Assembly (NCBI RefSeq): GCF_041821085.1 | Contig: NZ_JBGUAZ010000010.1 | Coordinates: 1 to 64,000, forward strand | Reading direction: 5' to 3' | Length of the DNA stretch: 64,000 bases | From: Natrinema sp. HArc-T2 | GTDB lineage: Archaea > Halobacteriota > Halobacteria > Halobacteriales > Natrialbaceae | In this document: positions 1-64,000 of the stretch, piece after piece | How positions within the stretch are numbered: position 1 is the stretch's first letter | How the letters are laid out: every line of letters starts with the position of its first letter | The notes under the pieces: generated by a model | What the model saw: the letters and a program-made list of their open reading frames with translations, nothing else | The model's database searches: none | What the model was told of the DNA's origin: nothing | Position numbers and translations under genes: made by a program

Positions 1-660
1 TAAGTCGCTGATCCTCGCGTAGAGCCATGCGGCGTCAACTGTAGTTGCGTTCTGCGAACCTCTCGGCGGTCGATGGTAGACGAAACTCGAGATGAACACG
101 AGAACGGCAGTCACACCAACGACGGCAGCAAAGGCGGATCGGAAACCGGTCTGGTCGAACAGCCAGAGCCATGCGAACGGCAGCACTAACGGGCCGAGAC
201 CGATCCCTGTCATCGTGAGACTCGTCGCAAGCCCTTGATAGACATCGAACCATTGCGGTGCAAGCGAAACGACGATCGTAAACGCGGTTCCTCCGGTCGT
301 GCCAAGGAGTACAAACGCGACAACGACACCGAGATACGAGTTGACGATCTGCAGGAGTGCGGTAGTAATAACGAGGCCGATGCCGATCAGTGCAAGGACC
401 GGTCGGAGGGGGAATCGAGCGGCGAACACGCCGAAAAGGCCACCGGCCATGAGGAAGACTGCAGTCGTGATTGAAAAGACCGACGAGACCTGCAATGCAG
501 AGAGGCTGAAGGTCGCGGCGAGGCGATCGGCGTAGACGGTGAAGGTAAAGACAGCCCCCCAGATCGCCGTGAGAATGCAGATGCCGAGTCCGACGATCAG
601 CCACCCCTGCGCGGAATCGAGGGCCTCCTCGTGCGCGTTGGACACCTTAGTTGCGGTCAC
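1..660 (-). CDS. MFS transporter, N-terminal half (cut by window edge)
   Basis: The reverse-strand frame is open from a GTG at 660 to the edge, giving the first 220 residues of a major facilitator permease. A strong Shine-Dalgarno (AGGAGG) lies 8 bases before the GTG, which decides this start; an in-frame GTG at 645 is the alternative. About six hydrophobic helices are visible, beginning GWLIVGLGICILTAIWGAVF, with Gly-rich helices (MAGGLFGVFAARF, LLGTTGGTAFTIVV) and the PQWFDVYQGLATSLTMTG segment typical of monocarboxylate or oxalate/formate antiporter-like MFS. The C-terminal half lies outside the window, so the substrate cannot be judged. Given the nearby formate dehydrogenase and aromatic genes, an organic anion is plausible, but that is inference. 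Confidence 0.85.
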   Translation of the reverse strand, partial: MTATKVSNAHEEALDSAQGWLIVGLGICILTAIWGAVFTFTVYADRLAATFSLSALQVSSVFSITTAVFLMAGGLFGVFAARFPLRPVLALIGIGLVITTALLQIVNSYLGVVVAFVLLGTTGGTAFTIVVSLAPQWFDVYQGLATSLTMTGIGLGPLVLPFAWLWLFDQTGFRSAFAAVVGVTAVLVFISSFVYHRPPRGSQNATTVDAAWLYARISDL

Positions 661-914
661 ACTTTGCCCCTCCTAGTGACGGAGTAGCGCGCCATGTGTC
701 TACGAACTGTAATTATTCTTAGAGAGTTTTGATCATCTAGGTCGGGCGTTTTTGCCAAGAGGCTGTATAAATAAGTCATTCTTATTGTTTTGGCATCAAA
801 AATTCATTTATTTCCGGAATGGGGCGTCATTTCGCAGACACTCATGTCTTCCTGTGCCAGTGAGGACTCACCCTGCTGTAGCACCACCTCATGGAGTCGT
901 ACGTGGCTGATCCA

Positions 915-1190
915 TTAGCGATTGAGAACCGCGATTTCTCCGTCGCTCTGAACGCGGATCTCGTAGCCACAATACACGAATTGCACGTGGCCCGATGTTT
1001 GGGGGGCATCGCTGCTTGCGGAGTGAAAGAGTGCATCCAGCGCTTCAGGATTGATCACCGAATACAGCGGTGGAGACAACTCTACTGGATCAACACCTTC
1101 CAAGTCGGAGATCAGTTCGATGATCATCATACTCAGGTCCTCGTCTGGCTCTGCTGTGGGGAACGATTTTGTCTGGATTTCTGCTTCCAT
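915..1190 (-). CDS. HalOD1 output-domain protein
   Basis: A 91-residue protein. The central stretch (LISDLEGVDPVELSPPLYSV followed by INPEALDALFHS) matches the haloarchaeal HalOD1 output domain, a small domain found alone or at the end of sensor proteins; its biochemical role is not established. The C-terminus (VQFVYCGYEIRV, then SDGEIAVLNR) fits the two beta strands that usually close the domain. The frame extends upstream only through a TTG at 1220; the ATG at 1190 gives a protein of normal size and is preferred. It is followed on the same strand by nothing, and preceded by the HTH_10 regulator, so a shared signalling role is possible. Confidence 0.8.
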   Translation of the reverse strand: MEAEIQTKSFPTAEPDEDLSMMIIELISDLEGVDPVELSPPLYSVINPEALDALFHSASSDAPQTSGHVQFVYCGYEIRVQSDGEIAVLNR

Positions 1191-1291
1191 ACCAACTCGG
1201 TTCGGTGTATGTCTCCTCAACGATATCGCCGAATAGTTTGACTGCTTTTAAGCAGGAACGGACGCCGTCCGACTGTGCACCGCGGCGGGTC

Positions 1292-1963
1292 TCAGTCCGA
1301 TTCGACCGCGAACAGGGACTCGAATACCGTTGCGTTGATTCTACGGAGATGGGACGATAGCGTTGACGGCGCGATGTCAAGCTCAGCAGCGACATCTTTC
1401 GCACTGGCGCCGTCTTTGTCGTAATAGCCCATCTGGGTCGCGACCCGGGCGACCTGTCGCTGGCGATCAGTCAGCGCCGCTTTGATCCCAGCCTGTTCAT
1501 CTATCGGCTGTGCTCCGGAACTCCGGAGTACCTCCAACTCGAACTGGATATCCTCCTCGCGGCAATATTCCCATAACGTACCGAAGTGGTCTCGTTCGCC
1601 GGTCTCTAACCGAAAGCGCCAGCCGCGATCGGCGCTTTCGCTGTTGACGACGTGGATACCGAGTTCGGAGAGCGTCGGGGAAACGAGTATTGTCGCTGGA
1701 CTCAACTGGACGCGGTACATCCGTGTATCGCCGAAGTCCATCGTTTGGGTCCACTCTGCGACCGTCTGGTCGCGAGCAAGCTCCGTTTCAAATACGTGGA
1801 AGTCAACGTCCGTTACCCGGTAGAGGACGGTCGGTACGTCTTCGGTCGTCGCTGGGCGAACGGATTCCTCCGTGATCGACGCGTGGGGAACTGCCTCGAG
1901 TGTTGGCGCTAACGGGGCGTTCGGATGAGTCAGCACAATATCGGCGATAAAACTCTCGGGCAC
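1292..1963 (-). CDS. Bacterio-opsin activator-type (HTH_10) transcriptional regulator
   Basis: A 223-residue protein with the two-part plan of haloarchaeal Bat-like regulators. Residues 1-150 form a mixed alpha/beta ligand or GAF-like domain, including LYRVTDVDFHVFETELARD and GWRFRLETGERDHFGTLWEY. Residues 160-220 form the HTH_10 DNA-binding domain, recognised by LTDRQRQVARVATQMGYYD and the recognition helix region DIAPSTLSSHLRRINATVF. It probably acts in the cytoplasm as a DNA-binding regulator; the target is not evident. It sits alone on its strand, upstream of the HalOD1 gene. Family assignment is firm; specific function is unknown. Confidence 0.85.
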   Translation of the reverse strand: MPESFIADIVLTHPNAPLAPTLEAVPHASITEESVRPATTEDVPTVLYRVTDVDFHVFETELARDQTVAEWTQTMDFGDTRMYRVQLSPATILVSPTLSELGIHVVNSESADRGWRFRLETGERDHFGTLWEYCREEDIQFELEVLRSSGAQPIDEQAGIKAALTDRQRQVARVATQMGYYDKDGASAKDVAAELDIAPSTLSSHLRRINATVFESLFAVESD

Positions 1964-2192
1964 TGGAGACAGCGAAGGTATTCATCCGTAGGGTGAAAAT
2001 TCCTCTGTTTACACTATCAGGGTAATATTACAAGGATTTTATAATGGCGCACATATGTGGCCTTTATTTTGTATTATGGTGGAAAAATATAACATGCCTG
2101 TGGGATTCTCGGGGACAAGTGAGCATACGCAACTGCTATTCGGTGCAGGCGAAGTAAGTCTCGAATTCATGCTTCATAGCAAATATTGATGG

Positions 2193-3020
2193 TCAGCTTT
2201 CAAACGGAAGATTGCCAAGGAACTCGTCACTCTGGTAATCGAGGTGATCTAATCGCGGTCCGAGCAACTCACGGGTCAGGACCACCAAGGGGTTGGTCGT
2301 TCCTTCACCGACCATTGCGATCTCCGTTCTCGTCCCATCAGCAGCTTCATCCCACAGGCCGACGACGACTTTCGCTCGATCAGCAACAATCAGCCGACTT
2401 ACTTTGGGATAACTCGACTGTTCATACATCCAGTCCATTTGGGGATCCCATATCGTCGCTGCTGGAAGACGCTCCCGGAAGAACTCTCGAGCCTCTCGGC
2501 TTTTTGTCCCGGCATGGAGTTCGACTCCCCGCTCGATAGCTCTCTTTGCATAGGGGAGACACTCTTCATCGAGTAGTTCGTCGGAGGCGTAAATCAGAAA
2601 CAGTTCATCTTCGGCTGTATCAGCCAACCCCCGGCAGTAGTCGTACACCTCTTCGCTCCCTTCAAGTCGTCCAACGGTGCTTTCGTCCGTTCTGCGACCT
2701 GTTCCGACCTGTGAGAGCAGGTCGTCGAGTACGTCTATATCCATCCACTCGGCGTCACTTGTCAAGTAGTTCTGGCTAGTGACGATGCTTTCGTCGTGGT
2801 CGTAGTTGATTAGCCCTGCCTCGTCAAGTCGAGGAAGATGGTTGTGGTGGAGCGAGATAACCGTCTGCTCGATGCTCTCGTCGTCCTCCGAAACGAGTTG
2901 TTCCGCGATCTCGGACACAGAAAGTCCGTGTGAAGCATCAGTGAGAGCGGTCAAAACCGCCCGATTCGTGGTATCTGTAAGTAGCCGAATGAGTTCCTCG
3001 TCCTGCGAATCCATTACCAT
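2193..3020 (-). CDS. Winged-helix regulator (DUF7344-type) with C-terminal sensor domain
   Basis: A 275-residue protein. Residues 10-75 look like a haloarchaeal winged-helix domain: LLTDTTNRAVLTALTDASHG, then VSEIAEQL and a wing around LPRLDEAGLINYDHDESIV. Residues 120-265 (LEGSEEVYDYCRGLADTAED onwards, with ERGVELHAGTKSREA and VVGLWDEAADGTRTEIAMVG) resemble the phospholipase-D-like effector domain of TrmB-type regulators. It is therefore probably a ligand-responsive transcription factor. The ATG at 3020 is followed by a second one two codons later, so the exact start is uncertain by 6 bases. The upstream neighbour is the recombinase, about 650 bases away and transcribed away from it. Confidence 0.75.
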   Translation of the reverse strand: MVMDSQDEELIRLLTDTTNRAVLTALTDASHGLSVSEIAEQLVSEDDESIEQTVISLHHNHLPRLDEAGLINYDHDESIVTSQNYLTSDAEWMDIDVLDDLLSQVGTGRRTDESTVGRLEGSEEVYDYCRGLADTAEDELFLIYASDELLDEECLPYAKRAIERGVELHAGTKSREAREFFRERLPAATIWDPQMDWMYEQSSYPKVSRLIVADRAKVVVGLWDEAADGTRTEIAMVGEGTTNPLVVLTRELLGPRLDHLDYQSDEFLGNLPFES

Positions 3021-3311
3021 TGAATACTCCTGTTGGATAATAAGGAGAAGGTCTCAGTTCACATACACGATTCTTGAATAGTTATCTATCAACTCTAATT
3101 GAACGTAACTCCACCGACAACAATTACTAAGCAGGTCTACTTTGCGATCGCTGCGCCATCGTGCGTGTCAGACCGTCATGCCAACCAAGCGAAGAATCGC
3201 TTGTGTCTCTCGGAGCAAACACCCGTCCGCCCATGCTCCCATGATTCATAAAATCCCGTCGCATAGCACTCGCTGAGCAGGTCTGCGAACGGCATGACCA
3301 AACTATGGCTT

Positions 3312-3336
3312 TACGACCTGCTCGCTTCTCAAACTG
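3312..3336 (+). repeat. Dispersed 25-base repeat, copy A
   Basis: A 25-base sequence beginning TACGACCTGCTCGCTTCTC matches 47318-47342 with two mismatches, in the same orientation. Flanks are not similar. The two copies are about 44 kb apart, one upstream of a recombinase gene and one just downstream of rdfA. This may be a shared end of degraded insertion elements or a binding site; neither copy is next to a recognisable transposase. Confidence 0.5.
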
Positions 3337-3608
3337 GTTTATCGAGACAGTGCTAATTATACAGAACGGTGTGTTGTTCAACCATACAAAAATAATGTGA
3401 ACCAAAGCTCAGACTGTAGGCGCTCTTTCGAGCCGTGGAAAACACCCTACTTGGCTGAAGCCGTCCGCTTCTGCCCCGCTAACGTCCCGATGTGCCATCT
3501 TCCGAGCCACGGATTTTTAATATATCATCATACCATTTACTATGTGGCGGTCTGTACCGTAGAACACTCGAGAAGCCTGGAATTAGCCGAATGAGTGTGT
3601 TCGCGAGC

Positions 3609-3638
3609 CACTGTGCATTAGTACAGTAATGCACAGTG
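3609..3638. promoter_or_regulatory. 30-bp perfect palindrome before the recombinase gene
   Basis: Arms CACTGTGCATTA (3609-3620) and TAATGCACAGTG (3627-3638) are perfect reverse complements around the 6-base spacer GTACAG. A TATA-like AATTTATG follows at about 3640-3647, 30-37 bases before the preferred recombinase start at 3677. The position, immediately upstream of the TATA box, suits an operator for the recombinase gene or a recombinase arm-binding site. The function is inferred. Confidence 0.7.
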
Positions 3639-3676
3639 AATTTATGCACCCCGACACTGTACGGGAAATCGAACAG

Positions 3677-4765
3677 ATGGATCACAGCGATTCCACGGCG
3701 ACACCCGGAGAACACGCCCTTGAGGATACCATCGACGCCTTCCTCGAGTCGGGTAACAAGGCCGGCAACTACCGCGATGCCCTCGAGCGCGTCTTGACCG
3801 ACTGGCGACAGCGCCTCGAAGCCCGTGGCACCGGGACAGTCGAACATGTCTCGAAACGCGACATGGCAACGTATGCGCAAGCGCTCTCGAACGACGAGAC
3901 AAAGACCGCAGCGACCGCGTGGACGTACTACGACTACGTCTCGGCATTTCTCTCTTACTGCGTGAAATGGGACTGGCTCGAAGACAATCCCGCCCAGAAA
4001 GGGATCGCACTCGACGAGCTGCCACCGCGACCGGCGAAAAAGAGCGGTGATCAACAGTTCTGGTCGGCTGAAGATCGGAAGGCGTTGCTCCGATTTGTCG
4101 ATCGTCGTGCCCACGAGGCCGTCGACGAAAACGGCTCAGCCGCACTCGAGGAACTGCGCGATCGTGCGCTCGTCTACCTGCTGGCCTATTCGGGGGCTCG
4201 TGGCGGGGAAATCCTTTCAGACCCACGCGACGACCGGCGTAACGGCTTGCGATGGGGCGACATCGACCTCGAGAACAACCAGTTCCAGGTGCTCGGCAAA
4301 AGCCAGCACGAAGACGAGGAGGTCCAACTCCCAAAACAAGTGCATCGACCGCTCGAGCGGCTGGAACAAGCGCTCAAGCCGCCGACGCCCGAGTGGCCTG
4401 TGTTCGTGACGAGCCATGCCCCATCGTTGTACAGGGCACTCCCCGACGACGCTGATCCGTCTGTGGGTGGGCCACTCGAGTTACATCGGGAACATGGGGT
4501 CGTTCCGCCGTCGCTATCGACCAACGGCGGTCGGTCAGTTCTGAAACGGCTGTGTGATGCGGCTGCCCTCGAGATCGACGGCGAGTACTTGAAGCCCCAC
4601 GGCGCACGGCGTGGTGTCGGTGAAGCCATCTATCGCGAGCACGGTGCGGCCGCAGCACAACGGGTGTTGCGCCACGCTGATCCTCGGACGACCTCACAGA
4701 TGTACGCCCATATCGAAACTGAAGAATTGGCAGAGGAGACGTCTGAAGTCTTCGAGAACGAGTGA
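3677..4765 (+). CDS. Tyrosine recombinase / phage-type integrase
   Basis: A site-specific DNA recombinase of 362 residues. The N-terminal 110 residues form the SAM-like core-binding domain (LEDTIDAFLESGNKAGNYRD; ATAWTYYDYVSAFLSYCVKW). The catalytic domain carries the expected residues: Arg in YSGARGGEIL, Lys in VLGKSQHEDEE, the His-x-x-Arg box in KPHGARRGVGEAIYREHG, His in VLRHADPRTT and the Tyr nucleophile in SQMYAHIETEEL. The frame is also open from ATGs at 3629 and 3644, but 3629 lies inside the palindrome. The ATG at 3677 suits the TATA box at about 3643 and family N-termini, so it is preferred. No flanking tRNA or attachment site was recognised, so whether it mobilises a local element is unknown. 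Confidence 0.88.
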   Translation: MDHSDSTATPGEHALEDTIDAFLESGNKAGNYRDALERVLTDWRQRLEARGTGTVEHVSKRDMATYAQALSNDETKTAATAWTYYDYVSAFLSYCVKWDWLEDNPAQKGIALDELPPRPAKKSGDQQFWSAEDRKALLRFVDRRAHEAVDENGSAALEELRDRALVYLLAYSGARGGEILSDPRDDRRNGLRWGDIDLENNQFQVLGKSQHEDEEVQLPKQVHRPLERLEQALKPPTPEWPVFVTSHAPSLYRALPDDADPSVGGPLELHREHGVVPPSLSTNGGRSVLKRLCDAAALEIDGEYLKPHGARRGVGEAIYREHGAAAAQRVLRHADPRTTSQMYAHIETEELAEETSEVFENE

Positions 4766-5025
4766 ACTCAGTTTTGTGTAAACTGGTAGTTAGCCAATAC
4801 GTCCTATACCTCTATCACCGTTCGTGTGGCTCGAGTGTTCTACGGGCAATAAACTAAATTTCGCTGTATAGATTCTACGGTGTAGAAGATGAGACTTTGA
4901 TGGGCTCAGCAAGCCTGTAATACGCAGTCTCGGACGAATTAGTGAACAGGAATTGCTTCAAATCGACTCTCGAGCATCATTCTTATTGAACATCAACTAT
5001 TTCGAAGCATCTGAAATTAAATCAC

Positions 5026-5517
5026 TTACTCGTTGGTGTACTGAACAGCAACCCACACCTCGTTTTCAGAGTCTGAGTTGGGAAGAAGAAGGACTTCATC
5101 GACCAGACTCGTACGAACGCACTCTTCCCAAGCCTCCATCGCAGTGTCATGGTATTCATTGACAGTAGCTGTATCGACGTCCTCACCGTGATCGTTGCGA
5201 GCGATCGATCGTGATTCTTGTCGCGTCGGAATCGAAATTCGCGTTCGATTCCGATCGTAATCGCCGCGGACGTCAACAAAGGCTTCGGGACGAAGATTGA
5301 TCGCTGTAGAATCAACGTCCGAGGGCGAATCCGTGTCATCCAGAACGTGGTGTCGCGCCGTCACGTCACCTTCGAACGGTGGTGAAATGCGGAGGACGTG
5401 GCGACGGTGTTCAGTCTCGTCGTCGCGATTTCGTTTGAACGCCGCAACGATCGTTGCAGGGTCAACGACGACCGTTTTGATTCGGTCCGCTACAGGTTGA
5501 GGCACACCTCGAGCCAT
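5026..5517 (-). CDS. Uncharacterised haloarchaeal protein
   Basis: A 163-residue acidic protein that I do not recognise. It begins MARGVPQPVADRIKTVVVDP and has an alternating beta-rich middle (HRRHVLRISPPFEGDVTARH, AINLRPEAFVDVRGDY) and a helical tail (YHDTAMEAWEECVRTSLVDE). The frame continues upstream to an ATG at 5589, but those 24 codons use AGA and TTA and have poor third-position GC, so 5517 is preferred. There are no membrane segments or Cys clusters. It is transcribed convergently to the recombinase, in the same direction as the thioesterase upstream (gap about 115 bases). Confidence 0.6.
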   Translation of the reverse strand: MARGVPQPVADRIKTVVVDPATIVAAFKRNRDDETEHRRHVLRISPPFEGDVTARHHVLDDTDSPSDVDSTAINLRPEAFVDVRGDYDRNRTRISIPTRQESRSIARNDHGEDVDTATVNEYHDTAMEAWEECVRTSLVDEVLLLPNSDSENEVWVAVQYTNE

Positions 5518-5631
5518 ACTATCGAATGCCTGTACTCTCTCCACCGATAAACCGCTATTGGTCGCTGAGCTCGATGGTCTCTGAACCATATCGATACTAA
5601 CCAGCCGAGTCGGTGAAGTGAACGGTCCCCG

Positions 5632-6474
5632 CTATGGTTCGAACGGAGCAATCATTTCGTCGTCGAACGGGACGGGTACCCCGCTTCGATCGAAGCAGCC
5701 GTATTCCGTGACTCCGCTGATGTTCGTCGCTCCATCGCTCGTTAGTTCGTGCCTGACGCGGATCGTCTCTCGGTCGACGTGTACCACGTTACAGTCGACG
5801 TGAAGTTCGGTTTCGAAGTGAACAGGCGACTGAAACTGCCATTCCCACTCGCGGAGCCGATATGGCTGTTTCTCGCCGGCGAGTTCGCCGACGGACGTCC
5901 CCTGTTCAGTGAGGAACTCTTCGAGAGCAATACCCGCAAATCGGGGATACTCTTCGAAGTACGCCAGATCTGCGCCTTCGATGTAGGGGCTCCGAATCGG
6001 GACCGATGTCGAATACGAGGGGAGGTCCGAACCCTCGTTCGATTCCGTCGTCGGCCCGACTTCGGGATCACGATCGACACACGCGTCCGCGAACGCCGAC
6101 TGCACCTGTTCGGGTAACGGACGTGCAGCGCCGGTCGGTGCGATCGTCACGTGGGTCATTCGCGCCGTCGCGAGACGCTCCCCGTCGTCGTCGAGAACTT
6201 CGTATAGGAGTTCGACGCTTGAGTCCCCGACGCCGATCGGGACCGTCTCGACGGTGATCGTGTCTCCGAGTGCGGGATATCGGTGAACAGTGGTATCGAC
6301 CACGACCGGCGCGTAGGGAATACCGTCCTCGGCGAGGATCTCTTCGAACGAGTAGCCGAAGGCGGCGGCTACCTCCTGTGTCGAAATCAGCTGCCAGTCG
6401 AAAAGGACTGAGCCGTGAACGAGCGGTCCGGCGAGCTCTCCGAATCGGACGTCGGTATCGCTAATCGTTTGCAC
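5632..6474 (-). CDS. Double-hotdog acyl-CoA thioesterase-like protein
   Basis: A 280-residue protein with two tandem 4HBT-type hotdog domains. The first, residues 10-125, has LVHGSVLFDWQLISTQEVAA and VDTTVHRYPALGDTITVETV. The second, residues 150-275, has EGADLAYFEEYPRFAGIALE and ETELHVDCNVVHVDRETIRV. Proteins of this kind hydrolyse acyl-CoA or acyl-carrier thioesters. The position of the usual catalytic Asp/Glu cannot be assigned by eye. The start codon is GTG at 6474; no earlier in-frame start is present. It faces the PaaI-like gene across a 165-base divergent promoter region, suggesting a shared role in CoA-ester turnover. Confidence 0.7.
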   Translation of the reverse strand: MQTISDTDVRFGELAGPLVHGSVLFDWQLISTQEVAAAFGYSFEEILAEDGIPYAPVVVDTTVHRYPALGDTITVETVPIGVGDSSVELLYEVLDDDGERLATARMTHVTIAPTGAARPLPEQVQSAFADACVDRDPEVGPTTESNEGSDLPSYSTSVPIRSPYIEGADLAYFEEYPRFAGIALEEFLTEQGTSVGELAGEKQPYRLREWEWQFQSPVHFETELHVDCNVVHVDRETIRVRHELTSDGATNISGVTEYGCFDRSGVPVPFDDEMIAPFEP

Positions 6475-6638
6475 ACCACGTCCCTATTCAGTCGAGTATT
6501 ACTACATTACGGAAAACGGCAAACAATACTACGTTCGATCGACGAGTTCACTGCGCGGAAGCCAGCAGTGGAGACATTTGGGTAAAGCTCACTACCCGAG
6601 TCGCACGGCTTTTTATGCAACAATGACCTTTCGCTCAT

Positions 6639-7040
6639 ATGACTGCTGACGAAGAATCGAACGGGGACGAATCGTTCGACGATCCGTTCTGTGACCATCT
6701 CGGGATCACGTTCGACGAAATCGAAGACGGTGAAGCCACGGCGCGGATGCCGGTTACGGAATCGCATTTGAACTTTGCCGGCGTCCTCCACGGCGGTGCT
6801 GTCTTCGCGCTTGCAGACGCAGCAGCCGGGGCAGCGCTTTCTTCCCGTATCGGGAACGACGCCAGCATCGCACTCGAGGCGAACGTGTCCTTCCTCGAGG
6901 CAGTGGACGTCGGTGAGACGGTCGTCGCGACTGCGACGGTGCCACACGAAAGCAGGAAGACGGCGGAAATAACGGTCACGATCGAGACAGAAGCGGGGAC
7001 GCGCGTTGCCTCATACCGGAGTCGGGGGTACAAATTCTAG
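6639..7040 (+). CDS. PaaI-family hotdog thioesterase
   Basis: A 133-residue single-hotdog protein. The diagnostic PaaI motif is clear at residues 46-62: NFAGVLHGGAVFALADAAAG, containing the HGG turn and the catalytic Asp position. The later strands (ALEANVSFLEAVDVGETVVA; AEITVTIETEAG) complete the fold. PaaI enzymes hydrolyse ring-hydroxylated phenylacetyl-CoAs and related esters, relieving CoA depletion in the aerobic phenylacetate pathway. A TATA-like TTTTTATG lies 26 bases before the ATG, consistent with leaderless transcription. The presence of paaABCD-like genes about 16 kb away makes an aromatic role likely, but haloarchaeal PaaI homologues can be general thioesterases. Confidence 0.85.
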   Translation: MTADEESNGDESFDDPFCDHLGITFDEIEDGEATARMPVTESHLNFAGVLHGGAVFALADAAAGAALSSRIGNDASIALEANVSFLEAVDVGETVVATATVPHESRKTAEITVTIETEAGTRVASYRSRGYKF

Positions 7041-7187
7041 CGACTGCCGGCACTCTATCCTTCGATAACGACGCCGCTCAGTTAGTCACGCTTTCGCGAA
7101 CGGGCTCATACGATTTGCTGTAACGATGTACCGGTACAACCGCAGGGCGGTCGCGGTTGCGCCGGCACTGACTGACAGCAGACCGTA

Positions 7188-10100
7188 TCAGTCGTCGGAA
7201 GCGGCGCCATCACGACGTGCCCTGACGGCTGGCGCTTGAAGCACCTCGGCGTCGGTCTCCGAACCAAGCGGTGTGACGCGGACACTCGTGACCTTGTACT
7301 CAGGGATGCCCGACTGTGGATCGAACGTCTCCTGTGTGAGCGTGTTGACCGCGCCGGCGGCGAAGTGCATCGGGATGAACAGCGTTCCCGCGTCGACGCG
7401 ATCGGTGAGCTGTGCTCTGACTACGATCTCACCGCGTCGGGACTCAACGTGAACGTAGTCCCCGTCGTCGATCTCGAGGCGATCAGCCAGGTGCGGATGG
7501 ATTTCGACGAAACTCTCGCCGACGTGGCTCATGAGCCCTTCGACACGGCGGGTGAGCTGGCCAGTGTGCCAGTGATAGAGGACCCGACCCGACGTGAGTG
7601 TGAGTGGGTACTCCTCATCTGGAATCTCTCCAGGTTGCCCGCTGTCTGCCGGGACGAATCGGGCGCGCCCATCGTCGAAGTTGAAGTTACCCTCCTCGTA
7701 GTCGTACAGATACGGCGTCCCGGGGTGGTCATCGGTCGGACAGGGCCACTGAAGCCCGTGTTGGTCGCCTGCCTCGAGGCGCTCGTAGCTGACGCCGCCG
7801 TAGATCGTCGTCACGTCACTGATCTCGGCCATTATCTCCCGGGGGTGGTCGTAGCTCCAGTCGTATCCCAGACGGTTCGCTAACTCCTGAGTGATCTCCC
7901 AGTCCTGGCGGGCGTTTCCAGGCGGGGTAGCCGTCGGGCGAACACGCTGGATACGACGTTCCGTGTTGGTGAACGTGCCGTGTTTCTCCGGTGATGTGGC
8001 TGCAGGGAGGATTACGTCCGCGTGCTCTGCCGTCTCGGTCATGAAGATGTCCTGGACGACGAGGAAGTCAAGCGCCTCGAGAGCCTCGCGAGCGTGTTCG
8101 ATGTCGGGTTCGGAGAGGGCGGGGTTCTCGCCGACGATATACATGCCCCGCAGATTGCCTTCGTGGGCCTCGCTGAACATCTCGGGCACTTTGAGCCCAG
8201 GTTCGGCGGGTGGCTGCTCGCCCCACGCGTCCGCGAATTTTGCCTGCACGTCCTCGTCGGCTGGATCCTGATAGCCGGGCAGACTGCCGGGGAGCGTCCC
8301 CATGTCGCCGCCACCGCCCTGCACGTTGTTCTGGCCGCGGAACGGGGAAAGGCCAGCCCCCGGTTTTCCGAGCTGACCCAGCACGAGCGCGAGGTTTGCA
8401 AGCGCGAGGATGTTCTGCGTGCCGTGACTGGACTGAGTCATGCCCATTGCCCAGCCGAAGACGACGGTATCGGCCGCAGCGAGGGTTTCGGCGGCCGACT
8501 CAAGATCGGCTGCCGGGACACCGGCAACCTCCTCGACCCGTTCGGGTGTGTACGGTTGGACCTTCTCACGGAGGTCGTCGAAACCGGTGGTATTGCGCTC
8601 GATGAACGCCTCGTCGTGGAGGTCGTGTTCGATGATGTACCGAATCAGTCCGTTGATCCAGGCCACGTCGTAGCCCGGTTTGGTTCGAGTGTACTGGTCG
8701 GCGTGTTCGGCGATGCCGATCCTTCGCGGATCGAACACCATCAGGTCGGCACCGTCACGGACGTTCTGTTTGATGCGCGTTGCCAGCACCGGGTGGCTCT
8801 CGGTCGTGTTCGAGCCAGTGATGAGGTAGGCGTCTGCCTCGCCGACATCTTCGTTGATGCGGTTTGTCATCGCACCGTAGCCAAGCGTCTGCTGGAGGGC
8901 CGCGACCGTCGACGAGTGACAGAGACGCGCGCAGTTGTCGATGTTCTTCGTCCCTAGGACCTGCCGGGCGAACTTCTGGACGAGATACGCCTCCTCGTTC
9001 GTTCCCTTCGACGACGCGAGACAACTGACCGCGTCGACGCCGTGTTCGTCCTGTATCTCACGAAGGTTCTCTGCGACGTACTCGAGGGCCTCGTCCCACG
9101 AGACGGGCTCGAATTCGCCGGAGCCGGTTCGGACGAGCGGTTCCGTAAGTCGTTTGTCGCTGTTTGCGAACTCGTGGCCGAACTTTCCTTTGACGCAGGT
9201 CGAGAAATTGTTTGCGGGTGCTGCGGACGGCTCGTCGACCGGCTCGACGCCGATCGTGTCGCCGTCTTTCCCCCACATCTCGAAGCGACAGCCGACTGCA
9301 CAGAACCCACACGTCGTTTCGGCAGTGTCGATCCTGTCGAGGCGCACGTCGCTGACGAAATCGGCGATATCGAAGAGTCGCCCTTCGGGAAGTGTGTTCA
9401 TCGCGATGCTCTCGGCGGTGTGTTCGCCGGCGACGATCGCTTTCCGACCGTACTCGCTTGCCAGTTGCGCCGCACGGTTCTTGGCGCTCTCCATGAAGCG
9501 TGCGACTCTCGCCTCCTCGTTGCTGTCGGTGTCGGTCGCGTCGGAGGAATCGGCGCAACCGGGATCGGGAGGCCGATTGGGTGCGGACGTCTCGTCGAGC
9601 GTTTCGACGGCGTCGGTTTCGATGACCTTCCCGATCGAGTTGCGCTGAGTGAATCCCGGAAGCGGCAGCGTACCGGCACCGCCGATTCCCTTTTCGGTGA
9701 GTGCGCCGGTCGGACAGACCGTCGCACAGTGTCCACAGGAGACACAGTCCGACTCGGCCATCGTCTCTGCGTCCGACTGGAAGCCGATCCGGGTGTCCTC
9801 GCCGTGGCCCTCGATCCGGAGGACGCCCTCGACCTGGACGTCGTTACAGCCCTCGACACAGCGGTTACAGAGAATACACTTGTTGCGATCGATCTGGATG
9901 AACGACGAGGTGTCGTCGAGCGGTTCGTACTCGTCGCGGTCCGCGAAGACACCATAGCGTGGGTGATCGACACCCTCGCTGATCGCGGCGTCTTGCAGTT
10001 CACACCGACCGTTTCCGTTACAGGTCGTACAGCGGAGGTTGTGATTCGAGAGGACGAGATCCAGGTTGACGCTCCGGCTCTCCGCGGCGTCCGGCGTGTC

Positions 10101-10514
10101 GGTTTTGACCGTCAGTCCCTCCTCTGCGGGGAACGAACAGGACGGAACGAGGCCGTGTTCCTCGGTTTCGACCATACAGGTCCGACACTCGCTTCGCGGC
10201 CCGATCTTGTCACTCGCGTCGCCATCCCGATCGTAGTGACACAGCGCGGGCACGTCGGCGTCGTCCTCGAGGCCGTCGGCACCGTGCTGGACGGTTACCG
10301 TCTCGTCATCGACAGCGTCCATCGCGTCGATGACGGTCGAGTCTGGCGGAACGGTGACCGTCGTCCCATTAATCGAGAGGGTCGTTGGATGGTCGCCGGC
10401 TGTGCCGACAGGCGGGTCGTTCGCAGTGCCGGTCTCGAAGTCGGCTGTCACTGGCGTCTGTTCCTGTGTGTCGTCGATCGCCGGTACGTGCGGCAGTGGC
10501 TCGTCTGTACTCAT
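7188..10514 (-). CDS. fdhF: Formate dehydrogenase-like molybdopterin catalytic subunit
   Basis: A 1108-residue iron-sulfur/molybdenum (or tungsten) oxidoreductase predicted to oxidise formate to CO2. In order it has: an N-terminal [2Fe-2S] domain (PALCHY, SECRTCMVE, VPSCSFP, about residues 90-125); a His/Cys cluster region (LRCTTCNGNGRCELQ); two [4Fe-4S] ferredoxin motifs (CILCNRCVEGC and CVSCGHCATVC); an Asp/Glu-rich linker of roughly 100 residues; the Mo-bisPGD domain opening TTCGFCAVGCRFE; and the active-site region NIDNCARLCHSSTV, where Cys replaces selenocysteine. The C-terminal domain (LTSGRVLYHWHTGQLTRR) binds the cofactor. The ATG at 10514 overlaps the upstream stop codon as ATGA, which favours it over the ATG at 10544. 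The two genes form one operon with the NuoF-like subunit, implying electron transfer to NAD(H) or another carrier. Confidence 0.9.
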   Translation of the reverse strand: MSTDEPLPHVPAIDDTQEQTPVTADFETGTANDPPVGTAGDHPTTLSINGTTVTVPPDSTVIDAMDAVDDETVTVQHGADGLEDDADVPALCHYDRDGDASDKIGPRSECRTCMVETEEHGLVPSCSFPAEEGLTVKTDTPDAAESRSVNLDLVLSNHNLRCTTCNGNGRCELQDAAISEGVDHPRYGVFADRDEYEPLDDTSSFIQIDRNKCILCNRCVEGCNDVQVEGVLRIEGHGEDTRIGFQSDAETMAESDCVSCGHCATVCPTGALTEKGIGGAGTLPLPGFTQRNSIGKVIETDAVETLDETSAPNRPPDPGCADSSDATDTDSNEEARVARFMESAKNRAAQLASEYGRKAIVAGEHTAESIAMNTLPEGRLFDIADFVSDVRLDRIDTAETTCGFCAVGCRFEMWGKDGDTIGVEPVDEPSAAPANNFSTCVKGKFGHEFANSDKRLTEPLVRTGSGEFEPVSWDEALEYVAENLREIQDEHGVDAVSCLASSKGTNEEAYLVQKFARQVLGTKNIDNCARLCHSSTVAALQQTLGYGAMTNRINEDVGEADAYLITGSNTTESHPVLATRIKQNVRDGADLMVFDPRRIGIAEHADQYTRTKPGYDVAWINGLIRYIIEHDLHDEAFIERNTTGFDDLREKVQPYTPERVEEVAGVPAADLESAAETLAAADTVVFGWAMGMTQSSHGTQNILALANLALVLGQLGKPGAGLSPFRGQNNVQGGGGDMGTLPGSLPGYQDPADEDVQAKFADAWGEQPPAEPGLKVPEMFSEAHEGNLRGMYIVGENPALSEPDIEHAREALEALDFLVVQDIFMTETAEHADVILPAATSPEKHGTFTNTERRIQRVRPTATPPGNARQDWEITQELANRLGYDWSYDHPREIMAEISDVTTIYGGVSYERLEAGDQHGLQWPCPTDDHPGTPYLYDYEEGNFNFDDGRARFVPADSGQPGEIPDEEYPLTLTSGRVLYHWHTGQLTRRVEGLMSHVGESFVEIHPHLADRLEIDDGDYVHVESRRGEIVVRAQLTDRVDAGTLFIPMHFAAGAVNTLTQETFDPQSGIPEYKVTSVRVTPLGSETDAEVLQAPAVRARRDGAASDD

Positions 10515-12037
10515 AGTTGGGTCGAACACGTTCCGCTCGGACACTGTCCATCAGCGTGAACGCGAAATTCCGGTTCGAATTCGTCTATCGCCGTTACCAC
10601 GGGCCGCGGTGCATATTCTCCGATCTGGCAATTACTCGAGCGAGTCATGACCCGCCCCAGTTCACGGATATCATCGCTTCTGAACGAGCCCTGGTAGAGT
10701 TCGCGAAGCAGTTCGGTGAGCTGTTTCGTTCCTTCTCGTCCCGGAACGCATCGACCGCTGTTCGCTTGGGAGGCAAAGCGCGCTCGCTCGCCGGCGGTCG
10801 CGACCGCACAGCGGTCGTCGTTCAACAGTTCGACAACGCCGTCCGTTCCGAGACCAGCAGCGGTAAGCGACTGTGCGGTCGGGGCGAGATCCAGTTCGGT
10901 CGTTATGCCACCGAAGACGCCGCCGACACACGCCATTTTGAACGAACCGTCCATCGAGACGGCATCGCGAGCCACCGCGAGTTCCGTCCCGGCGTCTAGT
11001 TCGACGACCGCCGGCACGTCGACATCGCCAGTGACGGTCACGAGCCGTGTCCCCGGATCCGGCGCGTCCGCGTCGAACGACGGTGGGGACCGCATCGCTC
11101 GCTGGAGCTGTGCGACCGTCCGGGGCGTGTGTACGACCGTCGGACGACCGTAGAGGCCGTATTGGGCCGGCGTCGGCGGTTGCAGACGCGGCTCGATCCG
11201 ATCTGCCCCTTCCATCGCCTCGAGCGCGGCCGTCGGCGACCCAGCGCGGTACTCGTCGGGGCCGGCGACGACATCTGGGACGACGGGCAACACGTCTTTG
11301 ACCGCGTCGACGGCCTGTCTGACGTGTTGCTGCAGTGCCGTCTCGCGCTCGTTCAGGTAGATCACTGCGTCCTCGGCACCGACGAACGACGCGACCGCCG
11401 CGACGCCATCGAGGACCGCGATCGGTGCGCTGGCGAGCAGCGTCCGGTCTGCCTGCTGGCGGTCGTCAGTCTCGTGTGCGTTGACGACGACGACGGGATC
11501 ACCGTCGGTGTCACGAGCCGTCGTCCATGCGTTGGCAGCGGGCTGGTCCGCGACGGCGTCTCCCCTGCCGCGGGCGAGTACCCCCGTCTGTGCGGCGACA
11601 CTCACATCTTGTTGCTCGGTCGAACAAAGCGCGTAGTCGGCCGGCTCAAGTGGATCGATCCAGCCACACGGGCCGAGGACGCGTCGGTGGCCGACGGACA
11701 GCGGACCGGTTTCCGGAACCGGGAGCGACGGCGTATCCGGGTCGTGTTCGACGACCGCATCGGCGTGGGACGTCGGGAACGTTCCTGATTCCAGTTCGGT
11801 GGCGAGCTCACGTGCGTCGGACGACGACGCCGAGTAGAAGAAGGCGGTTCGTCCACCGTCGGTCGCGAGGACCAGCGGCTCGAGTTTTCTGCTGCCGGTC
11901 GGTCCTGTTCGGACGATTGGCACGGAATCCGTGGCATCGCGGGCAGCAGCGTAGACCCGATCGCCACGATCCGCCGTCACGTCCGCCGAGATGCGAACGA
12001 CCGGCGAGCGGTCAACGGTACCTGTAACATCCGTCAT
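10511..12037 (-). CDS. NuoF/FdhB-like partner subunit of formate dehydrogenase
   Basis: A 508-residue protein in an ATGA overlap with the catalytic subunit. The C-terminal third shows the NuoF plan: a SLBB-like region (TRLVTVTGDVDVPAVVELDA), an extended loop with FKMACVGGVFGGITTE, and the cluster-binding region SGRCVPGREGTKQLTELL followed by RSSNCQIGEYAPRPV. In typical NuoF the first motif is S-C-G-x-C-x-P-C-R-x-G, giving three cysteines plus one later. Here only one of the three and the later one remain, so a normal [4Fe-4S] cluster is doubtful. I also do not see the usual Gly-rich FMN-binding motif in the N-terminal half. The C-terminus carries a short CPSGTC motif. The family call is firm; the cofactor content is an open question. 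Confidence 0.75.
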   Translation of the reverse strand: MTDVTGTVDRSPVVRISADVTADRGDRVYAAARDATDSVPIVRTGPTGSRKLEPLVLATDGGRTAFFYSASSSDARELATELESGTFPTSHADAVVEHDPDTPSLPVPETGPLSVGHRRVLGPCGWIDPLEPADYALCSTEQQDVSVAAQTGVLARGRGDAVADQPAANAWTTARDTDGDPVVVVNAHETDDRQQADRTLLASAPIAVLDGVAAVASFVGAEDAVIYLNERETALQQHVRQAVDAVKDVLPVVPDVVAGPDEYRAGSPTAALEAMEGADRIEPRLQPPTPAQYGLYGRPTVVHTPRTVAQLQRAMRSPPSFDADAPDPGTRLVTVTGDVDVPAVVELDAGTELAVARDAVSMDGSFKMACVGGVFGGITTELDLAPTAQSLTAAGLGTDGVVELLNDDRCAVATAGERARFASQANSGRCVPGREGTKQLTELLRELYQGSFRSDDIRELGRVMTRSSNCQIGEYAPRPVVTAIDEFEPEFRVHADGQCPSGTCSTQL

Positions 12038-12125
12038 CGATGTCCATCGTTTGGAGTGTGGTACTAAAAACTACCCGAATATCACACTGCGGTGGACGTC
12101 CGTCCTGTCGACGATCGACGAGAGT

Positions 12126-12233
12126 TCAAAACGGCGGCTCGAGCTGGGGTTCATTTCGGCGGGCTTGCCGCCCAAGCACGACCACAAGCACCAGTACGAC
12201 GATACCGAGTACGATCGATCGGGGTTTTGCCAT
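12126..12233 (-). CDS. Possible small single-pass membrane protein upstream of the formate dehydrogenase operon
   Basis: A short open frame of 35 codons begins MAKPRSIVLGIVVLVLVVVL and ends GRQARRNEPQLEPPF. It has a positively charged start, one strongly hydrophobic helix of about 14 residues and an Arg-rich exit, the classic look of a tiny membrane protein. It lies 88 bases upstream of the NuoF-like gene on the same strand. No Shine-Dalgarno or homologue is known to me, so it could be chance. If real, it might anchor the otherwise soluble formate dehydrogenase to the membrane. Confidence 0.35.
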   Translation of the reverse strand: MAKPRSIVLGIVVLVLVVVLGRQARRNEPQLEPPF

Positions 12234-12348
12234 ACGTTCGTTCTCCGTGGTCGACCATGTAACGTCTTCGCTTCAGAACACGCACCAGCGGGCCAGTGAG
12301 AATCCGGTATCGAAGCGTTGAGGACGCGTCGACCGCTTCGCTTGAACG

Positions 12349-12621
12349 ATGACGAACCCGCAGTTCGAGGACCTTCGAGCACAGGCCGCCGACGCAATCG
12401 ACGATGACGATCTCATGTCGGTATACACGGGGCTCGTACACGAAGACGGTCGCCACGAGTACTACTTCGGGAACGACACTGAGGAAGCGACGGAGCTCCG
12501 AGAGGCGGCTGCAATCCAGCTCGGCATGATGCTCCGCGTGCTCGCGGACCGCTCCGACAGCTCCGTCGACGAGCTCACCGAGCTCGCAGCTGAACGCGCC
12601 GAACAAATGCAGCTCCGATAG
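12349..12621 (+). CDS. Small conserved-looking acidic protein
   Basis: A 90-residue protein with haloarchaeal codon use and composition. It has a short beta-rich core (SVYTGLVHEDGRHEYYFGND) followed by two helices (ATELREAAAIQLGMMLRVLA; DSSVDELTELAAERAEQMQL). No catalytic motif is visible and I do not recognise the family. It is divergent from the formate dehydrogenase operon and ends 54 bases before the end of the AOR-like gene. Its position between two molybdenum/tungsten enzymes might hint at an accessory role, but this is only context. Confidence 0.6.
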   Translation: MTNPQFEDLRAQAADAIDDDDLMSVYTGLVHEDGRHEYYFGNDTEEATELREAAAIQLGMMLRVLADRSDSSVDELTELAAERAEQMQLR

Positions 12622-12675
12622 TCTGACCCAGGCAACCACGGCTCAGCCGTCGTGGCTACGACTCGTGGGTGTCGT

Positions 12676-14460
12676 CTACGTCTCGCCCGTTGGTGGAGTA
12701 TCGAGCGGCGTCTCGTCGTCGACGATATCATCGAGATCGAGTCGGACGAGCGTTTCGGCGAGTGGCCGACCATTCGGTCCCCAGCCTCTGGTCGCATAGT
12801 AGCGCTCGAGCGCTCGCTCGAAGTCGTCCGGATCGATGGCACTATCGCGTCCATGCGCGCCAGGGAGTGATTTCCGGAACACTGACGGAAGACTGTCGTC
12901 TGCTCTCTCGAACCCCTCTCGAACATTGAATAGTCGAACAAGCGTCCAGACTCGTTCGCCAAGTCGATAGAGGTCGCTCGAGTCGTACGATCGACCGAGC
13001 GCAGCCAGCCACTCTGCCCCTAAATCATCGAACACCTCGCCAAGGAAGTCGTCCGTCGGCAGACTCCAGAGGACCGAGCGAACGTTCTGTGCGGTGACGA
13101 CCGCACGAACCTGCGTCTGGAGCGACCACTCTTCGTCGAAGACTTCGCGCTCGAAGGGACGTGCACGGCGGTGGCAGGCACCACGATCGCTCGTCGCGTA
13201 CGCAAGCGCCATGCTGCCAGCCTGTCGCGGATCGTACGACGGCACGGCCATCGACTTCACGGTCGGCACGAACGCCTCGCCACCGTATCGATCGGCGGCA
13301 ACAGCGACGCCGTCGGCTAACGCGTCCGCGACCGTCCCCTCTCGAGTCGCGATCCGTTTGATCAGTTCCGCGGCGGCGTCGGCGTCGCCAAAGGAGACCT
13401 CGAGATCGATATGTCCCGCGTCGGCAGCGCGGATCGCCCATGCAACCGCGTTTCCGGCACTGATAACGTCCAGTCCGAGCCGGTCACAGCACGCACCAAG
13501 TGTTGCGACGTCGTCGAAATCATCGATCCCAAGCCCGGCACCTAGCGTCATCGCAGTCGCACCGCGCGGGACGGTCTCGCCGTCCTCGGTTTCGATGCGA
13601 AAACCGCCGGGATAGTCTCCGTCGGGATACTCTCGCTCGACGGCAGACGCTTTGGCGGCTTCGACGCCGATCGCGTCGCTCTCGCCGAACGTCGTCTCCT
13701 GCCACCCTCGCGTCGCGAGCAGCCCGGTCTCGTCGGCGAAATCGAGACTCTCGATCGTCGCGCCCGCGTGTAACCACTGGCCGGTATCGTGTTCCTGATA
13801 GGCCTCGGCGTACGTCCGGTGGAGCTTCGCAAGTTCGCCGGTCGGCTCGAGTTCGTCCCCACGGACGGCGATCGCCTTGAGTCGTTTTGCGCCCATCACC
13901 GCACCCGCGCCGCCGCGACCTGCGTGGTGATCGCCGCCGTCGGATGCGATCGACGCGTACCTGACCATCGCTTCACCCGCGGGACCGATACACGCGACCG
14001 CGGCGTCGGGAAATGCATCCGCGACGGCGTCGGTCGTAGCCCCGGCGAGGTCGGCAGCCGTCTCAAGCGTGACTTCTCCGTCATCGATCTGGATCACGGT
14101 CGGAACGTCTGCACGTCCCGTCACGAACAGGCCGAGACAGTTCGGAAGCGCACCCGCGAGACGGGCAGGGAACTGGCCGCCAGCGTAGGAGTCGAGAAAG
14201 CCACCAGTGAGCGGCGATTTCGTGACCGCAGCGTATCGCGTTTCGCCGGGCAGATAGCCCGACAGCGGCCCGAGCATGAAGCCGAGGACGTTGTCGGGCC
14301 CCAACGGATCGACGTTTGCCTCGAGTTCCTCGTAGAGATAGCGAGCACCGAGCCCCTTGCCGCCGAGAAACTGCCGTCGCCACCGCTCCGGGACGCGTTC
14401 GTGACGAACCGTCCGCGCCGAGAGGTCGACCCAGCAGACGTGGTCGCGCGTCTGTGTCAC
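12676..14460 (-). CDS. Aldehyde:ferredoxin oxidoreductase-family protein lacking the Fe-S cysteines
   Basis: A 594-residue AOR-family protein. The N-terminal pterin domain is normal: RRQFLGGKGLGARYLYEELE, GPLSGYLPGETRYAAVTKSP and GRGGAGAVMGAKRLKAIAV. The C-terminal domains keep LGLDVISAGNAVAWAI and TSDRGACHRRARPF. Family members bind one [4Fe-4S] cluster through a C-x2-C-x3-C motif near residue 290 and a late Cys. The matching stretch here (AAKASAVEREYPDGDYPGG) has no Cys, and the late position (NVRSVLWSLP) has none either. It may still bind tungsto- or molybdopterin but probably not the cluster. The frame is open further upstream, but a TATA-like GTTTATT about 27 bases before the GTG at 14460 and family N-termini favour that start. 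Confidence 0.8.
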   Translation of the reverse strand: MTQTRDHVCWVDLSARTVRHERVPERWRRQFLGGKGLGARYLYEELEANVDPLGPDNVLGFMLGPLSGYLPGETRYAAVTKSPLTGGFLDSYAGGQFPARLAGALPNCLGLFVTGRADVPTVIQIDDGEVTLETAADLAGATTDAVADAFPDAAVACIGPAGEAMVRYASIASDGGDHHAGRGGAGAVMGAKRLKAIAVRGDELEPTGELAKLHRTYAEAYQEHDTGQWLHAGATIESLDFADETGLLATRGWQETTFGESDAIGVEAAKASAVEREYPDGDYPGGFRIETEDGETVPRGATAMTLGAGLGIDDFDDVATLGACCDRLGLDVISAGNAVAWAIRAADAGHIDLEVSFGDADAAAELIKRIATREGTVADALADGVAVAADRYGGEAFVPTVKSMAVPSYDPRQAGSMALAYATSDRGACHRRARPFEREVFDEEWSLQTQVRAVVTAQNVRSVLWSLPTDDFLGEVFDDLGAEWLAALGRSYDSSDLYRLGERVWTLVRLFNVREGFERADDSLPSVFRKSLPGAHGRDSAIDPDDFERALERYYATRGWGPNGRPLAETLVRLDLDDIVDDETPLDTPPTGET

Positions 14461-14589
14461 GGTCCCAACCACGAGTCGGTCGAATAAACGCTTTCTGACT
14501 CGAGCGGGGACGGGCCGAGTCGTGCCGACGTGATACGTGAGAGTGTTGAGTCTAGCAAAATTTAACAGCCGCGGACGACAGGATGCCGT

Positions 14590-15336
14590 ATGAACGTCGA
14601 AGATCAGAACGGCGTACGGACGGTCACGTTCGACCGGCCCGAATCGTTGAATGCGTTTACCGCCGATGCAGCCAAAGCGCTCGCACAGGCCATCGAAGGC
14701 GTCGATGCAGACCAGCACGATGCGATCGTTCTCACTGGCGAGGGCGAGGCGTTCAGCGCTGGTGGCGATCTCGAGGCGATGGCCGAACGCGATGAGACGC
14801 CGAAGGAGTCCTTCGACCGGACACGCGAGACGCTCGGACGAGTCGTCGAGACAGCCCTCACGTCGGACGTGCCGATCGTCGCAAAGGTAAACGGCGATGC
14901 CGTCGGTGCCGGACTCGCCGTCACTGCCGTGAGCGATTTCGCCTACGCCGCTGACTCCGCGTCGTTTAGCTGTGCGTTCGCACGAGTGGGTCTCGTTCCA
15001 GATACCGGCGGAACGTTCCTGCTTCCCCGGCTTGTCGGCCTCCGGACGGCCAAACGGCTGGCGTTAACCGCCGAGTTCATTTCCGCAGCCGAAGCCGCCG
15101 ACCTCGGGCTGATCAACGAGGCCGTCCCGGACGACGACCTTGATGCCACCGTCGATGACCTCCTCGAGACGCTCCGCAAGCGACCGACGGCAACGCTCGG
15201 ACTGACAAAGCGTGCGATCCACGAAAACATGGGACGGTACTGGCAGGAGGCCCTCGACCACGAACTCCTCACGCAATCGCTCGCATACGGCACGCCGGAA
15301 CACGAGGATGGTGTGAACGCCTTTCTCGAACGGTGA
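14590..15336 (+). CDS. Enoyl-CoA hydratase/isomerase, PaaG-like
   Basis: A 248-residue crotonase-fold enzyme. The acyl-CoA oxyanion regions are present (SAGGDLEAMAE and NGDAVGAGLAVTAVSDFAYA). The active-site segment reads FARVGLVPDTGGTFLLPRLV. This resembles PaaG, the ring-1,2-epoxyphenylacetyl-CoA isomerase (GLIPDCGG in E. coli), in having Asp where hydratases have a PE-x-LG Glu. This suggests isomerisation rather than hydration. The C-terminus EDGVNAFLER is typical. A TATA-like AAATTTAAC lies about 27 bases before the ATG. It is divergent from the AOR-like gene. The PaaG role would fit the ring epoxidase at 22-25 kb, but substrate specificity is inferred. Confidence 0.85.
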   Translation: MNVEDQNGVRTVTFDRPESLNAFTADAAKALAQAIEGVDADQHDAIVLTGEGEAFSAGGDLEAMAERDETPKESFDRTRETLGRVVETALTSDVPIVAKVNGDAVGAGLAVTAVSDFAYAADSASFSCAFARVGLVPDTGGTFLLPRLVGLRTAKRLALTAEFISAAEAADLGLINEAVPDDDLDATVDDLLETLRKRPTATLGLTKRAIHENMGRYWQEALDHELLTQSLAYGTPEHEDGVNAFLER

Positions 15337-15356
15337 TCGTGGGCAGCTTCCGTCGG

Positions 15357-15962
15357 TCACTCACGCTTGGCCGGTGGTCGCTGAACCTGGTCGGCGATCG
15401 GCAACTGGAGTTCGAGCGCCATTGCGAGTTCCGAGAGTTTCCGGTTGGTCACTTCGAAGCCGATGTTCTGGTACACTGAGATCGCCTGTTTGTTTCCCTT
15501 GGCTACCTCGAGCGTCAACGCTTGGTGGTTCTTGTCCTTTGCGTACGCGATCAGCTGTTTGATGAGTTCAGAGCCGATCCCGCTGTTCTGAAAGTCCTGA
15601 TGAACGAAGATAATGAACTCAGGACTGTCCGAATCGGCAGGAACCACTGCGGTGTGGCCGACGATGCGGTCATCAGCAACGACGACCAAGTTCCATCCGT
15701 TCGTAGTTAACCGATCGACCCAGGTCTCGAGTCGTGAGCGCCCTTTCGGGGGCAACCCCATCGTTCGGTTGTAGTCGTCGATTTCCTCGTACATCGTGAG
15801 TAGTGACTCTCGATCGCTGGACCGATAGCAGCGAGCGATGAAGGCATCGCCGTCTGCATCCCGGAATCGCGGGCATCGTGGTGGACAGTGCGGCGTGCCC
15901 TCACATTCCCCGTTGTCCCACGCGGTACAGGCTGGTGTCGCTGTCTCAGACCCAACGGTCAT
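15357..15962 (-). CDS. GNAT-family N-acetyltransferase with Cys-rich N-terminus
   Basis: A 201-residue acetyltransferase. Residues 10-45 contain six cysteines (ACTAWDNGECEGTPHCPPRC, then FIARCYRS), which could bind a metal. Residues 45-185 form the GNAT fold, with the acetyl-CoA loop QNSGIGSELIKQL (family pattern Q/R-x-x-G-x-G/A) and the late strand-helix SVYQNIGFEVTN. The substrate is unknown. It is convergent with the PaaG-like gene, 20 bases apart. A second, shorter GNAT protein occurs at 25237. Confidence 0.8.
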   Translation of the reverse strand: MTVGSETATPACTAWDNGECEGTPHCPPRCPRFRDADGDAFIARCYRSSDRESLLTMYEEIDDYNRTMGLPPKGRSRLETWVDRLTTNGWNLVVVADDRIVGHTAVVPADSDSPEFIIFVHQDFQNSGIGSELIKQLIAYAKDKNHQALTLEVAKGNKQAISVYQNIGFEVTNRKLSELAMALELQLPIADQVQRPPAKRE

Positions 15963-16030
15963 ATCGGTTTGTTTCTTCGGCAGGCACTTAATTTGTCACT
16001 CGGACCTATTGGCCTGCTAGTATATTTGTC

Positions 16031-16492
16031 TCACTCGCGTCGCTCGACCAGTTCGCGGTTCTCGAGCGAGAGCACTTCGGTCCCGGACTGGTTCAGCACC
16101 GAAATCTCCTCGTGGACGATTCCGGTCGTTGGGTCGCTCTCGGAGGGCCGCGTCTCGACGATCGTCGTCTCGACGGCGAGCGTATCGCCCGGGCGAACCG
16201 GCGCGTGCCATCGGACGTTGTCGATCCCGATGCCAGCGATGACGGCCCGGTCGCTGCGAACCTCCTCGACGAGCAGCCGAACCGACAGGGAAAGTGTATG
16301 GTAGCCGCTGGCAATGAGGCCCTCGTACCGACTTTCGGACGCTGCTTCCGGGTCGGTATGGATGGGAAGCGGATCGAACTGCTGGGCAAACTCGACGATT
16401 TCGTCAGCAGAAACCGTCACCTCGCCGCAGTGAATCGTCGCTCCGGCGGAGATGTCCTCGAGATAGACCGTATCGCTATCCATATCTGGCAT
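16031..16492 (-). CDS. MaoC-family (R)-specific enoyl-CoA hydratase
   Basis: A 153-residue hotdog protein. The hydratase motif is visible: VSADEIVEFAQQFDPLPIHT with the catalytic Asp and His, followed by YEGLIASGYHTLSLSVRLLV. The later strands carry DNVRWHAPVRPGDTLAVETT. Such enzymes add water to trans-2-enoyl-CoAs. In the aerobic phenylacetate pathway a MaoC domain forms the ring-opening half of PaaZ, and in some bacteria it is a separate protein. Here it is free-standing, so it is a candidate for that step together with an aldehyde dehydrogenase elsewhere in the window. A TATA-like AATATAAAG lies about 32 bases before the ATG at 16492. Confidence 0.85.
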   Translation of the reverse strand: MPDMDSDTVYLEDISAGATIHCGEVTVSADEIVEFAQQFDPLPIHTDPEAASESRYEGLIASGYHTLSLSVRLLVEEVRSDRAVIAGIGIDNVRWHAPVRPGDTLAVETTIVETRPSESDPTTGIVHEEISVLNQSGTEVLSLENRELVERRE

Positions 16493-16740
16493 CGATACGA
16501 GGAACTCGCTCGTGTGAGCACTTTATATTGCCGGCTATCAGTCCGTGCTCATCCATTGCGACTCACGCGCGACCGACGTCTCCCCCACATTGTCCAAGAG
16601 AGTGATATTCAGTTGACACACTGGAAAACCGTGTATGGGGACGAAACGAGCGCGGCTGCAGTTAATTATGAATATAAAACATGTCCGATCGGATAGAGGG
16701 GGATTTTATTTGGAGGCATCCCCCATATCCGATATCAAGT

Positions 16741-17238
16741 ATGGCAGGAAAGTACATCACATCCGAAAGCAACTTACCGGAGAACCCCGAGGGGGAGGAG
16801 ATCCAATTACAGGTCAGTGATGAAGAAACGAAAGAAATTTTCACTATTCGGGCCAGAGTCGATCGAGAACCAGACAACCTTCTCGATCCCGACACCCTCA
16901 CTGTCGTGAAAGGCCCCCACGAGGACACTGAAGAGGAGTGGTACGTCGATGTTCTCGAGACTGACAGTGGAGAACCGATCGATACCGAACTTCTAGAGTC
17001 GACGATGAACGCGCTCGAGGACAAGTCAACCGTGATTAATACCCGGTCGAAGGAAGTGAAGACGCTCCTGCAATACCTCACGGAGAAAGGGGAGTACAAC
17101 TCCGTCTCAGAGGCAAGCCGGACGATTATGCTCGAGTATCTCTCCGAGGCCTACCCGGACCTCGTCAGTGAGTACATCGATCTCAAAGTGCAGTCTGAAC
17201 GAAGCGAGTTGGCTGACGAACTGCACGATCACCGATGA
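16741..17238 (+). CDS. Ribbon-helix-helix-like protein heading the UbiD operon
   Basis: A 165-residue acidic protein. Residues 1-85 form an unrecognised domain, probably beta-rich (EIQLQVSDEETKEIFTIRAR; EEEWYVDVLETDSGEP). Residues 105-150 (VKTLLQYLTEKGEYNSVSEA then SRTIMLEYLSEAYPDL) resemble a ribbon-helix-helix DNA-binding fold. The frame is open from 16681, but the ATG at 16741 follows a TATA-like TTTTATTT by about 35 bases and starts a more natural sequence. The stop overlaps the next ATG (ATGA), so it is translationally coupled to the UbiD gene. It could be an autoregulator of the operon or a small structural partner of the decarboxylase; the sequence cannot decide. Confidence 0.7.
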   Translation: MAGKYITSESNLPENPEGEEIQLQVSDEETKEIFTIRARVDREPDNLLDPDTLTVVKGPHEDTEEEWYVDVLETDSGEPIDTELLESTMNALEDKSTVINTRSKEVKTLLQYLTEKGEYNSVSEASRTIMLEYLSEAYPDLVSEYIDLKVQSERSELADELHDHR

Positions 17239-18731
17239 CGATCAGTAGTCTTCGGCAGTACATCCAGCGACTCGAGACACGAGATGAGTTACATCGAATC
17301 ACGGAACCGGTCTCATGGAATTTAGAGGCTAGTGCTGTCACGATGCTGTTAAACGAAGAAGACAGTAGCGTGCCACTGTTCGAAAACGTCGAGGCAGCGC
17401 GGCTCATCGGCGATCCGTATCGGGGATCACAGCGCAGGCCATGGGATCGAATCGCGCTCGGACTGGAATTACCGACAGACCTATCATATCGTGAATATTA
17501 TGAATCGGTTATCGAGCGGTTGAAAAATCCGGTCGAGCCTGTCACGGTCGCTGCCGATGACGCGCCGTGTAAGGATGTCATCCAGACGGGAGACGACGTT
17601 GACCTGTTGGATTTTCCCTGGCCGTACATTCACGCGGGTGACGGTGGCCGGTATTCGAATCTCCATACGCTTATTGCACCTGACCCAGACTCCGAGTGGG
17701 TCGACTGGTCGTACCACCGATCGATGATTCACGATAGCGAGACGGCCAGCGTGCTCTTGCTTGCGGGTGAACAGACGCCGAATATGTACTATTACAAGTA
17801 CGAGCGGCGAAACGAGCCGATGCCAGTCGCGATCGCCGTTGGCGTCGAACCTGCCGTTCAGTATGCGTCTGTCATGTGGATCCCGACGGGCCGGAACGAG
17901 GCGGAGTACGCGGGCGGGTTGAAACAGGGACCGGTTGAACTCGTTCCCTGTGAAACGAACGATCTCTTGGTTCCAGCGACGGCAGAACTTATCATTGAGG
18001 GTGAGATTCTTCCCGATGAACGGCGCGACGAAGGGCCGTTTGGCGACTATTTCGGGTATATGAATGGGCCCCGACGGTCGATGCCGCTGTTCCGAGTGAC
18101 GGGTATTACCCACCAGACGGATCCGATACTGCCGTTCTGTGTCGAAGGGGTCGGGGTCGGACATACGGAAAACACGACCAGTTCGATGGAGGTCGGCTGC
18201 GTCGGCCCGGACGCAACGCTCGGGCTTCGAACGGCCGGGTTCGACGTCGAATGCTGTGCACCGTGGAAATCGACGCCGAGAACGGTGTACGCGATCTCGA
18301 CCGAGAAAACCAACCCCAGCTATCTCCACGATATGGCGAACTTCATCTTCACGACATGGGGGATGCTCCACGTCGACTTCTTCATATTCGTCGATGCCGA
18401 CGTCAACCCGCTCGATCAGCGAGCAGTTCTCGAGGCGCTTGCGTTACATGCGGATCCGGATACGGACTTTCACCAGTTCGGTGTTGAAACGATGCCGAAA
18501 GTGCCGCTGAACATCTATCAAACGCCGACCGAGAAGGGCGACGTTCAGACTGGGACGTCGAAAGCAAAAACATCGAAAGCGTACATCGACGCGACGAGTA
18601 CGGAGTCCGAACGCGAGAGCCGCGATACCGACGACGTGGAGCGTAAATATCGGGCGCAAAAAATACTCAAACGAGCCGGTATCGAGTCGGAGACGTTCTC
18701 GTTTATTGAGCCAGGAGACTCAGCGCAATGA
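17235..18731 (+). CDS. UbiD-family (de)carboxylase
   Basis: A 498-residue member of the UbiD family, which uses prenylated FMN to decarboxylate aromatic or alpha,beta-unsaturated acids. Key landmarks are present: the front domain (VSWNLEASAVTMLLNEEDSS), the active-site Arg region WVDWSYHRSMIHD (Arg162) and the conserved acid block ELIIEGEILP (251-260) followed by EGPFGDYFGYM (266-276). The C-terminal domain includes VGHTENTTSSMEVGC and HVDFFIFVDADVNPLDQRAV. It overlaps the small upstream gene and the UbiD-like downstream gene by 4 bases each, so subunit stoichiometry is probably controlled. No UbiX prenyltransferase gene is present in the window, so the cofactor must be made elsewhere. The substrate is unknown; an aromatic acid fits the surroundings. 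Confidence 0.88.
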   Translation: MTISSLRQYIQRLETRDELHRITEPVSWNLEASAVTMLLNEEDSSVPLFENVEAARLIGDPYRGSQRRPWDRIALGLELPTDLSYREYYESVIERLKNPVEPVTVAADDAPCKDVIQTGDDVDLLDFPWPYIHAGDGGRYSNLHTLIAPDPDSEWVDWSYHRSMIHDSETASVLLLAGEQTPNMYYYKYERRNEPMPVAIAVGVEPAVQYASVMWIPTGRNEAEYAGGLKQGPVELVPCETNDLLVPATAELIIEGEILPDERRDEGPFGDYFGYMNGPRRSMPLFRVTGITHQTDPILPFCVEGVGVGHTENTTSSMEVGCVGPDATLGLRTAGFDVECCAPWKSTPRTVYAISTEKTNPSYLHDMANFIFTTWGMLHVDFFIFVDADVNPLDQRAVLEALALHADPDTDFHQFGVETMPKVPLNIYQTPTEKGDVQTGTSKAKTSKAYIDATSTESERESRDTDDVERKYRAQKILKRAGIESETFSFIEPGDSAQ

Positions 18732-20149
18732 CAGCAGTACGACAGCATCTTGATCGACTCAGCGAAACGGACGATCTGATCACCATTACGGAACACGTTC
18801 ACTGGGACGGCATGGTTGCCGAGGTCGCAAGCGAGGCGATACAGCATAACTGTCCCGTCACGCTGTTCGAGAACACATCCGGCGCAGTACGGCTTGCGAG
18901 TGGCGTTTACGGTGGTGCTGACCAGTTCGCCAGTAAAGACCAACAGCCGTGGCAACGAATTACGCAAGCACTTGACCTCGGTGCGGACTGTTCGTACAGC
19001 GAGTTGATCGAGCGGCTAGCACAGTGGAACTCGGCCAGCATCGACGATCAGTTCACCGATGAGGCGGAAGCGACAGTTCGTAACGATACTGACCTCTACG
19101 GCCTCGGTCTGCCGACGACCAGCGACGGAACGCCGCTCATGTCTCTCGGCCTTCTCGTCGTCGAGAAAGACGGCATCACGACCTGGGCACCGATCAAGGG
19201 ACAAGCCCAGCGAAGCAGAACGCTTCGAGTATCTGTTCCGAAAGCCTTCGCGGAGTGGTGTCCGCCACAGGCAGATGCAAGCGTCGTGCTCGGCGTCTCG
19301 GCTGCTCCACTTATTGCGGCGCTGCAGGGATGGACACAGGTACAGACGACGCCTGCCGTCCCGAAACTGGCAGCAGGATTGACAGACGTTTCCCTGACAT
19401 CGATCGGCTCGCGGACCGTTCCGGCAGACGCTGAGGTTCGCATCGACGGCCACATGAGCATCGGACCCGAGACCGAACCCGATGACAACGTAACAAAGGC
19501 AGCGTGGGAACTCGCGTGTGAGACCGAAACAATCACGATCGAAACCGACACGATTGCGCTCCGCGAGCAGCCGACCGTTCCGTTTACACCACTCGGTGAA
19601 CCGCTGACCGACGATCTCCACCTACTGTGTCTCGTCGAGACGGCGAAACTCTTTCGACGCGTCAACAATTACTGGGGTGCCTCACCAGTCGAATGGATCC
19701 AGATCCCGGTCGAAGGGCGGCTTGGCTTCTGTATCGTCTCGAGTGAAATTCTCTATGCGGGATTCGAGTGGCAACTGGCGAACACGCTCTTTTCGTTTTC
19801 CGATCTGTTCGACAAAGTACTCGTATTAGACGAACAGGCGGATCCGACGAATCTTGCTCGCTCGCTCGACGATATGTGGGTCAAAGCCCATCCTGCCAAC
19901 GACTGGACATTCAGCGAACCGAACGCCTCACGCGCAACCGCCCCCGTCTATCGTCCCGACGAGAACGGATCGCAGCTCTATATCAACGCCACGTGGGATC
20001 CACGATGGGACGAAGAGTACATCGCGCCCCGCGTTACCTTCGAGACGACGTTTTCGGAGAACGTACTCGAATCGATTGCCGACAGGTGGAACGAGTTGGG
20101 CCTTGGTGAACTCCTCGACAAGCAGGAAATTGGTGACGTCCATGAATGA
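18728..20149 (+). CDS. Divergent UbiD-like protein with altered active site
   Basis: A 473-residue protein sharing the UbiD plan with its upstream partner: a similar start (RQHLDRLSETDDLITITEHV against RQYIQRLETRDELHRITEPV) and a similar domain order. By eye alignment the active-site Arg is replaced by Lys (WAPIKGQAQ, Lys157). The acid block ELIIEGEIL becomes EVRIDGHMS (236-244), and the EGPFG motif is missing. It is therefore probably inactive as a decarboxylase. It may be a structural or regulatory subunit, as in multi-subunit UbiD-type enzymes such as phenylphosphate carboxylase. It is coupled by ATGA to the UbiD gene and by an 8-base overlap to the MBL gene. The fold assignment is likely; the role is inferred. 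Confidence 0.75.
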   Translation: MTAVRQHLDRLSETDDLITITEHVHWDGMVAEVASEAIQHNCPVTLFENTSGAVRLASGVYGGADQFASKDQQPWQRITQALDLGADCSYSELIERLAQWNSASIDDQFTDEAEATVRNDTDLYGLGLPTTSDGTPLMSLGLLVVEKDGITTWAPIKGQAQRSRTLRVSVPKAFAEWCPPQADASVVLGVSAAPLIAALQGWTQVQTTPAVPKLAAGLTDVSLTSIGSRTVPADAEVRIDGHMSIGPETEPDDNVTKAAWELACETETITIETDTIALREQPTVPFTPLGEPLTDDLHLLCLVETAKLFRRVNNYWGASPVEWIQIPVEGRLGFCIVSSEILYAGFEWQLANTLFSFSDLFDKVLVLDEQADPTNLARSLDDMWVKAHPANDWTFSEPNASRATAPVYRPDENGSQLYINATWDPRWDEEYIAPRVTFETTFSENVLESIADRWNELGLGELLDKQEIGDVHE

Positions 20150-21098
20150 TACTATCCGAATTCCGGTCGGCAACGGCTCGCCAGAAGGAACGAATAGCGC
20201 ATATGTCCTTCCGGACCGTGGCGTCGTCATTGACCCCGGGCCACCGTCCGAGGCGGCGTGGGACGCTCTTCGAGACGGGATTACTGACGCTGGCCTCGCA
20301 CTCGAGGACGTCGAACACGTCCTCGTCACCCATTGGCACATCGATCACGCCGGCCTGACAGCCCGGCTCGCAGACCGTGCGAACGCGACAGTACACGCCC
20401 ACCGGAACGATGCACCGTTGATCGGCGAGTACGCGACCGCTCGCCCACAGCGGCTTCGCCGTGACCGGCAGGTACTCGCGCAGTGGGGAGTGCCGGAATC
20501 GATCCGAACTGGCGTGCTGGATCGTGATACGCCGTCGCCGCTGCCCGACTCGTTCCCTGTCGTTCGACACGACGACGGCGAGACTATCGCCGGTGTCGAA
20601 CTCGTTCACACGCCCGGACATACGAGCGGGCACAGCTCGCTACGGACGAGCGACGCGGTATTCCTCGGTGATCTGTTGTTACCGACGTATACCCCGAACG
20701 TCGGCGGCAGCGATACGCGACTCGAGGATCCGCTTGGGCGCTACCTGTCGTCGCTTCACCGTCTCGACTCGGCCCCGAAAGACGGACTCCCGGGGCATGG
20801 AACGCCACTCGAGATCGCGACCGCGATCGACGAGGTGAAACGTCACCATCGAGAGCGAGCCAGAGCAGCCTTTCGTGCACTCGCGACGCCAGAGCCAGCG
20901 GCACAGACGCCGTGGGACGTCGCACAAGCGTTGTTCGGAGAGATGCGCGGTATCCACGCGAAATTCGGTGCAGGCGAGGCGACCGCACATCTGCAGCGGC
21001 TCGCCGAACTGGGGATCGTCGACCGTCTCGAGGGAACACCGACTCGCTATCGTCCGAGCGTTGACGCGTACCCAGCAGAGCTATCCTTGACACCGTAG
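20142..21098 (+). CDS. MBL-fold metallo-hydrolase
   Basis: A 318-residue metallo-beta-lactamase-fold hydrolase. The metal-binding signature HWHIDHAGLTARLADRAN (HxHxDH) is at about residues 64-82, the next His is in HTPGHTSGHSSLRTSD, the bridging Asp is in AVFLGDLLLP, and the last His is in GLPGHGTPLE. A C-terminal extension of about 90 residues (HHRERARAAFRALATPEPAA to the end, with LQRLAELGIVDRLEGTPTRY) looks like the winged-helix tail seen in some haloarchaeal and LACTB2-like MBL proteins. The ATG at 20142 overlaps the upstream stop by 8 bases; a GTG at 20133 is possible. As the last gene of the UbiD operon it may hydrolyse an ester or thioester of the pathway, which is inference. Confidence 0.85.
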   Translation: MNDTIRIPVGNGSPEGTNSAYVLPDRGVVIDPGPPSEAAWDALRDGITDAGLALEDVEHVLVTHWHIDHAGLTARLADRANATVHAHRNDAPLIGEYATARPQRLRRDRQVLAQWGVPESIRTGVLDRDTPSPLPDSFPVVRHDDGETIAGVELVHTPGHTSGHSSLRTSDAVFLGDLLLPTYTPNVGGSDTRLEDPLGRYLSSLHRLDSAPKDGLPGHGTPLEIATAIDEVKRHHRERARAAFRALATPEPAAQTPWDVAQALFGEMRGIHAKFGAGEATAHLQRLAELGIVDRLEGTPTRYRPSVDAYPAELSLTP

Positions 21099-21331
21099 CA
21101 CACGTAGTATTCCGGTTTTTCGACGCGATTAACCCAGATACGAGCAACCGTCGAATAGACACACGGCTACGAACGACTTAAAAGCGGAAACGGTAGTGTC
21201 GAACACCAGTCCGCAACCACCTGGTCGCACCTCGCATGCGAGCGTGTGTGGGCGACGGTATATCGACAGCGTACCTGTCGAGGCACAAGTCACCCGCAGA
21301 GGTGTGGGTGGGGACAGAACCTTCCGTGGTA

Positions 21332-22174
21332 TTACTCTTCAGCGCCGGGTTCCTTGTCGCCGAGTTCGACGCCCAGGAAGTCCGGTTCGCGGTCCTCGAG
21401 GAACGCGGAGACACCTTCCTCTGCGACATCGGAGCCGAGCAGTCGGTTCTGGAGCTCGCGCTCGTGGACCAGTGCGTCCTGCAGCGGCATCTCGAGGCCT
21501 TCGTTGACCGCGAGCTTGTTGTTGCCGACCGCGACGCTCGGCTTTTCGACGAGTTCTCGGGCGAAGTCGAAGGCAGCGTCTTCGATCTCCGACGGCGGGA
21601 AGATCTTGTCGAAGATCCCTTTCTCGGTTGCCTCTTCCGGCGTGAACGTCTCACCGGTGAGCATCATCTCGAGTGCCTCAGACCGGTCGATGTACCGGGG
21701 CAGGAGCTGGGTCCCCGCCTCGCCAGCGATGAGACCGAGGCTGATCTCGGGCATTCCGATGTTATAGCCGTCGTCGTTGCCGACGTAGCGGAAGTCACAG
21801 GCGAGTGCAAGCTCGAGGCCACCACCCATACAGTGACCGTTGACCATCGCGATGAAGATCGTGTCGGTCGAGCGGATCTTCATCATGACTTCCTTGCTCG
21901 TCTGGCTCGCGTAGCCGACCTGGCGGCCGGACTCCTCGGCCAGCTCCTGGATGTCGAAGCCGGTCGAGAAGAACTTCTCGTTCTCGCTTCCGAAGAGCAC
22001 AGCGCGGACGTTCTCGTCGAATCGGATGGACTCGACAGCACGCTGCAGCTCGAGCAGGACGTCAATGTCGTGTGCGTTTGCCGGTGGTCGGTTGAGACGG
22101 AGCACACCAACGTGGTCGGTTACTTCCGTTGTGAAGTACTCCAGTTCAAGCTCGTCGAACGATTGGAGTTGCAT
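21332..22174 (-). CDS. Enoyl-CoA hydratase/isomerase family protein
   Basis: A 280-residue crotonase-fold protein. It has the CoA-binding and oxyanion segments KFFSTGFDIQEL and NGHCMGGGLELALACDFRYV, and the active-site stretch MPEISLGLIAGEAGTQLLPR. The usual P-G-x-G-G is changed to A-G-E-A-G, adding an extra Glu in the pocket. A TATA box TTTATATAT sits about 29 bases before the ATG at 22174, so the upstream ATG at 22195 is rejected. It is transcribed in the same direction as the paa-like operon and lies 125 bases after its last gene, but with its own promoter. It could be a ring isomerase, a hydratase or a ring-opening lyase of the aromatic pathway. Confidence 0.85.
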   Translation of the reverse strand: MQLQSFDELELEYFTTEVTDHVGVLRLNRPPANAHDIDVLLELQRAVESIRFDENVRAVLFGSENEKFFSTGFDIQELAEESGRQVGYASQTSKEVMMKIRSTDTIFIAMVNGHCMGGGLELALACDFRYVGNDDGYNIGMPEISLGLIAGEAGTQLLPRYIDRSEALEMMLTGETFTPEEATEKGIFDKIFPPSEIEDAAFDFARELVEKPSVAVGNNKLAVNEGLEMPLQDALVHERELQNRLLGSDVAEEGVSAFLEDREPDFLGVELGDKEPGAEE

Positions 22175-22299
22175 ACAAAACACCAATCGCACCAACCATA
22201 TATAAATCTTTCTAACGAAGGTCCAATATGCAAGCGAGAAACGCTGAGGATAGCAAATGCTACGGGTACCGAGGACGGTTTATCAGTCGACTGAGCTAC

Positions 22300-22476
22300 C
22301 TATCGACCGGTGTCCGGACTCGAGCCGTCGTATTTGATCCGTTCGAACACGGTGTTGCAGCCGTGGCAGTAGTACTGCGTCTTCGAAATCTCGCTTCCGA
22401 AGGCGGATTCCTGTTCGGTGTCCGCTGACTCACAGAACGGACACACCACGGTTGGCTCCGAGAGCTGGTCGTTCAT
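22300..22476 (-). CDS. Free-standing PaaD C-terminal zinc-ribbon protein
   Basis: A 58-residue gene. It reads VVCPFCESADTEQESAFGSE, then YYCHGCNTVFERIKYDG, and so has two C-x2-C pairs. It aligns with the C-terminal zinc beta-ribbon of bacterial PaaD (pattern V-x-C-P-x-C ... S-x-F-G-S ... Y-x-C-x-x-C-x-x-x-F). It starts 5 bases after the paaC-like stop on the same strand, so it is the last gene of the operon. The N-terminal DUF59 half of PaaD is a separate gene at 23461-23853, so PaaD is split here. PaaD is thought to help metal or cluster assembly for the epoxidase or reductase. Confidence 0.8.
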   Translation of the reverse strand: MNDQLSEPTVVCPFCESADTEQESAFGSEISKTQYYCHGCNTVFERIKYDGSSPDTGR

Positions 22477-22481
22477 GGTGA

Positions 22482-23246
22482 TCAGTTCAGTGCGAACAGT
22501 TCGTTCTCCTCGCCTCGGATCTGTTTGAGTTCCGTCTCACTGATCGACCCGCTGTCAACTCGTCGTCGCGTTTCGTCCCACTCCTCGGACGCGGGTGCGT
22601 CCCAGTCGACAGCGTCGAGCGAGACAGCCGTGTCCGCGAACAGGTTCTGGTAGTGCTCGATGAACGACTCACGGATGTCGGCGATCGATCGATCCGTAAA
22701 GCCAGCCTCGAGCAGTGGATCCTCCGCGTCGTCGTATGCTGCCGGCCCGATGAAGGCCAGTGCCTGTGGCAGCGTCTTTTCGAGGGTCTGCTGGATCGTC
22801 TCGGGGTCCTCGTCAGCGAGGGTTTCGAGGCGCGCATCGTGATACTCGAGATGGAAGTACTCGTCTTCACCCATCTTGGTGATCAGGCCGTCCAGATCGT
22901 CCTGATCGATCGCGTCGAGCAGATACCATGCGGCGCGATCTGCGGGCGCAATCGAGGCGATGTACGAGGTCCACTCGCCATCGATCTGATCGATAGACGC
23001 GGCGTTTGCGAATTCGTCCGGGTCGCGCTGTCCTTTCAGCCAGTCGTCGTCGCGGCCCTGCGCTTCCAGTTCGTTGGCCAGTTGCCGGACGTGGCCGATT
23101 TCTTCCTGTGCAGCACTCGAGCCACCGATGTCGTCCTCGAGCGTAGGACCTGCGAGACTCCATTGGCCGTATCGGAAGCCGAGGACGAGTTTCGTGTCGT
23201 GGATCGCCTGCACGTAGTCGACCGCTTGGTCGGGCCAGTCACTCAT
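22482..23246 (-). CDS. paaC: PaaC-like structural subunit of the ring epoxidase
   Basis: A 254-residue ferritin-like helical protein matching PaaC in length (E. coli PaaC is 248 residues) and operon position. It starts WPDQAVDYVQAIHDTKLVLG and contains EEIGHVRQLANELEAQGRDD and EDEYFHLEYHDARLE, remnants of the diiron-carboxylate fold. PaaC is the non-catalytic partner that forms a heterodimer with PaaA in the phenylacetyl-CoA 1,2-epoxidase. Its start overlaps the end of the paaB-like gene by 8 bases. The C-terminal tail (SGSISETELKQIRGEENELF) extends beyond the helical core. The subunit identity is firm from context; the substrate of the complex is not settled. Confidence 0.85.
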   Translation of the reverse strand: MSDWPDQAVDYVQAIHDTKLVLGFRYGQWSLAGPTLEDDIGGSSAAQEEIGHVRQLANELEAQGRDDDWLKGQRDPDEFANAASIDQIDGEWTSYIASIAPADRAAWYLLDAIDQDDLDGLITKMGEDEYFHLEYHDARLETLADEDPETIQQTLEKTLPQALAFIGPAAYDDAEDPLLEAGFTDRSIADIRESFIEHYQNLFADTAVSLDAVDWDAPASEEWDETRRRVDSGSISETELKQIRGEENELFALN

Positions 23247-23451
23247 TGGGAGCCACCTCGGGCGTGGGTTGTGCGTCAGGATTTACTTCGTGGACGTCGT
23301 TCTCTCTGACGACAGCAAGGTAATCCCAGTCTTCTTCATCGAACGTATTGTGTGCGTACATCTGTGCGAGTTTGTCGCTCTGTGCGGTGACGTTACCGAT
23401 GTAGGTCGTCTGGTCACCGGCGTTGAGTCGTGCGAAGACTTCGTATTTCAT
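23239..23451 (-). CDS. paaB: PaaB-like small subunit of the ring epoxidase
   Basis: A 70-residue protein matching the PaaB/phenylacetyl-CoA-epoxidase small-subunit family. It opens MKYEVFARLNAGDQTTYIGN and continues LAQMYAHNTFDEEDWDYLAV, the short beta-alpha-beta pattern of PaaB. E. coli PaaB is about 95 residues, so this copy is slightly shorter, with a Pro/Glu-rich tail. PaaB is required for epoxidase activity and helps assemble PaaAC into its active form. It lies between the PaaD-like gene (9-base gap) and paaC (8-base overlap), an order of A-D-B-C that differs from the bacterial A-B-C-D-E. Confidence 0.85.
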   Translation of the reverse strand: MKYEVFARLNAGDQTTYIGNVTAQSDKLAQMYAHNTFDEEDWDYLAVVRENDVHEVNPDAQPTPEVAPNE

Positions 23452-23460
23452 TGGTCTGTG

Positions 23461-23853
23461 TTACAGGCTGATGCCTGCCTCGTGCATTTTTTTGCGAACC
23501 GATTCGGTGAGCATGTCCTTCGTCCAGACGGGATCCCAGACCACGTCGATCTCGACCTCGTCGACGCCGTCGATCACCGACAGACAGCTCCGGATATCGT
23601 TGTGGATCATGTCGTACGCCGGACAGCCCATGCAGGGGAAACTCATCTCGACGGTCACGTGTCCATCGTTGTTTCGGACGTCGTAGATCATCGCCATCTC
23701 GACGATGCTGACCGGGATGTGTGGATCGGGGATCTCGTCGATGATGTCCCAGAGTTCCCGCTCGAACGGCGTCGAGTCGGCGCGTCGCTGCTCGACGAAC
23801 TCACTAGTTTCGGACACGTCCGCTGTGCTGGTGTTTCGCTGTGCGCTTGACAT
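23461..23853 (-). CDS. paaD: PaaD N-terminal half (DUF59/MIP18 family)
   Basis: A 130-residue protein of the DUF59 (MIP18) family. The core reads LWDIIDEIPDPHIPVSIVEM, VTVEMSFPCMGCPAYDMI and VVWDPVWTKDMLTESVRKKM, which aligns well with the first two-thirds of E. coli PaaD (IPDPEIPV; DPAWTTDWM). It stops at HEAGISL, exactly where bacterial PaaD continues into a zinc ribbon. That ribbon is encoded separately at 22300-22476. The CMGC pair could bind a metal. It starts 1 base after the paaA stop, so translation is likely coupled. The role is inferred to be maturation of the epoxidase or its redox partner. Confidence 0.88.
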   Translation of the reverse strand: MSSAQRNTSTADVSETSEFVEQRRADSTPFERELWDIIDEIPDPHIPVSIVEMAMIYDVRNNDGHVTVEMSFPCMGCPAYDMIHNDIRSCLSVIDGVDEVEIDVVWDPVWTKDMLTESVRKKMHEAGISL

Positions 23854-23854
23854 G

Positions 23855-24775
23855 TTAGACCTCGACTTCGACGGTACCGGATTGGATCAGGTTGACGTAC
23901 TTCTCGTTGGCCGGTCCGCGACCGCGCCAGCGATCGATGACGTCGTCCCACGAGATCTGCTCGTCGTAGCGCCACTCCTTGTTGTCCGCGTCGAACGCGA
24001 TCGGCATGTCGTACTCGAGGACGTATTTCTCTTGCTCCTCGTCGTAGTGAGCTGGGACGTCGAGATCGAGTTCGGTCAGGAACGGCATCGATCGGCTGAG
24101 CCAGTCCTGTCGGAGCTCGTCGTTGGACTTACCCTTGATACGGTACTCGAGTTGTTCGTCGTGTTTCTTTTTGTCGTCCGGGAGGCCGAACCATTCGACG
24201 CCGATGGGGAACATCCAGTCGACGGCGTCCTGCAGCATCTCTCGGGTCTTTTCGCTGTTGTTTGCGAGGCGGCGCATCCACGTCTCGCCATGGCGGAGGT
24301 GGAACTGCTCTTCCTTGCTGACCTTCGTGAGCGCGCGTTTCCATGGCGCGTACGAGGTATTCTCGTGAACGTCGCCCAATAGAGTGATCCCTGCTCGGTC
24401 GAACAGGCCGTGTGCCGTCACGAGCTCTGCGAAGTTGTCGATGTGCTGGTCGAACCCGTAGGTGTTGCGGAACTCGTGGGGTTCGCGCCCGTAGATGAGC
24501 TCCTCACGGTCTTCGCCCAGGTCCTCGAGCAGGCGATAGGCGATGTGACCGTGGCCGAGCTCGTCCTGGATGACGCTGATACACGATGCGCGTGCGTCGA
24601 GCGACGGCGCGTTGAGCGACTGGTCGTAGTACGCGGGTGCGCTCATCAGTTCCGTATCGCCCGAGACCAGCAGGATCTGCTTGAGGGCCTTCTTGTACCC
24701 ATCAGTCATCTCCTCGGTCGATTCGATCATTCGCCCGTTCTGCAGCTCTTTTTTGAATTGCTTGTCTGTTGCCAT
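23855..24775 (-). CDS. paaA: PaaA-like catalytic subunit of a CoA-ester ring epoxidase
   Basis: A 306-residue diiron monooxygenase subunit, close to E. coli PaaA in length (309). The iron-binding motifs are intact: E-x2-H in SVIQDELGHGHIAYRLLEDL and SKEEQFHLRHGETWMRRLA. Other matches include SYAPWKRALTKVSKEE, NDELRQDWLSRSMPF and WDDVIDRWRGRGPANEKY. PaaABC epoxidises the ring of phenylacetyl-CoA with O2 and electrons from PaaE. Here the neighbouring ligase looks benzoate-like, so another aryl-CoA is possible. The gene heads the operon A-D-B-C-zinc ribbon. A TATA-like AATTATAT lies about 40 bases upstream, with a GTATAC-type operator just beyond it. Confidence 0.9.
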   Translation of the reverse strand: MATDKQFKKELQNGRMIESTEEMTDGYKKALKQILLVSGDTELMSAPAYYDQSLNAPSLDARASCISVIQDELGHGHIAYRLLEDLGEDREELIYGREPHEFRNTYGFDQHIDNFAELVTAHGLFDRAGITLLGDVHENTSYAPWKRALTKVSKEEQFHLRHGETWMRRLANNSEKTREMLQDAVDWMFPIGVEWFGLPDDKKKHDEQLEYRIKGKSNDELRQDWLSRSMPFLTELDLDVPAHYDEEQEKYVLEYDMPIAFDADNKEWRYDEQISWDDVIDRWRGRGPANEKYVNLIQSGTVEVEV

Positions 24776-24812
24776 AGCGCTGATCTTCCATTAGACCCTT
24801 TCAATCCCAGGG

Positions 24813-24820
24813 ATATAATT
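24813..24820 (-). promoter_or_regulatory. TATA box of the paaA operon
   Basis: On the reverse strand the sequence reads GGAAAC AATTATAT, a BRE-like element followed by a TATA box. It is centred about 41 bases before the paaA ATG, so transcription would start about 14 bases upstream of the gene. Confidence 0.6.
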
Positions 24821-24827
24821 GTTTCCT

Positions 24828-24846
24828 GTATACGCTTTGTGTATCT
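24828..24846. promoter_or_regulatory. GTATAC-N7-GTATCT operator-like site before paaA
   Basis: GTATAC (24828) and GTATCT (24841) are 13 bases apart start to start, lying immediately upstream of the BRE/TATA of paaA. The same 13-base spacing of GTATAC occurs at 26166, 26370 and 46193. Position and repetition suggest a binding site for a regulator of the aromatic genes; the regulator is unknown. Confidence 0.55.
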
Positions 24847-25236
24847 ACTGTTTTCATCACTGGTGGTTATACTGTTGGCGGAATCGAGGGCCACATCACC
24901 CACAGACGACCGGTTGATCACCGGGCAATGGCCACCAATCGCCCCCAATCGTAGTGGATCGTGTCCGCGCGCGCGGCGTCGCCCGCGCCGCGTGATGCTG
25001 TAGTTCCTCCCACGATGTCGTCAACAGTGCAGCCGAGACATGTCCGCATGCAACACCGCGACTCCAAATCGCTTGAGTACAGCTAAATTGATGTCTCGTA
25101 CGGGTTTCTCCGGGAAAATAGCCTCGCTGACCGCCGTCATTCTCGGCAGAAATATCAGCTATGAGTAGGTAAACTATTGACAAAATGGTTCGACTTACCA
25201 GTGCATTTTTTAATAGTCCGACCCTGACGGTAGTAC

Positions 25237-25734
25237 ATGACGTACCAGATACGACAGGCGAACCCAGACGACGGCACCGAACTGCTGGAACTATGGCACG
25301 GATTTACGAGCCATCTCTCAGAGCACGATGAGCGATACGAACACAAAGAAACCGCCAACGATCGGTGGCTCCAGTACTTCGAAAACCAGCTCGTCGACTC
25401 GAAATACGGGACTGTCATCGTCGCGGAACATGAGGAGTCCGGTGACCTCGTCGGCGTGCTCGAGGCGCGTATCATGGGCAATCACCCGATTTTCCGGCTG
25501 CAGGACCACGGATACATCAACGGCCACTTCGTCGAGGAAGCCCATCGCGGCAACGGTGTCGGGGCTGCGTTGCTGGACGAAGTTCATGACTGGTTCACGC
25601 AGTCGTCGAAGGATATCGACTTCTACCGCGTCGATGTCATCCACGGCGACGACTCTTCCGAAGCGTTCTACGAGGCGAACGACTTCGAACCGGTCGAGCA
25701 TGTCTTCGAACGGTCCATCGATCAGGAGCAGTGA
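25237..25734 (+). CDS. GNAT-family N-acetyltransferase
   Basis: A 165-residue GNAT enzyme. The start YQIRQANPDDGTELLELWHG is typical. The acetyl-CoA loop is EEAHRGNGVGAALLDEVHDW (family R-x-x-G-x-G/A), and the last strand-helix is DDSSEAFYEANDFEPVEHVF. A TATA-like TTTTTTAATAG lies 27 bases before the ATG, consistent with a leaderless message. The ferredoxin gene follows after 3 bases, so they are co-transcribed. Substrate unknown. The coupling to a paa-type ferredoxin suggests it acts on an intermediate or on a protein of this pathway, but that is context only. Confidence 0.85.
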   Translation: MTYQIRQANPDDGTELLELWHGFTSHLSEHDERYEHKETANDRWLQYFENQLVDSKYGTVIVAEHEESGDLVGVLEARIMGNHPIFRLQDHGYINGHFVEEAHRGNGVGAALLDEVHDWFTQSSKDIDFYRVDVIHGDDSSEAFYEANDFEPVEHVFERSIDQEQ

Positions 25735-25737
25735 GCA

Positions 25738-26022
25738 ATGGTCGAAAGTTATACTGTGGAGTTCGTCGACGAGGGACAGACGATCGAAGTACCAGCGAAT
25801 AAGCCGATCCTCGAAGCAGCGGAAGAAGCCGGACTGACTCCCCCCTACCAGTGTCGGATGGGCGTTTGCGGGGTCTGCTCTGCCATGATCGTCGAAGACG
25901 GTGAGGTCGATCAGACGGAAGGGATGTTCCTGTCCGACAGCGAAAAAGAGGAAGGCTATGCCCTGACCTGTATCGCAAAGCCGCGATCGGACCTTCGTAT
26001 CCGAACGGACGAAGGCCCCTGA
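25738..26022 (+). CDS. [2Fe-2S] plant-type ferredoxin, PaaE-C-terminal-like
   Basis: A 94-residue ferredoxin. The cluster motif CRMGVCGVC followed by ALTC about 40 residues later gives the C-x4-C-x2-C...C set of plant-type ferredoxins. The order of motifs (ILEAAEEAGLTPPYQCRMGV; DSEKEEGYALTCIAKP) matches the C-terminal domain of bacterial PaaE rather than the long haloarchaeal ferredoxin with its N-terminal insertion. PaaE normally fuses an FAD/NAD(P)H reductase to this domain. No reductase domain is encoded here, so the ferredoxin probably receives electrons from an external reductase and feeds PaaABC. Confidence 0.88.
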   Translation: MVESYTVEFVDEGQTIEVPANKPILEAAEEAGLTPPYQCRMGVCGVCSAMIVEDGEVDQTEGMFLSDSEKEEGYALTCIAKPRSDLRIRTDEGP

Positions 26023-26165
26023 ACGAACGCGACGCCCTCCTTTTCACCACACCCCATTCTTGAGAGTCGCAGAAGCACTCTCTGATCAGCGACCGCATCG
26101 ACCCAGTAACGATCGCAGAGATGCATCAGCAGCTGGTCGGTCGCCCACCTTCTGGTTGGAGTGGT

Positions 26166-26184
26166 GTATACGGGGATCGTATAC
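26166..26184. promoter_or_regulatory. GTATAC-N7-GTATAC pair
   Basis: GTATAC at 26166 and 26179, with the inner arms GTATACG and CGTATAC forming an inverted repeat around GGGAT. Same spacing as the paaA and 46.2 kb sites. Confidence 0.55.
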
Positions 26185-26218
26185 GGAAATCGTCTGTGCA
26201 CCGGCCAGGTATTTACAC

Positions 26219-26233
26219 CAGTACAACTGTAAT
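26219..26233. repeat. TTGTA-type element, copy 1
   Basis: CAGTACAACTGTAAT; its reverse complement ATTACAGTTGTACTG matches 46472-46486 with one mismatch. Confidence 0.4.
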
Positions 26234-26292
26234 TACACCGGTCGCCGAGCTGTCCGTGATCGGCCCATTCTCGAGAAGTGATTCTACATCGA

Positions 26293-26314
26293 ATTACAAC
26301 CGTACTGTTGTAAT
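26293..26314. promoter_or_regulatory. Inverted repeat ATTACAAC / GTTGTAAT
   Basis: Perfect 8-base arms around the spacer CGTACT. It shares GTACTGTTGTAA with the element at 46472-46494. Likely a protein-binding site, function unknown. Confidence 0.5.
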
Positions 26315-26369
26315 CGGATACCATCCTCAAGCCGAGTGCAGTCAAGCGACGAGGTCTGCTCCAGCATTT

Positions 26370-26401
26370 GTATACATCTTTCGTATACAATATTGTATAC
26401 G
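26370..26401. promoter_or_regulatory. Triple GTATAC array including a 20-bp perfect palindrome
   Basis: GTATAC occurs at 26370, 26383 and 26395. Bases 26382-26401, CGTATACAATATTGTATACG, form a perfect 20-bp palindrome. The spacing (13 and 12) echoes the other GTATAC sites. It is the strongest candidate operator in the window. Confidence 0.6.
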
Positions 26402-26803
26402 GGATGGGAATACGATCGCTACCGACTCGAAAAACTCGATCGGCCTCTCAGGTCCTGTCCGGTCCCACGATTCACACGCGACTGAACTCGAACAGCTGTC
26501 GCCGGCGGTGTCTCTCTACGAGTAGCAAGCGCCGACGTTCATCGGACCGATCGACCGGCATCCGGAGAAGACGCGCGAGCAGTGCCTCGTCGACCTCATC
26601 CGACGGTGACGAGTCGAGAAGCGCGATTACGTACGTTGAAACCGATACAATATCCAAGAGTTAGACTGGTCTGAGAAGGCGAGACAGACAGAAACGACTG
26701 CAACAGGTGTCGGTAGGTGCATCGAAAAGTCTGCCCGAGAGAGGCAAGACAAGGCAATCGACAACGGCGAAATCCGACGCGGTTCGTCTCTGAAAGGCCG
26801 TTG

Positions 26804-28438
26804 TTAGCTGTGCTCTTGTTCCCGCAGTTCCGTCCGACGGATCTTTCCGGTCTCCGTCCGCGGAAGAGTCTCACAGAACTCGACCTTGCGCGGATACTTG
26901 TACGGCGCAAGGGTGTTCTTGACGTGGTTTTGGAGTTCCGAGACCAGTTCGTCACTACCGGAGACACCGTCGCTCAGGACGACGAACGCTTTCACGACTT
27001 CACCGCGTTGGTCGTCCGGACTGCCGACGACGGCGACCTCGGAGACCGATTCGTGTTCTTCGACAACTGCCTCAACTTCGGGTCCGGGGATGTTGTACCC
27101 ACTCGAGATAATGAGATCGTCGTCACGGGACTTGTACTCGAGTCGACCGTCCTCACGCTGGACGAAGATGTCGCCCGGAATCGACCAGCCGTCCTTGTTC
27201 GCCCCGATCTGTTTTTCAGGTCGGTCCCAGTATTCGATACCAGTTGGACCGCGAACCGCGAGGTGACCTGGTTCACCGCGTTCCAGCTCTTCGCCAGTGT
27301 TGGGATCGATGATCTTGCACTCGTATCCGGGGACCGGGTAGCCGGTCACGTTCGGATCGATCTCCTCATCGTGGCGGTGGCTGATGAAGATGTGCAGCAT
27401 TTCCGTCGTCCCGATCCCGTCAAGAATCTCGACCCCGTATTCGGATTTGAAATTCTCGAACGTCGTTGGAGTCAACGGCTCACCTGCACTGAGTCCGAGG
27501 CGAAGCGACGAGACATCGTATTCATCAGGCCCGTCCGGATGTCGTGAGAGGATCTGGTTGTATCCTGTTGGAATCGAACAGAAGACCGAGATGCCGTGAT
27601 TTTCGATCGCTTCCAGTAAGTCGCCAGGAGACGCATCTTCGACGAGACTCGTACTCGCACCGAACCGAAGCGGGAACGTCACGAGGTCACCGAATCCGTA
27701 CGCGAAGGGCAGCGGTGGGTTGCCACCAAAGACGTCGTCTTCCGTCGGCTCGATACAGTAGCGGGCATACGTATCTGCGGTGGCCAGCATGTTCCGATGG
27801 GTGTGAATTGCACCCTTTGGCCGCCCGGTCGTCCCGCTCGTATACAGCATCAACGCGAGATCGTCGCGCTCGGTCTCGTAGGCCTCGAGTTCGTCACTGG
27901 CGTCGTCGATCAGACCGTCGTAGCTGTGATAGCTGTGATCGATCCCGTTGCGTTCGGCAACGATGATGTCGTCGACGGTCTCGAGTTCGGGAAGCGCGTT
28001 CTCGATTTCGTCGAGGAGATCGTCGTAGACGACGACGGCTGACGCTTCGGCGTTGTTGATGATGTACTCGAGTTCTTTTGCTCGCAAGAGCTTCATCGAT
28101 GGGAGCGCGACCGCACCGATTTTCTGGGCTGCCAGACACGAGACGATCGCCTCTGGTCGATTGGGGAACCGGACGACGACCCGATCGCCGGCTTCGATAC
28201 CGAGGTCACGGAGCGCGTTCCCCATGCTGTTTACCTTCTGCTGGAGTTCCTCGTACGTGAGTGTCCGATCTTCGAAGTAGACCGCAACGTTGTCGCCGCG
28301 TCCCTCGCGGACGTGACGGTCGACCAGCTCGTCGGCCACGTTGATTTGCTGTGGATAGTGTGCTTCCGGTACCGCGTGGATGTACTCAGGGGTGTTCGAT
28401 TCGTCTGGAAGGTACCCCTCTGTGATACCATCTTGCAT
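26804..28438 (-). CDS. Benzoate/2-aminobenzoate-CoA-ligase-like AMP-forming acyl-CoA synthetase
   Basis: A 544-residue adenylate-forming ligase that would activate an aromatic acid with ATP and CoA. Motifs are complete: the P-loop LMLYTSGTTGRPKGAIHTHR, the acyl-pocket segment NPPLPFAYGFGDLVTFPLRF, the A5 region ILDGIGTTEMLHIF, the hinge region with DDDLIISSGYNIPGPEVE and the catalytic Lys in LPRTETGKIRRTEL. The pocket segment and length resemble the benzoate-/2-aminobenzoate-CoA ligase group rather than phenylacetate-CoA ligase (PaaK, about 430 residues). A TATA-like CTATATTA lies about 30 bases upstream. Together with paaA-D this suggests an aryl-CoA pathway; the true substrate needs assay. 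Confidence 0.85.
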   Translation of the reverse strand: MQDGITEGYLPDESNTPEYIHAVPEAHYPQQINVADELVDRHVREGRGDNVAVYFEDRTLTYEELQQKVNSMGNALRDLGIEAGDRVVVRFPNRPEAIVSCLAAQKIGAVALPSMKLLRAKELEYIINNAEASAVVVYDDLLDEIENALPELETVDDIIVAERNGIDHSYHSYDGLIDDASDELEAYETERDDLALMLYTSGTTGRPKGAIHTHRNMLATADTYARYCIEPTEDDVFGGNPPLPFAYGFGDLVTFPLRFGASTSLVEDASPGDLLEAIENHGISVFCSIPTGYNQILSRHPDGPDEYDVSSLRLGLSAGEPLTPTTFENFKSEYGVEILDGIGTTEMLHIFISHRHDEEIDPNVTGYPVPGYECKIIDPNTGEELERGEPGHLAVRGPTGIEYWDRPEKQIGANKDGWSIPGDIFVQREDGRLEYKSRDDDLIISSGYNIPGPEVEAVVEEHESVSEVAVVGSPDDQRGEVVKAFVVLSDGVSGSDELVSELQNHVKNTLAPYKYPRKVEFCETLPRTETGKIRRTELREQEHS

Positions 28439-28840
28439 GTACGGTCTATCTATAATAGCTTTTCATAATATAGCTGCCGGTTCCTACGTATCCGAATAGG
28501 ATAATAAGAATACAGAAAGGTGTAATAATATTGAACATATGCTGGAACGAATGTCCATAGATTCAGCGCTAACAACACTCTTCGCCGCAACTCCCATCAA
28601 TTAATATTAGCCACGGTTTGATCGCCGGCCTGACCAGCATCGGTCCGGAAACAGGAGCACATTGCTCACGCGCAGTCGATAGGATGCACCCACATTACAT
28701 TGGACTCATCCAAGCTCGAAGGGTCCAATTCGAAATAGTGAGATCCGCATTTGAAACCTCGTTGTGATATTTCACGAACCGGTGGTCGTTCCCACCATAT
28801 AGACGAAATTTATATATATGGTAATGCTACACAGTAGAGT
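28439..28840. other. Divergent promoter region, ligase and Liv operon
   Basis: No gene seen. It contains the ligase promoter on the left and the TATA box of the transporter operon on the right. No repeat or palindrome stood out in the middle. Confidence 0.6.
28809..28818 (+). promoter_or_regulatory. TATA box of the Liv-type transporter operon
   Basis: TTTATATATA centred about 28 bases before the ATG at 28841, the classic spacing for leaderless haloarchaeal transcription; it supports 28841 over the in-frame ATG at 28871. Confidence 0.7.
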
Positions 28841-30094
28841 ATGGTTCGCAAACTCACGGACGAGAGTACCATGAGGAATGAAAACACACAGACAAAGTCA
28901 TCGACGCTATCGAGACGACAATATCTCACAAGTGGGGCGGCAGTCGGTGTCGGAGCCGCACTCGGTGGCTGCCTCAGCGGCGGACACGACGGTCTGACAG
29001 TCGGATTTGCACTGCCGTTTACGGGCACGTATACGATGCTCGGAGAGAGTATCGTCAACGGGTTCGAACTCTACCTCGAGCAAAACGACGGGCAGATCAA
29101 CGGTGAAGAGGTCGAAACAGTCGAGCGTGACACGGAAGCGAACACGAATCGCGGCGTGGACGTGACGCGGGAACTGCTGGTCGAAGAACGCGCGGATGCG
29201 ATCGTTGGCCCCGTCTCGAGTGCCGTCGCGATCGCGATGATGCAGACGATCCAAACCGAGGCGAGCGCGATCTGGCTGAACGCGAACGCGGGCAACTACC
29301 GTATCGCGGAGGAGGGCTGTCTGAACTACCACTTCAGAACGTCGTTCAACGACTGGCAAACGAGTGCCCCGCTGGCACAGTGGGTATACGACAACGTCGC
29401 CGACAACGTGTGTCTGTCGTATGCTGATTACGCGTTCGGACAGAACTCGAAGAACTTCTTCAAAGAGGCGTTTACCGAAGCCGGTGGCGAAGTCGTCGAC
29501 GAAGTCGGTGCGCCGCTTGGCACCAGTGACTACTCATCGTATCTCGGAGATATCGAGAGCAGCGGCGCTGATGCGGTGTTTTCGTTCTTTGCGGGGAGCG
29601 ACGCCGTCAACTACATCTCCGACTTCGCCGAGTACGGGCTCAACAACGAGATGACCCAGACCGGAAGCGGATTCCTGTTGTCGGAAGATACGCTTCCCGC
29701 ACAGGGTGAGGCCGCACTCGGCATGTACTCGCTGCTGCACTACACGCCGACTCGAGACGCCGAGCGAAACCAGCAGTTCGTCGAGAACTACAACAACGCC
29801 TATGATAGCACGGCCAACGTCTACGCTTGCCAGGGGTACGATTCCGCACAGGCGTTCGCTGCTGCGGTCGAAGAATCGGGTGGCTCGGATCCCGATGCCA
29901 TGGCGAACGCCCTCAGTGGGATGGAACTCGATAGCCCACGCGGGAGTTTCACGTTCAACCCCGAAACACACGAAGCGGTGCAGGACATGTACGTGCGGGA
30001 AGTCGTCGAAAGCGACGGCGAAAATCCCGTCGAGAACGAAGTCGTCACGACGATCGAACAAGTCGAAGGCCCCAGCTGGGGATGCAGCCTGTGA
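28841..30094 (+). CDS. Branched-chain-type ABC transporter substrate-binding lipoprotein
   Basis: A 417-residue periplasmic-type (here cell-surface) binding protein. The N-terminus has a twin-arginine signal with a lipobox: SRRQYLTSGAAVGVGAALGG followed by Cys, so it is Tat-exported and lipid-anchored, as is usual in haloarchaea. The mature part has the Peripla_BP_6 fold (LTVGFALPFTGTYTMLGESI; ADAIVGPVSSAVAIAMMQTI; CLSYADYAFGQNSKNFFKEA). This family binds amino acids, amides or aromatic acids. It heads the operon with two permeases and two ATPases. Given the adjacent aryl-CoA ligase, an aromatic acid ligand is plausible. Confidence 0.9.
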   Translation: MVRKLTDESTMRNENTQTKSSTLSRRQYLTSGAAVGVGAALGGCLSGGHDGLTVGFALPFTGTYTMLGESIVNGFELYLEQNDGQINGEEVETVERDTEANTNRGVDVTRELLVEERADAIVGPVSSAVAIAMMQTIQTEASAIWLNANAGNYRIAEEGCLNYHFRTSFNDWQTSAPLAQWVYDNVADNVCLSYADYAFGQNSKNFFKEAFTEAGGEVVDEVGAPLGTSDYSSYLGDIESSGADAVFSFFAGSDAVNYISDFAEYGLNNEMTQTGSGFLLSEDTLPAQGEAALGMYSLLHYTPTRDAERNQQFVENYNNAYDSTANVYACQGYDSAQAFAAAVEESGGSDPDAMANALSGMELDSPRGSFTFNPETHEAVQDMYVREVVESDGENPVENEVVTTIEQVEGPSWGCSL

Positions 30095-30193
30095 TTCGTA
30101 TGGACCGTCCAAGACATCCACACGGTAGTAATCGCACAGACGAGAGAGCGCATTGCCGAGCGAGGCGAGCGAGAGCGGAGGTGACCGCCAGCC

Positions 30194-31063
30194 ATGATTG
30201 ACTCGATCCTTCGGGCGACGTTACTGGGGATCCAATCCGGGATGACCCTCGCACTGATCGCCGCAGGGCTGACGCTCATCTTCGGGATGCTCGACGTCAT
30301 CAACTTCGCGCACGGGGCACTCTACATGCTCGGTGCGTACTTCGGTGTCGTCATCGCAGCACAGCTGGGCAGCTTCTGGCTTGCCCTGTTGCTTGCACCG
30401 TTGGTGGTCGGCGTCGTCGGGGTTGCAATCGAGATGCTGTCGCTCCGACCGCTCTACGGTCGCAACCCCCTCTACCATATCTTGCTGACCTTCGGGTTCG
30501 CGATTATGATACAGGGGGCCGTCGTGCAGATCTGGGGTGGACAGGCGAGACAAATCCCGAAACCAGACGTTCTCACCGGAACGGTGACACTGGGAGCGTT
30601 CGATTACCCACTGTACCGGCTGTTCGTCCTCGTCGTGAGCACGCTCTTGATAGCTGCCGTATGGCTAGCGATCGAGCGGAGTAACCTCGGCATCCTCATG
30701 CGAGCCAGTGCGCAGGACACGGAGATGGTCAACGCGCTCGGGATCGACGTTTCGAAGGTGTTCACCGGCGTCTTCGTGTTCGGTGCGGTGCTGGCCGGAC
30801 TCGCGGGAGTATTACTCGGTGTGTCGCGCTCAGTCGACCCCGGCATGGGAATGGGCGTCATTATCGAAGCGTTCGTCATCGTCGTCATCGGCGGGTTGGG
30901 GAGTTTCCGCGGTGCTGTCTATACCGCGCTCCTGATCGGTCTGGTAACCGCGTACGGTGCATTGATCGTGCCGACGTTGACCGAACTGTTCCTCTTTGCA
31001 CTGATGGCAGTGGTACTTATGATCAAACCGAACGGCCTGTTCGGCACGGCGGAGGCAGCATAG
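30194..31063 (+). CDS. livH: LivH-type ABC transporter permease
   Basis: A 289-residue integral membrane permease with about eight hydrophobic helices, opening SILRATLLGIQSGMTLALIA. Family landmarks are present: INFAHGALYMLGAYFGVVIA and ILMRASAQDTEMVNALGIDV, and the C-terminal VVIGGLGSFRGAVYTALLIG. A strong Shine-Dalgarno, GGAGGTGA, lies about 10 bases before the ATG, so it has a leadered ribosome-binding site within the operon. It partners with the next gene to form the membrane channel of the transporter. Confidence 0.92.
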   Translation: MIDSILRATLLGIQSGMTLALIAAGLTLIFGMLDVINFAHGALYMLGAYFGVVIAAQLGSFWLALLLAPLVVGVVGVAIEMLSLRPLYGRNPLYHILLTFGFAIMIQGAVVQIWGGQARQIPKPDVLTGTVTLGAFDYPLYRLFVLVVSTLLIAAVWLAIERSNLGILMRASAQDTEMVNALGIDVSKVFTGVFVFGAVLAGLAGVLLGVSRSVDPGMGMGVIIEAFVIVVIGGLGSFRGAVYTALLIGLVTAYGALIVPTLTELFLFALMAVVLMIKPNGLFGTAEAA

Positions 31064-32143
31064 ATGCAGCAAGTGTTCGACTTCATCCGGCGACAGCGAC
31101 CGTCTGAGACGGGGAACCAGATCCTCTCGAGTGGCGGACGGCTCGTCTTGGTACTGGCCATCGCCAGTCTCGCCGCACTGGGACCAGTCATCCAGTCGGT
31201 ACAGCCCTTCTGGCTGAACCTCCTGATCCGAATGCTGACGTTCGCACTCCTGGCGCTGAGTCTGGACTTCATCTTCGGCTACGCAGGACTGCTCTCGTTC
31301 GGCCACGCCGCGATGTACGGTGCTGGCGGGTACGTCGCTGCGTTACTAATCACGAGAGTGACTGCGAGCGCGCTCGTCGTCTTACCGGCAGCGATCATCA
31401 CTGGCGTGATCACGGCCGCAGTGATCGGCTGGGTTAGCGTGCGAGCACGTGGCATCTACTTCGCCATGCTGACGCTGGCGTTCGCACAGATGATCTACAT
31501 CATCGCGTTTACCGATCTCCCAGCGGCGATCCTCAGCATGGAAACGGTTACAGGTGGTGACAACGGTCTCTACGGGATTCAGCTGTACGAACTGTTCGGG
31601 ATCGACTTCCGCAACCGGCTCAATTACTACTACCTGACGCTGGGAATCGTCGCCCTCTCGCTCGCCGGACTGGTTCGACTCGCCAACTCCCCGTTCGGAC
31701 GCGTTCTACAGGGCATCCGCGAGAACGAAGACCGGATCGAGTTCATCGGGTACGACGTCGACCGGTACAAAGTCATCGCGTTCGCGATCAGCGGCGGCTT
31801 CGCCGGTCTCGCCGGTGGACTGTACGTTCCGTTCCAGAGCGTCGCAAACCCCGAACTGCTACACTGGACGGTTAGCGGTGAACTCGTCGTCATGGTGTTA
31901 CTCGGCGGCATGGGAACGTTCTGGGGCCCAATGGTCGGCGCTGGACTCGTCGTCTTCCTCGAGGATCGACTCGGTGGTGTGGCAAGCTGGGAGGTCATCC
32001 TCGGTGGACTGTTCGTTGCAGTGGTAATTTTCGCCCCGCGTGGACTCGCTGGGATGATCGTCGCCGTGCGAAACGATCCCCGCGCCGCACTCGGCAAGGC
32101 ATTACAGGCACTCAAAAACTACCTCGACGCGGTGAGAGGGTAA
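31064..32143 (+). CDS. livM: LivM-type ABC transporter permease
   Basis: A 359-residue permease that starts directly after the livH stop codon, with no gap. It has many hydrophobic helices and the LivM signatures LDFIFGYAGLLSFGHAAMYG, VRARGIYFAMLTLAFAQMIY and GRVLQGIRENEDRIEFIGYD, and a last helix region LVVMVLLGGMGTFWGPMVGA. The C-terminus ends in a short cytoplasmic tail rich in Arg and Lys. Together with LivH it forms the transmembrane heterodimer for solute import. Confidence 0.92.
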   Translation: MQQVFDFIRRQRPSETGNQILSSGGRLVLVLAIASLAALGPVIQSVQPFWLNLLIRMLTFALLALSLDFIFGYAGLLSFGHAAMYGAGGYVAALLITRVTASALVVLPAAIITGVITAAVIGWVSVRARGIYFAMLTLAFAQMIYIIAFTDLPAAILSMETVTGGDNGLYGIQLYELFGIDFRNRLNYYYLTLGIVALSLAGLVRLANSPFGRVLQGIRENEDRIEFIGYDVDRYKVIAFAISGGFAGLAGGLYVPFQSVANPELLHWTVSGELVVMVLLGGMGTFWGPMVGAGLVVFLEDRLGGVASWEVILGGLFVAVVIFAPRGLAGMIVAVRNDPRAALGKALQALKNYLDAVRG

Positions 32144-32145
32144 CC

Positions 32146-32961
32146 ATGAGCAGCAACGCAAACGAACTCGAGCAAGTGGATGGACCGCACCCGAACACAT
32201 CGAGTGACGCGATCCTTCGGACCGACGGCTTGACCAAACGGTTCGGACCGCTGACCGCGACCGATAACGTCTCACTCGAGATCCAAGAGAACAGCATCAC
32301 CTCGATCATCGGCCCGAACGGGGCTGGGAAGACGACGCTGTTCAACCTCATCACTGGCAAGTACGAGCCGACCGACGGGCAGATCGTCTTTCAGGACGAG
32401 TCGATCGGTGGCAAAGACCCACACCAAATCGTTCGTCACGGGATCGTTCGCTCGTTCCAGATTACGAACTTCTTTACCGAACTCACGACGATCGAAAACG
32501 TCCGCCTCGCCGCACAGGCCCGATACACCGGCTTTGGACCGACGGATTTCCTCAAACATCACGCATCACTCGAGGAGCCGATTAACGACGCAATGCGCGT
32601 TCTCGAGCGAGTCCAGCTGGACGACGTTGCCCACGAGCCTGCATCGAACCTCTCGTACGGGCAGCGACGACATCTCGAGATCGCGATTGCGCTCGCGTCG
32701 GACCCGGATCTCCTGTTGATGGACGAGCCAACGGCAGGGATGAGTCCCGAAGAGACGAACGAAACCGTGGAGCTGATCGAAGACATCGCGACGGATATTA
32801 CGCTTATTATCATCGAACACGATATGGAGATTGTAATGGGAATTTCCGATCAAATTGCGGTGTTAAACAACGGATCGCTGTTGACACAGGGACCGCCAGC
32901 GGAGATTCAACAGGACGAACGCGTCCAGCGGGCATACCTGCGTGGTGGTAGCCGTGACTGA
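32146..32961 (+). CDS. livG: LivG-type ABC transporter ATPase
   Basis: A 271-residue nucleotide-binding subunit. Walker A is GPNGAGKTTLFN, the signature is LSYGQRRHLEIA, Walker B is LLMDEPTAGMS, and the H-loop His is in IIIEHDMEIVMG. A 25-residue acidic N-terminal extension precedes the domain. The Liv-specific stretch VRSFQITNFFTELTTIENVR is present. It starts 2 bases after livM stops. It energises import together with LivF. Confidence 0.92.
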   Translation: MSSNANELEQVDGPHPNTSSDAILRTDGLTKRFGPLTATDNVSLEIQENSITSIIGPNGAGKTTLFNLITGKYEPTDGQIVFQDESIGGKDPHQIVRHGIVRSFQITNFFTELTTIENVRLAAQARYTGFGPTDFLKHHASLEEPINDAMRVLERVQLDDVAHEPASNLSYGQRRHLEIAIALASDPDLLLMDEPTAGMSPEETNETVELIEDIATDITLIIIEHDMEIVMGISDQIAVLNNGSLLTQGPPAEIQQDERVQRAYLRGGSRD

Positions 32962-33685
32962 CGCTCGAGCAGCCGATCGACTGTTGACGGTCGATTCGAT
33001 CGATACCCACTACGGGGACAGTCACATCCTCTTCGATCTCTCGCTTGCCGTCGATCGTGGCGAGATCGTCGCATTGGTCGGTCGAAACGGGGCCGGAAAA
33101 ACGACGACGCTCCGAAGTGTCATGGGGGTAACGTCGATCACGAACGGAGCAATCACGAAAGAGGAAGATCAGCTCCACGAGTTAGACCCACATGAGGTTC
33201 GGAAACACGGGATCTCGTGGATTCCCGAAGAACGACGCGTCTTCGGGAACTTGACCGTCGAGGAGAACCTTCGGCTGGCAGCACACAGCGGCGACGACGA
33301 CCAGGCGGACCAATTCGAGGAGATCTATACGCAGTTTCCGCGACTCGACGAGCGACGGGACCAGAAAGCGGGAACGATGAGCGGCGGCGAACAACAGATG
33401 CTGGCGATCGCACGTGCGCTGCTCGGCCCCGAAACGGATCTGCTCCTCCTCGACGAACCAAGCGAGGGACTCGCCCCACAGATCGTCGACGACGTTGCCG
33501 ATATCATTCGGCAACTCAACGAACGTGGCGTCACCATCCTGCTCGTCGAGCAGAACGCCGAAATGGCACTCGAGTTAGCGGATCGAGCATACGTCCTCGA
33601 GACTGGCGAGATCGTCCACGAATCGGCTGCTTCAGAACTGCTCGCCGACCGCGAAACGATGGAAAGCTACCTCGGTGTCCAATGA
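32954..33685 (+). CDS. livF: LivF-type ABC transporter ATPase
   Basis: A 243-residue ATPase of the LivF subgroup. Walker A is GRNGAGKTTTLRS, the signature is MSGGEQQMLAIARAL, Walker B is LLLLDEPSEGLA, and the H-loop region reads ILLVEQNAEMALELA, where the usual His is replaced by Gln as in other LivF proteins. The start is uncertain: GTG codons at 32942, 32945 and 32954 are all in frame. The one at 32954 gives an 8-base overlap with livG and a family-like N-terminus. It is the second ATPase of the transporter. Confidence 0.88.
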   Translation: MTDARAADRLLTVDSIDTHYGDSHILFDLSLAVDRGEIVALVGRNGAGKTTTLRSVMGVTSITNGAITKEEDQLHELDPHEVRKHGISWIPEERRVFGNLTVEENLRLAAHSGDDDQADQFEEIYTQFPRLDERRDQKAGTMSGGEQQMLAIARALLGPETDLLLLDEPSEGLAPQIVDDVADIIRQLNERGVTILLVEQNAEMALELADRAYVLETGEIVHESAASELLADRETMESYLGVQ

Positions 33686-33836
33686 CTGTCCCACGTGGGA
33701 TGCACTCAGAACGGCTCAGCGCACACGTGAGCGACGGACGACCGAGTTCCCCGACGCGAACCCAGCCTCCGGCTCCCGCAGCGGCGGCATTCCGCGATAC
33801 TCGTCGGAACTGGAGCAACTGGCCCACTGGGGGTGA
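33675..33836 (+). CDS. Small ORF overlapping the end of livF
   Basis: A 53-codon frame starting GTG inside the last codons of livF (11-base overlap) and ending 6 bases before the next crotonase. It reads VSNDCPTWDALRTAQRTRER and ends SGGIPRYSSELEQLAHWG. It fills the otherwise 157-base gap between livF and the crotonase without stops, with acceptable codon use. No family is recognised. It may be a real small protein of the operon or a remnant of a longer gene. Confidence 0.4.
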   Translation: MSNDCPTWDALRTAQRTRERRTTEFPDANPASGSRSGGIPRYSSELEQLAHWG

Positions 33837-33842
33837 CTCAGT

Positions 33843-34652
33843 GTGACCATCGAAACCGAGCGACTTCACGAGTTGGTCCGCCTCGAGCGCCTCGACGACG
33901 ACGGCGTCGCCCGCCTCGTGATGGAACACGATGAGACGCCGATGAACGTCTTTCGTCCCTCGAAGGTCGAGGCAATGGCAACAGCGGTGGAATCACTCGC
34001 CGGTGAGGTCGGCTGTCTGGTGCTATACGGTGAGCCGGTGTTCTCTGCTGGCGCAGATCTCGACTCGGTCAAGCAGACGCCACAGGAGATGCGGTCTGCA
34101 AAGATCGACACCATCGCAGCGGCGTCAAATCGCTTCATTCGAGCGATCAGGAGCTTTCCAGCGCCCGTTATCTCGGCCGTGACCGGCGTCGCGGCGGGTG
34201 GCGGTCTCGGCTTTGCACTCGCGTCGGATCTGATCAGTCTGCACGCCGACGCGGTGTTCGACACGGCGTACGCCCGTATCGGGCTGACGCCGGATAACGC
34301 GACGCCGTTCTTCCTCGTGAAAACGGTCGGTCCATACAGGGCCAGAGAATTACTGTTCGATCCCGAACCGATCTCTGCGACGGAGGCAGTCGAACTCGGC
34401 CTCGCAAATACCCGGTACGAAGTTCCGGAATCGGAGTTCATCGAGGCCGTGACTGAAGACGCGATAGCGTATGCGAATGGCCCCACTGAAACGTACGCAC
34501 AGACGAAGCAACTCGTCGATACGGTCTTCAGCGAACGGCTCGATCAGCACCTCGAGCAGGAGCGGTCGACAATCAAGCGAATGAGCGAATCCGATACCTT
34601 TGACGAGGGGCTGTCGGCCTTTTTTGAAAAGCGCGGCCCGGACTGGGAGTAA
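33843..34652 (+). CDS. Enoyl-CoA hydratase/isomerase, PaaG-like
   Basis: A 269-residue crotonase starting with GTG. The fold is clear: LYGEPVFSAGADLDSVKQTP, VTGVAAGGGLGFALASDLIS and the C-terminal EGLSAFFEKRGPDWE. The active-site stretch is YARIGLTPDNATPFFLVKTV, again with Asp in a GLxPD motif as in PaaG-type isomerases but with N-A-T replacing G-G. It is probably the last intact gene of the Liv operon, which ties transport to ring or side-chain isomerisation. Substrate inferred only. Confidence 0.82.
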   Translation: MTIETERLHELVRLERLDDDGVARLVMEHDETPMNVFRPSKVEAMATAVESLAGEVGCLVLYGEPVFSAGADLDSVKQTPQEMRSAKIDTIAAASNRFIRAIRSFPAPVISAVTGVAAGGGLGFALASDLISLHADAVFDTAYARIGLTPDNATPFFLVKTVGPYRARELLFDPEPISATEAVELGLANTRYEVPESEFIEAVTEDAIAYANGPTETYAQTKQLVDTVFSERLDQHLEQERSTIKRMSESDTFDEGLSAFFEKRGPDWE

Positions 34653-34696
34653 CGCTCACTCAGGTCCGGTAGCGTGCTATCGTAGCTACTGAACGT

Positions 34697-34756
34697 CACT
34701 GGGAAGGAATCGAAGCGTTTCGCGAGGACCGCGGCCCGGCAGTAACCGGAGAGGAG
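34697..34756 (+). pseudogene. Remnant of a crotonase C-terminus
   Basis: Forty-four bases after the preceding crotonase gene a forward frame reads HWEGIEAFREDRGPAVTGEE. This matches the usual C-terminal tail of enoyl-CoA hydratases (EGLQAFREDRDPEFTGE in the gene ending at 36522). No body of the gene precedes it, so it is likely the surviving end of a deleted or recombined paralogue. Confidence 0.6.
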
Positions 34757-34873
34757 CGTTCAATCAATCGGACCGGGTCACAGACGCCACCCCGGTAGAT
34801 CGAGAGTTACCACCGCTGGTTCGACTGGGAATCGCCCTCGAACTATTTATGTCTCGAACGGCTAGTGGTACCT

Positions 34874-35275
34874 ATGAGCGAGATACTCCTTGCCGTCGAT
34901 GACGAGATGGCTCGTGTCGAACGGCAGATTCAAACAGTGCTTGAGCTCCCGATCGAAACCGATGCCGTCTCCGTGACGGTATTACACGTCTTCTCGGATA
35001 ACCCATCCGGGGCATCCGTTTCGCAACTCCAGACGGCACGAGCCGCTGAAGAGCAGCTCGAGGCTGCGGGGATCGACGTGAATCTGGCCGAGCGAAGCGG
35101 CGAACCGTCGTCGGAAATACTCTCGTATGCAGAACAGATGGATGCGGACATGATTTGCCTCGCCGGTCGGAATCGATCACCGACAGGGAAGGCACTGTTC
35201 GGCAGCGTCACACAGGACGTGATTTTGAGCACCGACCGGCCGGTTCTCATCGCCGGGAGATCGAAAGCAGACTGA
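34874..35275 (+). CDS. Universal stress protein (UspA family)
   Basis: A 133-residue UspA-fold protein. The first strand is SEILLAVDDEMARVERQIQT, and the ATP-binding pattern G-x2-G-x9-G-S/T is met by the end segment CLAGRNRSPTGKALFGSVTQ followed by VILSTDRPVLIAG. Such proteins bind ATP or other nucleotides and respond to stress or metabolic state. A TATA-like CTATTTATG lies about 27 bases before the ATG at 34874, which is preferred to the ATG three codons upstream. It is similar to the Usp at 56240, which also ends with SPTGKALFGS-type sequence. Confidence 0.88.
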   Translation: MSEILLAVDDEMARVERQIQTVLELPIETDAVSVTVLHVFSDNPSGASVSQLQTARAAEEQLEAAGIDVNLAERSGEPSSEILSYAEQMDADMICLAGRNRSPTGKALFGSVTQDVILSTDRPVLIAGRSKAD

Positions 35276-35745
35276 CCGGACCGCCGTCAGTCATGCTCTG
35301 TAGCCGGTCGTGGGTGTGCAATTTTCCACCGATCGCACAGTTATCGTGCGATCGGATATGATAACGCTCAGTGGCTACGAGAGAGACGCCATCAGTGGTT
35401 GTGGGACAGTCGACGCACGGTAGCGACAACGGATCGAGACCAACGGCTCATCGGTTTGTGGCAGCGAAACCGAGGGCCAGAGCAAGCAACATGGCTGTCT
35501 CTGGGCCTCGGACAGGAAGTCCAATTGTGTCACAGGCAGGATGTCTGATGACCAGAGGTGGATCTCTTGGGTGGAGCCGACCTTTTCCCGCCAATTAAGC
35601 AAACTGCAGTGGATCATAATAAAACTTGCTAAAACAGTTGGGTCGAATCGCTTCTCGGAGAGAGCAGCGAGTTTCAAACTTGGGGCTGATCGCGTCGAAA
35701 GCCCGAAAAGCTCATGATAAGACGCCTCGTGTCTCTCGTACACAT
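35276..35745. other. Noncoding region
   Basis: About 470 bases between the Usp and the next crotonase. Open frames on both strands here lack protein-like composition. I see no clear repeat or element; the crotonase start at 35746 follows directly. Confidence 0.5.
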
Positions 35746-36522
35746 ATGACGTTCGACACACTCGAGGTGTCCGTCGACGATGGCATTGCAACCGTGCGAC
35801 TCGCAAACGAGCCGGTCAACGCGATCAGCCAGCAGATGCGCTACGAACTCGCTGATGCAGTCGAGATCCTTCGCGAGGACCGCGTTCGCGTTGGACTCAT
35901 CACCGGATCCGCTGACGTGTTTTCGGTCGGCGCGGATATTGGTCTCTTCGAAACGGCCCAGGAGTGGTCAACTGACGAATTTCGGTCGAACTCGCGAATT
36001 CTCGGTGGCGCCTTCGACGCGCTCGAAACGATGGAAAAGCCAGTTCTCGCTGCGATTGACGGAACCTGCGTCGGCGGCGGCCTCGAGCTCGCGTTAGCCT
36101 GTGACGTTCGCATCGCGGCTCCCGACGCAACGCTCGGCTTTCCCGAGCACAACATCGGGCTAATTCCCGGCTTGGGTGGCTGTTCGCGCTTCGTTCATCT
36201 CGTTGGTCCGGGAACAGCCAAGGACCTGATCTTCAGTGGCGACCTCATCGACGGTGAACGCGCCCACGAGATCGGTCTCGCCGAACGGGTCGAATCGGAC
36301 CCCGAAGCCGCCGCACGAGAGTACGCAGACACACTGCTCGACCAGCCGCCGCAAGCCCTTGGATTGGCAAAGCGCGTCGTCAATGCGGCCCGCGATACCG
36401 ACACGCAGACGGCGGGCGTTCTGGAATCGCTCGCCCAGAGTACGCTGCTGAAAACCGACGATCATCGCGAAGGACTCCAGGCATTTCGAGAGGATCGCGA
36501 CCCAGAGTTCACTGGTGAGTAG
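35746..36522 (+). CDS. Enoyl-CoA hydratase
   Basis: A 258-residue crotonase with standard hydratase residues: the oxyanion loop FSVGADIGLFETA, GTCVGGGLELALACDVRIAA and the acid segment FPEHNIGLIPGLGGCSRFVH, holding Glu in the P-E-x-x-x-G position. The tail EGLQAFREDRDPEFTGE is canonical. The frame is open from 35626, but the ATG at 35746 gives the family N-terminus TFDTLEVSVDDGIATVRLAN. It would hydrate an enoyl-CoA in beta-oxidation of the ring-cleavage product. It is monocistronic and convergent with the next crotonase. Confidence 0.88.
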   Translation: MTFDTLEVSVDDGIATVRLANEPVNAISQQMRYELADAVEILREDRVRVGLITGSADVFSVGADIGLFETAQEWSTDEFRSNSRILGGAFDALETMEKPVLAAIDGTCVGGGLELALACDVRIAAPDATLGFPEHNIGLIPGLGGCSRFVHLVGPGTAKDLIFSGDLIDGERAHEIGLAERVESDPEAAAREYADTLLDQPPQALGLAKRVVNAARDTDTQTAGVLESLAQSTLLKTDDHREGLQAFREDRDPEFTGE

Positions 36523-36579
36523 CGCCCGGTCTAGTGGCAGTCACCCGTCTTTTGTTGCCGAAAAATCCGACTTCTGTAA

Positions 36580-37386
36580 CTATTCGCCGGTAAATTCGGG
36601 CTCCCGACCCTCGAGGAAGGCGTCGATCCCCTCGTCTTTGTCGTCAGTTGCAAAGAGCTGGGTGAACAGTTCGGCTTCGTAGTCCAGCCCCTCCTCGAGC
36701 CCCATGCGAGCGCTCGCCGTGACGGCGTTTTTGGCGAACTCGAGGGCGAGTGGGCTTTTGGTGGCCATCGATTCGGCGAGGTCGTAGACGCGCTCGTCGA
36801 GGTCGGCTTCGTCATGCACTTCGTCGACGAGGCCGATCTCGTTGGCTTCCGTCGCGCCGACGAGTTCGCCGGAGAGGATCAGTTTCATCGCCTGCCCTTC
36901 GCCGACGAGTCGTGGCAACCGCTGCGTGCCGCCGCCGCCGGGGATGATACCGAGGTTGATCTCGGGCTGGCCGAGCTTCGACCCCGCTTTGGCGATACGG
37001 ACGTCACAGGCCATCGCGAGTTCACAGCCACCGCCCAACGCGTGGCCGTTGATTTTCGCGATAACCGGGAGCGAGGCATCGTCGACGGTCTCGTAGATCC
37101 GCGGACGTTTGCTGGCGTCGCGCTGCTCGACGACACCGCGGTCTTTGAACTCGGTCACGTCGGCACCGGCAACGAATGCGCCTGATCCTTCACCGCCGGT
37201 AAGCACGAGGACGCGCACGTCGTCGTCCGCCTCGGCTGCAGCGACGGCGTTTTTGAGTTCCGTTCGGACCTGTCCGTTGAGCGCGTTCCGGGCGTCCGGT
37301 CGCTCGATGGCAACCGTCGCAACGCGGTCAGCGTGCTCACCAACTGTAACGGAGAGCAATTCATAGTCATCAGTAAGGTCACTCAT
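36580..37386 (-). CDS. Enoyl-CoA hydratase (crotonase)
   Basis: A 268-residue classic crotonase. It has SGAFVAGADVTEFKDRGVVE, NGHALGGGCELAMACDVRIA and PEINLGIIPGGGGTQRLPRL, with both catalytic Glu positions, and ends GIDAFLEGREPEFTGE. It adds water to trans-2-enoyl-CoA, making 3-hydroxyacyl-CoA, the substrate of the dehydrogenase encoded just upstream. The two genes overlap by 8 bases. Start codons at 37392 and 37386 are both possible. The pair corresponds to PaaF and PaaH functions in the phenylacetate pathway. Confidence 0.9.
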   Translation of the reverse strand: MSDLTDDYELLSVTVGEHADRVATVAIERPDARNALNGQVRTELKNAVAAAEADDDVRVLVLTGGEGSGAFVAGADVTEFKDRGVVEQRDASKRPRIYETVDDASLPVIAKINGHALGGGCELAMACDVRIAKAGSKLGQPEINLGIIPGGGGTQRLPRLVGEGQAMKLILSGELVGATEANEIGLVDEVHDEADLDERVYDLAESMATKSPLALEFAKNAVTASARMGLEEGLDYEAELFTQLFATDDKDEGIDAFLEGREPEFTGE

Positions 37387-38269
37387 CGTCATCACCCCAC
37401 TCGCCGCTCATGCCGACGCGTTCGCCGTTTTCCCAGACGTAGTAGCCTTCGCCGGTCTTCTTGCCGAGCTTGTTCGCACGGACTTTCCGGCGCAGCGACT
37501 GCGGTGGCTTGAACCGCTCGCCCAGCTCCTCGCGGAGATGCTCGGCGATGTGTAGACGCACGTCGAGGCCAACGTGGTCGGTCAGCTCGAGTGGGCCCAT
37601 CGGGTGGCCGTAGCCGACCGACATCCCCTCGTCGATGTCGGCTGGGCTGGCGACGCCCTGTTCGACCATCCGAATCGCCTCGAGGCCGAGCGCGACGCCG
37701 AGTCGTGACGTGGCAAAGCCAGCCGTATCGCGCACAACGACGTCTTCCTTGTCGATGCCCTGCACGTAGTCGATCGCGAACGCTTCGGTGCGGTCGTCGG
37801 TCTGCTCGGCGATGACGATCTCGACTAAGTCCATGATATGTGGCGGGTTGAAGAAGTGCAATCCGACGGCCCGCTCGGGGCGCTCGAGGGCGCTTGCCAT
37901 CTCGGTCACGGACAGCGAGGAGGTGTTCGAGGCGATGATCGTGTCCTCGCTCGTCGCGGCTTCGACGTCCGCGAAGACCTCCTTCTTTAGGTCCATGTCT
38001 TCCGGCACCGCCTCGACGACGAGGTCCGCGTCCGCAACCGCTGCCTCGAGGTCAGTCATCCCCTCGATGCGCGCGAGCGTCTCAGTCATCTCGGCCTCGG
38101 TGAGCTTGTCCCGGTCGACGCCACCCTGAAGATTGGTGCGGATCCCCTCGAGACCGTTTTCGACGAACTCGTCTTCGATGTCTCGGAGGATGACATCGTG
38201 GCCCGCCATCGCAGAGACCTGGGCGATTCCGTGTCCCATACTTCCGGCTCCAAGAACGGTTACCTGCAT
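37379..38269 (-). CDS. 3-hydroxyacyl-CoA dehydrogenase
   Basis: A 296-residue NAD-dependent dehydrogenase. The Rossmann motif is at the N-terminus: VTVLGAGSMGHGIAQVSAMA. The catalytic region LHFFNPPHIMDLVEIVIAEQ contains the His of the active site, and the C-terminal domain has GFATSRLGVALGLEAIRMVE and GYGHPMGPLELTDHVGLDVR. The frame is open 19 codons upstream of 38269, but the family start is at this ATG, about 31 bases after a TATA-like CTTTTTGATC. It would oxidise 3-hydroxyadipyl-CoA or similar intermediates, PaaH-like. Confidence 0.92.
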   Translation of the reverse strand: MQVTVLGAGSMGHGIAQVSAMAGHDVILRDIEDEFVENGLEGIRTNLQGGVDRDKLTEAEMTETLARIEGMTDLEAAVADADLVVEAVPEDMDLKKEVFADVEAATSEDTIIASNTSSLSVTEMASALERPERAVGLHFFNPPHIMDLVEIVIAEQTDDRTEAFAIDYVQGIDKEDVVVRDTAGFATSRLGVALGLEAIRMVEQGVASPADIDEGMSVGYGHPMGPLELTDHVGLDVRLHIAEHLREELGERFKPPQSLRRKVRANKLGKKTGEGYYVWENGERVGMSGEWGDDDE

Positions 38270-38381
38270 AGACGAACACACTCGCGTCCGGATCAAAAAG
38301 ATTGCTATCGCTGACAACGGGAACAATCAGTTGGACGGGATCGAACGTGCCAGCTGTGACGCGAGGAGACGCCGATACGCC

Positions 38382-38774
38382 TTACGTCAGGTCTGCTGCA
38401 TCGAGACAGTCGAGAAGCGTTTCGAGGCGGTCGTGACGCCGATAGCGAAGTTCGTTCGAGCGGGAATCGTACTCGATGATGCCAGCCGCGGTCAACTTCG
38501 GGAGGTGAATATGATGGAGCAAGAGCTCGAGCTGGTCACGGTCCGGCTGCTCGCTCGTCCCCTCGGCGTATCGCTCGAGGAGATGCGTCGTCACCTCATC
38601 GATCGCCGTCGGCGTGTCAGTGGAACGTATCAGATACCGAAGGAGATCCCGTCGGTGCTGATGTGCCACTAGTTCGAGCAGCACGTCCACCGGTGGAGAG
38701 TCGTCGAAATCGGTCGAATCGGGCCGTATTTCCGACGGACGTTCGTCGTTCGGCTGACCGATGTCGTCATCCAT
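38382..38774 (-). CDS. Winged-helix protein of the DUF7344 type
   Basis: A 130-residue probable DNA-binding protein. The helical core VDVLLELVAHQHRRDLLRYL, the region LLLHHIHLPKLTAAGIIEYD and the wing SRSNELRYRRHDRLE resemble the N-terminal domain of the regulator at 2193 (LHHNHLPRLDEAGLINYDHD). It is the third gene of a small regulator cluster, 2 bases after the HTH-type gene upstream. Confidence 0.75.
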   Translation of the reverse strand: MDDDIGQPNDERPSEIRPDSTDFDDSPPVDVLLELVAHQHRRDLLRYLIRSTDTPTAIDEVTTHLLERYAEGTSEQPDRDQLELLLHHIHLPKLTAAGIIEYDSRSNELRYRRHDRLETLLDCLDAADLT

Positions 38775-38776
38775 CG

Positions 38777-39379
38777 TTAGCGATCGGAGGGACTGTTGTC
38801 GGGCTGGCTCTCGGTGCCCGTCTCCAGCGGTGTCGACTGCTCGTTTCCAGTCATAGGTGTCCCATCTGTGCCTTCATTCGGTTCGGTCGACATGAGCCAC
38901 TCAGTGACGGTGTGCGTTCGCTCGCCGTTCGTGTAGGGAACGACTCCACAGAGGGAGTCCGTGTCAGCACCTGCGTCGTCGGCATAGAGTGCCAACGCGA
39001 CGACGGGAACGCGAACTCGCTCGATCGAATCGTCAGTAGCAGCCTCGAGCAAGGGGACGTTCTGTCGCTGGAACGCCGGCTCGAGCGAGCAGTCGTGCTG
39101 CGCGGCCCAGCGTTCGAATTCGGCGACGAGTTCGTCTCGAGTCGGTTCGCCCTCGGTGATCGAGTCGATCGGCTGGCACTCCGGTGGCCAGGTCGTAACC
39201 TGATAGTCAGCGATGGTCCCGGATTCACGGAGGGAGTGCAACCGGTCGACGATATCGTCGATCGTCTCGGTAAGTGCAGCGGGAACGGATGCCCGGACGT
39301 AACACTCGACTCGAAGCTCCAGCTGTCGATCGACAGGGGCGGCTGTCACAGCCGGTGAGAGCAGCTCATTGGCAGACAT
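38777..39379 (-). CDS. Haloarchaeal HTH-domain-associated protein of unknown function
   Basis: A 200-residue protein that I place with uncharacterised haloarchaeal HTH-like proteins on context. It has a long first half with VECYVRASVPAALTETIDDI and LHSLRESGTIADYQVTTWPP and a middle region with VPVVALALYADDAGADTDSL. The final 40 residues are Thr/Ser/Glu-rich and probably disordered. A GGAGG sequence six bases before the ATG at 39379 decides that start over 39385. Its start overlaps the small wHTH gene by 14 bases and its stop is 2 bases from the DUF7344-type gene, so the three form one operon. Confidence 0.6.
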   Translation of the reverse strand: MSANELLSPAVTAAPVDRQLELRVECYVRASVPAALTETIDDIVDRLHSLRESGTIADYQVTTWPPECQPIDSITEGEPTRDELVAEFERWAAQHDCSLEPAFQRQNVPLLEAATDDSIERVRVPVVALALYADDAGADTDSLCGVVPYTNGERTHTVTEWLMSTEPNEGTDGTPMTGNEQSTPLETGTESQPDNSPSDR

Positions 39380-39584
39380 ATTCATCCTCCGTTCGCCGGA
39401 TATGATCGTTTGCGTCGAGTGATGTCAGTATCGGAAGGAGCGTGAGTTTGGGTAGTTTCAGTCGGTGCTGGAGCTCGGAGACCGTCGCCCCGTCCATCAC
39501 GAGAATAGTGACGTATACTAACTTTACTCGTGGTGATACAAGATCGTCTGGTAATGCGGTGTGATGGTCAGTTATGGACATCAT
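39366..39584 (-). CDS. Small MarR/TrmB-like winged-helix protein
   Basis: A 72-residue protein that is little more than a winged helix-turn-helix: LVSPRVKLVYVTILVMDGAT, VSELQHRLKLPKLTLLPILT and wing residues HIRRTEDEYVCQ. It is the first gene of the three-gene regulator operon. It probably binds DNA; the target is unknown. ATGs at 39584 and 39581 are adjacent and either could be used. Confidence 0.75.
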   Translation of the reverse strand: MMSITDHHTALPDDLVSPRVKLVYVTILVMDGATVSELQHRLKLPKLTLLPILTSLDANDHIRRTEDEYVCQ

Positions 39585-39850
39585 CGCATGCCGTATGAGA
39601 ACGAGTTACCAAATAAAGATAACTATGTCAGACATAATAATGATGGAAGGGGCAGAGAGAGACGCGAAGACGAGACTGTCCGTCTGAATCGGAGTTATCG
39701 CCAGTATTGTCGATGCCACTACTATTATATGATCTACTCAGTTTTGATAGATTACTTACGAAATGAGAACACAGTACTTCGTTCGTATCACCACTGCAAT
39801 CGGGAGTTCCGCCATCGACGATACGGCGTCACAGTCTTACGGTGTACACA

Positions 39851-40087
39851 ATGCGTAAGACGCAGGAAGAGTCGGTATATGTCGTCCCCCACAGTGACTG
39901 CTATCACACGAATCGAGACTGCCGAGGGATCCAGCAGGCATACACCGTTCGCGAACACCTTCGATCTGACCTCTCAGACGAGCTCGAGCACTGTCAACTA
40001 TGCTCGGGGAACGTTCCCCTGCCAGACACCGATTCGTTCAAGTTCCGACGATTACTCGAGGAGCTCGATCCGGACGACATCAGCTGA
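39851..40087 (+). CDS. Small Cys/His protein
   Basis: A 78-residue protein with possible metal-binding residues: VPHSDCYHTNRDCRGIQQAY and LEHCQLCSGNVPLP. The C-x-H ... C ... C-x2-C arrangement could form a small zinc site. It is acidic and soluble. I do not recognise the family. An in-frame ATG three codons earlier (39842) is possible. It is divergent from the regulator operon and precedes the convergent HMG-CoA-synthase-like gene. Confidence 0.6.
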   Translation: MRKTQEESVYVVPHSDCYHTNRDCRGIQQAYTVREHLRSDLSDELEHCQLCSGNVPLPDTDSFKFRRLLEELDPDDIS

Positions 40088-40205
40088 CAGCCTGCGGTAG
40101 AGAACATAGCGCGGATGTCTCCAGATCACGTATCGGGGGACCGCGGTATCGCTCCGAAAAACGAGGAACTGGACAGCAGTCGTGTAGTCAGATCCCTACA
40201 GACCG

Positions 40206-41627
40206 TCAGTGATCCCCATCATCGGCTGGCGTGAACTTGACACCGTACCGCGTGACGCCTTCCTGCGTGTAGATCCGCCGAATCGTCGCCGTGACGGTAT
40301 CGCCGACGGCCATCGCCTCAGGATCGACGTCCGTCAACTGTGCGGGCAGCGTGACGGACCCGCCCTCGGTTTCGAGCGCGACGATTGCGGCAGTGTAGGC
40401 ACCGTCCTGTTGCTGGAGTTGTGCGAACTCGGGCGGTGCACCGCCCTGTCCGATAACGGTCATCGCTCGAATCGTTCCGGTTCGAGGCGCTTCGACCGCG
40501 TCGAACTCGACGCGAGCGTGACACTCCTGACAGGCACCCTTGGGCGGGAACGTGACGCCGCCACACTCCGGGCACGACCCGGCAACGAGGCGGTATCGCT
40601 GCTCGAGTGACTGCTGCCAGTTCGGCAGGCTCACGTTCGCACCGCCACCGGAGACGTCACCGTCGACGACGTAGCCACGCTCTCGAAGGTACGCCGAATA
40701 CGAGATCGGCTCCGCGGCGGCGATCCGTTCGATACCGGGGACCGCAAGGCTGCCCTCACAGGCCACTGCGGCTGCACTGCCACCGCCGAAGAAGGCACCG
40801 ACGGTCAGTTCGTCGTCGTCGGCTTCATCGAGCGCCGAAAGCAGCCCGATCGGGACGGTCGCCGCGCCAGCATCGCCGATCTGATCGGCCACCGTCCCCG
40901 CCGACACGGCGTCAGGAGACAGGGGGAGATCGCCCGTGATGCGGTAGGGGAGCGAGGCGTTCGGCTGATGGACTGCCGCAGCGGTCGCCGTCTCGAGGTC
41001 GACGCCGAGTGAGGTGGCTGCACTCGTAACGGCCTCGCGCATGGCATCGCGCTCGTAGGTCGTGATGCCGAGCGAGTCGGTGTCTCGCTGACCGCGTTCA
41101 CGGAAGCGGATGCCGGGCGTCTCGTTACTGTGCCAGGCCACGTTGTCGATCGCCACGGCGGGATCGTCACCGATAATGAGCGCTGCTGCGCCGGCACCGA
41201 AGGGATGATCGCTATCGGCGCGGTCTCCTTCGGGGCAGTCGGCAGCGATCACGAGCGCCGTCCCGTCGGCATCGAGCGCCCGCGAGAGCGCCTCCGCGCC
41301 GGCCGCAGTGTGATGTGTCGTGGTCGTACTCGCGACATCCGCTGGCAGATCGAGCATTCTGACCAGTCGTGACACGAAGTCGCCTTCCTCGAGCGGGGGT
41401 GTCGTCGTCGCAGCCGCGACGACATCGATCGCCGCTCGATCGACGGACGCACCCTCGAGTGCGCGTTCGGTGGCTGCGACGGCCATCGTCAGCGTATCCT
41501 CGTCGGCAGCGGGGACTGCCTTCTGGTCGACCCCCGCAGCGTGGCTCGTTCCCCATGCCGTCTCGAGTTCGTCGCTCGACAGTCGGAACCGAGGGACGTA
41601 GACGCCCCCAGCGACAAGTCCTCTCAT
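40206..41627 (-). CDS. HMG-CoA-synthase-like protein fused to a DUF35 OB-fold, catalytic Cys replaced
   Basis: A 473-residue two-domain protein. Residues 1-330 follow the archaeal HMG-CoA synthase (thiolase superfamily) plan: MRGLVAGGVYVPRFRLSSDE, a Glu region TPPLEEGDFVSRLVRMLDLP, and AVHQPNASLPYRI with the conserved His. At the catalytic Cys position (F-A-C-K-A-G in archaeal enzymes) the sequence is TTTTHHTAAGAEAL, so Cys is missing and His stands there. Residues 340-470 are a DUF35 zinc ribbon (CPECGGVTFPPKGACQECH) plus OB-fold. It overlaps the thiolase gene by ATGA. In archaeal thiolase/HMGCS complexes DUF35 scaffolds the two enzymes, so a scaffold or substrate-channel role is likely. Confidence 0.78.
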   Translation of the reverse strand: MRGLVAGGVYVPRFRLSSDELETAWGTSHAAGVDQKAVPAADEDTLTMAVAATERALEGASVDRAAIDVVAAATTTPPLEEGDFVSRLVRMLDLPADVASTTTTHHTAAGAEALSRALDADGTALVIAADCPEGDRADSDHPFGAGAAALIIGDDPAVAIDNVAWHSNETPGIRFRERGQRDTDSLGITTYERDAMREAVTSAATSLGVDLETATAAAVHQPNASLPYRITGDLPLSPDAVSAGTVADQIGDAGAATVPIGLLSALDEADDDELTVGAFFGGGSAAAVACEGSLAVPGIERIAAAEPISYSAYLRERGYVVDGDVSGGGANVSLPNWQQSLEQRYRLVAGSCPECGGVTFPPKGACQECHARVEFDAVEAPRTGTIRAMTVIGQGGAPPEFAQLQQQDGAYTAAIVALETEGGSVTLPAQLTDVDPEAMAVGDTVTATIRRIYTQEGVTRYGVKFTPADDGDH

Positions 41628-42802
41628 GCTGACCCCTCCATTGGTTCCTTCTCAAAGATATGGACGGTCACACCACCGCCGCTGCCGCCGACGTTGTGTG
41701 TGAGCCCGTATTTCGGATCGTCGACCTGAACGTACGCCTCGCCGCGGAGCTGTTTGAAGGCTTCGACGACCTGACCGGTCCCGGTTGCCCCGATCGGATG
41801 GCCTTTCGATTTCAGCCCGCCGCTGGTGTTGGTCGGCAGTTCGCCGTCAGGGTCGGTAACCCCCTCCCGGAGCAGTCGACCGGCTTCGCCACGCTCACAG
41901 AATCCAAGGTCCTCGTAGGCCAGCAGTTCTGCGATGGCGAAACAGTCGTGGATCTCCGCGAAGTCGAGATCCGATGGTTCGATTCCCGCAGCCTCGTAGG
42001 CGTCTTCTCCCGCACGAACACTCGCTGGAATCGAGGTGAGCGATTCGCGCTGGAACAGTCCGACCCGGCCACTCGAGGCACCAGCACCGGCGACGCGGAC
42101 CAGCGTATCGCTGTGTTCTCTGGCAACGTCTTCGCTCACGACGAGGACGGCGCTCGCGCCGTCGGTCGTCGGACAACAGTGATAGAGATTGAGCGGATCT
42201 GCGACCGACGGGGCAGCGGAGGCATCCTCGAGCGAGCACTCGAAGCCGAGGTGTGCCTTGGGATTCTGTGCGCCGTTCCCATGGTTTTTCACTGCGACGC
42301 GGCTGAGATCATCTATCTCGGCATCGTATTCGTCCATGTAGGCGCTTGCCATCTGGGCGTAGACACCGGCGAACGTCGTCCCGCTCATTCGTTCCCACTC
42401 GGTCTCGCCGCTGACGCCGAGCCACCAGCGCGTGTGGTCGGAACTCGCGTCGGTCATCACCTCGTAGCCACCGGCCAGTGCGACATCGACGAGTCCCGAA
42501 CGGACGGCAGTCACCGCCTGTCGGAACGCGTAGCCGCTGGCAGCACAGGCGTTTTCGACGCGCGTCGTCGGAACGCCGTGAAGTCCGAGGTGTTCAGTTA
42601 CTGCTGGCCCAGACAGACCGATCTGGCGGCCACCGACGCCGAGCGTTCCGAGAAACGCCTCGTCGATCTGTTCTGGGTCGATCGTCGTATCCACGCTGTC
42701 CATCGCCGCGTCGAACGCGTCGTCGAACAGCGAGAGATACGTCTCTTCTGGAAACGAGCCGAACGATGACTGTCCAGCTCCGAGTACGTATGCATCTCGC
42801 AT
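41624..42802 (-). CDS. SCP2-type thiolase / acetyl-CoA acyltransferase
   Basis: A 392-residue thiolase. The nucleophile Cys is in VENACAASGYAFRQ (about residue 85), the second-site His in AEIHDCFAIAELLAYEDLG, and the Gly-rich His-Pro motif is GGLKSKGHPIGATGTGQV. The C-terminus LTHNVGGSGGGVTVHIFEK is typical. The gene is coupled by ATGA to the HMGCS-like/DUF35 gene, the arrangement seen in archaeal thiolase complexes. It would cleave a 3-ketoacyl-CoA (for example 3-oxoadipyl-CoA) at the end of the pathway. A TATA-like CTATAAGG lies 28 bases before the ATG. Confidence 0.88.
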   Translation of the reverse strand: MRDAYVLGAGQSSFGSFPEETYLSLFDDAFDAAMDSVDTTIDPEQIDEAFLGTLGVGGRQIGLSGPAVTEHLGLHGVPTTRVENACAASGYAFRQAVTAVRSGLVDVALAGGYEVMTDASSDHTRWWLGVSGETEWERMSGTTFAGVYAQMASAYMDEYDAEIDDLSRVAVKNHGNGAQNPKAHLGFECSLEDASAAPSVADPLNLYHCCPTTDGASAVLVVSEDVAREHSDTLVRVAGAGASSGRVGLFQRESLTSIPASVRAGEDAYEAAGIEPSDLDFAEIHDCFAIAELLAYEDLGFCERGEAGRLLREGVTDPDGELPTNTSGGLKSKGHPIGATGTGQVVEAFKQLRGEAYVQVDDPKYGLTHNVGGSGGGVTVHIFEKEPMEGSA

Positions 42803-42914
42803 GTCTTTGACTATCTACTCGGGGACCTTATAGATAACTCACGGAGTGAGAGAGTGTCCGCCGGGTGATTGGATACCACATATTTTTATCCGATCAACTG
42901 ATACGCTGATGTGC

Positions 42915-44366
42915 ATGAGTTACACCGGTCCAACAGACCTGTATATCAACGGCGACTGGATTGCCGCCGATGGCAACCAGACGTTTACGACTGAAGACCC
43001 AGCAACGGAGGAGACCTATGCGGAGCTCGCAGAAGCCAGCGAGGAAGACGTCGATCGTGCCGTCGAGGCAGCGTTCGATGCGGTCGACCGAGACAGTGAG
43101 TGGCGCTCGCTCGATCCCCGAGAGCGCGGCTCGTATCTCGACGCCATGGCAGACGCGATCGAAGACCGGAAAGACGAGATCGTCCGCGTCGAGTCTCGAG
43201 ACAACGGCAAGACGCCGTTCGAAGCTACTCTCGACGTCGATATGGTCATCGACACGTTCCGCTACTACGCCGGCTGGACCGACAAGATCGAGGGCGACGA
43301 GGTACCGGTCCCCGGCGACCGACTGAACTACACCGTTCGAGAGCCGGTCGGCGTCACCGGACACGTCATCCCGTGGAATTACCCCTTCCAGCTCGCCGGA
43401 CGGAGTCTCGCACCAGCGCTCGCGTGTGGAAACACGGCCGTTCTCAAGCCCTCGAGCACGACGCCACTGTCAGCACTGTACTACGCGCTCGCTGCAGACG
43501 AGGCAGGCATCCCCGATGGCGTGGTGAACGTCGTTCCCGGTCGCGGGAGCACGGCAGGAAACAGACTCGTCGAACACCCCGATGTCGACCACATCGCGTT
43601 CACCGGAAGTACGGGCGTCGGCAAAGGCGTCATGGAGCGTGCCTCACAGAACGTCACTGGTGTCACCCTCGAGCTTGGCGGCAAAGGGCCAAACATCGTC
43701 TACCCAGATGCTGACCTCGACGCCGCTGCTGCCGGGTGTCACTACGGCATCTTCATGAACGCTGGTCAGATGTGCTGGGCCGGCTCGCGACTGCTCGTCC
43801 ACGAATCGGTCCACGACGAGGTCGTCGACCGGGTCGTCGAACGAGCCGAGGCGATCCCGCTGGGCAGCGGTATCGACGACGACGGCCAGATGGGGCCGAC
43901 CGTTAGCGAGAGCCACCAGCAAGAGGTCCTCGACTACATCGAGACCGGCAAAGCCGAAGGTGCAACCGTCGCGACCGGCGGCGGCGTTCCCGCGAACAAA
44001 GACACTGGCTACTTCGTTGAGCCGACCGTCTTTACCGACGTGACGAACGATATGACGATCGCACAGGAGGAGATTTTCGGCCCTGTGCTCTCGGTCATCG
44101 AGTTCTCTGACCAGGAGGAAGCGATCGAAATCGCCAACGACTCGCCGTACGGACTCATGGCGGGCATCTGGACGAACGACCTGAAAACGGCCCACCAGAC
44201 CGCCGAGTACCTCGACTACGGCATGGTGAGCATCAACGAATATCCCGTGACCCAGCCACAGACGCCGTTCGGCGGCTTCAAACAGAGCGGCTACGGGCGC
44301 GAACAGGGGACCGAGGCACTGCAGGAGTACACCCAGACCAAAAACGTCAACGTCAACCTCGAGTAA
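42915..44366 (+). CDS. Aldehyde dehydrogenase
   Basis: A 483-residue NAD(P)-dependent aldehyde dehydrogenase. It has the Asn region VIPWNYPFQLAGRSLAPALA, the general-base Glu in TLELGGKGPNIVYPD and the nucleophile Cys in MNAGQMCWAGSRLLVH. TATTTTTATC about 29 bases before the ATG at 42915 favours this start; an ATG two codons earlier (42909) is close behind. It is about 1 kb from the thiolase operon and divergent from it. As the window has a free-standing MaoC hydratase, this enzyme could supply the aldehyde dehydrogenase half of a split PaaZ. Substrate unproven. Confidence 0.9.
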   Translation: MSYTGPTDLYINGDWIAADGNQTFTTEDPATEETYAELAEASEEDVDRAVEAAFDAVDRDSEWRSLDPRERGSYLDAMADAIEDRKDEIVRVESRDNGKTPFEATLDVDMVIDTFRYYAGWTDKIEGDEVPVPGDRLNYTVREPVGVTGHVIPWNYPFQLAGRSLAPALACGNTAVLKPSSTTPLSALYYALAADEAGIPDGVVNVVPGRGSTAGNRLVEHPDVDHIAFTGSTGVGKGVMERASQNVTGVTLELGGKGPNIVYPDADLDAAAAGCHYGIFMNAGQMCWAGSRLLVHESVHDEVVDRVVERAEAIPLGSGIDDDGQMGPTVSESHQQEVLDYIETGKAEGATVATGGGVPANKDTGYFVEPTVFTDVTNDMTIAQEEIFGPVLSVIEFSDQEEAIEIANDSPYGLMAGIWTNDLKTAHQTAEYLDYGMVSINEYPVTQPQTPFGGFKQSGYGREQGTEALQEYTQTKNVNVNLE

Positions 44367-44693
44367 CGACGCTCCTCCTCGGGAATTTAGCTCATCGTTT
44401 TTCGCTGCGTCTGCAGTTCCTGCCGGTCTGTAACCAAACACCGTCACCTGTGTCGAAGACGTCGAGACGCGACTATAGTACCAACTGAAACGGTTGATAC
44501 ACCGATCACACAGCTCTCGTGTCGGGTGTGCAGGGGACGTTCAGTGGCTACTATAATGGGACTGACACCCAACAGTCGCAAGTAGCCAGCAGCAGACGGT
44601 TGGGACCCGCCACGGAGAGGCACACGAATGGAGTGGTACTGCCGTAGCCGCTCGAGAACTTTTATAGTGATGTGCCTCGCCTGTAGTACTGTA
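44367..44693. other. Noncoding region before the acyl-CoA dehydrogenase
   Basis: No gene supported. A TATA box CTTTTATAG lies about 31 bases before the ATG at 44694. Reverse-strand frames here look like shadows. Confidence 0.55.
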
Positions 44694-45848
44694 ATGAGCC
44701 TCATCGAGAACGCACTCTCTGACGAGCACCGCGAGTTCCGTGACCGAGCAGCAACGTTTGCCGAGGAGGTCGTCGAACCGGAAGCCGATCGGATCGAACG
44801 GACTGACGAGTTCCCACGCGACGTGATCGAAGCGGCGGGCGAGCGGGGACTGTTAGGGATCATGCTTCCCGAAGCGTACGGCGGTGCGGACTCGGATTTC
44901 GTTTCCTACTGTCTGGCGGTCGAACAGATCGCACAGGCCAGCGGTGCCGTCGCCGAAACGATTCAGGGTCACACGTTCGCAGCGCTCCCGATCGCGAACT
45001 TCGGCACTGAAGCCCAAAAGGAAGAATACCTCGAGCCGATGGCGCAAGGTGAAGCCGTCGGGTCGATGTTGCTGACGGAACCGGACGCCGGTAGCTCGCC
45101 GACCGAGCTGTCGACGGTCGCCGAGGAAACCGAAGACGGGTATGCGCTCAGCGGTGAGAAGGCGTTCGGAACGAACGCCGGCGTCGCGGATATCCATCTT
45201 GTCGTCGCTCGAAAACGGCCCGCGCCCGAGGAGGGCCACGGCGTAAGCGTGTTTCTCGCACCTAGTGCCGACGGACGGGACGGGTTCGACTTCGACCGGA
45301 CGGAGTTCATGGGAATGCGCGGCCACGTGACGGGAGATTCGACGCTCGAAAACGTCGACATCGACGAGTCCGCGGTACTTGGCGAGATCGGACAGGGGTT
45401 CCGAATCGCGATGGGAACGATCGATATGGCCAGAACCGGACTGGGTGCGATCGGGACCGGAATCGCGACCGCTGCCTTCGAGGAAGCCGTCGACTATGCG
45501 GGAGACCGCGAGCAAGGCGGACAGCCCGTTGGCGAGTACCAGGCCGTGCAGGTTCTCGTCGCAGACATGGATGCCAAACTCGACGCGGCGCGGCATCTCG
45601 TCTACGACTCGGCGACGGCTATCGCATCCGGAAACGGCAGTACGCGCCAGTCGAGCAAAGCGAAGTACGTCGCGAGCGACGCCGCCGAGTTCGTCACTCG
45701 AAACGCAATGCAGGTCTACGGCGGGAAGGGATACCGGACGGATCTGCCGCTCGAGCGATACTACCGGGATGCGAAGATCCTGAGTATCATCGGTGGAACA
45801 ACGGAGATTCAGAAGACAACGGTCGCGAGTGAAGCACTCGGGTTATAA
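44694..45848 (+). CDS. Acyl-CoA dehydrogenase without the usual catalytic Glu
   Basis: A 384-residue flavoprotein of the acyl-CoA dehydrogenase family. It has the FAD-binding signatures MLLTEPDAGSSPTELSTVAE and AMQVYGGKGYRTDLPLERYY. In short-chain enzymes the catalytic Glu is in Y-E-G-T-S-E-I-Q; here the region is RDAKILSIIGGTTEIQ, so the residue is Gly. The alternative Glu position in isovaleryl/long-chain enzymes (L-D-L-E-R) is TIDMARTG, with Ala. A different base or a different reaction must be considered. The ATG at 44694 follows a TATA box; an earlier frame opening at 44628 is rejected. It stands alone downstream of the aldehyde dehydrogenase. Confidence 0.85.
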   Translation: MSLIENALSDEHREFRDRAATFAEEVVEPEADRIERTDEFPRDVIEAAGERGLLGIMLPEAYGGADSDFVSYCLAVEQIAQASGAVAETIQGHTFAALPIANFGTEAQKEEYLEPMAQGEAVGSMLLTEPDAGSSPTELSTVAEETEDGYALSGEKAFGTNAGVADIHLVVARKRPAPEEGHGVSVFLAPSADGRDGFDFDRTEFMGMRGHVTGDSTLENVDIDESAVLGEIGQGFRIAMGTIDMARTGLGAIGTGIATAAFEEAVDYAGDREQGGQPVGEYQAVQVLVADMDAKLDAARHLVYDSATAIASGNGSTRQSSKAKYVASDAAEFVTRNAMQVYGGKGYRTDLPLERYYRDAKILSIIGGTTEIQKTTVASEALGL

Positions 45849-46191
45849 CGGTATTGGAGAGCGAACTTGAGTATAGTCTAACTGGCGTGATACGACTTGG
45901 TGGGTCAGGAGCCGCTATACACAGCGGTTGACGACCGATGTTTCCGCTGACCGTATCCCTCGGAACTGAGCGCTGACAGTATTTCATGCGTACCTGTATC
46001 AATGGGCAGGATCTATCGGGTGCGTTTGAGCGGTTGCTGATTTCAAACCTCAGTCATGGAATTAACAGTGGGTGAACGATCGATGAGAGTTTCTCACGCC
46101 GCTTGACCACAATTCACCGAACCCTGTGAGTCACTGGGTGACTGTAGCGGATCAGATATGGCTCCGAGCTAATGATCGCCCCATTCAACAT

Positions 46192-46212
46192 TGTATACGG
46201 GTACCGTATACA
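46192..46212. promoter_or_regulatory. GTATAC-N7-GTATAC inverted site
   Basis: TGTATACGG and CCGTATACA form perfect 9-base arms around GTA, containing GTATAC at 46193 and 46206, 13 bases apart, as at 26166 and near paaA. Confidence 0.55.
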
Positions 46213-46471
46213 GAATAGTATTGGCCCAATTATTCGAATCTGTGTTCTGATAGCCACCTACTTTTCGAACTTTTCTTTTTAGTCGATAGCTGGTCGTAGA
46301 TTGAATGACACTCAGACCACAACTAGTAGTGGCGGGGGACGTATACGAGACTCGAATACGACGTTCCGTGTGTGGTTAAGCCACTCCACTGTGAGAACTC
46401 TCTCATCTTTCAATGACTGGAACAACAGATCACTACCCCGGCCAGACCGGACAAGACTGGACTCGCCGTCT

Positions 46472-46494
46472 ATTACGGTTGTACTGTTGTAAAT
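46472..46494. repeat. TTGTA-type element, copy 3
   Basis: ATTACGGTTGTACTG followed by TTGTAAAT. It matches the reverse complement of 26219-26233 with one mismatch over 15 bases and shares GTACTGTTGTAA with 26293-26314. Confidence 0.4.
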
Positions 46495-46653
46495 AGTGGA
46501 GGCATCGAAAGACCGCTATGGAAACGATACCACTAAGCATACTTACATGTGGTACGAAGACCAGTAGCAAGAGCGTATGGGTTATCCATCTCAGTCCTCG
46601 GACGGTATCCGAGAGGGAAACATATTTTACGCTCGTCACCTTCCAATTATCTA

Positions 46654-47289
46654 ATGACCGATATCGAGGATTCCGAGACCGACGAATCGTCATGTGGCTG
46701 TAAGCTTGGACGGGTCGCCGACAAATACGACCTATCAGGTCTCGATAACGACTTGATCGCATACTGGACCGGCGATGCTGACGAACAGCTCAGCACACGG
46801 CAACTCGCGACATATGTGAACCAGCAGATACTCTCGGCGGCACTTGCTAACGCAGATATTCCGCCGCGAGAGGGGGAAATCGAGAATACATACCGATTGC
46901 TCACGGACGACGATGTCAGCAGCGGCACACGGGTTCAGACACGAAACGAGCTGCAACGCGATGGGGTTCCAGTTGAGCAGGTCGAATCTGATTTCGTCTC
47001 TCATCAAACCGTCTACAATCATCTCACGAAATGCCTCGAGACGGAACTCGAGAAGCCAAGCGACGAGGAACAACTCGAGCGAAGCCGGGAAAAGCTCGCT
47101 GCGCTCCAAAATCGAACCGAAGCAGTGACCTCGGATACGATTGCCCGACTCGATCGAAAGGACCTCATCGATATCGGTGAGTTCAACGTTACCGTCTCCG
47201 TTACCGTGACCTGCGAGGAGTGCCTTCAAGAGTACACTGTCAGGGAGTTACTCGACGAACGATCCTGTAACTGCCAAAGCCAATCGTAA
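46654..47289 (+). CDS. rdfA: Rod-determining factor RdfA
   Basis: A 211-residue protein that matches the haloarchaeal RdfA family along its length: CGCKLGRVADKYDLSGLDND, YWTGDADEQLSTRQLATYVN, ENTYRLLTDDDVSSGTRVQT, ESDFVSHQTVYNHLTKCLET and the zinc-ribbon-like end CEECLQEYTVRELLDERSCN with C-x2-C and C-x-C. RdfA is needed for rod cell shape in Haloferax; its molecular mechanism is not settled, and the family is also common on mobile or accessory regions. The ATG at 46654 gives the family N-terminus; the longer frame from 46549 adds unrelated sequence. It is monocistronic and lies outside the metabolic operons. Confidence 0.9.
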   Translation: MTDIEDSETDESSCGCKLGRVADKYDLSGLDNDLIAYWTGDADEQLSTRQLATYVNQQILSAALANADIPPREGEIENTYRLLTDDDVSSGTRVQTRNELQRDGVPVEQVESDFVSHQTVYNHLTKCLETELEKPSDEEQLERSREKLAALQNRTEAVTSDTIARLDRKDLIDIGEFNVTVSVTVTCEECLQEYTVRELLDERSCNCQSQS

Positions 47290-47598
47290 AAGAAACGTCT
47301 CGACAGTCAAGATACTCTACGATCTGCTCACTTCTCAAACTGCGCTAGCTAGATGGTGCCTCCCCCAGCTTTATTCAGATCCTGGCGAAATACAATGATT
47401 GGAATTCTCTCAGAGTGGCTATTCCGTTCCCAAGTCAGGTACAACTGCAACATTCATCGTGACTCCTCGTACTACGACATTTCGACCATGCTAAAATGGA
47501 ATTCACACTGATGCAGGTTAGAATGTTTTACAGACGTACCAATGTAACTCGTAGAATCGATTTATTTATTCAAGGTGTACATTGACGGCACCCATAAT
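47290..47598. other. Noncoding region between rdfA and the IclR gene
   Basis: No gene seen in 309 bases. It includes copy B of the 25-base repeat also present at 3312-3336. Low GC compared with its neighbours. Confidence 0.5.
47318..47342 (+). repeat. Dispersed 25-base repeat, copy B
   Basis: Begins TACGATCTGCTCACTTCTC; two mismatches to 3312-3336, same orientation. It starts 28 bases after the rdfA stop codon. Confidence 0.5.
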
Positions 47599-48363
47599 TC
47601 ATGAAAGAGATAGCTCGAGTTCGAATTCATTGGCGACACCGGACAAGATGTTCGGAATGTCCTCTTCGAACTGTTCGTTGGTGAGTCGTTGGGCTGGACT
47701 GGCGACGCTGAACGCTCCGATGACGCGACCGTCGGATCCATTTACGGGAATACCGACGGCTTTGATGCCTTCAAGTTGTTCCTCGTAGTTGAACGCGATT
47801 CCCCTCTCGCGAATCGTCTCGAGTTGGTCAAGAAGCGTTTCAGTGTTAGTTATCGTGTTCTCCGTCGCCGAAGGGAGCCCCCATCGGTCAATTATTTCCT
47901 CAACGGGCTTTCGAGAAAGCCTCGATAGAATGGCCTTCCCAGCGGCAGTTTGATGCAGATAGAACCGCTTACCGATGGTCGAATACGTCCAGACTGCGTG
48001 TTTTCCCGAGGATGTGTACATGTAGACACCGCGTCTGTTTTCTTCGATCGCAAACACGACTCTGCAGTCGGTTTCTTTGGCGAGTTTCTCCGTATACGAT
48101 TTCGCATTCCTGTAGGCGTTTTTCCTATTGCGAACGTACTCACCGTGTTCGAGAAATCGAAGGCTGAGATAGTACTCGTCGCCCTCTTTAACGGCGTAAC
48201 CCTTCGCCAGTAGCGTTGTCAGATGAGAATGGACCGTACTTGGAGCCAACTCGAGCGCATCGGCCAGCTCCGTGACTCGCCCGCCGTCACGCTCTTGAAG
48301 CGCCTCTATGACCTCGAGCGAAGTAGCTGTTGTCTGTAGCTTTCGCCCGGTTTTGTCACCCAT
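47599..48363 (-). CDS. IclR-family transcriptional regulator
   Basis: A 254-residue regulator. Residues 10-70 form the N-terminal winged helix (ATSLEVIEALQERDGGRVTE; APSTVHSHLTTLLAKGYAVK). Residues 80-250 form the IclR effector domain, with GKRFYLHQTAAGKAILSRLS and ERGIAFNYEEQLEGIKAVGI. IclR proteins often control aromatic or organic-acid catabolism, binding small carboxylates. A TATA-like ATTTTATATG lies 30 bases before the ATG. It is a natural candidate for a regulator of this island, though no link to the GTATAC sites can be shown. Confidence 0.9.
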   Translation of the reverse strand: MGDKTGRKLQTTATSLEVIEALQERDGGRVTELADALELAPSTVHSHLTTLLAKGYAVKEGDEYYLSLRFLEHGEYVRNRKNAYRNAKSYTEKLAKETDCRVVFAIEENRRGVYMYTSSGKHAVWTYSTIGKRFYLHQTAAGKAILSRLSRKPVEEIIDRWGLPSATENTITNTETLLDQLETIRERGIAFNYEEQLEGIKAVGIPVNGSDGRVIGAFSVASPAQRLTNEQFEEDIPNILSGVANEFELELSLS

Positions 48364-48724
48364 GGCATTACTATACGGACACTACATATAAAATTCTTCG
48401 TTCGAGAATGTCCGAGACTTTTTCATTATCATTTTGGATGATCATGGTTCACACGGTTTCTCCTGACCCTTTTCCTTCGAGATCAGGTTCCAATACTGGA
48501 TATCCCGATTCTGTACCGCCTCGAGTGGCGAACCAGTAGTGGGCAACGTACGATACCATATCTGTAAATATCCGTCTCGGATCGGTATTCGCCTCTCGGG
48601 AATCGGCGGTACCCACTCCGAGGCTACCAGAGAATATCGAGGATTCTCAGTTGAACGGTCGAGCGCTTCGCAGAAGATCTAAACTCCGGTATCACTAAAC
48701 CACGCCCCGGCATACGGGTGTCGC
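48364..48724. other. Divergent control region, IclR gene and gamma-CA-like gene
   Basis: No gene supported in 361 bases. The IclR promoter is at the left. The sequence GAGAATGTCCGAGAC near 48405-48420 overlaps that promoter region. Nothing else distinctive was seen. Confidence 0.5.
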
Positions 48725-49222
48725 ATGGAACGATCAGTACTGGGCTCAACCCCGGAAATCGCGGACTCGGCGTTCGTTTCGGAACTGGCATACGCAGTAG
48801 GAGACGTCACCGTGGGCGAGCAATCGAGCCTTTGGCCATTCGTCTGCCTTCGTGGCGACGGTGGACCGACCGTCGTTGGTAGCGAAACCAACGTTCAGGA
48901 GTTCTCGATGTTGCACGGCGCGACCATTGGCGACAGAGTGACCATCGGGCACAACGTTGTCATCGACTACGCAACCGTCGAAGATGATTCGCTCATTGGG
49001 ATGTCCAGTACCGTCCAGAGAGACGCCGTCATCGAATCAAACTGTCTCGTCGCCGCGGGTAGTCTGGTGACCGAGGGGCAGACGATTCCGGAAGGCCACC
49101 TCGCGTACGGCGCCCCGGCGGAGACGCGGCCGATCAAGGACTCTCATCTCGAGGAACTCGTTCGGGTGCAAGAACTGTACGTAGAGCACACCGAGACCTA
49201 TAAGGAGGCCGGGTTGGAGTAG
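48725..49222 (+). CDS. Gamma-carbonic-anhydrase / PaaY-like hexapeptide protein
   Basis: A 165-residue left-handed beta-helix protein with hexapeptide repeats (AYAVGDVTVGEQSSLWPFVC; VQEFSMLHGATIGDRVTIGH; NVVIDYATVEDDSLIGMSST). The His residues in MLHGATIG and TIGHNVVI occupy the zinc sites of the family. The C-terminal helix is HLEELVRVQELYVEHTETYK. Bacterial PaaY is a thioesterase of this fold that removes a dead-end product of the phenylacetate pathway; other members are carbonic anhydrases. Either role is possible here, and the paa-like neighbours favour the first. Confidence 0.85.
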   Translation: MERSVLGSTPEIADSAFVSELAYAVGDVTVGEQSSLWPFVCLRGDGGPTVVGSETNVQEFSMLHGATIGDRVTIGHNVVIDYATVEDDSLIGMSSTVQRDAVIESNCLVAAGSLVTEGQTIPEGHLAYGAPAETRPIKDSHLEELVRVQELYVEHTETYKEAGLE

Positions 49223-49321
49223 GCTCCAGGAACGGAGTGTTCCCAAGAACAGATAGGACATCGATAGTTGCTGCGTAAGACACTGATTCACGAAATCCTG
49301 GGAGCCGATTCAATATCATAG

Positions 49322-49606
49322 TCCGAGAAGATCGTCCTCCGAAGCGTCGAAGCGACCTCCACCGGCGAGGAGAGGAGTGATCTCGACGCGCTTGATGACA
49401 TCGAGAACGCCAGACAATGGCGATCGCGATCGGTCTGGGTTCTCACCTTCGAAGTGCTTGCAGCAGATGTCCAAACCTATCGCAAGTCGCCAGATATCCT
49501 CGTCGTTGAGAGGCCGTCCGAGGCGCTTGCAAGTTCACCAAGTTATTTGCATGATGGATTCGACTATTCGTGTGCTGATGTCCAGAGAAGCACTTGCTGC
49601 AGTTAG
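49322..49606 (+). pseudogene. Coding-like orphan frame overlapping the aldehyde dehydrogenase promoter
   Basis: A forward frame of 94 codons without a clear start, bounded by TAG on the left. It has coding-like composition: SEKIVLRSVEATSTGEERSD, then NARQWRSRSVWVLTFEVLAA and YRKSPDILVVERPSEALA. It runs through the TATA box and first codons of the aldehyde dehydrogenase in another frame. It looks like the remnant of a gene whose 5' end is lost. No family recognised; it may be chance. Confidence 0.35.
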
Positions 49607-51035
49607 CAACCAGTATGGCCTGTGGATCGACGGAGAAGAACAGCCAGCCGAGACAGACGAGCAACTATCGGTTCTCAATCCTGCGACGGAAGGTGAACTT
49701 GCCACCGTTGCGATAGCTACCGAAAACGACGTTGACGAGGCGGTCCGCGTCGCTCGTGATGCGTTCGAGACGTGGAATCGTCAGACGCCGGCGGAACGTG
49801 GACGCATTCTCACGGATATTGCAGCTGCAATCCGCAATGAGAAGGAACGACTTGCGCAAATCGAGACGCTGGAAAACGGGAAACCACTGACAGAAGCGCG
49901 TGGCCAGGTCGAACGTGCAGCTCGCCACTTCGAATACTATGCTGGTATCGCGGATAAGATCCAGGGCGAGAGCATTCCACTCTCCGAGACGTACGTCGAT
50001 TACACCGTTCGCGAACCACTCGGAGTTACCGCCCACATCGTTCCGTGGAACGTTCCGATCTATCTGTTCGCTCGGAGCGTTGCACCCGCACTCGCCGCTG
50101 GAAACGCGGCGGTCGTTAAACCGGCCAGGGAAACGCCGCTTGGCGCTCTCGAACTCGCCCAACTTGCGACCGATGTCGGATTGCCTGACGGCCTCTTGAA
50201 CGTTGTCTCTGGACACGGTAGCGAGGCAGGCGCCGCTCTCACCGGCCATCCGGAGGTAAGCAGTGTTACTTTCACTGGATCAGACTCGACTGGGGTCAGG
50301 GTCGGGAAGAGTGCTATCGAGAATGTCTCAGAGGTGGTCCTCGAACTGGGTGGGAAGAGCCCGAACGTTGTTTTCCCTGATGCCGACTGGGAAGCAGCGC
50401 TCGAGGGGGTGATCACCGGAATCTTCAGCAATGCCGGACAGGTCTGTTCTGCTGGATCGCGGTTGCTGGTTCACGAAGAGATCCACGACGAATTCATTGC
50501 AGATCTTGCTGACCGCGCGACCGCTCTGGATGTTGGTCCGGGCATCGACGACGCCGACATGGGGCCGCTAACTTCGGACGATCATCTCGAAGAGGTGCTC
50601 GAGTACATCGACATTGGCCGTCAAGAGGCTGGTGACCCCGTCATTGGAGGGGACAGGCTTGATGGTGACGGATACTTCGTCGAACCAACGATCTTTGATT
50701 CCGTGACCCACGACATGCGTATCGCCCAAGAGGAGATTTTCGGACCCGTCCTCACCGTCTCAACGTTCGCTGATGAAGAAGAGGCCATCGAACTCGCCAA
50801 TGCGACCGATTACGGCCTCGTCGCGGGAATCTACACCGAGAACGTCGGTCGTGCTCACCGCTTTGCCCGTGAGGTCGATGCCGGCCAGATCTACATCAAT
50901 GAGTTCTTTGCGGGCGGCAATGAGACGCCGTTCGGCGGCTTCAAGCAGAGTGGCATCGGCCGTGATAACGGCGTACAGGCCATCGACAACTATACGCAAA
51001 TCAAGAACGTCTGTGCGAATATCGATCACCGCTGA
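49578..51035 (+). CDS. Aldehyde dehydrogenase (paralogue 1)
   Basis: A 485-residue aldehyde dehydrogenase. Catalytic elements are AHIVPWNVPIYLFARSVAPA, Glu in VVLELGGKSPNVVFPD and Cys in FSNAGQVCSAGSRLLVH. The C-terminus ends with TPFGGFKQSGIGRDNGVQAI. It is very similar over its whole length to the enzyme at 58336, but its third codon positions are less GC-rich. A TATA-like GTTATTTGC lies about 32 bases before the ATG at 49578, which is chosen over ATGs at 49551 and 49554. Substrate unknown; an aromatic or semialdehyde intermediate fits the island. Confidence 0.9.
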   Translation: MSREALAAVSNQYGLWIDGEEQPAETDEQLSVLNPATEGELATVAIATENDVDEAVRVARDAFETWNRQTPAERGRILTDIAAAIRNEKERLAQIETLENGKPLTEARGQVERAARHFEYYAGIADKIQGESIPLSETYVDYTVREPLGVTAHIVPWNVPIYLFARSVAPALAAGNAAVVKPARETPLGALELAQLATDVGLPDGLLNVVSGHGSEAGAALTGHPEVSSVTFTGSDSTGVRVGKSAIENVSEVVLELGGKSPNVVFPDADWEAALEGVITGIFSNAGQVCSAGSRLLVHEEIHDEFIADLADRATALDVGPGIDDADMGPLTSDDHLEEVLEYIDIGRQEAGDPVIGGDRLDGDGYFVEPTIFDSVTHDMRIAQEEIFGPVLTVSTFADEEEAIELANATDYGLVAGIYTENVGRAHRFAREVDAGQIYINEFFAGGNETPFGGFKQSGIGRDNGVQAIDNYTQIKNVCANIDHR

Positions 51036-51306
51036 AGGAATTGGTTCTCCAGATACCGAGAAGCCCTTTCCCGTGAACAGAGACCATCACTAACTTTCCC
51101 AAACCAAGTGGCGGGTACGATTGGCGTGATACATGCAAGGACGCAGATGATCATGTCGTGGGTCGGGAGTTTCCGACACAGCAATGGGCACGTGTCTTGA
51201 ATGACGATGGACCCGTTGTACGGGTTAGCTTTTGAACACCTCTCACCCCCTGTGGTTGATAGAACCTAGTTAACAACCACGGACCGACAACAATCATCGG
51301 CACTGT

Positions 51307-52476
51307 CTACAGCGAGGACCAAGACTTGCGAGCTTCGTTCCAGGACGTAATATCCGCTATCCAGCGGGCGGCGATGAGCTTTTTGAGCATCTGTGCTGGC
51401 ACGCCGGTGAAGGTGTCGACGGGTAGGGAGATGCCGAAGGCCGGCTTGACCTTGTGGGCGACAGCTTCTTCGCCGACGGAGATGACGGTCCCTTTGTCCT
51501 CGTGTTCCCAGGTCCGGAGCGGTCGGTTCTCGATCGCACGGGCAATGTTCTCGCCAGCGACTTCCGCAGCCTGCCAGGCGGCCTGTGCTGTCGGTGGGGC
51601 AGGCTGGTCACCCTGATCGATGATCGCCGAGTCCCCGATAGCGAAGACGCAGTCATCGGAGGTCTGGAAGTTCGCGCCTGTGTTGACGCGGTTGTGTTCT
51701 TTCCCGAGGTCGGCATCTGCAAGCGTATCGCGCCCCGTGATCCCGCCAGTCCAGATGAGGATGTCGTGATTGAGGGGAGCGCCCTTGTCGAACTGGATAT
51801 GCTTGTCGGTGGCTTTGGTAATCGGATCGTCGGTGTGGATCTGGACGCCAGCGTCTTCGAGTCGATCGCGCAGGGCCTGTTGGCACGCCGGGTCGTTACC
51901 CGGGAAGATTTCCTCGAGGGCTTCGACCAGATGGACCTCGATGGGTGCGTGGTGTTGGTCACGGAACTCAGCGATCTCGCCGGCAGTCTGGATGCCAGAG
52001 AGGCCGGCACCGCCGATGACCACCTGTGCGGGCTCGCTACGGGCCGCAGCCTGACTTGCTTCTTTGACAGCCTTGTGGATCTCGAGGGCGTCATCGAGGT
52101 TTTTGAGCGTTAGGGAGTGTTCCTCGAGACCAGGGATACCGTAGTAGGCGGTCTGGCTGCCCAGCGCAACAAGGACGTAGTCGTATTCGACATCGTCGCT
52201 TGCTGCGAGTTCGACAACCTGATCCTCGACGTTGAGTCCAACGACCTTGTCCTGAATGAACCGGGTCGACGGGTCCGCGATCCCATCGACAGGGAACGTG
52301 ATGTCCGACTGGACTGACGGATCTCGAATTACGCGATGAGACTCGTGCAAAACGAGGTGATAGTCGACATCAGCGATCCACGTAAGCTGTGCGTTGTCGC
52401 TCAGTTCTGACTGAAGTTTAGTGATCGCGCCGGTACTGGCGTATCCGGCACCGAGTACGATGACGTTCACTGCCAT
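51307..52476 (-). CDS. Type II NADH dehydrogenase-like FAD/NAD oxidoreductase
   Basis: A 389-residue flavoprotein of the NDH-2 family. The FAD-binding motif is at the N-terminus (VNVIVLGAGYASTGAITKLQ), the NAD-binding motif in the middle (VVIGGAGLSGIQTAGEIAEF), and the second FAD contact is DDCVFAIGDSAIIDQGDQPA. The last 50 residues contain amphipathic segments (DTFTGVPAQMLKKLIAARWI) as used by NDH-2 for membrane docking. It would pass electrons from NADH to quinone without proton pumping, and so could reoxidise NADH from the dehydrogenases here. It is convergent with the aldehyde dehydrogenase. Confidence 0.88.
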   Translation of the reverse strand: MAVNVIVLGAGYASTGAITKLQSELSDNAQLTWIADVDYHLVLHESHRVIRDPSVQSDITFPVDGIADPSTRFIQDKVVGLNVEDQVVELAASDDVEYDYVLVALGSQTAYYGIPGLEEHSLTLKNLDDALEIHKAVKEASQAAARSEPAQVVIGGAGLSGIQTAGEIAEFRDQHHAPIEVHLVEALEEIFPGNDPACQQALRDRLEDAGVQIHTDDPITKATDKHIQFDKGAPLNHDILIWTGGITGRDTLADADLGKEHNRVNTGANFQTSDDCVFAIGDSAIIDQGDQPAPPTAQAAWQAAEVAGENIARAIENRPLRTWEHEDKGTVISVGEEAVAHKVKPAFGISLPVDTFTGVPAQMLKKLIAARWIADITSWNEARKSWSSL

Positions 52477-52710
52477 ATCCAGGCTTTAGGAGTACGATGA
52501 TACAAAGGTATTGGAATGAATATGTCGGTACTTCTTGACCAAAGTTCCGTGAGGCGTGATGATTGTCGAAGAGAAGGCGACAGCCCGCGGCCGAGACATA
52601 CGCTTGTGGTACGTCTACTCCAATGGCAATTCACTCGCATTCATTCCGACTGATTGTGAAAGTATAAGGTACCACTTTTTATCCCTGGCGTGTAGATGTG
52701 TGATAGCGAC

Positions 52711-53883
52711 ATGGTAAAGCGAAGGCTCTGGACAGCAGCGGTATTTCTGTTTATTATCAGCGACGGAATTACCTCGCAGGTTCGTGGCGCATTACTGCCG
52801 AGTATCAAAGACTCGTTCACTGTTTCAGACACTTTACTGGGTCTAGTTGCACCAGCTGGTACGCTCGGATATCTCTTCGCTGCAGTAGCCGTTGGCTTCG
52901 CAGCGAGTCGACTCGATACCCGTCGGTTCCTCTTGGTTGGGGCGGGTGGGACGGCGCTGTTCCTATCGCTGTTGAGCCAGGTCCCCACATACATGCTACT
53001 GCTCGTATTCCTGCTTGGACAGAGTCTTACGATTGGTGTCTTTCGGGGATTGGATCGAGCACTGTTGAGTACACTTTACCCCAAAGATCGTGGCCGACTA
53101 TTCAATATCTACGCGCTGATGTGGGCAATCGGTGCCACGGTAGGGCCACTGCTGGTCAACCAGGTCCTCAAGAGCGGCGACTGGCGTGTCACCTTCCTGC
53201 TGTTGGCGGCTGGCTTTCTCCCGGCGTTTGTGCTCATCACGCAACTCGAGCTCCCATCGAATCTCGATAAGGGAGAGTCGTTCTCGTTGGCTGAACTCCG
53301 GGAGTTGCTCCAGAACCCCGCCATCGTCGGGATGGCAGTGGCGCTGTTGTTGAGCGGTGGCATCGAGGGTGGCTTCTTCACCTGGTTGCCCTACTACGCG
53401 AACCAGTACTTCCCGCGAGCAACCGCGAACGTCGTCCTGTCTGGGTTTCTGGTCGCGTACATTCCCGGACGGTTCGTCTACAGCCAGCTTTCGGGCCGGG
53501 TCGAACCACTCACGCTCCTCTTGACGTTGGCACTCGCCGCAATCCCAGTCCTCGGATACGTCTTCTTCATCAGCGACGGTCGCGGGATGATTCTCGGCGT
53601 CTTCCTTGTGGGCTTTTTTGTCTCCGGGTTCTTTCCGACGCTCTCGGCGTTCGGAATCGATGCCGTTCCGCACCACAGCGGCCCAGTTAACGCTATCGCG
53701 ATCAGTGCAAACTTTCTCGGCCTGTCGGTCGTCCCGGTCATTATGGGCATCGTCAGTGACCAGAGTACCATCACAACGGCGATGCGGCTGCTCATCGTCT
53801 CGATGGCCGCCCTGGCGCTCGTCATCGTCGCGTCGAAGGTGGCCGTCAACCGACAGACGCCGACAGCCACTGTCGCTGACTAA
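52711..53883 (+). CDS. MFS transporter
   Basis: A 390-residue permease with about twelve hydrophobic helices. It starts KRRLWTAAVFLFIISDGITS and includes the MFS A-like loop AVGFAASRLDTRRFLLVGAG and YPKDRGRLFNIYALMWAIGA. TTTTTATCC about 31 bases before the ATG at 52711 favours it over the ATG at 52696. The predicted role is uptake or efflux of an organic acid. It is divergent from NDH-2 and precedes the acyl-CoA synthetase, so it may import a substrate for that enzyme. Confidence 0.88.
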   Translation: MVKRRLWTAAVFLFIISDGITSQVRGALLPSIKDSFTVSDTLLGLVAPAGTLGYLFAAVAVGFAASRLDTRRFLLVGAGGTALFLSLLSQVPTYMLLLVFLLGQSLTIGVFRGLDRALLSTLYPKDRGRLFNIYALMWAIGATVGPLLVNQVLKSGDWRVTFLLLAAGFLPAFVLITQLELPSNLDKGESFSLAELRELLQNPAIVGMAVALLLSGGIEGGFFTWLPYYANQYFPRATANVVLSGFLVAYIPGRFVYSQLSGRVEPLTLLLTLALAAIPVLGYVFFISDGRGMILGVFLVGFFVSGFFPTLSAFGIDAVPHHSGPVNAIAISANFLGLSVVPVIMGIVSDQSTITTAMRLLIVSMAALALVIVASKVAVNRQTPTATVAD

Positions 53884-53914
53884 GCGAAGACTTTTCGGTC
53901 GAATTGATCTGTAG

Positions 53915-54058
53915 ACTGGCACATTTCGACCCAATACAGCGTTCACTGATCGCCACAAATCCAATGAGACGGATCCATCAGCATTCGTCTCCGAGCTGGC
54001 GTACCTCATCGATGAGATCTCCATCGGACTATACAAGGACGGATACCACTTCGAGTAA
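53915..54058 (+). pseudogene. Fragment resembling the N-terminus of the gamma-CA/PaaY-like gene
   Basis: A forward frame bounded by TAG on the left reads DPSAFVSELAYLIDEISIGL and ends YKDGYHFE. The segment SAFVSELAYLIDEISIG matches SAFVSELAYAVGDVTVG of the gene at 48725 at about residues 16-32, then the similarity stops. It is probably debris from a duplicated or recombined copy. Confidence 0.5.
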
Positions 54059-54136
54059 TAGGGCGGCACACCGGCTACGTTCAAACAGCGACGACCGCCA
54101 ATTATAGGTGATGGGAGCGCACACGTGTAGGCGAAC

Positions 54137-56152
54137 ATGGCGGAGCAAGAAGAGCCAGTGACAGAGACGGGTATCGTCCACGAGCCGAGCCGGGAATTCG
54201 TCGAATCGACGAACGTCTGGCGGTTCATGCAGGAGTACGGAATCGACGACTACGACGATCTCATCAAACGTACGACGACCGAGATCAACGGCATCCCCGA
54301 TTCGGGTGTCGAGTGGTTCTGGGACGAACTCGTCGACTATCTCGACATTGAGTTCTACACGGACTACGACCACGTGCGAGACAACACCACGGGACCGCAG
54401 TTCACCGACTGGTATCCCGGCGGCGAACTCAACATCGCTCATAACGTTCTCGACAGACACGCTGCTCCCGACAGCGAACGGCGGAACAAGGTCGCCTGCA
54501 TCTGGGAAGCCGAAGACGGCGAGATCCGCGAGGTGACCTATCATGAACTGCATCGCCAGGCCAACCAGGTTGCCAACACCCTCGAGGCGCGTGGCGTCGA
54601 GACCGGCGACACCGTTGGCCTGTATATGCCGATGGTCCCCGAGGTCATATCCATCCTCTACGGCTGTTTCAAGGTCGGCGCGATCGCGGTCCCCATCTTC
54701 TCGGGCTTCGGCGTCGACGCCGCTGCGACACGCATCGAAGACTCCGAGTGCAGCGTCCTGTTCACCGGTGACGGCTTCCAGCGACGGGGAGGGGAGATTA
54801 CGCTGAAAGGGACGGCCGACGACGCCATCGAACAGGCCGGCCACGTTGAGCACACCATCGTCTTCGACCGACTCGGACTCGCCAGCGACGATGAAATCCC
54901 CTGGCATGATGACCGCGACGAACACTGGGCCGACACCGTCGAAACCCAGGATGACAACTACGATACCACGGCGCTTTCGTCGGATCAGGAGTCGATGCTC
55001 CTGTACTCGTCGGGCACCACCGGCAAACCCAAAGGCATCGTTCACACCCACGCCGGTGCAGTGATGCAAGCCGCCAAGGAGCTTCACTTCGGGTTCGATC
55101 TCAAGCCCTCGGACCGATTTTTCTGGGTGTCGGATATCGGATGGATGATGGGACCCTGGACGCTGATCGGCAACCACGCCTTCGGTGGAACCGTCTTCAT
55201 GTACGAAGGTGCGCCGGATCACCCCCAGCCGGATCGATTCTGGCAGCTGATCGACCGCCACGAACTCACTCAGTTCGGCATCTCACCCACGGCGATTCGC
55301 GCCCTCCGCAAACAGGGTGATGAGTGGATCAAAGGCTACGACCTCTCTTCGCTCCGCATGCTCGGGTCGACGGGCGAACCCTGGGACGCCGAGTCCTGGC
55401 TCTGGTTCTACGAGCACGTCGGTGGCGGCGACACACCCATCGTGAACATCAGCGGGGGCACCGAGATCATGGGCTGTTTCCTCATGCCGATGCCGATCCA
55501 ACCGCTCAAACCCGGGACGCTCGGCGGTCCTGGTCTTGGCATGAACATCGACATCGTCGATGGCGACGGCAACAGCATCAAGGACGACCACGAGCGCGGG
55601 TATCTGGTGGCGCGTGACTCCTGTCCGTCGATGACGAAATCGCTCTGGTCCGGTGATGAGCGGTACCTCGAGGAGTACTGGTCATCGTTCGAGGACCCAC
55701 CGCTGTGGGACCACGGTGACTGGGCGCAGAAAGACGAGGATGGTCTCTGGTTCCTCCACGGACGCGCCGACGACGCCCTCAACGTCGCCGGTCGCAAGGT
55801 CGGTCCGGCAGAGGTCGAAGGCGCTGCAATGGAACACGACAGCGTGAACCAAGCTGCGGCCGTCGGCGTCCCCGACGACACGACGGGGACAGCAGTGGTT
55901 CTCTACGTCATCGTCGAGGACGGATTCGAGGAAGCCGATGAGCTGCGCGAAGAGATTCGAGCGATGGTCGGCCAAGAGCACGGCAAGCCGTTCCGCCCAC
56001 GAGAGGTGCTGTTTGTCGACGAGTTCCCCAAAACACAATCTGGAAAGATCATTCGACGGGCCGTCGAGGCGACCTACACCGGCGAGGACCTCGGTGACAT
56101 GAGCAGCATCGAGAATCCGGAAGCGCTCGACAACGTCGAGAACGCCAGGTAA
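54137..56152 (+). CDS. Acetyl-CoA synthetase-like acyl-CoA synthetase (AMP-forming)
   Basis: A 671-residue adenylate-forming ligase of the Acs type. It has the ACAS N-terminal domain (FTDWYPGGELNIAHNVLDRH), the P-loop LLYSSGTTGKPKGIVHTHAG, the segment DRFFWVSDIGWMMGPWTLIG, the A5 region VNISGGTEIMGCF, the hinge GRADDALNVAGRKVGPAEVE and the catalytic Lys in FPKTQSGKIIRRAVEATYTG. Full-length Acs is about 640-660 residues, so it is complete. In the Acs acyl pocket a Trp usually limits the substrate to acetate; in the A5 segment here that place is taken by smaller residues, so a larger acid may be used. It follows the MFS gene. Confidence 0.88.
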   Translation: MAEQEEPVTETGIVHEPSREFVESTNVWRFMQEYGIDDYDDLIKRTTTEINGIPDSGVEWFWDELVDYLDIEFYTDYDHVRDNTTGPQFTDWYPGGELNIAHNVLDRHAAPDSERRNKVACIWEAEDGEIREVTYHELHRQANQVANTLEARGVETGDTVGLYMPMVPEVISILYGCFKVGAIAVPIFSGFGVDAAATRIEDSECSVLFTGDGFQRRGGEITLKGTADDAIEQAGHVEHTIVFDRLGLASDDEIPWHDDRDEHWADTVETQDDNYDTTALSSDQESMLLYSSGTTGKPKGIVHTHAGAVMQAAKELHFGFDLKPSDRFFWVSDIGWMMGPWTLIGNHAFGGTVFMYEGAPDHPQPDRFWQLIDRHELTQFGISPTAIRALRKQGDEWIKGYDLSSLRMLGSTGEPWDAESWLWFYEHVGGGDTPIVNISGGTEIMGCFLMPMPIQPLKPGTLGGPGLGMNIDIVDGDGNSIKDDHERGYLVARDSCPSMTKSLWSGDERYLEEYWSSFEDPPLWDHGDWAQKDEDGLWFLHGRADDALNVAGRKVGPAEVEGAAMEHDSVNQAAAVGVPDDTTGTAVVLYVIVEDGFEEADELREEIRAMVGQEHGKPFRPREVLFVDEFPKTQSGKIIRRAVEATYTGEDLGDMSSIENPEALDNVENAR

Positions 56153-56239
56153 CAACGGTTCCGCAGGCCGTTTTTCGAGCAGTACTACGCTACAAAGTGA
56201 CGAGGAATCGAGACGGCGAGGCAGGAAGAACTGCCGGCG

Positions 56240-56680
56240 TCAGCGTTCCGGATTCGGAACAGTGACCACGGGACATTCGACCGACAGCAGAACGTCCTGA
56301 GCGGTCGACCCGAAAAGGGCCTTCCCGGTCGGACTCCGCTTCCGGAATCCCATCACGACAATGTCGATATTATAATCGGTCACGTAGTCGAGGATTTCGC
56401 TCGACGGGCTCCCATCTTTGACGACAGTGCTGACGTCACCATCGTGGTCAGCGACGATGTCGGTGGCTTCATCGAGTAGGTCCTCGGCTGCCTCTCGCTC
56501 GGCAGCGTACCACCCTTCGTCTCGACCACGACCACCGCGTGTGAGACTGGTTTTCTTCTCGGTGTACTCGATGATGGAGAGTATCGTGATGTCGGCGCCT
56601 GGGTAGTGTGTGACCGCGTGGTTGACCGCGGCCATCGATTGGGGCGAGTCGTCGAGCGGTACGAGTATCTGAAGTGTCAT
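56240..56680 (-). CDS. Universal stress protein (UspA family)
   Basis: A 146-residue UspA protein: LQILVPLDDSPQSMAAVNHA at the start and the nucleotide motif VVMGFRKRSPTGKALFGSTA followed by LLSVECPVVTVPNPE. It is the third gene after the amidohydrolase and DUF59 genes on the same strand, 3 bases after the DUF59 gene, so it is in their operon. Confidence 0.9.
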   Translation of the reverse strand: MTLQILVPLDDSPQSMAAVNHAVTHYPGADITILSIIEYTEKKTSLTRGGRGRDEGWYAAEREAAEDLLDEATDIVADHDGDVSTVVKDGSPSSEILDYVTDYNIDIVVMGFRKRSPTGKALFGSTAQDVLLSVECPVVTVPNPER

Positions 56681-56683
56681 GGC

Positions 56684-57118
56684 TCAGTCCGAGCGCTCCG
56701 CGTAGGGTGTGATGTCCGCAGCCTCGACGCGCTCCTGGAAGCGCTCTCGGCGTTCTCGCTGCTGCTGTTCGGACATGCGTTCCGCCGTCCAGACTTTCCC
56801 GCTGGTCACCTGATGAACCTCGGCCTCCTCAATCCCCTCGAGAGACTCAACGCGCTCTTTGATCTCGTCGGTGATGTCGATGACGTACATGCACCGCTGG
56901 GAGGTCAGCAGGATGTCGATCCGCGCCTCGCCAGTCTGCTCGTCGACCGTGATGTCGTCGATGATACCGAGATCGACGAGATCGATCGGGTTGTCGGTGA
57001 TACAGCTACAGGGGTCGAGAACCTCTTGAAGCTGTGCCTTGATAGCCATCTTGAGATCACTGTCGAACTCGGTGTCGGGTGTGATGTGATCTTGCTCGGC
57101 GTGTTCGATTATACGCAT
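56684..57118 (-). CDS. DUF59/MIP18-family protein
   Basis: A 144-residue protein. The core reads MAIKAQLQEVLDPCSCITDN, IDLVDLGIIDDITVDEQTGE and IDILLTSQRCMYVIDITDEI, the DUF59 fold used in iron-sulfur or metal-cofactor maturation. A C-terminal charged coiled region follows (MSEQQQRERRERFQERVEAA). The frame is open 10 codons upstream, but the ATG at 57118 begins 2 bases after the amidohydrolase stop. It may help to metallate the amidohydrolase, parallel to PaaD in the epoxidase operon. Confidence 0.82.
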   Translation of the reverse strand: MRIIEHAEQDHITPDTEFDSDLKMAIKAQLQEVLDPCSCITDNPIDLVDLGIIDDITVDEQTGEARIDILLTSQRCMYVIDITDEIKERVESLEGIEEAEVHQVTSGKVWTAERMSEQQQRERRERFQERVEAADITPYAERSD

Positions 57119-57120
57119 CG

Positions 57121-58197
57121 TTATGCAGGGGTGTCGTAGGTCGACCACGGTTCAGCCGGGTAGTCACCGGTCTCTCTGCGCTCTTGGCGCTTCTGTTCCC
57201 ACTTGTCGCCCTTGATGTCCTTTCTGACCTTCTCAGGGTCTTTGTCCAGGAGTCGGAAGGCATTCTTCCCAAGGATCTTTTCTTTGATCTCATCGGTAAC
57301 TTGTGGGTAGTCGTTGCCGGCGCGCATGTCTTCGGGAATCTCGAAGTCCCAGAAAGACTCAATGGCCGCCTGCGGGTGCAGCGCCGTTGCGCCGCCGGAG
57401 AAAACGATGCGGTCCGGGCCGGCCCAGTAGAGCATCTCTCCGAGTGAACGGGCGAACTTCCGCGGTCGCGAGCAGGCCATGTGAATCGTGTTTTCGAGGT
57501 TCGCGTAGACGTTCTCGTGGCTCGCCATCGCGAAGACGGTTTCCTCGAGGAACGAGAAGCCGGCGTGGATGACCTCGAAGTTGAGTTCGGGGAAGGCGTT
57601 CGCGGCGTCCTCAACGTCACTCATGCGGAAGTAGCGGACCGGTGCCGTCGCGAACGGGATGAACTTGTGGATGCCGACGGACGTCACGTCTAGTTCGGCG
57701 GCTTTCTCCAGGACGGGGCGGACCGCGTCCTCGTTGAGTTGCAGCGAGAGGTCCTGGCCGTTCTGGTAGCGGGCGGGGTAGAGCTTGATCCCCTCGACGT
57801 CTTTCTCTTTGACGTAGTACTCGACCTGCTCGACGGCGTCGTCGTCGAGCGGGTTGATGTCGACGTACATCGAGACGCGGTTGGGATTACGGTCGCGAAG
57901 CTTGAACCCTTTCTCTCGGGAGACCAATCCGTCGTGGAAGTAGTCGTCGAGCGGCAACGAGTGATAGTTCGTGTAATCGACTTGACTCTCCACGAAAAGC
58001 AGCCGTTCGAGTTCTTCAACTGAGTGGTCGCGGTGGAACACTTCTTTCGGGTGGACGTACTTCTCGGGCTGGAGTTGCTCGCCGAGTTCGAACGTCTCGT
58101 CGTTCCAACGCTGTGCGTGTGGGTGTTTCAGATTCTCCTCTGCGTGGTTGAAACAGTGCGATACTGAATCAACAACTAGGGCGCCATTGTCTAACAT
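57121..58197 (-). CDS. Amidohydrolase-family protein (ACMSD-like)
   Basis: A 358-residue TIM-barrel protein related to amidohydrolases such as ACMSD and resorcylate decarboxylases. Recognisable points are VVDSVSHCFNH near the start, YVDINPLDDDAVEQVEYYVK, IKLYPARYQNG, VGIHKFIPFATAP, EVIHAGFSFLEETVFAMASH and IVFSGGATALHPQAAI. The usual first metal motif D-x-H-x-H appears as DSVSH, and the usual Asp of F-G-S-D is absent in FSGGATAL, so the metal site is unusual. It may be a decarboxylase or hydrolase of a ring-derived acid. It is the first gene of an operon with DUF59 and UspA. Confidence 0.78.
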   Translation of the reverse strand: MLDNGALVVDSVSHCFNHAEENLKHPHAQRWNDETFELGEQLQPEKYVHPKEVFHRDHSVEELERLLFVESQVDYTNYHSLPLDDYFHDGLVSREKGFKLRDRNPNRVSMYVDINPLDDDAVEQVEYYVKEKDVEGIKLYPARYQNGQDLSLQLNEDAVRPVLEKAAELDVTSVGIHKFIPFATAPVRYFRMSDVEDAANAFPELNFEVIHAGFSFLEETVFAMASHENVYANLENTIHMACSRPRKFARSLGEMLYWAGPDRIVFSGGATALHPQAAIESFWDFEIPEDMRAGNDYPQVTDEIKEKILGKNAFRLLDKDPEKVRKDIKGDKWEQKRQERRETGDYPAEPWSTYDTPA

Positions 58198-58335
58198 AGC
58201 GTAGAATATAGTTACGCGAATCCGGTAATAAAACTTTTGATAATGAGTTTACGCCTTCCAGCCAGGATCCGTCTCATCCAGCACCTAGTCGACGCACAAG
58301 CTATTTAAACGGTCAGAGAGTCCTTCTAGGCGTCA

Positions 58336-59793
58336 ATGTCGAAGAAAGTGCCAACTGCAGTCAGGAGCCAGTACGATCTATGGATCGGCGGAGATAAGTG
58401 GTCGGCCGGGAGCGATGACCGGCTGGCGGTCGTCAATCCCGCAACTGAAGAGCCACTTGCCGATGTCGCGATGGGGACAACCGACGACGTCGACGCTGCA
58501 GTCGAAAACGCTCGCGACGCGTTCGAGTCATGGCAGCGTCGCCCACCCAAGGAGCGAACGCGGATTCTCACGGATATCGCGGCCGCCATCCGCGAGGAAA
58601 CCGACCGACTGGCTCAGATCGAAACGCTGGAGAACGGCAAGCCGCTCGCGGAGGCCCGAGAGCAAGTCGAACGCTGTGCCCGCCACTTTGAGTACTACGC
58701 CGGTATCGCGGACAAGATCCAGGGAGAGTCGATCCCGCTCTCCGAGGAGTACGTCGACTACACCGTCCGCGAACCCCTGGGTGTCACCGCCCACATCGTC
58801 CCCTGGAACGTCCCGATCTACCTCTTCGCGCGGAGCGTCGCCCCCGCACTCGCCGCCGGCAACGCGGCTGTCGTCAAGCCCGCCGAAGAGACGCCGCTGG
58901 GAGCGCTCGAGCTCGCCAGACTCGCCTCCGAGGCCGGCCTCCCCGACGGCCTCCTCAACGTCGTTCCCGGCTACGGCACCGAGGCCGGAGCCGCGATCAC
59001 TGGCCATCCTGACGTGAACGGCATCACCTTCACCGGCTCTGGTCCGACCGGGACGGCAGTCGCGAAAAGCGCCATCGAGAACGTCACTGAGACGCACCTT
59101 GAGCTCGGCGGAAAGAGCCCAAACGTCGTCTTTTCGGACGCCGACTGGGAGGCCGCCCTCGACGGGACGATGACGGGCATCTTCAGCAACGCCGGGCAGG
59201 TCTGCTCGGCGGGATCGCGCCTGCTCGTCCACGAGGACATCCACGAGGCGTTCGTCGACGACCTCGTCGAGCGTGCAGAGTCGCTCGAGGTCGGTTCCGG
59301 TATCGAGGGCGCGGACATGGGCCCGCTCGTCTCCGAGGCCCACTTTGAGAAGGTCCTGAGCTACGTCGAAATCGGTTGCGAAGAGGTCGGCGAGCCGGTG
59401 GCCGGCGGAAGTGCGCTGGACCGCGATGGCTACTTCGTTGAACCGACGATCTTCGACGATGTACCGATTGACACGCGCATCGCTCAGGAGGAGATCTTCG
59501 GGCCGGTACTGACGGTCACGCCATTTGCCGATGAGGACGAGGCCATCGAGTTGGCCAACGCGACGGACTATGGCCTTGTCGCAGGCGTCTACACTGAGAA
59601 CGTCGGTCGCGCCCACCGCTTTGCCCGTGAGGTTGACGCCGGCCAGATCTATATCAACGAGTACTTCGCCGGCGGCAACGAGACGCCGTTTGGCGGGTTC
59701 AAGGACAGCGGGATCGGTCGCGAGAACGGCGTACAGGCCATCGACAACTACACGCAGGTGAAGAACGTCTGTGCGAACATCGACCGGCGCTGA
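58336..59793 (+). CDS. Aldehyde dehydrogenase (paralogue 2)
   Basis: A 485-residue aldehyde dehydrogenase with the same catalytic elements as the gene at 49578: AHIVPWNVPIYLFARSVAPA, Glu in HLELGGKSPNVVFSD and Cys in FSNAGQVCSAGSRLLVH. The two proteins share long identical runs and the same length, but this gene is clearly more GC-rich at third positions. A TATA-like GCTATTTAAA lies about 32 bases before the ATG. It is divergent from the amidohydrolase operon and precedes an SDR, so it may act on an alcohol or aldehyde pathway. Confidence 0.9.
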   Translation: MSKKVPTAVRSQYDLWIGGDKWSAGSDDRLAVVNPATEEPLADVAMGTTDDVDAAVENARDAFESWQRRPPKERTRILTDIAAAIREETDRLAQIETLENGKPLAEAREQVERCARHFEYYAGIADKIQGESIPLSEEYVDYTVREPLGVTAHIVPWNVPIYLFARSVAPALAAGNAAVVKPAEETPLGALELARLASEAGLPDGLLNVVPGYGTEAGAAITGHPDVNGITFTGSGPTGTAVAKSAIENVTETHLELGGKSPNVVFSDADWEAALDGTMTGIFSNAGQVCSAGSRLLVHEDIHEAFVDDLVERAESLEVGSGIEGADMGPLVSEAHFEKVLSYVEIGCEEVGEPVAGGSALDRDGYFVEPTIFDDVPIDTRIAQEEIFGPVLTVTPFADEDEAIELANATDYGLVAGVYTENVGRAHRFAREVDAGQIYINEYFAGGNETPFGGFKDSGIGRENGVQAIDNYTQVKNVCANIDRR

Positions 59794-59873
59794 TCAGCTG
59801 TCGCCAAATTCTGCGATTTCTCGCCGTCAGTAAAGCGACAACACTTATGTGTGAAAAATCACCACGGATAGAT

Positions 59874-60629
59874 ATGGGAGATAGACTCAGCGGCAAGGCT
59901 GCGATAGTGACTGGAGCATCGTCAGGCAACGGTCGTGCTATTGCGCGCCGCTTCGCGGAAGAAGGCGCCAGTATCACCGTCGCAGACATCCGCGAGGACC
60001 CACGAATGGGTGGAGAACCGACACACGAACTCATCACCGATGCAGGCGGCGAGGCGCAGTTCCTCGAGTGTGACGTCAGTTCGATCGCGGACCTACAGGA
60101 AGTTGTCGAGGCAACGGTCGACGCGTACGGCTCGCTTGATGTCATGGTGAACAACGCAGGCGTCGAACGCCAGCTTCCCATCGAGGAGGCCGACGAGGAT
60201 GACTACGACTGGCTGATGGATATCAATCTCAAGGGGGTCTATTTCGGCTGTCAGGCAGCTATCCAGCAGATGGTCGACCAGGACGACGGCGGCGCCATCG
60301 TGAACATGTCCTCGATGGCTGGGATTCGCGGCCTAGAGAACTCCTCGCTGTACTGCACCTCGAAAGGGGGCGTAACGAACCTGACCCGAGAGCTAGCTGT
60401 TGAACACGGAGAAAACGACATCCGCGTGAACGCACTCAATCCGGGGTTCATCGAGACGGCGATGACGACGAAAGACGGCGAAACAGCTGACAATCTCCTC
60501 GATCAGACGCCGCTCGGGCGGGCGGGTCAGCCCGAGGAAGTCGCCGACGCAACGCTGTTTCTCGCCAGTGATGAGTCGTCGTACGTCAGCGGTCACAACC
60601 TCGTGATGGACGGCGGATTCACTGCGTGA
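59874..60629 (+). CDS. Short-chain dehydrogenase/reductase (SDR)
   Basis: A 251-residue SDR. The cofactor motif is AAIVTGASSGNGRAIARRFA, followed by NNAGVERQ, the catalytic Ser in VNMSSMAGI and the Y-x3-K pair in SSLYCTSKGGVTNLTRELAV. Asp in ADIRED after the second strand suggests preference for NAD(H). The C-terminus VSGHNLVMDGGFTA is standard. The ATG at 59874 lies about 30 bases after a TATA-like CTTATGTG; the longer frame from 59847 is less likely. It is related to 3-oxoacyl reductases and glucose/galactose dehydrogenases; substrate unknown. Confidence 0.9.
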   Translation: MGDRLSGKAAIVTGASSGNGRAIARRFAEEGASITVADIREDPRMGGEPTHELITDAGGEAQFLECDVSSIADLQEVVEATVDAYGSLDVMVNNAGVERQLPIEEADEDDYDWLMDINLKGVYFGCQAAIQQMVDQDDGGAIVNMSSMAGIRGLENSSLYCTSKGGVTNLTRELAVEHGENDIRVNALNPGFIETAMTTKDGETADNLLDQTPLGRAGQPEEVADATLFLASDESSYVSGHNLVMDGGFTA

Positions 60630-60722
60630 TCGGACCCCACTGACTTTTCTCGAGCCTCGCACCCGGCCAGTACGAGTGTTATAAGCTAGTTTTTAATACA
60701 GGACACCAGATTGTGGTGGATG

Positions 60723-61157
60723 ATGTGAGTTGCACACTATCACGGACCCGAGGACCTCCGAGTCGAATCAGTAGACGAACCAACGCTCAGCGAGACTGCC
60801 GTCCGAATCGACGTGGTGGCCTGTGGGATCTGTGGGACGGATCTCCACGAGTACGAATCCGGCCCCGACCTCACTCCAAATGAAGGCGAACCTCATCCGC
60901 TATTCGAGTCGACCGAGGGCAAACCGAACCCTGATCCCACTCAATCGGGGCTGTTCCACCTCTGTGTCATTGACGAAGACGTCGAAGGTTTAGCGACGCG
61001 TATCGATGAGGCCGGAGGTGACCATTATTCCGAAGTGTGGAAGATATTCAAGGACGATGACCAATACACCCAGACATACTGTCGAGATCCATACGGGGAC
61101 CTCGTCGAGATCTACTCACACAGCCACGAACGGATATACAGCAACCGCCCCGACTGA
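60723..61157 (+). pseudogene. Chimeric remnant: zinc alcohol dehydrogenase N-terminus joined to a VOC/glyoxalase C-terminus
   Basis: An ATG at 60723 follows a TATA-like TTTTTAATAC by about 30 bases but is followed at once by TGA. Beyond it the same frame reads VAHYHGPEDLRVESVDEPTL and VACGICGTDLHEYESGP, the zinc-ADH N-terminus with its catalytic Cys. After about residue 57 the sequence switches to SGLFHLCVIDEDVEGLATRI and CRDPYGDLVEIYSHSH, the end of a VOC/glyoxalase-fold protein. A deletion has thus joined parts of two genes, and codon 2 (probably CGA) has become a stop. Translation from a downstream GTG near 60813 would give 114 residues, but function is unlikely. Confidence 0.75.
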
Positions 61158-61291
61158 GCGAAACGACTCAAAAACTCACTGGCACAGCACGGCAATTCGT
61201 GTATTGGGTCGCCCGAACGCTCGAGTTTTTCGAACGGTACACACGTCGATCGATGCTGATGTCGATGTAGCAGTCGAAAGCGCGATGCCGT

Positions 61292-62296
61292 CTACTTGAC
61301 CACGTCGATCTTCTCACGGTCGATAGACATCGCAACTGCGCTAACGACCACGACGCCAAGGATGATCTCCTGGACGAACGGATTGATCGACAGGAGGTTC
61401 ATCCCGTTCTGCAGGACAGCGATGACCAGCACGCCGAGGATGGTCCGGTGTGGACCACCGACGCCGCCGGTCAGTGCTGTCCCGCCCATGACGATCGCCG
61501 CAATACTGGGCAGCATCATTCCACCAGCGATGTTCGGCGACGCCGATGAGATGCGCAGGGTTAGCAAGACGCCCGCGGTCCCACAGAGCAGCCCTGAGAG
61601 GACGAACGGATAGATCTTGTACCTGTCGACCTTCGCACCGGCGAGTTCGACGACACGCTCGTTTTCACCGAGGGCGAAACAGTAGCGGCCGAACTTCGTC
61701 CGCCAGGCCAGGAACACGGTCGCACCGTAGATGAGCAGGCCCCACATCACGAGGTTCGGTATGCCCGGAATCCACGTCCCGGTGGCAATGTTCCGGATCG
61801 CCTGATTGCGGAAGGTAATTGTCGAACCGCCGGTAACGATGAGCGCGACCCCCATCATGACCGACAGCGTACCGAGTGTAACGAGGAACGACGGGACCTT
61901 CAGTTTCGTGAAGACGACGCCGTTGACCAGCCCCGCGAGCATCCCGGCACCGATGGCGATTGGGATGGCGAGCAGTCCCAGCTGGTACTCGGAGATCAAA
62001 ACCACCGTCAACACGCCAGTCAGTGTGACGATGGACTCGACCGAGAGGTCAATACTCTGTTGGAGGATCGGAAAGGTGCCAGCCAGTGCGACCAACAGCA
62101 GGAAGGCACTGTTCTTCGCCACGTTGTTGATCAGGTTCTGAACCGTCAGAAACTCGCGTGTCCCCACTGCGAACAGTACAGAGAGGAAAAACAACATCGC
62201 GAACGGCCCGATGTCCCGTATCCAGTCGTGTAGTGTTCGTTGCTCGCGTTGTTCGTTGAGCCATGCTTGAACGGGATTCGTGTTGTCAGCGCTCAT
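61292..62296 (-). CDS. RbsC-type ABC transporter permease
   Basis: A 334-residue membrane permease of the ribose/autoinducer (BPD_transp_2) group. It has about nine hydrophobic helices and the family segments LVALAGTFPILQQSIDLSVE, IPIAIGAGMLAGLVNGVVFT, KVPSFLVTLGTLSVMMGVAL and the C-terminal GGTALTGGVGGPHRTILGVL. It starts directly after the ATPase stop codon with no gap. It forms the channel of a sugar-type importer with the ATPase and the binding protein at the right edge. Confidence 0.9.
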   Translation of the reverse strand: MSADNTNPVQAWLNEQREQRTLHDWIRDIGPFAMLFFLSVLFAVGTREFLTVQNLINNVAKNSAFLLLVALAGTFPILQQSIDLSVESIVTLTGVLTVVLISEYQLGLLAIPIAIGAGMLAGLVNGVVFTKLKVPSFLVTLGTLSVMMGVALIVTGGSTITFRNQAIRNIATGTWIPGIPNLVMWGLLIYGATVFLAWRTKFGRYCFALGENERVVELAGAKVDRYKIYPFVLSGLLCGTAGVLLTLRISSASPNIAGGMMLPSIAAIVMGGTALTGGVGGPHRTILGVLVIAVLQNGMNLLSINPFVQEIILGVVVVSAVAMSIDREKIDVVK

Positions 62297-63889
62297 TTAG
62301 ATCATCTCCTGAATTAGGTCTTCTTCGGTTGGCTTGTTCCCAGCCGAGGCATCGAACGTCTTGTCGGCGAACTGGCCGTCGTTCATCACGGCAATCCGGT
62401 TCGACATCCCGATAACTTCCGTGAGTTCGTCACCGATAAACACGATAGAGACGCCCTTACTGGTCAGTTCGCGACAGAGGCGATACACTTCCTCTTTGGC
62501 ACCGACGTCGATACCGCGCGTCACGTTGTCCATGACGAGAATCGGCGTATCCTGGGCAAGCCAGCGAGCGATGACGACTTTCTGCTGATTGCCACCACTC
62601 AGTCCATGAACAAGTGCGTCTGGACCAGGTGTCTTGATATTGAGTTCCTCAATGGCGTCAGCCGTCGCCTGTTGCTCAGCGTCGAGGTCGAGCAGAGGAA
62701 GTTTCCCGTTCATCGTCCGCACCATCGCAAGCGACGTGTTCGTCCGGACTGACTGGTACAGCAACACACCCTCCGATTTCCGGTCTTTCGGGATGTACCC
62801 GACACCGGCGTCGACCATGTCCGCCACTGATGTGACGTTAACGGCCTCGCCGTTGACCCTGATCGTTCCGTCGGTCATCGCGATATCACCGGCCAGTACC
62901 CGTCCAAGCCGCTCCTTGCCAGAGCCCTCAACGCCGACGATGCCGAATATCTCCCCCTCTTTGACCGAAAACGAGAGCGGACCGATTTCCTCAGTCGTTA
63001 GTCTTTCAACACCAAACGTCTCTGAACCGAGTTCGGAATTGGTTCGCTGGTCGGGGACGCGGTAGTACTCGTCTGCCGTCTCGCGACCGACCATGCTCTG
63101 CTGGAGGTCATCAGTCGTCGCCTCCGCTGCTGACAACTCGTCGACGAGTTTCCCATCTTTGAGAACGTAGACGCGGTCCGAGACGTGAAGTACCTCGTCG
63201 AGTTCGTGCGAGACGAAAACGAACGTCGCCCGGTCTCTAAGGTCGTCAATCAACTCGAAGAGAAGTTCCCGACCGGCCTCTTCAAGTCCGGCGGTCGGCT
63301 CGTCAAGCAGGATAACCGGGTTATCGGACTTCTGCGAAACGTGGAACGCCTTGGCAATTTCGAGCATCTGGCGCTCATTGAACGAGTATTCCTTGACAAA
63401 CTCGTCGACGTCGATATTGATCCCGAGGTCGTCGACGAACGACTGCGCCTCCTCGCTCATCTCCTCGCGGTCGAGGACGCCGAGCTGTCCCTTTTCACGA
63501 CCGAGGTACAGGTTCTCGTAGCCACGGAAGTTCGTAATAACGTCTTGTTCTTGATGGACGAGAGAGACGCCGTGGGCGGCCGCCTCCCGCGGACTCGTGA
63601 ACTCGACGGACTCCCCATCGACATGTAGTTGGCCTTCGTCCGCTTCGAGGACACCCGTTAGGATGTTTAACAGCGTGCTTTTTCCCGCGCCGTTCTCGCC
63701 GACCAGACCGATGACTTCCCCGCGATGGATGTCGAGAGACACGTCCGAAAGCGCCTGGACGTGCCGGAATGATTTCGAGACGTTCTCAACACGGAGGCTA
63801 ATCTCTCCCTTGACAGGATTCTCGGCTGATGCTATACTGTCACTCACACCCTCACTTGTGTTGAGGGTATGTATATCAGTTTCGGACAT
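62297..63889 (-). CDS. RbsA-type duplicated ABC transporter ATPase
   Basis: A 530-residue protein with two nucleotide-binding domains. The first, residues 28-265, has Walker A GENGAGKSTLLN, signature-region EYSFNERQMLEIAKAF and Walker B VILLDEPTAGLEEAG. The second, residues 300-525, has the altered Walker A VEGSGKERLGRV, signature LSGGNQQKVVIARWL and Walker B ILVMDNVTRGIDVGAK. In that last motif the Glu of D-E-P-T is replaced by Asn, on top of the imperfect Walker A that is usual in this family. Domain one is therefore likely the main ATPase site. It is coupled to the permease and follows the binding-protein gene by 18 bases. Confidence 0.9.
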   Translation of the reverse strand: MSETDIHTLNTSEGVSDSIASAENPVKGEISLRVENVSKSFRHVQALSDVSLDIHRGEVIGLVGENGAGKSTLLNILTGVLEADEGQLHVDGESVEFTSPREAAAHGVSLVHQEQDVITNFRGYENLYLGREKGQLGVLDREEMSEEAQSFVDDLGINIDVDEFVKEYSFNERQMLEIAKAFHVSQKSDNPVILLDEPTAGLEEAGRELLFELIDDLRDRATFVFVSHELDEVLHVSDRVYVLKDGKLVDELSAAEATTDDLQQSMVGRETADEYYRVPDQRTNSELGSETFGVERLTTEEIGPLSFSVKEGEIFGIVGVEGSGKERLGRVLAGDIAMTDGTIRVNGEAVNVTSVADMVDAGVGYIPKDRKSEGVLLYQSVRTNTSLAMVRTMNGKLPLLDLDAEQQATADAIEELNIKTPGPDALVHGLSGGNQQKVVIARWLAQDTPILVMDNVTRGIDVGAKEEVYRLCRELTSKGVSIVFIGDELTEVIGMSNRIAVMNDGQFADKTFDASAGNKPTEEDLIQEMI

Positions 63890-63907
63890 TCGTGCAAGTA
63901 CCCTCTC

Positions 63908-64000
63908 TCATTGCTTCAGGGGGTCGTTGGTGAACCGATCTTCGTAGAGTTGGGCGATCTCCTGCTGTGCGCCGCTGTCGGTGTACGCATCCGGCATCGA
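63908..64000 (-). CDS. C-terminal end of a substrate-binding protein (cut by window edge)
   Basis: The last 30 residues are visible, SMPDAYTDSGAQQEIAQLYE and then DRFTNDPLKQ before TGA. The gene lies just upstream of the RbsA-type ATPase on the same strand, the position of the periplasmic-binding-type component of such transporters. The assignment rests on that context; the domain itself is outside the window. Confidence 0.55.
   Translation of the reverse strand, partial: SMPDAYTDSGAQQEIAQLYEDRFTNDPLKQ

Follow-up and report, generated by a model that had tools for sequence, protein, structure and literature searches.

The window analyzed is a stretch of 64,000 nucleotides (contig NZ_JBGUAZ010000010.1) from the haloarchaeon Natrinema sp. 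HArc-T2, whose 3.73 Mb genome is 99.9% complete. Positions 16741-21098 hold four open reading frames on the forward strand, designated A to D, which overlap by 4 (A/B), 4 (B/C) and 8 bases (C/D). A preliminary description had placed four overlapping genes here, and the arrangement is confirmed. An in-frame ATG lies upstream of gene A at 16681, yet the orthologues begin at the ATG at 16741. The genes and their relevant neighbors are listed below.

16741..17238, + strand: gene A, 165 aa, a two-part small protein; relatives are annotated "hypothetical protein" or "ubiD operon protein"
17235..18731, + strand: gene B, 498 aa, UbiD-family (de)carboxylase in which R162/E266/D271 are invariant
18728..20149, + strand: gene C, 473 aa, putative pseudo-subunit with a UbiD fold in which the catalytic triad is not conserved
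20142..21098, + strand: gene D, 318 aa, metallo-beta-lactamase-fold hydrolase, accessory in the type I context only
22482..24775, - strand: divergent Paa-like acyl-CoA epoxidase genes (PaaC-, PaaB-, PaaD- and PaaA-like), conserved neighbors in type I loci
26804..28438, - strand: acyl-CoA synthetase of the benzoate-CoA-ligase family, above the family cut-off, in the same neighborhood

The conservation of the gene order was evaluated with two peptide motifs from C, which were searched for in 84,980 species, each represented by a single genome. The scan returned 55 loci, every one of them haloarchaeal; since only exact matches are found in this way, relatives outside Halobacteria may exist. A, B and C were adjacent and in the same order at 55 of 55 loci and in both sets carried by the source genome, mostly with overlaps of 4 bases, and A was always on the same strand, in first position and overlapping or adjacent to B. 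The second set of the source genome, A'-B'-C' (contig C5, L004, 7554-10951), is without D and shares 62% (B), 42% (A) and 41% (C) identity with the first. Among 242 species of Halobacteria, A and C are present in the identical 61 species, and the A-B-C order was found at 61 of 63 C loci. The two exceptions are a locus in genome G195 that is apparently split over contig ends and one B-C pair without an adjacent A in genome G213. In the latter genome, one of the two B-C pairs has a divergent A beside it, and a further full-length A stands alone at a distance of about 0.9 Mb. When the pairwise distance matrices of the three proteins are compared, they correlate with r values of 0.90-0.93. Thus, the synteny across archaeal genomes on which the preliminary description had staked its idea survived the adjacency check, and A-B-C is a fixed three-gene unit of haloarchaea.

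The same cannot be said of gene D. The 57 loci fall into two contexts: type I, comprising 25 loci that form one clade in the B tree, and type II, comprising 32 loci. D is present in 21 of the 25 type I loci and in none of the 32 type II loci, indicating that it is an add-on to one pathway and that the core is A-B-C. The four-gene module proposed earlier was rejected on these grounds. The D protein itself matches Lactamase_B (PF00753, E=2.4e-19) and has the full metal motif H64 H66 D68 H69 H160 D177 H219, with the ligands conserved.

In type I loci, the surrounding genes encode PaaA-, PaaB-, PaaC- and PaaD-like proteins, enoyl-CoA hydratase, thiolase and CoA ligase. The Paa-like proteins resemble components of PaaABCDE but score well below the equivalog cut-offs (PaaA, 133.6 vs. 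280 bits; PaaC, 47.6 vs. 133.35 bits), so that the cluster is better regarded as a divergent acyl-CoA epoxidase whose substrate need not be phenylacetate and, judging from these sequence scores, probably differs from that of PaaABCDE. Some type I haloarchaea carry, besides the divergent Paa-like genes, a canonical Paa cluster at another place in their genomes. In type II loci, A-B-C is followed by genes for a CoA ligase, acyl-CoA dehydrogenase, biotin carboxylase, carboxyltransferase and MaoC hydratase. The aromatic-CoA neighborhood noted previously in the window is supported. The accompanying suggestion of an aromatic acid substrate fared less well: the type II operon has no aromatic-ring genes, so that an aromatic substrate cannot be assumed.

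Gene B encodes a protein that scores above the cut-off for all three UbiD Pfam domains, UbiD_N (PF20695), the Rift-related PF01977 (E=4.7e-68) and UbiD_C (PF20696), and its closest matches in the PDB are HudA and Fdc1. Alignment with canonical UbiDs showed that R162, E266 and D271 are the equivalents of Fdc1 R173, E277 and E282, and that R, E and D occupy these positions in 57 of 57 loci. Of the metal-ligand positions, two are changed. The Glu corresponding to Fdc1 E233 is present in 57/57 sequences, whereas Asn at the N168 position is found in 1/57 and the H191 position is Gln in 57/57. The possibility was considered that the changed Mn2+ ligands prove B incapable of binding prenyl-FMN (prFMN). 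This argument was dropped because the H191 equivalent is also absent from most UbiX-associated haloarchaeal UbiDs, and in HudA, which is established as a prFMN enzyme, the alignment points to Ser at the N168 position. Given this variation among UbiX-associated proteins, the changes at N168 and H191 in B cannot decide the cofactor.

The C polypeptide, in turn, exceeds the cut-off for UbiD_N and UbiD_C only, and not for PF01977. The positions equivalent to Fdc1 R173, E277 and E282 are variable (H/R/Y; D/E/T/S; R/K/P) and none is conserved. The AlphaFold model of C (pLDDT 81) nevertheless superimposes on HmfF with a Z score of 37.1 and 3.0 A over 358 residues, that is, a complete UbiD fold. C also retains the Glu equivalent to Fdc1 E233 in 54 of 56 sequences, a feature of the sequence that makes ligand binding of some kind possible and counts against the reading favored below. 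The contrast between the intact triad of B and the lost triad of C, with the fold kept, indicates that the module pairs a catalytic UbiD chain with a non-catalytic one, in agreement with the earlier view of a catalytic UbiD paired with an apparently inactive UbiD-like protein. In Halogranum amylolyticum (L019, 8001-10637), the C reading frame is 879 aa long compared to the usual ~460, either a fusion or a missed stop.

Gene A encodes a protein of 18-19 kDa with no cysteines. No match above the cut-off was found in Pfam or among curated families, and the subunit models of phenylphosphate and phenylphosphoamidate carboxylase gave none at E values up to 1. The predicted structure (pLDDT 83, pTM 0.50) has two parts. 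The N-terminal domain, residues 1-75, is five-stranded and includes the invariant residues Y5, T7 and GPHE 58-61. A flavin-binding LOV/PAS fold is not claimed for this domain, as the Z score was only ~2.3 over ~50 residues. The helical C-terminal part (approximately residues 97-137) matches the archaeal ribbon-helix-helix (RHH) protein SegB with a Z score of 6.6 over 73 residues, a value in the range that unrelated folds also reach. The sequence contains an RHH-type motif, INTRS...S-x-SEA-x-R, in which an N-x-R strand is followed by S-x-SEA-x-R, the pattern of DNA-binding RHH proteins such as Arc. The earlier designation of A as RHH-like fares better by fold than by sequence searches, where similarity was limited to a weak match to ParD (E=1). 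On the model and the motif, the C-terminal half is probably RHH-like. Dyads that might serve as an operator upstream of A, apparent by eye in two relatives, were not above chance (3/9 vs. a shuffle mean of 2.3, p 0.41).

The distribution of UbiX, a point absent from the preliminary description, was unexpected in light of the literature, where UbiX is described as an obligate requirement common to all UbiDs (PMC8379154) and a single conserved flavin prenyltransferase is spoken of (PMC10865409). The UbiX model TIGR00421 gave no match in the source genome, even at E<=10, and the PF02441 flavoprotein family gave one, a 399-aa protein. In Haloferax volcanii, the UbiX model gave a match at the loose setting of E<=10 but none at E<=0.001. 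Searches for UbiX, the UbiD domains, C and A were extended to the 242 haloarchaeal species. UbiX was found in 17, UbiD domains in 78, C in 61 and A in the same 61. The 17 UbiX species and the 61 module species are disjoint and together make up all 78 UbiD-bearing species; in other words, UbiX is present in 0/61 module genomes vs. 17/17 UbiD-bearing genomes without the module. The probability of this non-overlap is 0.006 under independence, a figure that ignores the kinship of the species, so the argument rests on the all-or-none pattern and not on the p value. PF02441 was above the cut-off for exactly one protein in each of the 61 module genomes vs. two in 4/4 UbiX-bearing controls. In nearly all 61, the open frame is ~400 aa or longer and, judged by its length, the protein is apparently CoaBC. 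The 17 UbiX-bearing haloarchaea (L069-L078) have canonical UbiDs of several distinct subfamilies, most of them 1.4-2.7 kb from UbiX. UbiX is, then, missing from the source genome and from all sampled module species.

Several known systems share features with the module. In the UbiX-UbiD system (Fdc1, HudA, HmfF, E. coli UbiD), the enzyme likewise has all UbiD domains and the E-R-D triad, but the module differs in that the genome lacks UbiX and in the presence of A and of C, the obligate partner with a UbiD fold. Phenylphosphate and phenylphosphoamidate carboxylases also combine two UbiD-like subunits with one or more small proteins. However, B scored 167.4 and 111.1 bits against the phenylphosphate carboxylase alpha and beta equivalogs (cut-offs 564.6 and 468.95) and C scored lower; moreover, the module has no phosphatase subunit and the triad of C is lost. 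VdcBCD and LpdC/LpdD encode a small partner protein alongside UbiD. VdcD is under ~10 kDa and has a four-cysteine Zn site (PMC8379154), unlike the larger, cysteine-free A; there is no VdcB/UbiX and the VdcC model scored 189 vs. 650 bits. With scores so far under the cut-offs, membership of the phenylphosphate carboxylase or Vdc families was rejected. The naphthalene carboxylase clusters of N47 encode several UbiD-like subunits together (PMC12016498), but they occur in anaerobic bacteria and have four UbiD-like genes and other partners. No description of an A-B-C module was apparent in the open-licence literature, where papers on haloarchaeal and Haloferax UbiD were represented by their titles and abstract openings. 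The UbiD family and multi-UbiD complexes are known; a conserved A-B-C unit in organisms lacking UbiX is, to the extent covered by these searches, undescribed.

Taken together, the reading that we consider probable is that A-B-C constitutes a haloarchaeal UbiD-family (de)carboxylase that is independent of UbiX, in which B and C form a heteromeric enzyme and A is a regulator or an accessory subunit. B, with its UbiD fold and intact triad, would be the catalytic subunit, would probably hold the flavin and would carry out reversible decarboxylation. C would be a non-catalytic partner, most likely assembling with B into a hetero-oligomer that replaces the usual homo-oligomer, and translational coupling would provide A in near-equal amounts. 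The acid that the B-C enzyme would decarboxylate or carboxylate may be unsaturated or aromatic and feed into CoA-dependent catabolism, with the neighboring ligase converting either this acid or the product to a CoA thioester. In the type I context, D would likely act as a thioester or lactone hydrolase beside the divergent Paa-like epoxidase. In the type II context, the B-C step would lie upstream of the CoA ligase, acyl-CoA dehydrogenase, acyl-CoA carboxylase and MaoC hydratase. The cofactor would be either prenyl-FMN from an unrecognized source or plain FMN.

The intact triad of B favors prenyl-FMN chemistry, while the absence of UbiX demands another source of this cofactor or another flavin. 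The triad is also an argument against our own reading, since it suggests continued use of prFMN, a cofactor without a known source in these genomes. It could be that UbiX was merely overlooked in draft assemblies or, because remote homologues can escape a profile search, through divergence, and that these are ordinary UbiD enzymes. This null explanation is strongly disfavored and most improbable, as the 61 genomes are 94-100% complete, UbiX in the 17 related genomes is recognized at 177-227 bits and the whole PF02441 family yields one ~400-aa protein per module genome. We judge the chances to be even that this widespread archaeal UbiD branch has replaced UbiX, with A or another haloarchaeal gene serving as the prenyltransferase or in prFMN delivery, or with B-C operating without prenylated FMN. 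It is plausible, though less likely than not, that ordinary prFMN is made by a flavin prenyltransferase unrelated in sequence to UbiX, encoded by A or elsewhere, and that B is a normal prFMN decarboxylase. The invariance of the triad and the metal-ligand Glu in B, the lack of UbiX homologues and the strict co-inheritance of A, with its invariant residues outside the RHH part, are consistent with this explanation, but no flavin prenyltransferase other than UbiX is known and the N-terminal fold of A matches weakly (Z ~2.3). Operation on unprenylated FMN seems rather unlikely, although there is a precedent. The phenylphosphoamidate carboxylase of Desulfatiglans anilini, which has two UbiD-like subunits, was reported to be active with plain FMN (PMC7500099), and this keeps both cofactor options alive. 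That work is a single report on refolded proteins, and the altered N168 and H191 positions of B, which might otherwise point the same way, form a weak argument when H191 is missing from most UbiX-associated haloarchaeal UbiDs.

The role of A involves a similar choice. Within the favored reading, A would be an accessory protein of RHH type whose most likely function is autoregulation of the operon; the alternative is a role as a subunit or as a chaperone for the cofactor. The RHH-like fold of its C-terminal half and the N-x-R and S-x-SEA-x-R elements of the DNA-binding pattern are what a regulator would be expected to have. The invariant residues Y5, T7 and GPHE exceed the needs of a simple repressor and, like the non-significant outcome of the operator dyad search, speak against A as a mere regulator, and its first position in every locus and perfect co-occurrence with C (61/242 species) would suit a component of the enzyme. 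That A is instead a structural or maturation subunit of B-C, comparable to VdcD, LpdD or the phenylphosphate carboxylase gamma subunit, and not a DNA-binding regulator, is plausible, if somewhat short of an even prospect. An autoregulator or an accessory subunit is favored, and the data do not separate the two.

With ~60 species that carry UbiD modules but lack UbiX, the obligate-UbiX rule (PMC8379154; PMC10865409) becomes directly testable. These species could bring to light another way of obtaining the UbiD cofactor, or UbiD chemistry without prFMN. They also offer candidate (de)carboxylases adapted to salt, and the hypothetical "ubiD operon" proteins form a defined set for assignment.

The module is frequently found on large plasmids, among them pHTUR01 and plasmids of Haladaptatus, Natrinema and Halorientalis (L081, L020, L023, L053, L082). 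In the window, it is adjoined by genes for a formate dehydrogenase alpha subunit (FdhF, above the TIGR01591 cut-off) and a NuoF-like protein at 7188-12037 on the reverse strand, and these neighbors recur on the Haloterrigena turkmenica plasmid pHTUR01. ARAGORN called a tRNA-Arg (CCG) at 11681-11767 on the forward strand. This call lies within the NuoF-like gene (10511-12037), in antisense orientation, and is probably a false positive.
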